The notes under the pieces are model-generated. The model was given only the letters and a program-made list of their open reading frames with translations, searched no databases and was not told the DNA's origin. From positions 1-22,269 of the IMG/VR virus record IMGVR_UViG_3300029448_000491: a stretch of DNA of 22,269 nucleotides. One strand, written 5' to 3'. Numbering within the stretch: the stretch's first letter is position 1; every line of letters starts with the position of its first letter. The position numbers were made by a program, and so were the translations under genes. Shown here piece by piece: positions 1 through 22,269 of this stretch. This DNA is from a virus.

Positions 1-412
1 TATCATCTTCAAGAACAAAAAGAACATCACCTGCAATAATTAAGTGTTGTAAGGCAAGGAACACGACTTCTCTAAGGTTTTTAGATTTAAGTTTTGTATA
101 TACTTGGTCAGCTAACGACTCTAAATAGTTATTAATTTGTACGCTAGGTGTTACGCCGTCTTTAATAGCAAACTTAAAAAAGGGATCTTCATTCAAAGGA
201 ATTAATGCAGATAGCATTTTACTAGACATTGCCGTAACTCCTCTGGCGGGAACAGAGGAAAACGGAGTATACAAAGAATCTTCCTCTCCATGCGACTCCG
301 GGGGAAGGATAGAGGGAATAGTAAGCTTAGAAGCTTCCCTAGCATGATCCAGTTTCCTCTGTCGTTTAGAATTTAAAAGACGATAACGATCTGCTAAGGT
401 TTGTTCTGACAT
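1..412 (-). CDS. Portal (head-tail connector) protein, T7 gp8-like, N-terminal part
   Basis: This ORF starts at an ATG at 412 and runs off the left edge, so only the first 137 residues are visible. I translated it by hand. The N-terminus reads as a podoviral connector: a basic RYRLLNSKRQRKLDHA helix, a TIPSILPP segment, then SSVPARGVTAMSSKMLSALI followed by PFFKF. That order (RAxxxxxxTIP, then GARGVxxLxxKL, then FF) is typical of T7 gp8-type portals, which form the dodecameric DNA channel at the capsid vertex. A GAGGAG ribosome site lies 8 nt upstream, just inside the end of the preceding gene. It marks the start of the structural module, which would continue left of the window. The family is fairly certain; completeness cannot be judged. 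Confidence 0.87.
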   Translation of the reverse strand, partial: MSEQTLADRYRLLNSKRQRKLDHAREASKLTIPSILPPESHGEEDSLYTPFSSVPARGVTAMSSKMLSALIPLNEDPFFKFAIKDGVTPSVQINNYLESLADQVYTKLKSKNLREVVFLALQHLIIAGDVLFVLEDD

Positions 413-415
413 AAG

Positions 416-778
416 TTAAGCTCCTCTGGTGTCTGGTTTAGCTTGAGCCTCTTCTTCTTCGTTTTCTGGAATCTGCATATATGACATTCCGGCTGTCATA
501 GGTCTGTCTTCGGTAATAGACTCTACATTGGGCTTTCCAGCTACATCTGTGGCATCTACTTCAACAGCGGCTGCTGCTTCTGCCATTTGAATAGCTTCTT
601 TCTGTGCCTTTTCTTGTGCCATCTCTTCTTGCTGACGAGCCTTAGCTTGTGCCATTGCTGCTGACGCTTCTGCATTAGCTTGGCTTTCTTTTGCTTTCGT
701 TAAAGCAAGTTGCATTTGTCGTTCTCCGGCGCGGTCTGGTCCCATTCCACCGCCTCCAAAACTTCCGCCACTTCCCAT
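416..778 (-). CDS. Unknown Ala/Gln/Glu-rich protein upstream of portal
   Basis: A 120-residue protein I do not recognise. It has a glycine-rich N-terminus (GSGGSFGGGGMG), then an uninterrupted Ala/Gln/Lys/Glu-rich stretch from about residue 20 to 70 that is very likely a long helix or coiled coil, and an acidic C-terminus with EEEEA. There are no cysteines and no membrane segment. The start at 778 has an AGGG ribosome site about 8 nt upstream. The stop lies 3 nt before the portal start. Its place directly before the portal suggests a small virion or assembly protein, but this is inference from position only. Confidence 0.75.
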   Translation of the reverse strand: MGSGGSFGGGGMGPDRAGERQMQLALTKAKESQANAEASAAMAQAKARQQEEMAQEKAQKEAIQMAEAAAAVEVDATDVAGKPNVESITEDRPMTAGMSYMQIPENEEEEAQAKPDTRGA

Positions 779-792
779 GATAATACCCTTTC

Positions 793-1245
793 TTATTTAG
801 GTCTTGTTCTATTTAATCCCTTGAATTTGTTTTCTGAAAATGTTCCTTCAGAAAACGCTTTAGATTCTAGTCCTGCAATTTGTATCGAAGGACTACTTCT
901 AATTTTAATTTTCTTGGCTTTCGGGGGTCTAATAAGTGCCTCATCTGAAGTAAACTCTCCAGACATTTTTCCTGCAACGCCCGCTTGTGCCATCGCAACT
1001 TTTTCCCATCTGTCTTTGGTGTCTCTTTTAAGCTTATCAATTCTTTGCTGAGATTTTGAAGTCTGCATGTCTGCATAGGCGGAGACATATTTTGCTTGGT
1101 TACGAAGCTTTGTTGCGACTTGTCTTCCTGCGCCAATTGCATCTTTTTGCCACTCAAACCAAATGGGTTCCCAATATCTCATATAACACTCTCGACTATC
1201 ATATTCGTGAGGAGGATTGCATTCCGGTCTATCAAAAATTCCCAT
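793..1245 (-). CDS. Unknown 150-aa protein, basic, helical
   Basis: Unrecognised. The N-terminus is aromatic and Cys-containing (ECNPPHEYDSRECYMRYW, residues about 8-25). It is followed by a basic helical region with QQRIDKLKRDTKDRWEKVA and a Lys-rich tail. The ATG at 1245 overlaps the stop of the preceding gene as TAATG, with GGAGG 6 nt upstream, so the start is well supported and translation is probably coupled. T7-like phages often carry small internal virion or tail-associated proteins near the portal, and that is the best guess. No enzymatic motif is visible. Confidence 0.75.
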   Translation of the reverse strand: MGIFDRPECNPPHEYDSRECYMRYWEPIWFEWQKDAIGAGRQVATKLRNQAKYVSAYADMQTSKSQQRIDKLKRDTKDRWEKVAMAQAGVAGKMSGEFTSDEALIRPPKAKKIKIRSSPSIQIAGLESKAFSEGTFSENKFKGLNRTRPK

Positions 1246-1460
1246 TAAAAGCCTCCTCTTGTTTTATCTTGAGCTTTAAGAATTTGTTTTAATTTATCAA
1301 TAACAGATACCTGCCCAGCATTCTGGGCAAGCATCTTTATGAATTGTTCTGTAGGTACGTCCGGGTCAAACTGAATCGGAGGATACATTTTTTCGAGTTC
1401 TTCGATTAGTTTCGGATCTATTCTTGGAAAGTTCTTCAACTGTTTTCTCCAAAGTTTCAA
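1245..1460 (-). CDS. Unknown small protein, possibly the shifted-frame C-terminal half of the upstream ORF
   Basis: This open frame begins with a TTG at 1460 and has no convincing ribosome site. An in-frame ATG at 1388 also lacks one. The part after residue 12 looks like genuine protein (IDPKLIEELEKMYPPIQFDP, then a helical IKMLAQNAGQV region). It overlaps the preceding ORF (1366..1557) by 95 nt in the +1 frame. That ORF degrades into unlikely sequence (ETNRRTRKN) just where this one becomes plausible. So the two may be one protein made by +1 frameshifting, or joined by a sequencing indel, rather than two genes. The downstream gene starts at its stop as TAATG. Confidence 0.55.
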   Translation of the reverse strand: MKLWRKQLKNFPRIDPKLIEELEKMYPPIQFDPDVPTEQFIKMLAQNAGQVSVIDKLKQILKAQDKTRGGF

Positions 1461-1557
1461 GTCGATCAGTCCACGTCTTAATAATCAAAGACATTTCAGC
1501 TTGATTAAGTGGTTGCGCTCTGTCTAACTTAAATTGAATGTTAGGACTAAGTTCCAT
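1366..1557 (-). CDS. Unknown small coiled-coil protein
   Basis: A 63-residue ORF. I chose the ATG at 1557 because GGAGG lies 6 nt upstream, inside the last codons of the previous gene; the longer GTG start at 1569 would sit on top of that site. Residues about 16-45 (AEMSLIIKTWTDRLETLEKT) look like an amphipathic helix or coiled coil. The last 20 residues are Arg/Asn/Ser-rich and look out of frame, which fits the idea that the true product continues in the +1 frame (see 1245..1460). No function can be assigned. Confidence 0.6.
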   Translation of the reverse strand: MELSPNIQFKLDRAQPLNQAEMSLIIKTWTDRLETLEKTVEELSKNRSETNRRTRKNVSSDSV

Positions 1558-1558
1558 T

Positions 1559-1753
1559 TTAACCTCCACCTACAGTTCCATCAATAGCTGTATCTAGGGC
1601 TTGCGTCATTTGTTCAAACTTTTCGGTTTGTCCGTCTCTAACTGCTTTTACTGCTCCAATCGATCCCGCACCCATAACAGTACCCAAGATCATATACTCA
1701 GCAGTCTGCATTCCAGACTCATCCGATAAAAATCTTTTAATGTTTTGTAACAT
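1559..1753 (-). CDS. Flp/Tad-type prepilin-like small protein
   Basis: A 64-residue protein whose N-terminal half matches the layout of type IVb (Flp) pilins. It has a short basic leader (MLQNIKRFLSDESG), then MQTAEY, then a hydrophobic helix (MILGTVMGAGSIGAVKAV). Flp prepilins are cut by the Tad prepilin peptidase after Gly in the motif G/XXXXEY. Here Gly14, four residues, Glu19 and Tyr20 fit exactly. The C-terminus (residues 40-64) is polar and ends in GTVGGG. The start at 1753 has AAAGGA 6 nt upstream, and the gene follows the ribonucleotide reductase by 9 nt. A generic single-span phage membrane protein such as a small holin is the alternative. Pilin-like sequence is seen; pilin function is inference. 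Confidence 0.6.
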   Translation of the reverse strand: MLQNIKRFLSDESGMQTAEYMILGTVMGAGSIGAVKAVRDGQTEKFEQMTQALDTAIDGTVGGG

Positions 1754-1762
1754 GTTGTTCCT

Positions 1763-3700
1763 TTACTTTACTAAATCTACTATTTCGCAAGATCCACCTT
1801 GGCAGGCAAGGCTATGCGAGTTAATTGTTGTATCCTCTTTTTCGTAAGAACTAAGAGTATTAAAGTTAACATCGCTTGGCATGTTATCTTTCATAGTTTG
1901 ATATGTCTGCTCATCGCAGGCCTCAAACGGAGCTTGTTCGTATACATGGTCATCAGAAGGCAAGAAGGAGATACCAGAAACATATTTCCAATTATCCCAT
2001 ACCCATTGACCAATAGACAGGAACTCATCATCTTGATAAGATACTGTAATACTAGGCTTATGATGGCACCAGTATCGTTGGTATAGCAACCATAGATCTA
2101 AGTGATCGAGTGCTTTGATATTCTTCTGAGTCACAGTACTGCAAGGAGACTTGATAGGGAAAGAAAACACATGGGTTGTGTCTGGTCTTTGCATACAAGG
2201 CTCACTTGGAATGTTGTGGTCTACCATAAACTTACAAATAGGGTCAGTAATATCTGCTCGAACACGGCGAATGTAATAATCGCTATATCGAGGATGCATT
2301 CCTGAGGATGTTCCCGCCACACAGGAGGTAGTTCCACTAGGCTTACAGCAAGTAATAGATTTACTTGGACTAATACCAAGCTTGCCTGCCCATCTTAGGT
2401 TGGTTTTTACAGCTTCTTCTCGTAGTTCTTCTAGAACATAAGAAAGCTTACCTTTGCCTAGCTGCCCGCTCATTAACTTACTGTCGTAAATACCAGTGAA
2501 CGATACACCAAGAAGTCTTTCTTCTTCGCAGTTTTCCTTAAACTCTTTTCGTAGATAAGGAAACGCAGTGAAGGAGGACTGGATTGTACCTAAGATGGTA
2601 GCCATTTGTACCTTTTTACGAAGGCTTTCTAGGTCATCTTCTGGCCTTACAACAACTTCTGTTAGATTACAGAATTGATAAGGACGAAGGATAATTTCAG
2701 AACATGGGTTTGTTCCAAACTTAATGCCTTCTGTCTTACGTCCAGCCTTAGCTGCAATCCTAGACATAGCTTCTTGATTACAAATACCGCGCTCTCCCGA
2801 CCTTGAATCGTAGAGATGGCTCCATTCTTGGAGGAACTGACCTAGATCAGGCTTGTGATCATATACAGCGGAGTTGTTAGCGAGGCTTCTATGCCCTGAG
2901 CTTTCCCACCAAGGACCAGCCTTAGCCTTAGCCATTTCATGATCTGATACATCGCTTAGTGAAATCAAGGCTGATCGTCGAACCGCACCGGCAATAACAA
3001 TCTCACCAATTAGACATACAATATCATGTACTTCAATAGGCTTGAGCTTTCTGCCAGCACAGTTATAGAACAGCTTAACAATATATCTAAACAACCGTTC
3101 AAGTGGTTCGGGGCCGCTTGCGCGACCACCAAAAGTCTTTAGCCTTGCTCCAGCAGGACGAACTAGGGAGGTGTCCCATGTAGGATGCACTCCATCGTAT
3201 AGATAATTAAGAAGCTTTCTAAGAGCCTCGGCCCAGCCTACTCGGGAGTCTTCAACCAAAATCTTATCATCATTTTTGTTAATCTCAGAAGGAACCTTTG
3301 GAAGCTGCTCTGTGTATTCTCTTTCACAAGAGAAGCCTACTCCCGTTCCGCAACATAAGATATACAAAACCTCAGAAAAAGAGCGAGTGTCTTTAATAGG
3401 CAAGTAAGAGCAGTTGTAGAAAACGGTGTTGTCTACATCAGCCGCTGGACCTGCGCTCATCAAAGCCCTCATTGAGGGGAACACTTCTAGATTATTTGTG
3501 GCTTCTTTACATTCATTTAGAGTTTGGGAGTAATCTGTGTTGTCTTCCTGTCCCACCAATAAATATGTATTATTGTAAACATAATCATAGTATCGGCTGA
3601 CACATTCATCCCAAGTTTCTCGTCTGTTCTTTTCTTCAACCCACTTACAGTAACGCGAAGTTACAATAAACTGCTGAAATAGGTCCATTTCTTTGTTCAT
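1763..3700 (-). CDS. nrdJ: Adenosylcobalamin-dependent (class II) ribonucleotide reductase
   Basis: A 645-residue monomeric class II reductase that converts ribonucleotides to deoxyribonucleotides with a B12-derived radical, so it needs no oxygen and no small subunit. Visible signatures are VFYNCSYLPI (Cys97, one of the substrate-reducing pair), NPCSEI (thiyl Cys333 and Glu335) with Cys344 in QFCNLTEV, CKPSGTTSCVAGTSSG for phosphate binding, and the C-terminal redox pair CQGGSC (Cys633, Cys638). All residues expected for activity are present. It is about 90 residues shorter than the Lactobacillus triphosphate reductase. The ATG overlaps the upstream stop as ATGA. It sits with exonuclease, polymerase and ThyX and supplies dNTPs for phage replication. 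It implies a host that makes or imports cobalamin. Confidence 0.95.
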   Translation of the reverse strand: MNKEMDLFQQFIVTSRYCKWVEEKNRRETWDECVSRYYDYVYNNTYLLVGQEDNTDYSQTLNECKEATNNLEVFPSMRALMSAGPAADVDNTVFYNCSYLPIKDTRSFSEVLYILCCGTGVGFSCEREYTEQLPKVPSEINKNDDKILVEDSRVGWAEALRKLLNYLYDGVHPTWDTSLVRPAGARLKTFGGRASGPEPLERLFRYIVKLFYNCAGRKLKPIEVHDIVCLIGEIVIAGAVRRSALISLSDVSDHEMAKAKAGPWWESSGHRSLANNSAVYDHKPDLGQFLQEWSHLYDSRSGERGICNQEAMSRIAAKAGRKTEGIKFGTNPCSEIILRPYQFCNLTEVVVRPEDDLESLRKKVQMATILGTIQSSFTAFPYLRKEFKENCEEERLLGVSFTGIYDSKLMSGQLGKGKLSYVLEELREEAVKTNLRWAGKLGISPSKSITCCKPSGTTSCVAGTSSGMHPRYSDYYIRRVRADITDPICKFMVDHNIPSEPCMQRPDTTHVFSFPIKSPCSTVTQKNIKALDHLDLWLLYQRYWCHHKPSITVSYQDDEFLSIGQWVWDNWKYVSGISFLPSDDHVYEQAPFEACDEQTYQTMKDNMPSDVNFNTLSSYEKEDTTINSHSLACQGGSCEIVDLVK

Positions 3701-4317
3701 ACATTTTCTTTCTTAAGAAGATCATCGTAAAGCATTTTGGGAGTCCAAGCAGATTTGCTGGTCTCAATCCCAAACATTTTTAATAATTCCGCCGTAACCG
3801 TTACGCAGTCATTTGTGTCTCTGGGGTATCCTAATATTCGGATAGGGAAAAAGACATATGCAATTCCATAAGCAAGATCTTTAGGAGAATGCGCTCCCCT
3901 GTGAATACGTAAATTACTTGTGTATTCTAACATATCTTCTGGGTCAGGCAGCTTACTACATTTAAGTGTAATTGTTTCCTTTAAAGTGTATCTATCCCCT
4001 ATAATAGGCTCAGATCTCCAGAAGTGCTGTCCCTCTCTTGTTTCATGATAAACACCATCAAAGGATAGGGCCACATGAGAAAAAGGATTTAAACACTTAT
4101 GAAAAAACAAAAGGTAGTAAAATATAAAAAAGGGTTTTAAGCATGTATACAGAGTTCGGTTTAGCTTACACTTTGTAATTACGCTGTTGAACACTCTTCT
4201 TGCTACAATTCTGTTGTGCTTACAAAAAGACTTGTCATAAAGTAACTTATTGTATGTTAAAGAATAGAAGCTTACATCAACGGTTTGTTTATTCCTTACC
4301 CAATTATTGGATTCCAT
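3697..4317 (-). CDS. Possible permuted papain-like (NlpC/P60 or YiiX type) hydrolase
   Basis: A 206-residue protein. Residues 60-75 are strongly hydrophobic and aromatic (KPFFIFYYLLFFH). They are followed by FSHVALSFDGVYHETREG (His81) and later by NDCVTVTAELLKMFGI (Cys171). A His in an HVAL strand followed later by a Cys starting a helix is the order seen in circularly permuted papain-like enzymes (LRAT/YiiX group), which act as amidases, acyltransferases or peptidases. This assignment is tentative. The first 55 residues are basic, Cys-rich and unlike anything I know. The start at 4317 has AGGAGG about 9 nt upstream and overlaps the exonuclease end by 22 nt. A cell-wall or lysis-related role is possible, but so is one in the nucleotide gene cluster that flanks it. 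Confidence 0.72.
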   Translation of the reverse strand: MESNNWVRNKQTVDVSFYSLTYNKLLYDKSFCKHNRIVARRVFNSVITKCKLNRTLYTCLKPFFIFYYLLFFHKCLNPFSHVALSFDGVYHETREGQHFWRSEPIIGDRYTLKETITLKCSKLPDPEDMLEYTSNLRIHRGAHSPKDLAYGIAYVFFPIRILGYPRDTNDCVTVTAELLKMFGIETSKSAWTPKMLYDDLLKKENV

Positions 4318-5039
4318 AGGATAATTTCCTCCTTTTCTTTATCATACTCCCCGTTTCGGAGTATTCTAATACACCTAGCCATAGCCAAAGCGAATTCTTC
4401 TGGATCCATGTCTACTTGTTTGTTTTCAGGCCTTGTTTCGTTTTTATACATCTCAATAATAGCAGAATCCCACTCTTCTTTAGGGGTATTATCCAACATC
4501 TTCTCTGCTTTCTTCGGCCCCACTCTCCATAATCCGGGGATATTGTCAGTTGAATCTCCTGTCATCCACTGCATATAGAAAAAGCGATCTGCTTCATCTA
4601 GGGATACATAAACAGGAGCTTCTTCTTTATCTGGATTCCAGTGCCAACCGGGAACACACCGCAAATCTTTATCTATAGTAACAGAAACGCCTTTTTCAGA
4701 AGATGATACCATTCCCATTAAGTCATCAGCCTCCAGTCTATCCAAGCACTTTACTGTACTAGATCCTTCATAGATAATCTCTAAAGCGTAGTCCAAGGCA
4801 TCTGGAGAATGTAGCTTGTCTCTATGTGCTTTATAAGCAGGCCAGAAGTCTCTCCTATAATTCTTGCTTCTAGGACAAGAAAAACAAACAACAACATTAG
4901 ATACTCCTTCGGGAGTCCAAGTTTTAATGTCGTGTACAAGCCTGTCTTCTAGTTCATCAATGCCTTCTACATCTGCCCAATGAGCAGCACGGTATGCTAG
5001 GATGTCTCCATCCAAAGCGGCAAGGTTAGGATATTCCAT
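4296..5039 (-). CDS. 5'-3' exonuclease / flap endonuclease, T7 gp6-like
   Basis: A 247-residue FEN/PIN-like nuclease. Metal-binding acids are in place: DGDILAY (Asp10, Asp12), EADDLMG (Glu103, Asp105, Asp106), TIDKD (Asp123, Asp125) and TGDSTDNIPG (Asp162, Asp165). The helix-hairpin-helix WRVGPKKAEKML, which holds the duplex backbone, follows. In T7-like phages this enzyme degrades host DNA, removes RNA primers and takes part in recombination. Its start overlaps the upstream stop as TAATG, so it is coupled to the kinase-like gene. Length is close to the phage norm of about 250-300 residues. Confidence in the family is high. Confidence 0.92.
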   Translation of the reverse strand: MEYPNLAALDGDILAYRAAHWADVEGIDELEDRLVHDIKTWTPEGVSNVVVCFSCPRSKNYRRDFWPAYKAHRDKLHSPDALDYALEIIYEGSSTVKCLDRLEADDLMGMVSSSEKGVSVTIDKDLRCVPGWHWNPDKEEAPVYVSLDEADRFFYMQWMTGDSTDNIPGLWRVGPKKAEKMLDNTPKEEWDSAIIEMYKNETRPENKQVDMDPEEFALAMARCIRILRNGEYDKEKEEIILWNPIIG

Positions 5040-5809
5040 TAATCGGCTCCTTCAGGAAATTCATCATCGTCATCGTCATCGTCATCAAACTCAACGTAAT
5101 CATCAGGATTAATTCCAAACTTTTCAAATATCTCATCAAGTATTTGAGATACATACTCAATCTTAAGCTGGGACTGACTAGCCTGAGCAATCTTATCCTT
5201 ATCGTTTTCATTCAACATTCTTGTGCCAAGCCACACTTCAGAATATATTTCTACAACTGCACGAAGATCGTCTAGGTCTCCATCGTTTTGGAGAATAGTT
5301 CCAAAGATTCCTTTGTAATTAGGATCCTTAGCTTCGATGTTGTTAGCCATCATCTCAGACTCATGGTATCTCCAGTCAGCGTCTTGTTCATCAATCTCTC
5401 GATCTCCGTTAGCAACAAAGATTTGAATTGCATCAAAGTCTCTTCCTTTAGCTACTTCATTAAGATATCTACAGTCATCTACAAGGATAACTCGTTCCCA
5501 GTATTTTTCACCTCGCTCAATATCTTCTGCCTCAAGGTTAATAATCTCTTTTATTTTCTGAGACCATCTGTTTACCCAGTAATCCGAATCTTCTTTTCGT
5601 TTCTCTGCGCCAATGGCTTGGCAGTAGTTTCTGTATTCTGTAGAATCTTTGTCTTTTGTATACCCTCTCTCTTCTGCATCGTCCTTGATAGGACCAGCAA
5701 AAGGAAGAAACACAGGCTTAAAGCCTAAGTGGTATGCAAACTCAGCCACCATCTTAGCAATGGTAGTCTTTCCTACTCTTGCTCGTCCTCCAAACATTAC
5801 CATCCGCAT
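5039..5809 (-). CDS. P-loop kinase, probable deoxynucleoside monophosphate kinase
   Basis: A 256-residue P-loop protein. It has a Walker A GGRARVGKTT (residues 7-16), then LPFAGPIKDDAE, CQAIGAEKRKEDSDYWVNRW and RVILVDDCRYLNEV, then a late DGDLDDL. This order follows phage dNMP kinases of the T4 gp1 type, which phosphorylate dNMPs to dNDPs. The gene lies between DNA polymerase and exonuclease, in keeping with that role. The C-terminus carries eight consecutive aspartates encoded by a 6-nt tandem repeat (5061-5086), which should be disordered and strongly acidic. The start overlaps the small upstream ORF by 13 nt. A non-nucleotide P-loop ATPase is the alternative. Confidence 0.78.
   Translation of the reverse strand: MRMVMFGGRARVGKTTIAKMVAEFAYHLGFKPVFLPFAGPIKDDAEERGYTKDKDSTEYRNYCQAIGAEKRKEDSDYWVNRWSQKIKEIINLEAEDIERGEKYWERVILVDDCRYLNEVAKGRDFDAIQIFVANGDREIDEQDADWRYHESEMMANNIEAKDPNYKGIFGTILQNDGDLDDLRAVVEIYSEVWLGTRMLNENDKDKIAQASQSQLKIEYVSQILDEIFEKFGINPDDYVEFDDDDDDDDEFPEGAD
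5061..5086. repeat. CGTCAT tandem repeat coding for poly-Asp
   Basis: A run of TCATCATCGTCATCGTCATC and further copies, read on the minus strand as alternating GAT/GAC codons. It encodes eight Asp residues near the C-terminus of the kinase-like protein. Short hexamer repeats of this kind change length easily by slippage without breaking the frame. Confidence 0.85.
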
Positions 5810-5961
5810 GATTCTACGTCCTTTCTAATATTAGTATCTTCTTCTTGAAGATTGCTAATGATCCATACAAGGTATGCAATCGTATAAATTCCATACACGG
5901 TTGGGTTATATTCTCTTAGCTTCTGTGCTTTACGAAGCAGAAAGTAATTACAATCATACAT
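5797..5961 (-). CDS. Small 54-aa protein with one hydrophobic segment, between polymerase and kinase
   Basis: A short ORF found by translating the gap. It begins MYDCNYFLLRKAQKLREYNP, has a hydrophobic, aromatic stretch (YGIYTIAYLVWIISNL, residues about 23-38), and ends VESCGW. The ATG overlaps the DNA polymerase stop as TAATG. The stop lies inside the first codons of the kinase-like gene, so both junctions show coupled translation and support it being a real gene. The hydrophobic run is barely long enough for a membrane span, so it could be a small membrane protein or simply a buried helix. No family recognised. Confidence 0.7.
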   Translation of the reverse strand: MYDCNYFLLRKAQKLREYNPTVYGIYTIAYLVWIISNLQEEDTNIRKDVESCGW

Positions 5962-7643
5962 TAGTGTGTCTCCGACCAGTTAGAACCAATTTTGTACTCA
6001 CCATCTAAGGGCATTTGTACTCCTAGTTTTTCTCCAGCAGTAATGATGCTCTCCACTCCGGCTCTACCAATATCTTCGGCAATTTCAGAAGGACACTCCA
6101 ACTGCCATTCATCATGTACAGTAGCCATGAACTTAACTCCCTTGGTTTTGTTTATCTTAGTGTCTAAAATAGCTTGAGCCAGTTTCATAACAATAGCTCC
6201 GTCACCCTGTAGCTGGACATTCAATGCAGCATGTTCACTACGACAGGGAACCTCTCGTCCATCGAGAAGAGTGATTGTTTTCTTCTTAGCTACTTGAAAC
6301 TTTACTTCATCAATAAGCTTCTTAAGTGCTGGCATGTTACGAAGAAATCGTTGCTTCAATGTACGTCCGTTCTGTCCAGTGATTTTAGAGATCTTATCAT
6401 CACCAGCCCCGTAAATGAATCCGTAAAAGAAAGTTTTACAGACAGCACGGCTTTCGATACCAGCTTGTATCATATTGTAGTCATGGATATCTGAACTTAG
6501 AATCACTTCAGCATACTTGCCATTATCATACCTAGCCATTCTACTGGCAAGCATTCTAGCTTCCAAACCAGACGCATCAATTCCCACCATTACATTACCT
6601 TCTGTAGGCATAAACAAAGATCTCATTCTTGGATCAGAGTTTACTTGTTGAAGGTTAGGTTGCGAAGCAGTCATCCTACCAGTAACAGTACCTTGCGGAT
6701 TGACATTGCCATGAATACGTCCATCTCTGGAGTTAGCAGCCCGAGTACACCAATCGGTTACTTGACCCTGCATCTTTGTAAGGTCAAAGTAAGTAGCAAG
6801 CTTAGATGCTTCAGGAAAGTCTAAAGACTTAAGAACATCTGAATCTACTTTAGGGTTTCCTTTTTCAGTCTTAGGAGCAACCCACTTATATTTATCATAA
6901 AGTCTTTCGGCTATCTGTTGACGAGAGCCGGGGTTAAAGATTGTGATCTTATCTTTGAGTCTTTTTCCTGTTTTGTCCGAGACTCGTATTTCAGTCTTTG
7001 CAGGAAATACACACCTAAGATTATCCTCGATCTCTGCTTTTTCTAAACTAAGAAGCGCATCGAGTCTAGTGGCTTCTGGTAAATTAAAAGCTATGCCATT
7101 TTCAATTTGCTTTGCAATAATGTCTGTGACAAGGTGTTCAAGAATAACTGATTTATTGTATTTGTTAATAAAGTTTTTCTGTGCAATCCAGATCTTTTCA
7201 TTAACGTCAACATCTCTAATACAATATTCAATCATCTCATCAGAACATTCTTTCCAACCGCCTTGGTAATCCATTTTCTCGAAACCAAGGTGCTTACCCC
7301 AGCAAGCCAGAGAGTTACCGCCCAGCGGGTTCTGGCTCTTCTCGGGATACATCATTCTTGAGACAATGAGAGTATCCAGTTTCCTAGTTCGTATAGGCCC
7401 GAAGAGACGTACAAGAACGGGTACATCATAGAGCGTAATATTGTGGCCGATAAGAAGATCGGCATTACGAAGAGCAGCAATACCAGATTCCATATTAGTT
7501 TCAGTGTAAACATTAGTTTCTCCTGTGTCTACGTTTTTAGTTACAAGGCAGTGTACCTTGGTTACTTCTTTCTGTGGCTCACCTTTTTTATTGAGGGTGA
7601 GTTCGTTAAGCCCATCGGCTTCGATATCAAATACAAGTTTCAT
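5961..7643 (-). CDS. DNA polymerase, family A, T7 gp5-like, with 3'-5' exonuclease
   Basis: A 560-residue replicative polymerase. The proofreading domain has DIEADGL (Asp6, Glu8), GHNITLYDVP and YCIRD (Tyr140, Asp144). The polymerase domain has TGRMTASQPNLQQV, motif A VGIDASGLEARM (Asp356), motif B RAVCKTFFYGFIYG (Arg399, Lys403, Tyr407) and motif C VHDEWQ (His510, Asp511, Glu512). All catalytic residues are present. The residue matching E. coli 762 is Tyr, as in T7. At 560 residues against 704 for T7 gp5 it is short, and I see no room for a thioredoxin-binding loop in the thumb, so processivity may be handled differently. The ATG at 7643 has AGGA upstream. It is followed at once by the small ORF at 5961. 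Confidence 0.95.
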   Translation of the reverse strand: MKLVFDIEADGLNELTLNKKGEPQKEVTKVHCLVTKNVDTGETNVYTETNMESGIAALRNADLLIGHNITLYDVPVLVRLFGPIRTRKLDTLIVSRMMYPEKSQNPLGGNSLACWGKHLGFEKMDYQGGWKECSDEMIEYCIRDVDVNEKIWIAQKNFINKYNKSVILEHLVTDIIAKQIENGIAFNLPEATRLDALLSLEKAEIEDNLRCVFPAKTEIRVSDKTGKRLKDKITIFNPGSRQQIAERLYDKYKWVAPKTEKGNPKVDSDVLKSLDFPEASKLATYFDLTKMQGQVTDWCTRAANSRDGRIHGNVNPQGTVTGRMTASQPNLQQVNSDPRMRSLFMPTEGNVMVGIDASGLEARMLASRMARYDNGKYAEVILSSDIHDYNMIQAGIESRAVCKTFFYGFIYGAGDDKISKITGQNGRTLKQRFLRNMPALKKLIDEVKFQVAKKKTITLLDGREVPCRSEHAALNVQLQGDGAIVMKLAQAILDTKINKTKGVKFMATVHDEWQLECPSEIAEDIGRAGVESIITAGEKLGVQMPLDGEYKIGSNWSETH

Positions 7644-7666
7644 AGTTTCATCCTGATTGTTAGGGA

Positions 7667-9397
7667 TTACTCGACTGGTTCAAAGTGGATCTGTCCGTCT
7701 TCTGAGATGGCGAAGTCAATCTCCTTTGTCCTACCAGTAGTTCGGTCATAGAAGAGGCATGATGCCACTCCGGCTCGACCAGTAAGACGATTTTTAAGTA
7801 CTCGGATAGTAGTTGTATTAGCTACAACAGGATTCTCATTCTGACGATCACGCTCAAGAGCAATGACAGTGTTAGGTACACTAGCAAGCGAACCAGAGCC
7901 ACGGAGATCTTGTAGGGTAATGCGATCACCCTCTTCATAAGCTTTCTGTGTTTTCTTAAGCTGAGACACTACGTCGATACGAACACCAGTACGAGAGACT
8001 AGAGCGCGTAGTTCTTTCATCAAGTTGTCGATGATAAGACGCTCAGACCCGCCGCCGTCGATGTCCTTCTCGTTAGAGCCAGCCATACCAACAGCAGCCG
8101 CCGTGATGTGGTCTAGAACAATAACATCAACACCAAGAGATACAGCCATGAACTCCATACGAGCAGCAAGATTCTGTAGGGCATTGTTACCAAGGTGATC
8201 ATAGATATAGAAGCTTGTGCCAGTGAGTCGCTCTCTAGCTTGGGCATACTCTTCATCTGTAAGATCGTCTACAATCTCTACATCAACTGGATCCTTGCCC
8301 ATCTTTTGTCTAAGCTCATTCATTGTACGAGCAGCCTTGATAGCACGGACTGGCTTATTGATGAGGAGACTGATCATGTCTTCAATAGTTTCTTGAGGCG
8401 ATTCCTCAAGCATGATAGCACCAACAGATCTGCCTTCTTCAAGGTGGTGGCACATCATCTCTCGTAGAATAGTAGACTTACCAGATCCAGTACCAGAAGT
8501 CCATAGGGTAATCTCTCCTGATCGCTGTCCAATAAGGAAGTCAGTGAGCTTGTCATAGGGAAAGGGATACACACGACCCTCTAGTGCGCTGGTTTCAGCA
8601 ACAACATTAGAGACATGTAGAATCTCGTCTGGTGAGTAAAGGGGAGCTTGCCATGTAGCGTTGACCACAGCCTTGCCTTCGCCCTTGACTAAACACTCGT
8701 TAGCGTCCTTGTAAGGGAGCGATGCAATCCTGCACTTACCGGGAGGGAGCAACTCGGCAACTTCCTTAGCAGCTTCACGACCGGGATCGTCTTGATCAAA
8801 CATAATAACAACTTCATCGTAGCTTGTAACAAACTCAAGGTTGTCTTTGATAGAGCGGGCAGCACCCTTGGCTCCAGCAGGGACTGACACAACAGGCCAG
8901 CTATTGTTAAGTAGCTGATTGACAGTCATCGCATCAATCTCACCCTCGGTGATAACAAGACGCTTGGCATTGTTTGATTGATTAGTCCAGACATTTTGAC
9001 CAAACAAAGGAGAGTTCTTTGCGGTGCCTTTCCAAAAGAACGTCTTATCAGGACCGCGAAGCTTTTGTCCTACAATAGATGCGTCCCTGTAATAGTTTGC
9101 AATGTGTACCTCTTTGCCATTGATCTTGGCAATCTGGTATCCATAGATCCTAGCAGTCTTTTCTGTAATACCACGATCAGACAATGCGGTGTATGATCCG
9201 TTGTGGGGCTTGAATGCAACATGTTCTTGTGAGTATTGAGTAGTCATCCTAGAGGATTCTCCTTTGTCGTTTTCATAATGTCCGCAGCTAAAACAATAGC
9301 CGCTTCCATCATCGTAGATAGCCAAGTTATCTTCTGAGTTGTCCCGGCCAGCAGAGGCGCATGAAGGACATTGCTTACGATCAACCAGTGTTCCCAT
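7667..9397 (-). CDS. Fused DNA primase-helicase, T7 gp4-like
   Basis: A 576-residue replisome protein when started at the ATG at 9397. This start has GGAGA about 8 nt upstream and puts the zinc finger at the usual place; a longer frame up to 9475 would run deep into the upstream gene. Domains in order are a zinc ribbon CPSC...CFSC (Cys10, 13, 35, 38), a TOPRIM primase core with VITEGEIDA (Glu151) and MFDQDDPG (Asp201, Asp203), and a RecA-like hexameric helicase with Walker A SGTGSGKST (about 301-309), Walker B VIVLDH and SQLKKTQK. It unwinds the fork and primes the lagging strand with the DNA polymerase encoded next. All key motifs are intact. Confidence 0.95.
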   Translation of the reverse strand: MGTLVDRKQCPSCASAGRDNSEDNLAIYDDGSGYCFSCGHYENDKGESSRMTTQYSQEHVAFKPHNGSYTALSDRGITEKTARIYGYQIAKINGKEVHIANYYRDASIVGQKLRGPDKTFFWKGTAKNSPLFGQNVWTNQSNNAKRLVITEGEIDAMTVNQLLNNSWPVVSVPAGAKGAARSIKDNLEFVTSYDEVVIMFDQDDPGREAAKEVAELLPPGKCRIASLPYKDANECLVKGEGKAVVNATWQAPLYSPDEILHVSNVVAETSALEGRVYPFPYDKLTDFLIGQRSGEITLWTSGTGSGKSTILREMMCHHLEEGRSVGAIMLEESPQETIEDMISLLINKPVRAIKAARTMNELRQKMGKDPVDVEIVDDLTDEEYAQARERLTGTSFYIYDHLGNNALQNLAARMEFMAVSLGVDVIVLDHITAAAVGMAGSNEKDIDGGGSERLIIDNLMKELRALVSRTGVRIDVVSQLKKTQKAYEEGDRITLQDLRGSGSLASVPNTVIALERDRQNENPVVANTTTIRVLKNRLTGRAGVASCLFYDRTTGRTKEIDFAISEDGQIHFEPVE

Positions 9398-9866
9398 TAT
9401 TGTTCTCCAATATATTCTTAATCTTTTTAAGTTCACCACATACCCAAGACCTAGACTTACCAAGCCTAGCTCCAATTATTTCTTGGGTGTAATTATCTAT
9501 CTTCATATCAACAATGATTCTTTGTGTTTCTGACAGCGGTTCCAACATCTCATATAAAGATGCTTCTTTGACTGATGAGTCTAGTATAAAAGAATCTATG
9601 TTCGTCTTTGTATTATATCTCTGTGTCCACTTCCTATCCGCTTGCTTCCTGTATCCCATGTCATGCATGTAATCATACACAACATCTTTCTTAACAGTAA
9701 AGTTAAGATAAATCTCAATCTTAGTTTTATTTGGATCAAACTTCTCAAGTCTTTTCCAAGCATGAACCAATGCACAAGCGTAGATTTCTTCATTAGTCCA
9801 CCTTGAACACTTAGCGGCTAATGAATAAGAAATCTTCTTAATCAAATCAGTATGTTCTTCTAACAT
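9381..9866 (-). CDS. Sigma-factor-like protein (regions 2 and 4)
   Basis: A 161-residue protein from the ATG at 9866, which has GGGAGA upstream; a longer start would lie inside tRNA-Lys. The N-terminal half (EEIYACALVHAWKRLEKFDP, then a helix with KKDVVYDYM) resembles sigma70 region 2. The C-terminal part (LSETQRIIVDMKI, then TQEIIGARLGKSRSWVCGEL) is a helix-turn-helix like region 4. The size matches ECF-type or phage sigma-like proteins. It could direct host RNA polymerase to phage promoters or act as a replication-linked regulator next to the primase gene, whose start it overlaps by 17 nt. A second, more diverged sigma-like ORF lies at 20912-21457. Confidence 0.72.
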   Translation of the reverse strand: MLEEHTDLIKKISYSLAAKCSRWTNEEIYACALVHAWKRLEKFDPNKTKIEIYLNFTVKKDVVYDYMHDMGYRKQADRKWTQRYNTKTNIDSFILDSSVKEASLYEMLEPLSETQRIIVDMKIDNYTQEIIGARLGKSRSWVCGELKKIKNILENNNGNTG

Positions 9867-9884
9867 GTAGTCTCCCTGTAAGAA

Positions 9885-9957
9885 TACCCTCACTTGGACT
9901 CGAACCAAGGACCAATCGGTTAAAAGCCGATTGCTCTACCAACTGAGCTATGAGGGC
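9885..9957 (-). tRNA. tRNA-Lys (anticodon UUU)
   Basis: A complete 73-nt cloverleaf on the minus strand. The acceptor GCCCTCA pairs with TGAGGGT and A is the discriminator. The D arm is TAGCTCAGTTGGTAGAGCA. The anticodon stem ATCGG/CCGAT holds loop CTTTTAA (anticodon UUU, codon AAA/AAG). The T arm is CTTGG-TTCGAGT-CCAAG. The 3' CCA is not encoded. The only wobble in the acceptor is the first pair (G-U). Confidence 0.95.
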
Positions 9958-9978
9958 AGTAGCTCTGGTAGTGCTTAT

Positions 9979-10215
9979 TTAGTTAGTACCAAACAAAGCA
10001 CACCAGAGACTAGAACACTTAGACTTCTTACCACAAGGGCATGTCTGAATATCCTCTGGGTTTTTCTTAGCTCTATTAAGACCTCTCTCTACTTCTGAGT
10101 CAGTGAGAAGAATTTGGTAGGGCTTACCTTTATATGTGACAGAAGACTGCCAATAGTTCTTAGCTTCCTTCGCTGTCTTTCGATTCTTGTTCTTTTTTCG
10201 GCTGGAGTTTTCCAT
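9979..10215 (-). CDS. Unknown 78-aa protein with Cys-rich C-terminus
   Basis: The N-terminus is highly basic (SSRKKNKNRKTAKEAK). The middle reads SVTYKGKPYQILLTDSEVER, and the C-terminus has five cysteines in TCPCGKKSKCSSLWCALFG, which could bind a zinc ion. The start at 10215 has AAGGAA about 8 nt upstream and overlaps the preceding gene by 56 nt. The gene ends 21 nt before tRNA-Lys. A nucleic-acid-binding role is suggested by charge and possible zinc binding only; no family recognised. Confidence 0.7.
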   Translation of the reverse strand: MENSSRKKNKNRKTAKEAKNYWQSSVTYKGKPYQILLTDSEVERGLNRAKKNPEDIQTCPCGKKSKCSSLWCALFGTN

Positions 10216-10363
10216 TTTTTAATTCCTTTTTTCCAAAGATTTTATCGTAATTTTCTCTATACTGTTCTTCGTCCGTTTTACGACGAACGCTTCCTTTGCC
10301 ATACATTTGGTGTCTTACCTGTTTACGACTCCATTTGCATTCGCTATTCCAATCTTTAACCAT
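10160..10363 (-). CDS. Unknown small basic protein
   Basis: A 67-residue, Lys/Glu/Arg-rich hydrophilic protein with no recognised motif. Its ATG at 10363 lies only 4 nt after the 3' end of tRNA-Arg. Its only ribosome site is GGGAG, which is part of the tRNA acceptor/T-arm sequence. Translation would therefore compete with tRNA folding and 3' processing. It overlaps the next gene by 56 nt in another frame. Probably real, because the next gene's ribosome site is separate and good, but evidence is modest. Confidence 0.58.
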   Translation of the reverse strand: MVKDWNSECKWSRKQVRHQMYGKGSVRRKTDEEQYRENYDKIFGKKELKNGKLQPKKEQESKDSEGS

Positions 10364-10367
10364 AAAG

Positions 10368-10441
10368 CACTCCCGGCAGGACTCGAACCTGCAACCTGCG
10401 GATTAGAAGTCCGCTGCTCTGTCCAGTTGAGCTACGAGAGC
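10368..10441 (-). tRNA. tRNA-Arg (anticodon UCU)
   Basis: A complete 74-nt cloverleaf. The acceptor GCTCTCG pairs with CGGGAGT with two G-U pairs and G as discriminator. The D arm is TAGCTCAACTGGACAGAGCA. The anticodon stem GCGGA/TCCGC holds loop CTTCTAA (UCU, codon AGA). The T arm is GCAGG-TTCGAGT-CCTGC. CCA is not encoded. The first 10 nt overlap the end of the deaminase-like gene, whose TAG stop is tRNA positions 8-10. Confidence 0.95.
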
Positions 10442-10788
10442 AAGATGATACCCTCTCTCGTAGTGTAGTATATGTTGTCAAATATTTCCAGACACCAAGG
10501 CAAGCATTTAACACAGGGCTTTGACATTCGCATCTGACCATATCTATTATATCGAAAGTTAATCAGGGTAAGTTTAGTTCTTTGATCAATCTTTCTGAGA
10601 GCATCAAGCTCTGAATGTAATTCATTGTACCTGTACCCATATTTAGCTGCAAGGGGATGAGTCTTGTGTTGATTAATACCAACTGATAGGATTTTATTTC
10701 CTCTGCAAATAATAGAGCAGTGTTTTTTAGACAACGGATTATTAATACAATGCTTCAGACCAATGGGAACAACCGCATCTAGCTTCAC
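10432..10788 (-). CDS. Cytidine/deoxycytidylate-deaminase-fold protein
   Basis: A 118-residue protein with the zinc site of the deaminase family: HSELDA (His58, catalytic Glu60) and KPCVKC (Cys92, Cys95). In phages such proteins often deaminate dCMP to dUMP, the substrate for thymidylate synthase, which would link it to ThyX in this window. The small size also fits a tRNA or free-nucleoside deaminase, so the substrate is not settled. It begins with GTG at 10788, overlapping the previous stop as GTGA. It ends inside tRNA-Arg. Confidence 0.8.
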   Translation of the reverse strand: MKLDAVVPIGLKHCINNPLSKKHCSIICRGNKILSVGINQHKTHPLAAKYGYRYNELHSELDALRKIDQRTKLTLINFRYNRYGQMRMSKPCVKCLPWCLEIFDNIYYTTREGIILLS

Positions 10789-11309
10789 GATTCACATCCT
10801 TTATAATAATGCTCAAGATACAAATCTGTCCATACTGGCATTCTGCTTGTAATAAGAAACTCAGCAGCTTTGATACTTCTTGTGTCAACTAAATCCTTTT
10901 TAATGTGCCAATGAGAAAGAATAGTATAACAAGAAGCATTTGGAAATAGGTTTAACATTTTTGAAATCTCATCCACTATTTCTATTTTATCGGGGTACTT
11001 TTCTTTTAACAAAGATCTAAGCCTATTGAACACCGGGTCTGGCTCTCCTTTTACAAAAGAAGATCCCCATCCGGGTACTTTGTACCCTCTAGATAAAGCA
11101 CCATACGCTTCAGCAATAGGATTGGAACAAGAAAGCAATCTATTTGTTTGACTAAGAGGAGCGTGTATATTTCCTAATGTAAGTAATGCAGCGGGAAGGG
11201 TAGAAAAGAAATCTTTACCAAGCATTGCACCTTGAATAATAGCAGTAGTACTAGCGTTAAATCTTTTAGCAATCGTTTGATGTACTAATTCTAGTTCTTT
11301 TAGAATCAT
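10785..11309 (-). CDS. Citrate-synthase-like protein, C-terminal-type fragment, probably not catalytic
   Basis: A 174-residue protein that I read as the citrate synthase fold. It has LPAALLTLGNIHAPLSQTNR (His49 where the first catalytic His would be), then YKVPGWGSSFVKGEPDPVFN, which parallels the family's vPGfGHxvyk...DPR. It also has FPNASCYTILSHW and ITSRMPVWTDLYLEHY, matching the C-terminal R...GWxxHxxE region. In the second motif the catalytic His of GFGH is Ser83. It is less than half the length of a bacterial citrate synthase (about 430). AAGGAG lies 6 nt upstream of the ATG, right after the tRNA-Ile-like gene. The family assignment is from pattern matching and is moderately sure; function is unknown. 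It could bind acyl-CoA or host citrate synthase. Confidence 0.68.
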   Translation of the reverse strand: MILKELELVHQTIAKRFNASTTAIIQGAMLGKDFFSTLPAALLTLGNIHAPLSQTNRLLSCSNPIAEAYGALSRGYKVPGWGSSFVKGEPDPVFNRLRSLLKEKYPDKIEIVDEISKMLNLFPNASCYTILSHWHIKKDLVDTRSIKAAEFLITSRMPVWTDLYLEHYYKGCES

Positions 11310-11324
11310 AATATCTCCTTGTAA

Positions 11325-11404
11325 TCCTCAGAGCAGGATTCGAACCTGCGACATGACGGCGATTATAAGTCACCCGCTACAACGCCTACGCAGCTTGCCT
11401 GAGG
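11325..11404 (-). tRNA. Unusual tRNA, probable tRNA-Ile (anticodon UAU)
   Basis: An 80-nt tRNA-like sequence. The acceptor CCTCAGG pairs with TCTGAGG (last pair G-U), and A is the discriminator. The D arm GCTGC-GTAGGCGTT-GTAGC has a GG in the loop. The anticodon stem GGTGA/TCGCC holds loop CTTATAA (UAU, codon AUA). The T arm GCAGG-TTCGAAT-CCTGC is canonical. Oddities are a three-base linker CAA without U8 between acceptor and D stem, a five-bp D stem and an 8-nt variable loop. It may be a divergent working tRNA or a decaying copy. Confidence 0.62.
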
Positions 11405-11408
11405 TAAA

Positions 11409-11439
11409 CCCCCCTGCCTCCAACTCGGAGACAGAGGGG
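11409..11439 (-). terminator. Strong 13-bp hairpin before tRNA-Ile-like gene (terminator or processing site)
   Basis: Read on the minus strand, CCCCTCTGTCTCC and GGAGGCAGGGGGG form a 13-bp stem around a GAGTT loop. Two of the pairs are G-U, which would be A/C mismatches on the other strand, so the minus-strand RNA is the form that folds. It is followed by only TTTA before the tRNA. That is a weak U-tract for an intrinsic terminator, so an RNase processing signal is as likely. Confidence 0.55.
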
Positions 11440-11595
11440 CGGATTGACGGTCCTGCTGGTAAGTTCAACAGAACCAAGGTAGCGACAATCTAAATCTTGA
11501 GGCAACGTAGATACTCTTCACCTGCTTAGCAATATTGGATCACATTGTTAAAGTTGTGAATGAATAGATTTAGATGCCGCACCAGTCAAACCAAA
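11440..11595 (-). ncRNA. Predicted structured RNA with a three-way junction, between two tRNAs
   Basis: No ORF fits here, but the minus strand folds very well. P1 pairs GGTTTGAC (11592-11585) with GTCAATCC (11448-11441), with one T-T mismatch. P2 pairs GGTGCGGCATCTAAATCT (11583-11566) with 11497-11478, giving 18 bp with two single-T bulges. P3 is a 10-bp hairpin (11475-11449) with loop AACTTAC and three G-U pairs. Linkers between helices are 1, 2 and 0 nt, which makes a tight three-way junction. Inside P2 two more hairpins are possible, TCACA/TGTGA and GCAGGTG/TACGTTGC. Several G-U pairs would be mismatches on the plus strand, so the RNA is minus-strand. I do not recognise an RNA class; marine phage RNAs that sit near tRNAs (for example the manA or GOLLD classes) should be compared. 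Confidence 0.62.
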
Positions 11596-11669
11596 TAGCT
11601 CCGGTGGGATTCGAACCCACACTGTATGGATTTTAAGTCCACTGCCTCTGCCAATTGGGCTACGGAGCC
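11596..11669 (-). tRNA. tRNA-Leu (anticodon UAA) with short variable loop
   Basis: A 74-nt cloverleaf. The acceptor GGCTCCG pairs with CGGAGCT and A is the discriminator. The D arm is TAGCCCAATTGGCAGAGGC. The anticodon stem GTGGA/TCCAT holds loop CTTAAAA (UAA, codon UUA). The variable loop ACAGT is only 5 nt, and the T arm is GTGGG-TTCGAAT-CCCAC. Bacterial leucine tRNAs normally have a long variable arm, so the identity rests on the anticodon. Confidence 0.92.
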
Positions 11670-11673
11670 AAAG

Positions 11674-11701
11674 GAGCAGTAGACCCTTCAGCCTACTGCT
11701 C
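11674..11701 (-). promoter_or_regulatory. 9-bp hairpin at the end of the resolvase gene, just upstream of tRNA-Leu
   Basis: GAGCAGTAG and CTACTGCTC form a perfect 9-bp stem with a 10-nt loop on the minus-strand RNA. It contains the TAG stop of the RusA-like gene and is followed by CTTT and then the tRNA 5' end. It may be an RNase processing signal or an attenuator. The next tRNA downstream has the same arrangement: hairpin, 4 nt, tRNA. Confidence 0.5.
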
Positions 11702-12106
11702 GGTAATACTTATTACAAAGTATCCCTCTTCACCTTCAGCCGCCCAACCTTTAGAAGCTTCAATAGAAACAATTTGAGAATCATCTACCCACAGTTTCTT
11801 ATTTAAACAATCTAAGCAAGCTTTAATCCCATTGTCAACGTCCCACTTAGGATAATTAAACTTAGTTGTTTTAGGTTTTTTAACATTCATGCTTAAGGAA
11901 ACATGTAGCGGTCCCTCGAGTAATGGATAACCTTCACTAAACACCTCGTCTACTACGCCTGCTGCTTCAGCAATAAACCTTTTATAAGGTCCAGCGTAGT
12001 AAGCGTGAGGCCTCCCGCCCCGACCCTTAGAGAGCCGGGGCCGGGAAGCCGCTACGGGGTTTAGGGGAAAAACCCACTCAAGGGAGTCTTTAGAACGGGA
12101 GGGCAT
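11693..12106 (-). CDS. rusA: RusA-family Holliday junction resolvase
   Basis: A 137-residue endonuclease. It has NPVAASRPRLSKGRGG near the N-terminus and the family's acidic core, PKWDVDNGIKACLDCLN (Asp89, Asp91, Asp99) followed by WVDDSQI (Asp108). RusA enzymes cut four-way junctions; in T7-like phages a resolvase clears branched replication intermediates before packaging, a role T7 gives to the unrelated gp3. The start is uncertain: ATG at 12106 has GGAAG 12 nt upstream, while ATG at 12127 has no clear site. I prefer 12106 because it overlaps the SSB end less. The gene ends in a hairpin beside tRNA-Leu. Confidence 0.88.
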   Translation of the reverse strand: MPSRSKDSLEWVFPLNPVAASRPRLSKGRGGRPHAYYAGPYKRFIAEAAGVVDEVFSEGYPLLEGPLHVSLSMNVKKPKTTKFNYPKWDVDNGIKACLDCLNKKLWVDDSQIVSIEASKGWAAEGEEGYFVISITEQ

Positions 12107-12650
12107 TGTCTGTAATGTCTTCCACATCTACTGAAGTTTCGTCTGTATGAATAGACGATTCAGTGGTTGCTACTGGAGCCTTATAATCAGATCCGTCAAA
12201 GCCCTCAGTCTTTGAGAATCCACCAGTATCTTCATATGGCTTCTTCTCAATAATCTGAACGCCGCTCAGGAATAGACTCATTGAAGAGTCTCGGTCAAGA
12301 ATCATAGGTGTAAGCTTAAGCTTAACCTTGTCTCCACCAAACGCAATTGCTTCAGTCTTCTGGGCATTTGCATCATAACAGGGAAAGATCTCTTGTCCCT
12401 TCTTAGTGAAGGAAGAAGTCTTGGCTTTGATAAGAGTTACACCATCATCGGTGGTCCTCATGCCGTTGATCTTGGTTGCGTTATGATCTGTCTTGAGCTT
12501 ATCAAGCTGGGCTTGAAGAGCATCATCAACAACAACAGTGATGTTATGGTTTCCGGGCTTACCAAACTTATCATCAATCTTGTGCAGGAATGCCCATTGA
12601 ACGTCAAGGGTTCCGGTAACAAAAGTAGCTGGCTTATTCTGAGTCATCAT
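12090..12650 (-). CDS. Single-stranded DNA-binding protein, T7 gp2.5-like in role
   Basis: A 186-residue protein from ATG at 12650, which has AAGGAG 6 nt upstream. The body (GTLDVQWAFLHKIDDKFGKP, then NITVVVDDALQ, and KVKLKLTPMIL) is consistent with an OB-fold. The C-terminal 30 residues are acidic and end in DNALPF. An acidic tail closed by an aromatic residue is the partner-binding tip of phage and bacterial SSBs, and in T7 it contacts polymerase and helicase. Position next to the resolvase, in the replication block, agrees. Sequence identity to named SSBs cannot be measured here, so the call rests on tail, size and context. Confidence 0.72.
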   Translation of the reverse strand: MMTQNKPATFVTGTLDVQWAFLHKIDDKFGKPGNHNITVVVDDALQAQLDKLKTDHNATKINGMRTTDDGVTLIKAKTSSFTKKGQEIFPCYDANAQKTEAIAFGGDKVKLKLTPMILDRDSSMSLFLSGVQIIEKKPYEDTGGFSKTEGFDGSDYKAPVATTESSIHTDETSVDVEDITDNALPF

Positions 12651-12852
12651 TAGTATCTCCTTCATTGATTTCTTCTGGGTTCTCTTGGTTGGCCTGAACA
12701 ATTAGGCCGCTAACGTCATCTTTAATTCTTCGTGAAATCTGTTCTAGCGAATCAGCAAGACTTGCTAGATATCCTAGAACAACATCTAGCCCAATAGCAG
12801 GGACATTGTTTTCGGTTGTCTCTTCTGTAGTTTCTTCGGTCATACTTTCCAT
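12634..12852 (-). CDS. Small acidic protein upstream of SSB, unknown
   Basis: A 72-residue protein. The ATG at 12852 overlaps the upstream stop as TAATG and has GGAAGGAG 6 nt before it. The first 15 residues are Thr/Glu repeats (MTEETTEETTE). A helical centre (LDVVLGYLASLADSLEQISR) follows, then an acidic Asn/Glu/Asp tail. The overall charge is strongly negative. It could be a DNA-mimic or partner-binding protein, but nothing identifies it. Confidence 0.68.
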   Translation of the reverse strand: MESMTEETTEETTENNVPAIGLDVVLGYLASLADSLEQISRRIKDDVSGLIVQANQENPEEINEGDTNDDSE

Positions 12853-13187
12853 TAAATTACTCCTTCCTTCCATATCTTATCGGTTATTTTGTACTGAAGG
12901 TTCAGAGCTTCTTGTTCTCCGTCACCTTCCCATTTATTTGTAACAAACTGTTTAACATGAACCATTTCATGAACAAGGGAAGCTACAAAATTTCTTAGTT
13001 CTTGTTGGGGATGTACTTCTATTTTGTAAGATTTAAAAGCAGTGTCAGGATCTTCTTCGCAAGTAGCCCAGCAATCTAAATCTTCATTAAGAGAAAAGAT
13101 AACATAGACACTTTGAATATCAAATTCAGTCTGACAATATTCTATTACGTCATATGCAATTGAATGAAGACTAGGTGTAGAAAGCAT
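12852..13187 (-). CDS. HExxH zinc metallopeptidase-like protein
   Basis: A 111-residue protein with LVHEMVHVKQF, which gives HEMVH with its two zinc-binding His and catalytic Glu. A downstream EGDGEQEA may supply the third ligand, as in gluzincins. SprT-like and other minimal HExxH phage proteins have this size. A role in protein processing, or in removing DNA-protein crosslinks, is possible but unproven. The start at 13187 overlaps the stop of the tiny basic gene as TAATG, and its stop overlaps the next start the same way. Confidence 0.72.
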   Translation of the reverse strand: MLSTPSLHSIAYDVIEYCQTEFDIQSVYVIFSLNEDLDCWATCEEDPDTAFKSYKIEVHPQQELRNFVASLVHEMVHVKQFVTNKWEGDGEQEALNLQYKITDKIWKEGVI

Positions 13188-13300
13188 TAGTTCTTTCTCC
13201 CGCTTTTTCTTCTTCCATACTTATTCTTCTTAGAACGTCTTGGTTTTCCTGCTGTCTTTCCTCTGAAAGCAGAAGACTCTTTAATATTCTTTCTACTCAT
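13187..13300 (-). CDS. Tiny 37-aa highly basic protein
   Basis: A short ORF found by translating the gap. It begins MSRKNIKESSAFRGKTAGKP and ends RRKSGRKN. More than a third of the residues are Lys or Arg. It overlaps the metallophosphoesterase stop as ATGA and the next gene as TAATG, so it fits the coupled-translation pattern of its neighbours. Charge suggests nucleic acid binding; nothing else can be said. Confidence 0.65.
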   Translation of the reverse strand: MSRKNIKESSAFRGKTAGKPRRSKKNKYGRRKSGRKN

Positions 13301-13956
13301 AGATCCATAAGCTCCAAGTAAGGATGTCCGTCAATAACAACACCACAAGAAACGATAGGCTTCTTTAGGTAATTAGCACCATAAGACATCGCAATGTGAT
13401 TAATATCAACACCGCACCCTACGTTCATTCCGAAGAGGCGAGTATTAGGCCCAGCCAGCCAGTTAATATTAGCAATAGAGTGGCAATGACCGCTGACTGT
13501 AGACATTGCTCTGGATCTCGCTGCATTAAAGGCAGGATATTGTCCACCAGCCCCTGTCCCATGATGATAGAATACTCCATCAATGTCAAAAGAATAGTCC
13601 CACTCCCATTTAGGTGTTTGATACATTTCAGCATAATCCCTCAAATACATCTGAGGAATTCCTACTTCACTACTAAGTCTCATGACACGCTCATCATGAT
13701 TGCCAATGCAGACCATAGCTTTAGGGCATAGCCTTTTCCATTTAGCCATCTTTTCAAATGCTTCTTCAAATTCTTCTTTAGCATTTTTAGATTCAACGTG
13801 CTTTTTATGAAACGAAATGCTATGATGATCTAATACATCACCAATGAAAACTGTTGTGTCAGTCTTGTATTTTCTCTTAATTTTCTTTACGAACTCAAAG
13901 TACCCTTCTTTTTCAGCGGGTAAATGGAGGTCGCCAATTACTAAAACTCTACTCAT
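13297..13956 (-). CDS. Metallophosphoesterase
   Basis: A 219-residue calcineurin-like phosphoesterase. The metal-binding motifs are in order: GDLHLP (Asp9, His11), FIGDVLDHH (around residue 40), IGNHDERV (around 105), YHHGTG and SGHCHS. All ligands for a two-metal site are present. Substrates of phage members range from phosphoproteins to cyclic nucleotides and nucleic acid ends; the sequence does not decide. The ATG at 13956 has GAGG 7 nt upstream, and the preceding gene's stop lies 2 nt before it. Confidence 0.88.
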   Translation of the reverse strand: MSRVLVIGDLHLPAEKEGYFEFVKKIKRKYKTDTTVFIGDVLDHHSISFHKKHVESKNAKEEFEEAFEKMAKWKRLCPKAMVCIGNHDERVMRLSSEVGIPQMYLRDYAEMYQTPKWEWDYSFDIDGVFYHHGTGAGGQYPAFNAARSRAMSTVSGHCHSIANINWLAGPNTRLFGMNVGCGVDINHIAMSYGANYLKKPIVSCGVVIDGHPYLELMDL

Positions 13957-13958
13957 TA

Positions 13959-14201
13959 TTATACCTCATTAAGGTCTTCGTCTTCTTCAGAAGCGGGAAC
14001 AATCAATTGTAGATTAAACCCGTTAGACGGAGACACTTGTTGTTTAAGAAAAGAGTCAAACAAATTTGTTGTAAATATAGTCATCATCTGTTTGCAATTA
14101 AACTCTATACACATGTGCGTATCTTGAAGTTTTGCTAACTTAACAGCCTGATCTAAAGCAAGCTCCATTTCCCCTTCGTTTTCAACATGTAGGCATCCCA
14201 T
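13959..14201 (-). CDS. Unknown 80-aa protein with acidic C-terminus
   Basis: Unrecognised. It has an N-terminal helical stretch (EMELALDQAVKLAKLQDTH), a central KQMMTIFTTNLFDSFL and a tail EEDEDLNEV. The ATG at 14201 has AAGGGAG about 7 nt upstream and overlaps the preceding ORF by 20 nt. Small acidic proteins near the polymerase of T7-like phages sometimes bind host enzymes, but there is no motif here to support that. Confidence 0.65.
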   Translation of the reverse strand: MGCLHVENEGEMELALDQAVKLAKLQDTHMCIEFNCKQMMTIFTTNLFDSFLKQQVSPSNGFNLQLIVPASEEDEDLNEV

Positions 14202-14574
14202 CGTTTTCTCCCTTAAGCGTTGTGTAATTAATTATCATTCCCTTTGGAATGACGTTTACGCTACCTGTTTCTTCCGGTCCTACTGTATCTGTTACGGCAA
14301 TAAATTCTTCTGTCTCGTTTAATACAAAACCAATAGTATTCATAATTGGAGGAGAAGAATGACAATACTTCATAGCATCTTCTGCATACACCCACTCCGG
14401 TCCCCCGTGAGTAGCTGCGTCTTTCCACCTAATCCAGACCAATTTAGGAAAAGAGATAATCTGATTCAAGAACTCTATTGATTTCGAATCCTCCTCTTCC
14501 GGGGACAGAGGGGAGTGTAAGGTTCGAGTTTCTCTCGATCTCTTCTTTAAATACTTGTAGTTGGTTTTCTTCAT
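14182..14574 (-). CDS. Unknown protein overlapping the end of the RNA polymerase gene
   Basis: The convincing part of this frame is FPKLVWIRWKDAATHGGPEW and onward (VYAEDAMKYC, NTIGFVLNETEEFIAVTDT, VIPKGMIINY), a small beta-rich domain of a type I have seen in many T7-like phages without a known function. The start is unclear. ATG at 14574 would overlap the RNA polymerase end by 131 nt and has a poor ribosome site; a TTG at 14586 also exists. An AGAGGAGG lies near 14500 but has no good start codon at the right distance. The protein may therefore be shorter than given. Confidence 0.6.
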   Translation of the reverse strand: MKKTNYKYLKKRSRETRTLHSPLSPEEEDSKSIEFLNQIISFPKLVWIRWKDAATHGGPEWVYAEDAMKYCHSSPPIMNTIGFVLNETEEFIAVTDTVGPEETGSVNVIPKGMIINYTTLKGENDGMPTC

Positions 14575-16885
14575 GGATTTTAACAAATTCCTGTCTAGTT
14601 ATGTCTCTCATTCGTTGTACATAAGGAGCATGTACTCCATAAGAGTCATGAATAAAGGATAACATAAATATTCCTTCTTTTAATAGACGGTAAATAACCA
14701 AGAACATATGGGCTGCGTCTAATGAATGAATATAATTTGGTGCGATACTTAATACAGCTTTTCTTATGTCTACATCTTCTGTATAAGTATAGAAAGTTAG
14801 TTCTTTATGATTGAACAGGGAAGCTAGGCTTCTTCTGTTCTTTCGCATGTTATATGAATGCACTACCTTAAAACCACTTGGGGTAGTATATTCTATATGT
14901 TTATTGTCGTTGCCTAGTACTGTAGCGCACTCTTTAAGGAAGTCTTTTCCTTTGTTAGGCATTTCAAGTGTTTGTGATAAGGAAGATTGAATGGCCCGCG
15001 CAAGTTCTACAACTGCACCGCCTACTCTGTCTTTATCCACCCAATCAAGATGTCCTTCAGACTTAACATACTTTTGAATTCCATAAAAAGTAAGTCCATA
15101 AGAATCGCACATAGTAGGTCTTTTAGTAACTTCACGTTGAATACCATCAGACCAATAATCTAAAAACTCTTCATACCAATTAACAGTATCCTTATTATCA
15201 TAACAAACTTCAGTAGTTTTATTAGCTACAAATCCGTATAGATCTTCAGGAGATTTGTTGTCGTTCAGGTTCGTGAGTGTGGCCGTTAAGGAGTCGCGCA
15301 TGATGCCAGCCCAGTGTTGTGTACCATTGCATTTCCCGTCAATGTGTACATCAATCTGAGTTAGCCCGTCTGTTCTACATAGATCAAAGATTACCTTTAA
15401 CCTAGTGAAAGAAGGATTCTTTTTCTTTTTATCCGAAAGCCATTCTTTGTTAGTGTAAGGGTCTTTGTTGATAGCCTCAAACATTTCCATGTTATCGTCT
15501 ACCCACTTAACCCTGTCATCTAACGTAAACTTGTCTTGATCAAACAAGTTAGCTAGATAAACCTTTAGCCAAAACAATCCTTCTTCTGTTTGTTCAACAG
15601 ATTCAGCGAATTGTATTAATGACAAATCAAAGTCAGAGCCTTGACAGCACAGTAACTCGCAAGTTCCGTAGCCTCTTCCTCTAAAGTCAAGAGTGTAAGG
15701 CATATAGAACATTGATTCTTTACTTAATTGATCAGCTAAATCAAGGCGGACTAACATCCTAGCTCGTTTCTGCTCCCCCTTGAACCAATCACCCCAAGCT
15801 TCTTCTTTCCTTTGACACCACTTAGCTTGATCTTCTTTTAATCCATCAAGAGGATACTCTTCTTGGAATTCAAAACCAGAGAAATCATAAGCTGGTAGAT
15901 TACCTAGTTTAGTGTTAGCCTTAAAAAGATTAGTCATTACTTCTAATACTTTTTGATTAACCGTCCACTCGGTATTACCCATAGCATTCAATCCTTCTAA
16001 TACCAAAGGAGAAGGTTCAGAAAACTTTTGTTCTCTTCTTTCTTCTCCATAGTAATTAGAAAGAAATCTATGAACTACTTCTTTTCTAAGGTATGGTGTA
16101 AGATATCCTCCGCTCCGCTCCATTGTATGGGGAACAGGAGGAACAAGCATAGGTCTAAAGATTAATTCAGTAGTCTCTAGACTCTTATGTCTTTTATATA
16201 ATTCTTTGATAATCTTTTGATCTAAAGATACATGGAGTTTTTTAATCCAACGCTTACCAGATTTTTGTATTATTCTATTAGTTTGAACAACACTACTTTT
16301 TTCTGCGATGCGTAACATGTGATGACCAAAATCTTCTTGTTGCTTTAAGGTCATCTTAGGAATTTCAGAGACTTTCTTTACAAAAGCCATACATCTTTTA
16401 GGAGACCAGTTTTTAATAAACTTAGACTGTCTTTCCCAGTCTCCTTTGAAATCTTTTTTAGCTTGTTGATATGCTACAATAGCTACAGCATCTTTTGCTA
16501 TAGATCTACATACCGTTTGTGCTAACGGGGGAGAGTGAGGGAACGTATCGTTTTTAAACCCAAAGTACCCGTTAGATAACCAGCATTTAATCAAGCACCT
16601 TACTGTTAGGTCTGCCATTTTTCTGGCACCTAAAACAATTAAGGGGTGAACCCATGCTGGAGTCTTTTTACATGCTGTTGTTTTATCAATCCACTCTTGA
16701 TAGAATGGTTCAAGATATTCAATTGCAGAGTCTAACAATTGCTGCTCTGGGATCCCCTCATCTGGAGCGCGAGTGTACTCTTTCCAGTACTTGTCCTTGC
16801 CGCCCATCAGCATCGCCTGTTCGGCTTGTAGCTGTCGTTCGGTAAGAACCTCTTGTTCTTCAGATGTAAGGGTATCCCAGAGCAT
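14444..16885 (-). CDS. Single-subunit DNA-dependent RNA polymerase, T7-like
   Basis: An 813-residue polymerase, slightly shorter than T7 (883). Visible signatures are MPYTLDFRGRGYGTCELLCC, VHIDGKCNGTQHWAGIMRD (Asp516, matching T7 Asp537), KRPTMCDSYGLTFYGIQKYV (Lys588 and Tyr596, matching T7 Lys631 and Tyr639) and IAPNYIHSLDAAHMF with FIHDSYG (His746 and Asp747, matching T7 His811 and Asp812). All catalytic residues are intact. It transcribes the phage genome from its own promoters, which I could not identify. The ATG at 16885 has AGAGGAC 7 nt upstream, partly inside a possible hairpin. The C-terminus ends SDYLFS instead of T7's FAFA. Confidence 0.96.
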   Translation of the reverse strand: MLWDTLTSEEQEVLTERQLQAEQAMLMGGKDKYWKEYTRAPDEGIPEQQLLDSAIEYLEPFYQEWIDKTTACKKTPAWVHPLIVLGARKMADLTVRCLIKCWLSNGYFGFKNDTFPHSPPLAQTVCRSIAKDAVAIVAYQQAKKDFKGDWERQSKFIKNWSPKRCMAFVKKVSEIPKMTLKQQEDFGHHMLRIAEKSSVVQTNRIIQKSGKRWIKKLHVSLDQKIIKELYKRHKSLETTELIFRPMLVPPVPHTMERSGGYLTPYLRKEVVHRFLSNYYGEERREQKFSEPSPLVLEGLNAMGNTEWTVNQKVLEVMTNLFKANTKLGNLPAYDFSGFEFQEEYPLDGLKEDQAKWCQRKEEAWGDWFKGEQKRARMLVRLDLADQLSKESMFYMPYTLDFRGRGYGTCELLCCQGSDFDLSLIQFAESVEQTEEGLFWLKVYLANLFDQDKFTLDDRVKWVDDNMEMFEAINKDPYTNKEWLSDKKKKNPSFTRLKVIFDLCRTDGLTQIDVHIDGKCNGTQHWAGIMRDSLTATLTNLNDNKSPEDLYGFVANKTTEVCYDNKDTVNWYEEFLDYWSDGIQREVTKRPTMCDSYGLTFYGIQKYVKSEGHLDWVDKDRVGGAVVELARAIQSSLSQTLEMPNKGKDFLKECATVLGNDNKHIEYTTPSGFKVVHSYNMRKNRRSLASLFNHKELTFYTYTEDVDIRKAVLSIAPNYIHSLDAAHMFLVIYRLLKEGIFMLSFIHDSYGVHAPYVQRMRDITRQEFVKIHEENQLQVFKEEIERNSNLTLPSVPGRGGFEINRVLESDYLFS

Positions 16886-16891
16886 TGCAAT

Positions 16892-16925
16892 GTCCTCTAC
16901 TACTCACCCAATTATTCGGGTAGAG
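16892..16925 (-). promoter_or_regulatory. Possible hairpin covering the RNA polymerase ribosome site
   Basis: In the 52-nt leader, minus-strand CTCTAC (16925-16920) can pair with GTAGAG (16900-16895), and ACCC with GGGT inside. The 3' arm includes part of the AGAGGAC ribosome site of the RNA polymerase. Folding would hide that site. T7 has an RNase III site upstream of gene 1, so processing here is also possible. Short stems; low certainty. Confidence 0.35.
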
Positions 16926-16937
16926 TTATTAAGAATG

Positions 16938-17945
16938 TCAGACAGACATAGCCATCTTCATGACTTGGCTGGAAGAATCCGCAGCCTTACCAATAAGATT
17001 GTTATGAATACGACTATTATCTGACATCTTACGACCCCGGCTACCTTCACGATGCTGAAGCCAATTCGTTACAGCATTGGCAGCAGTCCAAGCGGTAGGC
17101 CTGAGACCATGCTCTGATCGCTCACCATCAAATACCTGCGACCACTCAGCCAAGGTTTGAGCGGCCTTGATAGTAGCTCTCTCTTCCTTTTCGGTAGTAG
17201 GATTAGCGGTAAAGGGTTCCTGAAGCTCAGTGTATACCCTAACCCAGAAGTTCTGGATGTCGGCGGTATTCATAAACTTACTATTAAGAATCTGAACCTT
17301 ATCTTGGAACATGCTACCAGTTTCACGGAATCTCTTGAGAGCGCGGCGAAGATCAGCAATCTTCTCTGTCATCTCTCCGGTATGCTTGATACGGTAGAGA
17401 TTACGGCCACCCTGAGAGAGAGCCATATTCAGAGTGTTAGCACAAACAACCCGAACGCTAGTCGGAAGACCACTGAGCGAGAGGGTTCCGTTGAAGCTGT
17501 TAAAAAGCCCCAGATATTGAGTAACACTATCATTTTCACTACCAACATCAAAGGTATCTCCTCGAAGCATGATATAGATCTTCTTGTTATTGTCGAGACT
17601 ACCTGCTGTCTCAACTCGAACATCAGCACCAAGCTCGTAAGCAATATCAAACAGTTCCTCATTCTGAACAACCTGATAGCTTGGAGAGACAAGACCAAGA
17701 ATGTCACCAGTATCCTGACGGATAGTAGCTACATTCTTAGTGCTGATAGCGTCTTCAATTTCACCATCCTCATTCTCATACTCAGCAATGATACTAGGAG
17801 ACTTAACAACCTTCCAGTCAAGGCCTGAGAGGCGAAGAGCCTCAGCAGGAGACGGAGAGTGTTCGACAACAGTACCAAGACCGTGCCAAGCAGGCTGACC
17901 ATTAGCGTACATAGCGGTATCATTTTCATACATTTCGTGTGACAT
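16938..17945 (-). CDS. DUF932 phage/plasmid-like protein
   Basis: A 335-residue member of the DUF932 (phage/plasmid-like, TIGR03299) family. Marks are PAWHGLGTVVEHSPSPAEAL near the N-terminus, VSPSYQVVQNEELFD, a central FNSFNG and TSVRVVCANTLNMAL, followed by a helical C-terminal half. Family members are common in phages and plasmids and have no established biochemical function; some lie near replication genes. Here it comes directly before the RNA polymerase. The ATG at 17945 is preceded by a stop 3 nt away. Length is typical of the family. Confidence 0.82.
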   Translation of the reverse strand: MSHEMYENDTAMYANGQPAWHGLGTVVEHSPSPAEALRLSGLDWKVVKSPSIIAEYENEDGEIEDAISTKNVATIRQDTGDILGLVSPSYQVVQNEELFDIAYELGADVRVETAGSLDNNKKIYIMLRGDTFDVGSENDSVTQYLGLFNSFNGTLSLSGLPTSVRVVCANTLNMALSQGGRNLYRIKHTGEMTEKIADLRRALKRFRETGSMFQDKVQILNSKFMNTADIQNFWVRVYTELQEPFTANPTTEKEERATIKAAQTLAEWSQVFDGERSEHGLRPTAWTAANAVTNWLQHREGSRGRKMSDNSRIHNNLIGKAADSSSQVMKMAMSV

Positions 17946-17948
17946 ACT

Positions 17949-18218
17949 TTATTTTCCTTCTGTAATTTTGTTTACATAAAAACTAAGGGGATACCAATCA
18001 GATCCTTTTCTGATCCATCCACTATTATATTCGTCAATTAATTCTTTACTTTTCAATTCCATTACCATCTTTTGTTCGTTAGATAGTTCAGGACAATTTA
18101 GGCAATCTATTCTAGGCCACCCACAATTACACAGCGATTGCCTGCCAAGATGTGGGGAAGAGAGGTCTGATGATTTCTCCAATTGATTTAGCGTAAGTTT
18201 GTATTTCCGATTGAGCAT
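17949..18218 (-). CDS. Unknown small Cys-rich protein
   Basis: Starting at ATG 18218, which has AGGACGGA 9 nt upstream, the product is 89 residues. It has a compact CNCGWPRIDCLNC cluster with four cysteines spaced for zinc binding, then a helical ELSNEQKMVMELKSKELIDE and an aromatic end (WYPLSFYV). A longer start at 18260 is possible. It overlaps the ThyX end by 92 nt in another frame, which is long for this genome. The Cys cluster lies just downstream of the overlap and looks genuine. Confidence 0.55.
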   Translation of the reverse strand: MLNRKYKLTLNQLEKSSDLSSPHLGRQSLCNCGWPRIDCLNCPELSNEQKMVMELKSKELIDEYNSGWIRKGSDWYPLSFYVNKITEGK

Positions 18219-18852
18219 GAGAGTCCGTCCTAAGTTTATAAAATCTAGCATAAGCCGCAAGGCTACCTGTCCAATACCATGTTGTCATCATTCCCTGAGG
18301 AAGTACAAACCTCGCTTGCTCAGGGCATACACCCTTAATAATCATAGTGTTGTATGCAGCCAATCCTAGCTGACACGCCTCTTTATATTCTTTATTAAGG
18401 ATAATAGAATCATCTAGATCAAAGTCATCACCACTACCTTGTTTGATGTTTCCTTCTGGTTTCTTTTTCCAGCTAGGCATAAAGAAGGTAGGAGTATTCT
18501 TAACGTATCGTCTAGAAATTTCGTTCTCAACAAAGCCTTGCTTATGTTTAAAGAACTGAGTTCTAATAGGAACAGGAGCCGTTATTCTTAGTGTAATAGA
18601 CGTATGAGCAAAAGGTGTCCAATGGCTGTGTTTAGCCAAGTATTTAATTAGCTTAACATCTTTATCACTAAGCTTGTGAAACTCTGATTCAGGAGGGACA
18701 TGCCCCACGAACCGACTCATAGCTTCCCTATCAATCTCCCATTCAGATTCTTTATCATGAGATACTCTAGCAGCGTTGACTACAGACAAATCTGTACCCA
18801 TGTGATCTACATATTCTACATCATTCGAGATCATCAGGCGGTTCCATTCCAT
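18127..18852 (-). CDS. thyX: Flavin-dependent thymidylate synthase
   Basis: A ThyX enzyme, which methylates dUMP to dTMP using FAD and methylene-tetrahydrofolate. Marks are AKHSHWTPFAHTSITLRI, the substrate loop KHKQGFVENEISRRY, GVCPEQARFVLPQGMMTTWY and the C-terminal LRTDSHAQSEI with the dUMP-binding Arg. The classical RHRxxSxNExSxRY is altered: both Arg are Lys and the Ser position is not kept, a variant I associate with phage ThyX. ATG at 18852 or 18834 are both possible starts; 18855 would be TTG. It belongs with NrdJ and the deaminase-like protein in dNTP supply. Confidence 0.92.
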   Translation of the reverse strand: MEWNRLMISNDVEYVDHMGTDLSVVNAARVSHDKESEWEIDREAMSRFVGHVPPESEFHKLSDKDVKLIKYLAKHSHWTPFAHTSITLRITAPVPIRTQFFKHKQGFVENEISRRYVKNTPTFFMPSWKKKPEGNIKQGSGDDFDLDDSIILNKEYKEACQLGLAAYNTMIIKGVCPEQARFVLPQGMMTTWYWTGSLAAYARFYKLRTDSHAQSEIQTYAKSIGEIIRPLFPTSWQAIAV

Positions 18853-19180
18853 CAAGTTCTTGGACTACAAGGTCAATAACAGATTTACTGTAGGCTCTCC
18901 AGACTACATCCATACCGTTAAAGATCTCTACATCATACCTCTCATAGTCTTCTGAATCAAACGAGCCAATTTCTTCGCCGTCTTCATCATACACAGTGAA
19001 GTCTAGGATATAATAATCAACCCATTCATAGTCCCACTGTTCTTCAGTACCAAAGGCATGATCAAAACTATTATCAACGTGTTGCCATTCAACTTCAATC
19101 CTAACATTTACAACTCTTGTCTTGCCGTTGTGATGCTTAAAGTCGAGATCATCGAGATCATGTACAGTTACAGTTTCCAT
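18821..19180 (-). CDS. Unknown acidic 119-aa protein
   Basis: Rich in Asp, Glu and aromatic residues, for example TEEQWDYEWVDYYILDFTVY and DEDGEEIGSFDSEDYERYDV, with an expected beta-rich fold and high negative charge. The ATG at 19180 overlaps the upstream stop as TAATG. It overlaps ThyX by about 30 nt. Acidic early proteins in T7-like phages can mimic DNA or bind host enzymes, but that is only suggested by composition. Confidence 0.7.
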   Translation of the reverse strand: METVTVHDLDDLDFKHHNGKTRVVNVRIEVEWQHVDNSFDHAFGTEEQWDYEWVDYYILDFTVYDEDGEEIGSFDSEDYERYDVEIFNGMDVVWRAYSKSVIDLVVQELDGMEPPDDLE

Positions 19181-19392
19181 TAGCTTACCCAATCAATATC
19201 ACCAGAGTTTTTCTTAGGCTTAGGTTCTGATTTCTTATCCACAAAGAGATCCCTAAGAGTTTTCTTACAGAACATCTTACAAACAGGATTATTGTCAATG
19301 TCAATCCTGTTTGTTTTACAATAGCGAATCCATTCTTCATACAAGGATTCTGTCACGGCTTCGAGAATAACTTTCTTATTAGATCTGCCCAT
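19180..19392 (-). CDS. Unknown small basic protein
   Basis: A 70-residue protein, basic at both ends, with LEAVTESLYEEWIRYCKTNR and NNPVCKMFCKKTLRDLF in the middle and a Lys/Pro-rich tail. It has three cysteines but no clear zinc motif. The start at 19392 overlaps the preceding gene by 14 nt, and the end is coupled to the next gene as TAATG. No family recognised. Confidence 0.68.
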   Translation of the reverse strand: MGRSNKKVILEAVTESLYEEWIRYCKTNRIDIDNNPVCKMFCKKTLRDLFVDKKSEPKPKKNSGDIDWVS

Positions 19393-19600
19393 ACTGTTCT
19401 TTCATACCTTTCTTAAGCTTGATTTCAATAGTCTTGAGTTCTTCATACATATCTTCAAACGTACCACATGCTGTGATATGTCTATGCTTCTTCCCTTGCC
19501 ACACATAGTAAAACCACTTGTTGGATCCGGTGCAAACCTGTATAACATCTTCAGGCTGATCAGGGAGAGGAAGGGAGCTATCAGTGAATAGAATTTTCAT
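19379..19600 (-). CDS. Unknown 73-aa protein
   Basis: Starts MKILFTDSSLPLPDQPEDVI and continues with NKWFYYVWQGKKHRHITACG, which suggests two or three beta strands, then a Lys-rich helix. The ATG at 19600 overlaps the preceding stop as TAATG. The fold looks compact and soluble. No recognised motif. Confidence 0.68.
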   Translation of the reverse strand: MKILFTDSSLPLPDQPEDVIQVCTGSNKWFYYVWQGKKHRHITACGTFEDMYEELKTIEIKLKKGMKEQYGQI

Positions 19601-19767
19601 TATGCATCCTTCTTAATAAGAGGAAAGAGTTCATACTGGTGTCCATATTCCAGTGCAGGAATGTCAGCAATATAATCTAAAGCTTCTTGGTTAGTATTAA
19701 AGGGACCATGCAAAGCGATTCCCTTCTGCATATTACCCGTCACTATTACCCAACTCTTGATCTTCAC
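19600..19767 (-). CDS. Unknown small protein, start uncertain
   Basis: The plausible part is SWVIVTGNMQKGIALHGPF followed by NQEALDYIADIP and a short end (ELFPLIKKDA). This pattern, a WxVIxG strand then a GPF turn and an EA helix, recurs in small phage proteins of unknown role. I place the start at the GTG at 19767, since the frame further upstream lies inside the neighbouring ORF. ATG at 19818 and ATG at 19731 (2 nt after the previous stop) are alternatives, and 19878 is an upper limit. Confidence 0.55.
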   Translation of the reverse strand: MKIKSWVIVTGNMQKGIALHGPFNTNQEALDYIADIPALEYGHQYELFPLIKKDA

Positions 19768-19897
19768 ACCATTGAAGCCACTCAAGGTAGTCTGCTGATC
19801 GTACATCAAAGTATTCATATCTAAGATCTTTATCCAATTGTTTAGGTGATGAAAGGGAAAGCCACAGTTTATGATCAAGGTGATCTACATCATTCAT
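19733..19897 (-). CDS. Unknown 54-aa protein
   Basis: The ATG at 19897 overlaps the preceding stop by 8 nt and has GAGG about 10 nt upstream. The protein is hydrophilic, with LDHKLWLSLSSPKQLDKDLR and an aromatic, acidic segment (ADYLEWLQWCEDQ). No recognised family. Its end overlaps the next frame by 35 nt if that gene starts at the GTG. Confidence 0.6.
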   Translation of the reverse strand: MNDVDHLDHKLWLSLSSPKQLDKDLRYEYFDVRSADYLEWLQWCEDQELGNSDG

Positions 19898-20147
19898 CTT
19901 CGTCATCCTCTTCTTCGGTTTCATAGTTATCTACAAACAACTCTACAGTTTCTTTGGTCAAGCAAGGGACACTGAGTCTAAAGTAATTCTCTGCAATTGA
20001 TACCATATCCCAATGAAAGTTATCATAAAGATCAGTCAGCAGGTCATCAATATCCTCAATGCCATCAAGCTGATCTCCATAGTCTTCACGAAGAAGATCG
20101 GTAATAGCATCTTGAAGTTCTTGTTCGAGGCATACAACAGTAGTCAT
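19890..20147 (-). CDS. Unknown 85-aa acidic protein
   Basis: Strongly acidic and helical (LREDYGDQLDGIEDIDDLLT, NFHWDMVSIAENYF), ending in EEEDDEDE. The gene lies among a run of early acidic ORFs. The ATG at 20147 follows the preceding stop by 5 nt. Charge and size resemble phage proteins that mimic DNA or titrate host factors, but no motif shows it. Confidence 0.68.
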   Translation of the reverse strand: MTTVVCLEQELQDAITDLLREDYGDQLDGIEDIDDLLTDLYDNFHWDMVSIAENYFRLSVPCLTKETVELFVDNYETEEEDDEDE

Positions 20148-20152
20148 AGTAA

Positions 20153-20587
20153 TTAATCCTTTACGAGAGTTTTAAGGGCATCAACAAACGTGTTATTATT
20201 AGCATCAGTAATCTTAGGAGAGTAGTTCTTACAGACATCATACTCTAGTTCAGGACATCTCTGATGCAACACAGCAAACCTATCATGAGCATCTTGGATA
20301 TCACCAAGAAAGTCTAAGTTCTTTTTATTTGGTTCCATATAAATATATCTAAAGATTTCCATGCCGATGACAGACACAGATTGGTAATCCGAGTTGTCAT
20401 TATTCTTATCAAAGAACTTGTCAGAATTCCTAGACTTACTGGCAAGGAAACCAATAGCACAGTAACGACAGTCATCACCATCTGTTCTATATCTACATTC
20501 ACCAGTATTCTCAATACCAAACTGGTTCTTTTGTCGGACATAGTAATCAATAACAAGGTTTACAATACGCTCTTTATTCATCTTCAT
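20153..20587 (-). CDS. Unknown 144-aa protein
   Basis: I chose ATG at 20587 because AAGGAA lies 7-8 nt upstream; the frame continues further but has no ribosome site. The N-terminal helix KERIVNLVIDYYVRQKNQFG is followed by TGECRYRTDGDDCRYCAIGF, a Cys-containing segment that may bind metal, and a C-terminal half rich in charged residues. I do not recognise the family. It overlaps the upstream gene by 14 nt. Confidence 0.65.
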   Translation of the reverse strand: MKMNKERIVNLVIDYYVRQKNQFGIENTGECRYRTDGDDCRYCAIGFLASKSRNSDKFFDKNNDNSDYQSVSVIGMEIFRYIYMEPNKKNLDFLGDIQDAHDRFAVLHQRCPELEYDVCKNYSPKITDANNNTFVDALKTLVKD

Positions 20588-20753
20588 TGTTTTGTTCCTT
20601 ACGAATTCTTTCTTGTACCCAATCAGGAAGCTCACCATACTCTTCCCAAAACTCTGCCCATCCCTCTATAGCCTCATCATCGAGGCCACAGAGATCGGGG
20701 TTATCATCATCATAGTTATCTTCGTTGTCTGGATCTAGGTATTCTACCATCAT
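20574..20753 (-). CDS. Unknown small, very acidic protein
   Basis: Starting at ATG 20753, which has AAGGAA about 7 nt upstream, the product is 59 residues and almost a third Asp/Glu. It has YLDPDNEDNYDDDNPDLCGL, then GWAEFWEEYGELPDWVQERI. The aromatic and acidic mixture recalls DNA-mimic or anti-host proteins of T7-like early regions, as an analogy only. A frame start at 20822 lacks support. Confidence 0.62.
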   Translation of the reverse strand: MMVEYLDPDNEDNYDDDNPDLCGLDDEAIEGWAEFWEEYGELPDWVQERIRKEQNNEDE

Positions 20754-20922
20754 TTTTATATTCCTTAATTTCGTAGTTTTGTGATACGAAATTTTTCTTA
20801 AGGTCTCTCTGCGCCGCAGCAACAGAAGGATATAACATAACAGTTCGGTCGCTGTCTAAAACCCAGCTTGGTTCTGTTAACGACTTATCATCAATACATA
20901 AAAGAGCGTATTTAGTACTCAT
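20716..20922 (-). CDS. Unknown 68-aa protein
   Basis: It begins MSTKYALLCIDDKSLTEPSW, with strands around SDRTVMLYPSVAAAQRDLKK, and ends in a basic RIPRSRQRR tail. The ATG overlaps the end of the sigma-like gene by 11 nt. No family recognised. Confidence 0.65.
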   Translation of the reverse strand: MSTKYALLCIDDKSLTEPSWVLDSDRTVMLYPSVAAAQRDLKKNFVSQNYEIKEYKNDGRIPRSRQRR

Positions 20923-21457
20923 AATCTTCTAGTATCTTTCTAATTTTATTCTTTGCTAAAGTTCTTCGAGAGTGTAAAGAAACCTTGGAGCAACCAATGG
21001 CATCAGCTAAGCGATCATCATTTGTATTCGTGTATCCTTGATACAAAATCCACGCACTGTCTACACTTAAATTATCTTCTATCACATCGTATACTGGTTT
21101 AATATCTTCTTTGTAAGACATATCTTTTTCAGGAGGAGCCGCGTAGAAAATATCCTCCGCGCTTTCTCCGTCCTCTGTAATATAAAATTGTCTGTCTCTA
21201 GTCACAAAAGTTCTATCTATTCTTTTGATTTGAAAATCTTTTCTGTAACAATCTATTACTCTTTTTCGGCAGCCACTAAGCCATTGTTCTAAGTTTCCCT
21301 TAGAAGGATCGTATAATCTTTCGTAGTTTTCCATAGCCCATAGCCACAAAACATTAATTCTTTCGTCTTTTTCATATCTAGGGGTTTTATCAGCTACAAA
21401 GCTTTCCCTTTCTAATACAGTTTTAACTGCATCATATATTTCTTGTTCAATTGACAT
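20912..21457 (-). CDS. Second, diverged sigma-factor-like protein
   Basis: A 181-residue protein. Residues about 30-70 (LWLWAMENYERLYDPSKGNL, then EQWLSGCRKRVIDCYRKD) look like sigma region 2. The C-terminal DRLADAIGCSKVSLHSRRTL and KNKIRKIL look like a region 4 helix-turn-helix. The middle is acidic. As the second gene of the early region it could redirect host RNA polymerase soon after entry. The match is weaker than for 9381-9866. The start at 21457 overlaps the first early gene by 11 nt. Confidence 0.6.
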   Translation of the reverse strand: MSIEQEIYDAVKTVLERESFVADKTPRYEKDERINVLWLWAMENYERLYDPSKGNLEQWLSGCRKRVIDCYRKDFQIKRIDRTFVTRDRQFYITEDGESAEDIFYAAPPEKDMSYKEDIKPVYDVIEDNLSVDSAWILYQGYTNTNDDRLADAIGCSKVSLHSRRTLAKNKIRKILEDYEY

Positions 21458-21827
21458 TATCCACTTTGTGGCTTTCTACAAGTATACTTCCTGCTACTCC
21501 TAATTTCCAAGTTCGCCCTGAAGACGATAGATAAGCATAAGTATTTCCCTGCTTTAAGTTAACTATTAATTCTTTCGGTTCTGTATCGTCTTCCTCCGCC
21601 TTAGACACACCAACCATTGGCAAGCTATGTACAGAGTATCCATTACTCTCTCCTAAAGTTTTTTTACTATTGTTCTCCAAGTGAAACTCAGAAACAGTAG
21701 ATGTAAACCAATTAGAAAAATCTAATATAGACGAATACAAAACCCCGGTATACTTCTCACCAGTATCATCTACGACCTCTACTGTCAGGCCTAGATTAGT
21801 CTGCTTTTTCTCACAGTTACATCCCAT
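21447..21827 (-). CDS. First early gene, unknown 126-aa protein
   Basis: The first gene after the leader. It starts MGCNCEKKQTNLGLTVEVVD, with two early cysteines that could be a lipid or metal site, though there is no signal peptide. The rest is beta-rich (KYTGVLYSSILDFSNWFTST, NTYAYLSSSGRTWKLGVAGS). AGGAGG lies 9 nt upstream of the ATG at 21827, a strong ribosome site that fits high early expression. Unknown function. Early T7-like first genes often counter host defences, but this is inference from place. Confidence 0.7.
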   Translation of the reverse strand: MGCNCEKKQTNLGLTVEVVDDTGEKYTGVLYSSILDFSNWFTSTVSEFHLENNSKKTLGESNGYSVHSLPMVGVSKAEEDDTEPKELIVNLKQGNTYAYLSSSGRTWKLGVAGSILVESHKVDNVN

Positions 21828-21881
21828 TTGAATGTACCTCCTATAAAAACTATATCGGTTATACTATACGCCGCCGCCAAG

Positions 21882-21919
21882 CCACACTCACAAGATTCAC
21901 ACTCATCAACCACACTCAC
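21882..21919. repeat. Three near-identical GTGAGTGTGG-type repeats
   Basis: Minus-strand copies are GTGAGTGTGG (21919-21910), ATGAGTGTGA (21906-21897) and GTGAGTGTGG (21891-21882), spaced 13 and 15 nt. The outer two are identical and the middle differs at its ends. Iterated 10-mers just before the first early promoter-like region suggest a protein-binding or origin element. Confidence 0.6.
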
Positions 21920-21936
21920 GAATCGCTTGATATAAC

Positions 21937-21978
21937 TCATGCGGGCTGAGGGGTTCGGTAGTATCTCACTGGCGGCAT
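21937..21978 (-). CDS. Possible 13-aa leader peptide
   Basis: Within the leader, GGAGG lies 8 nt before an ATG at 21978, which opens a frame MPPVRYYRTPQPA ended by TGA. An in-frame ATG at 21984 is also possible. The ribosome site is as strong as those of real genes. It may be a leader peptide or a chance occurrence. Confidence 0.3.
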   Translation of the reverse strand: MPPVRYYRTPQPA

Positions 21979-22030
21979 ATGCATTGCCTCCTACCTATAC
22001 TGTAAACCCCCCTCTTAAGAGTGATACTGA

Positions 22031-22048
22031 TATACAAGGCCTTGTATA
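22031..22048. repeat. Perfect 18-bp palindrome, operator-like
   Basis: TATACAAGGCCTTGTATA is a perfect two-fold palindrome without a spacer. Such sites bind dimeric repressors or recombinases. It sits between TGATAC half-sites, about 200 nt upstream of the first early gene. Confidence 0.65.
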
Positions 22049-22189
22049 CGTTCTCACCCCGCCCGTTAAATGATACCCATACGCTAATACGAGTATCATA
22101 ACATGCTCCGGAGACGGAAAAATATACACCGGATTTCTCCGATGCATATCTCGATGGATGTGCTATCCTGAATTACACTACGCACACTC

Positions 22190-22222
22190 TGTTACGCAGG
22201 GATTTGAACCCTATCTTCCATC
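22190..22222 (-). other. tRNA T-arm-like sequence at the window edge
   Basis: On the minus strand TAGGG-TTCAAAT-CCCTG is followed by CGTAACAG, which looks like a T arm and the 3' half of an acceptor. I found no matching 5' acceptor, D arm or anticodon arm in the visible 60 nt before it. It could be a tRNA remnant, an attP core copied from a host tRNA 3' end, or a class II tRNA whose 5' end lies beyond 22269. The last is less likely, since no D-loop GG is seen. Confidence 0.35.
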
Positions 22223-22269
22223 TACTATATGCTTGCGCGTTATATGTGCGTCATGAAGGCACTTTAATA

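Follow-up and report, generated by a model that had tools for sequence, protein, structure and literature searches.

Tad pili are a widespread apparatus for adhesion and surface sensing, and they also serve as a phage receptor. The mature form of the Caulobacter pilin PilA begins at residue 15, and the Tad filament is built on the hydrogen bonds that its Glu19 and Tyr20 form between subunits (PMC11067988). The outward-facing C-terminal end of PilA contributes to the binding of phage PhiCb5, for which Tad pili are the receptor; a pool in the membrane allows pilins to be recycled (PMC11067988). Phage proteins that block superinfection via type IV pili include PfsE, which acts on PilC, and Tip and Aqs1, which act on PilB (PMC8764522). 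Known phages inhibit pilus motors; a phage-borne pilin opens a direct test of pilus remodelling by subunit replacement. Here, we analyse a candidate Tad prepilin gene of a marine phage, in a single virus record of 22,269 bases (IMGVR_UViG_3300029448_000491), the whole of which we call the window.

Results

A prepilin-like open reading frame

The minus-strand open reading frame at 1559-1753 starts with ATG and encodes 64 amino acids, MLQNIKRFLSDESGMQTAEYMILGTVMGAGSIGAVKAVRDGQTEKFEQMTQALDTAIDGTVGGG; the plus strand of this interval has no open frame. The original prediction described a Tad prepilin peptidase site in this peptide, and Gly14, MQTA, Glu19 and Tyr20 are present exactly as it stated, after a basic leader (K6, R7). 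The resulting Tad prepilin pattern is G14/MQTAEY, with cleavage of the leader predicted after Gly14. The hydrophobic helix said to follow the site is also present, but its hydrophobicity is moderate: the best 17-residue Kyte-Doolittle mean is 1.5, similar to that of the host homologues described below (1.4-1.7) and lower than that of canonical Flp (2.7-3.1). The gene and its parts are as follows.

1559..1753, minus strand: Flp/Tad-type prepilin gene, 64 aa, assigned from the open reading frame, 20 viral contigs with homologues and homologues in host Tad loci
1712..1753, minus strand: codons of the predicted 14-residue leader MLQNIKRFLSDESG, with leader length as in Caulobacter PilA and G14 invariant
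1694..1699, minus strand: codons of Glu19 and Tyr20 (E5 and Y6 of the mature pilin), invariant in viral and host homologues
1637..1699, minus strand: residues 19-39, the main helix predicted for the mature pilin (AlphaFold2)

When the residues of the pilin were shuffled, the motif fell within the first ~25 residues in 1.0% of shuffles, and the motif followed by a comparable helix was found in 0.035%. Only one of the 87 six-frame open reading frames of at least 40 aa in the window, the pilin itself, carries the motif. AlphaFold2 predicted a long helix at residues 12-39 and a shorter one at 43-53 (mean pLDDT 81.8, pTM 0.47), a prediction of modest confidence in which one of five models was confident. 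The modelled build is of the Flp/Tad-prepilin type, with a 14-residue basic leader, then a helix and no globular domain; the C-terminal part is Gly/Asp-rich (DGTVGGG). A Foldseek search of the model against the PDB gave no match, as is expected because the pilin is a single helix.

Family assignment

Scans of the lone pilin against Pfam, PHROG and NCBIfam were nearly blank. Taken alone they would suggest an unknown protein, and the identity was settled only by homologues and profile comparison. The best Pfam match, DUF4244 (PF14029), has an E value of 0.0025, lies below the family cut-off (17.6 versus 27 bits) and spans the leader and cleavage site only. No match of the lone pilin to Flp_Fap (PF04964; curated cut-off 32.2 bits) was reported. 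The copies found in host Tad loci likewise fail PF04964; thus, the model misses this clade, and failure does not separate the window pilin from real pilins. A comparison with the Flp pilin family at the profile level, which the original prediction had proposed, gave a clear result: hhalign aligned the viral family with planctomycete Flp_Fap (PF04964) pilins over 62 columns with a probability of 97.6% and an E value of 2.6e-12. The score was 58.9, whereas 100 column shuffles reached 19.2 at best; probabilities for unrelated small membrane proteins were 0.1-0.3%. A profile search of the PDB with the viral family returned chance hits only. Clear homology to a holin or virion protein had been named as evidence against a pilin, and no holin or virion family in Pfam, PHROG or NCBIfam matched. 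A holin identity was ruled out on this ground together with the conservation, which follows pilin residues.

Viral homologues

Two scans of IMG/VR yielded 20 contigs with pilin relatives, or 21 counting the window. The viral alignment comprises 17 sequences drawn from these contigs, namely the window protein and 16 relatives that are 69-81% identical to it. G14, E19 and Y20, the residues whose conservation the original prediction proposed to follow, are invariant in all 17, as are M15, Q16, M21, I22, L23, G24, T25 and a VRDG block; no viral homologue without G/XXXXEY was found. G14, M15, Q16, E19 and Y20 are invariant also in four host Tad-locus pilins. The family signature GMQT[AG]EYMILGT is usable to find further members.

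The pilin reading frame is intact in every viral lineage. Between the window and the other viral copies, pS is 0.6-0.96, so that synonymous sites are near saturation, and pN is ~0.08-0.19. Across all viral pairs and 44 codons, pN/pS has a median of 0.20 and finite dN/dS one of 0.10. These values indicate that the gene is kept under strong purifying selection.

Pilin-bearing phages fall into at least six lineages: the window; the T7-like L012-L016, with a portal 32% identical to that of the window and a phrog_267 capsid; L001-L006/L018/L020-L025, with contigs of up to 73 kb; L011/L024/L029/L033; L026; and an 82-kb and a 118-kb contig, which carry terminase matches. The neighbours of the pilin gene differ from one phage group to another.

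Two arrangements recur upstream of the pilin. One is a cassette in which genes for a coiled-coil protein with a single helix and for a lipoprotein that has additional hydrophobic segments precede a 46-aa membrane open reading frame and the pilin, some of them with overlapping ends (L014 3917-4806, L024 1558-2462, L026 7267-8198, L033 7282-8230, L029 7290-8183, L011 1052-1945). This cassette is common to phages with little else in common and possibly consists of lysis or envelope genes. The other is a 136-aa phrog_38283 protein of unknown function with a three-helix, holin-like appearance, encoded two genes upstream of the pilin (L021 7416-7826, L025 6650-7060).

Cellular relatives and the likely host

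A scan of 84,980 bacterial and archaeal species genomes found pilin relatives in two marine planctomycete MAGs only, an uncultured Phycisphaerales bacterium and Planctomycetes bacterium TMED75. Each MAG has two tandem flp copies, which are 72/59% and 67/58% identical to the window pilin. In L034, where the neighbours were examined, the copies come directly after genes for RcpC/CpaB (2e-19), a secretin (4e-42), a T2SSE (CpaF-type) ATPase (6e-65), two T2SSF proteins (1e-14, 6e-13), a 188-aa protein of no family and a TPR protein. This gene content identifies a Tad locus, with the host copies at its end. A Peptidase_A24 (prepilin peptidase) gene lies on the same contigs as the host flp copies (2.4e-15, 7.6e-17). 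The seven phage records examined had no such gene, so processing of the phage protein would depend on the host. Weaker pilin relatives in other planctomycetes bridge to canonical Flp pilins.

Three independent lines of evidence, namely homologues that keep the motif, cellular homologues in Tad loci with a peptidase, and profile-profile similarity, bear out the proposal of a phage-encoded Flp/Tad prepilin. We consider it very probable that the window protein is a homologue of Tad pilins.

The pilin gene was almost certainly derived from the likely planctomycete host. In a tree of viral and host pilins (64 columns), 20 of 35 inner branches are open, so the number and direction of transfers are not countable from the tree. 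The phage host is most likely a marine planctomycete (Phycisphaerales), an assignment based on pilin similarity from two MAGs only. The original prediction had guessed an alphaproteobacterial host, which we dropped because the genome scan found only planctomycetes.

Genome context and insertion site

The minus strand of the window carries T7-like genes for a single-subunit RNA polymerase, primase/helicase, DNA polymerase, exonuclease and a gp2.5-like SSB, as well as ribonucleotide reductase and thymidylate synthase; the portal gene is at the left edge of the window. The pilin gene lies between the reductase and a small gene leading to the structural block. Its surroundings are as follows.

1763..3700, minus strand: ribonucleotide reductase, upstream neighbour of the pilin (phrog_367, E 7.7e-169)
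1759..1762, minus strand: Shine-Dalgarno-like AGGA used by the pilin (alignment of the window with L101, L096, L106 and L100)
1560..1752 (approximate), minus strand: one-cistron insertion of about 190 bases compared with the empty site (blastn of flanks and alignment)
1562..1570, minus strand: GGTGGAGGT, the last Gly codons of the pilin, which contain a GGAGG resembling a Shine-Dalgarno site 5 bases ahead of the following ATG (1557) (sequence)
1366..1557, minus strand: 63-aa coiled-coil-like protein, downstream neighbour of the pilin, conserved in relatives without the pilin
1..412, minus strand: portal (head-tail adaptor), first of the structural genes and truncated at the end of the window (phrog_449, E 5e-23)

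Relatives with a close reductase (L096, L097, L098, L100, L101, L106) have the same gene order without the pilin: reductase, a 63-75-aa gene, a 47/71-aa gene, a 149-150-aa gene, a 117-122-aa gene and portal. The whole 65-kb record of L106 has no pilin elsewhere. In blastn comparisons of the flanks with L101 and L096, the match ends at window position 1751 and resumes at 1560. The flanking DNA of L101 is 93% identical up to 1751 and 77% identical after resuming at 1560, a drop that suggests a recombination border at the pilin site. The pilin is thus a precisely inserted accessory cistron, recently gained or lost, since near relatives share the gene order and lack it. In relatives with the empty site, the AGGA at 1759..1762 acts for the following gene, and the GGAGG within the last codons of the pilin probably couples it to the next gene. 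That gene, encoding the 63-aa protein, matched no PHROG and gave no convincing hit in Pfam. At 1584-1556, the minus strand carries a sequence resembling a sigma-70 promoter, but such sites do not exceed chance (5 found, 8.1 expected). Farther downstream, a 14-pair stem-loop with a terminator-like flag and a weak T tail lies inside the 71-aa gene (1305-1336, minus strand).

Discussion

Comparison with described pilins and pilus inhibitors

Like the Flp/Tad major pilins (PF04964; Caulobacter PilA; PDB 8u2b, 8ucr, 8u1k), the window pilin has a 14-residue leader ending in Gly, the G/XXXXEY site, Glu and Tyr at mature positions 5 and 6, and a short single-helix mature form encoded in ~60 codons without a globular domain. 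Gly14, Glu19 and Tyr20 occupy the same positions as in Caulobacter PilA. Unlike these pilins, it is encoded by a phage, its helix is less hydrophobic, its C-terminal part is rich in Gly and Asp, and it falls below the PF04964 cut-off. It is closer to the tandem flp genes of the Phycisphaerales Tad loci (L034, L035), with 58-72% identity over the whole length and a common core of GMQT[AG]EYM and VRDG; in contrast to these, the phage copies are single, and no other Tad gene was seen with them. The positions that separate all viral from host copies are mostly in the C-terminal half (42-61). Like PfsE, Tip and Aqs1, the phage pilin is a small phage protein encoded by an accessory gene and would target the pilus machinery of the infected cell. 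Those proteins bind PilC or PilB, whereas the phage pilin is itself homologous to the pilus subunits and would function as one of them.

A possible role in superinfection exclusion

We propose that the prepilin is made after infection from a gene between the replication and structural blocks, and that a CpaA-type peptidase of the host would cut off its 14-residue leader. The mature subunit would join the pilin pool of the inner membrane and be assembled by, or compete for, the host Tad machine. In this way the pili of the infected cell could be changed, or kept up once host pilin synthesis stops, and rival phages with the Tad pilus as receptor would meet altered, saturated or jammed pili. The simplest reading is that the host machine processes and assembles a subunit whose surface, timing or amount differs. 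It is likely that the phage pilin enters the host Tad pathway. An assembly-competent pilin is favoured by the sequence over a defective, dominant-negative one, which is less likely because the residues needed for assembly are kept. That the benefit is superinfection exclusion can be put forward only tentatively, with the action of PfsE, Tip and Aqs1 on type IV pili as its closest precedent (PMC8764522). The explanation as a whole, in which a planctomycete-derived prepilin is fed to the host Tad machine and changes the pili, with superinfection exclusion as the likeliest benefit, falls a little short of an even chance.

Alternatively, with fresh pilin from the phage, an infected cell whose own genes have been silenced might go on extending Tad pili and hold on to particles or other cells, in which case progeny would be released among new hosts. 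T7-type phages take over host expression, and the protein appears to be a full pilin, competent for assembly, that shows no trace of a poison subunit, its G14, E19, Y20 and helix being conserved under purifying selection. However, given the short infection and the recycling of pilins through the membrane pool (PMC11067988), upkeep may need no new synthesis. Such pilus upkeep is the main alternative, though we regard it as unlikely.

It is less probable again that the pilin acts with the adjoining small membrane proteins to permeabilise the unusual planctomycete envelope, as an accessory holin or a spanin-like protein. The gene order in several relatives invites this idea: the pilin directly follows the coiled-coil protein, the lipoprotein and the 46-aa membrane open reading frame, which sometimes overlaps the pilin start, and in L021 and L025 it is preceded by the 136-aa holin-like protein and a 59-aa membrane protein. 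Yet no lysis family was matched, the window pilin has ribonucleotide reductase and a soluble coiled-coil protein as neighbours, and near relatives live without it; moreover, the conserved residues are pilin-specific, and a holin would not need them.

A protein that is packaged, ejected or released with the lysate, acting on the host surface or soaking up rival phages, is very unlikely. In the window the gene does border on those for portal and capsid, and in L014 the pilin lies between a gene in the scaffold position and the capsid gene, but elsewhere it is away from recognised structural genes. Packaging needs no prepilin leader, and near relatives form virions without the pilin. Nothing in the analysis supports the display on the virion that the original prediction had offered as one option. 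Chance resemblance or a non-functional remnant, which the shortness of the protein and its score below the PF04964 cut-off might suggest, has a negligible probability and is already refuted by the reading frame that is intact in every lineage, the dN/dS of about 0.1, the profile-profile E value of 2.6e-12 and the homologues in host Tad loci.

Pilins in other phages

That several unrelated phages carry the same pilin points to phage interference with the pili of infected hosts. A pattern scan of viral contigs for canonical GATAIEY pilins gave 42 loci, most of them Flp-like and probably most of them proviruses with host flanks; L114, L116 and L138 were taken further. The scan thereby uncovered canonical Flp pilins in three independent marine viral contigs of 183, 94 and 77 kb (L150-L152), at 5971-6153 in L150, 5971-6153 in L151 and 5995-6153 in L152, and the two sequences tested are above the PF04964 cut-off (E 7.9e-8, 5.3e-9). 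The 183-kb record has a terminase match (1.2e-53). In L152 (IMGVR_UViG_3300030329_003925), a TadE pseudopilin (PF07811, 5.6e-11) is encoded 0.9 kb downstream of Flp, at 7082-7498. Because a different pilin type occurs in different phages, phage-borne Tad subunits probably arose more than once.

As far as our searches show, a phage that brings its own pilin is undescribed within deposited phage records and the open-access literature. Among 50,697 deposited phage records, neither the window pilin nor a canonical Flp query had a match, and a second canonical query gave an insignificant chance hit only. The open-access literature, to which the search was confined, held no account of a comparable pilin encoded by a phage, and a single phrase search of the literature found no phage for planctomycete hosts. 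We see an even chance that unrelated marine phages independently took host pilin genes (Flp and, once, also TadE) and remodel the pili of infected cells by subunit replacement, an undescribed form of interference. Such subunit replacement would concern phages of Tad-piliated planctomycetes and perhaps of other bacteria. The pilin would also tie otherwise unassigned marine viruses to planctomycete hosts.

Other features of the window

Four tRNA genes (Lys-ttt, Arg-tct, Ile-tat, Leu-taa) lie on the minus strand at 9884-11670 of this T7-like phage. A gene for a DUF932-like protein (16938-17945; phrog_1221, 1.3e-55) adjoins the thymidylate synthase gene, and the 82-kb contig with a pilin (L030) likewise has both genes close together, where they are 34% and 56% identical.

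Follow-up and report, generated by a model that had tools for sequence, protein, structure and literature searches.

What kind of RNA, if any, is encoded between two neighboring tRNA genes of an uncultured phage, and what might it do? The window analyzed here (the whole stretch of DNA, 22,269 bases in length) is an IMG/VR virus record whose minus strand carries a single-subunit RNA polymerase (RNAP), a Gp2.5-like protein, a RusA resolvase, a T7-type primase/helicase, DNA polymerase A, and ribonucleotide reductase. Its RNAP is only ~27% identical to those of the closest isolates; deposited isolates thus include no close relative of the window lineage. The source of the element described below is an uncultured T7-like phage lineage.

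Genomic setting and fold of the window RNA

An initial annotation had placed a structured minus-strand RNA in the interval 11440-11595, between two tRNA genes and at a site where no open reading frame (ORF) fits, and its description of the surroundings was borne out. ARAGORN identified tRNA-Leu(UAA) (11595..11670, minus strand; Rfam tRNA model, 63.5 bits) directly 5' of the RNA and an 80-nt tRNA-Ile(UAU) (11325..11404, minus strand) directly 3' of it, both of which are also found in three relatives (L005, L028, and L044), and no ORF of at least 50 aa overlaps 11310-11692 on either strand. The tRNA-Ile(UAU) has a long D-loop and falls below the Rfam tRNA gathering score, yet it is conserved in the four phages; relatives at ~50% RNAP identity have an ordinary tRNA-Ile(UAU) of 74 to 75 nt. 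Between tRNA-Ile and the next gene, the window holds a 174-aa ORF (10785-11309) that is not present in L005, L028, or L044. It has no Pfam or PHROG match, its motifs recall citrate synthase as judged by eye only, and relatives at 40% identity occur in three other phage contigs. A further ORF of 118 aa (10432-10788), likewise without a Pfam match, contains HSELDA...PCVKC, which resembles the cytidine/deoxycytidylate deaminase motif.

On the other side of tRNA-Leu, a hairpin (GAGCAGUAG...CUACUGCUC; 11674..11701, minus strand) lies over the RusA stop codon and ends 3 nt before the tRNA. The corresponding hairpin of the relatives contains GAACAG...CUGUUC, a compensatory change from G-C to A-U. Separately, very strong hairpins (-35 to -41 kcal/mol in 70 nt), which are among the strongest of each genome, were observed inside the RusA coding sequence of all four genomes concerned (window, 11990-12059, minus strand; G001, ~9140-9210, G002, ~37260-37330, and G003, ~57400-57470, in gene-strand coordinates); their sequences differ, and their codons possibly differ as well.

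The MFE structure of the minus strand contained all three stems of the initial annotation, together with its linkers of 1, 2, and 0 nt. P1 consists of 8 pairs with one U-U mismatch (5' strand GGUUUGAC, 11585..11592; 3' strand GUCAAUCC, 11441..11448; both minus strand). P2 consists of 18 bp (3+6+9), with its 5' strand at 11566..11583, in a region that varies among relatives, and its 3' strand, AGAUUUAGAUUGUCGCUACC, with two single-base U bulges, at 11478..11497 (both minus strand). P3 (11449..11475, minus strand) is a hairpin of 10 bp with a 7-nt loop. Of the pairs inspected in P1, at the base of P2, and in P3, almost all had probabilities of 0.84 to 1.00. The folding energy of the minus strand over 11440-11595 was -54.7 kcal/mol, whereas its shuffled versions averaged -32.3 kcal/mol (z, -6.30; 0/200 shuffles as good), and the plus strand had a z of -2.64; thus, the RNA belongs to the minus strand, which carries the genes as well, as had been proposed from the G-U pairs of the stems. 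Two details of the proposed fold required revision. Where two further hairpins had been described inside P2, the MFE showed one irregular distal arm (11498..11565, minus strand), neither the length nor the sequence of which is conserved. Moreover, the interval does correspond to a structured RNA, but its extent misses a strong hairpin belonging to the element, namely P4 (11408..11440, minus strand), a 14-bp GC-rich hairpin that follows P1 with no gap, ends 3 nt before tRNA-Ile, and is kept in the window and its three relatives (the window clade, or clade 1).

Conservation of the element in two clades

The RusA proteins of L005, L028, and L044 are 85 to 89% identical, and the tRNA order is unchanged, with tRNA-tRNA spacers of 120, 172, and 120 nt, respectively, versus 190 nt in the window. 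Within the window clade, the 3' half of the spacer is nearly identical (CGCUACC, in the P2 3' strand, is the same throughout), while the 5' half is variable both in sequence and in length, the P2 region being ~95 nt in the window versus ~40 nt in L005 and L044. Despite these differing 5' strands, the three-way junction is formed by all four members: the window pairs GGUUUGAC (P1) and GGU-GCG (P2) with the conserved 3' strands, and in L005 and L044, GGGUUG makes P1 and GGUAG makes P2 against 3' strands identical to those of the window. When only the 5' part was shuffled, z values of -4.6, -4.6, -2.8, and -4.0 were obtained for the four members, and the same pairing arose by chance in 21, 37, 1, and 0 of 500 shuffles; the junction across differing 5' strands is not due to chance.

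Covariation in P1 to P3, which had been put forward as a check on the fold, was in no case two-sided, P3 showing one-sided changes and P1 and P2 varying in the 5' strand only, between two sub-lineages. With two sub-lineages and changes confined to one side, P1 and P2 represent pairing that has been retained rather than statistical covariation. Among the four stems, two-sided covariation was seen in P4 only, which is 100% paired in 4 sequences and has 2 pairs changed on both sides.

Scans of IMG/VR with the core of the element and with the adjacent protein yielded 10 further distinct elements, for a total of 14, and two clades are now known to carry it. The RNAPs of the two clades are ~37% identical, and gene order is broadly shared. 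In clade 2, a late-gene stop codon precedes the element by a few nucleotides, and the ribosome-binding site for a small basic protein comes just 3' of it; the gene of this protein is followed by the terminase. No tRNAs stand beside it, and P1 and P2 are absent from the MFE, which shows P3 followed by an 11-bp GC hairpin unrelated in sequence to the P4 of the window. On paper, CUACCUUGG could also pair with the 3' strand of P4 in clade 2, but none of the clade 2 MFEs tested used this alternative. The three-way junction, originally regarded as the key feature, was thus found in the four window-clade members, but clade 2 has P3 and the GC hairpin alone. As judged from this sequence comparison, the junction is a local elaboration of the window clade, and the putative P3-P4 kernel is the part kept by evolution. 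In clade 1, a long distance separates the element from the gene of the basic protein. The clade 1 genome G001 has a homologue of the gene that precedes the clade 2 element, with the next gene directly after its stop codon and no element between them; therefore, the element either changed place in one lineage or was separately acquired.

The 20-mer UUGGUUCUGUUGAACUUACC (11458..11477, minus strand), which spans the linker, the P3 5' strand, the loop AACUUAC, and the first base of the 3' strand, is identical in 14/14 distinct elements (4 from the window clade and 10 from clade 2). The CGCUACC block 5' of it varies within clade 2. In the P3 3' strand, variation is confined to positions opposite U, where A and G replace each other and the pairing is preserved; changes in P3 are thus one-sided, and 95.6% of cells are paired in 9 distinct rows. 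Stems broken in close relatives, against which the initial annotation had cautioned, were not observed, except for two inner pairs of P3 that are U-U mismatches in one clade 2 subgroup. Within clade 2, the element is 96 to 97% identical versus ~80% in the upstream coding sequence, and of the invariant stretches in 1.4 kb, the four longest (21, 19, 18, and 16 nt) begin in or just after it. One-base indels between copies leave no shared reading frame, which, together with the tRNA context, argues against a peptide-coding function.

In each of 8 phage records, a 27-nt core is present in exactly one copy, with zero mismatches and on the gene strand, and no weaker second copy of it was found in phage genomes. 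Known members only were returned when IMG/VR was scanned with a pattern leaving five P3 pairs free, a covariance model of P3 found no additional members among 62 loci, and relatives with RNAPs ~50% identical had no copy in the sequence stretches examined. Similarly, no matching element has been reported in known phages, and a description of the element was not found in the papers searched. Among 84,980 prokaryotic species genomes, a 26-nt pattern gave one chance match, in a coding gene whose product, as judged by eye, resembles an NRPS adenylation domain.

A looser pattern, CGCTACCTTN{4,34}GAACTTACC, was also tried and was set aside; its new matches look like chance or unrelated loci, and two types (L058/L061/L065 and L076), located near tRNA clusters, run in the opposite sense and differ in structure. 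As a separate observation, structured-looking spacers near tRNA clusters in L061 (~1352-1393), L065, L058, L077, and L076 (13085-13200) hold GGTAAGTTC...AAGGTAGCG on the tRNA strand and belong to no Rfam family. Their contigs are from unrelated phages, some of >190 kb, and L076 also carries a permuted tmRNA. In relatives at 50% identity, strongly folding inter-tRNA spacers occur in L030 (1658-1747) and L039 (5440-5520), the latter being a near-perfect stem of -34.2 kcal/mol in 81 nt, and these may be other tRNA-cluster RNAs.

Possible modes of action

An RNA freed by processing and acting in trans by way of its P3 strand and loop is in our view the best explanation of the element, although we hold it tentatively and at somewhat less than an even chance. 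The element would be a small structured RNA cotranscribed with the minus-strand genes, and its kernel would be the P3 hairpin with its invariant 20-nt 5' strand and loop, with P4, the strong hairpin 3' of P3, protecting the 3' side. In the window clade, where tRNAs abut the element at both ends, P1 and P2 would extend this kernel into a three-way junction, and processing of the tRNA-Leu 3' end and the tRNA-Ile 5' end would free a discrete RNA of ~190 nt; in clade 2, the element would be cut out of the late polycistronic mRNA. The P3 strand and loop would then contact a host or phage protein or RNA in a sequence-specific manner, and it is from the occurrence of the same sequence at two unrelated places, one per genome, that we infer action in trans. 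A conserved complementary target was not found in phage genomes, and phage-encoded antisense targets were rejected, given that the best duplexes differ by genome and are near those of the reversed query. It is conceivable, though on balance doubtful, that the element represents a new family of trans-acting phage RNAs whose hallmark is a hairpin with an invariant 20-nt strand and loop; such RNAs would relocate between unrelated genome positions with their sequence intact, remain at exactly one copy in each genome, and target a conserved component of the host, for example as a decoy or anti-defence RNA.

Since the element is directly upstream of another gene in both clades, a function in cis would also explain its placement. 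P3 and P4 would then punctuate long phage transcripts as a signal for processing, pausing, or stability, with the RNA cut or protected immediately ahead of the following gene, which is tRNA-Ile in clade 1 and, in clade 2, the small basic protein with its ribosome-binding site. We regard such a cis signal as possible but rather unlikely. It is consistent with the strong hairpin that follows P3 and ends a few nucleotides before the next gene in 14/14 elements, with the conservation of P4 between clades as structure and not as sequence, and with the additional hairpin, bearing a compensatory change, 3 nt before tRNA-Leu. However, a hairpin that directs processing or blocks exonucleases has no need of 20 invariant nucleotides, nor would an element that serves a single downstream gene have to retain its sequence after a move to another operon. 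An intrinsic terminator is likewise not indicated, with 0 found by consensus; the nucleotides after P4 are UUUA in the window and AUUCAAGG in clade 2, which lacks a U tract.

An antisense interaction with helices 69-71 of 23S rRNA was considered as well and is highly improbable. In the window RNA, CGCUACCUU, GAACUUACC, and AGGACCGU are complementary to 1913-1951 of 23S rRNA (E. coli 23S), and full complementarity exists between the P3 loop (AACUUAC) and the loop of helix 71 (GUAAGUU). The window core reached 27 nt of complementarity in three blocks, with 0/3000 shuffles as good, and clade 2 (L047) reached 20 nt, with 7/3000 shuffles as good, in a test that was post hoc. Nevertheless, the CGCUACCUU block is altered in further copies (CGC-ACCUU, CGCUACUUU, CGC-GCCUU, and CGCUAUCUU), AGGACCGU is lost in clade 2, and the invariant complement is only 9 nt, which is about chance level.

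Returning to trans action through P3, which we prefer, the kernel (20 invariant nucleotides plus a hairpin) offers a small, testable bait for the partner, and the two genomic contexts, combined with the natural variants, separate sequence-constrained from structure-constrained positions. The element would further illustrate that a phage RNA can change its genomic place without a change in sequence.

Comparison with known RNAs and systems

P3 might alternatively be bound by one phage or host protein, as a translational operator of the small basic protein, as a decoy of a host defence or tRNA-binding protein, or as a mimic of a CRISPR repeat, all of which we consider, taken together, unlikely. 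The element is single copy, intergenic, and on the gene strand, with an invariant strand and loop, as would suit such a binding site; however, its clade 1 copies are distant from the gene of that protein. P3, with its 10-bp stem and 7-nt loop, is also unlike common CRISPR repeats, which differ in stem and loop sizes, and, as the 26-nt pattern had no real match in the 84,980 genomes, no identical CRISPR repeat is known there. Solitary repeat units, or RNA anti-CRISPRs, in viral genomes are a known precedent (PMC10651486). The element is similar to them in being a single-copy conserved hairpin in a viral intergenic region and differs from them in that its sequence was not matched as a repeat in the searched prokaryotic genomes.

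Because P3 lacks two-sided covariation, part of its conservation could act at the DNA level, in which case the element would be a promoter, a phage-polymerase pause or packaging signal, or a recombination site. The class II T7 RNA polymerase termination signal (PMC9624206, PMC11617373), ATCTGTT, is found at concatemer junctions, and TTCTGTT, one base off this signal, is present in the invariant core of the element, in phages with a T7-like polymerase; in addition, the 20 bp are invariant, single copy, and, in clade 2, near the terminase. A DNA site is nonetheless improbable. The first base differs, the A of ATCTGTT being missing in all copies, and there is no downstream U run. Moreover, contig ends show no clustering at the element, and the A-G exchanges opposite U keep the RNA pairing but would give A-C mismatches on the other strand. 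One copy in each of 8 records, with no weak copies, speaks against a repeated phage promoter, and the intergenic words shared were only A-rich and ribosome-binding-site-like ones, with no repeated promoter-like word among them.

HDV-like theta ribozymes sit directly 3' of phage tRNAs (PMC10879173), as the window element does, and a ribozyme of this type would cleave at the tRNA-Leu 3' end. That the element is such a ribozyme is hardly credible. A descriptor (7-bp P1 from the G at the tRNA 3' end, 3-bp P3 before P1', J4/2 catalytic C, and nested double pseudoknot), scanned without a positive control, gave 0 matches in the four window-clade spacers and L047, so that no nested pseudoknot was found; P2 and P3 close within P1, Rfam ribozyme models gave no match, and the clade 2 element has no tRNA.

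No Rfam 15 covariance model matched the element at the gathering score or at E values up to 10, in keeping with the initial view that its exact fold belongs to no known class. The kinship then suggested with manA, a structured RNA in phage genomes near tRNAs, was not supported, as manA gave no match even at an E value of 10. The species 1 and 2 RNAs of T4 (rnaC and rnaD; 139 and 119 nt), annotated as small stable RNAs within the phage tRNA cluster, resemble the element in being structured phage RNAs in a tRNA cluster setting, and structured RNAs of phage tRNA clusters have been known since these two, although we know of no solved role for RNAs of this type. T4, unlike the source of the element, is not a T7-like phage. 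Similarity is confined to matches of ≤9-mers (E of 0.2 or more), the folds differ, and the P3 model has no match in rnaC or rnaD, so homology receives no support from the comparison of sequence or structure. The suggestion of a new phage RNA is in agreement with the present results: the element is structured, noncoding, on the gene strand, and outside the Rfam families. On the basis of its sequence and predicted fold, it is probably an undescribed small viral RNA and a candidate for a new family rather than a member of a described one.
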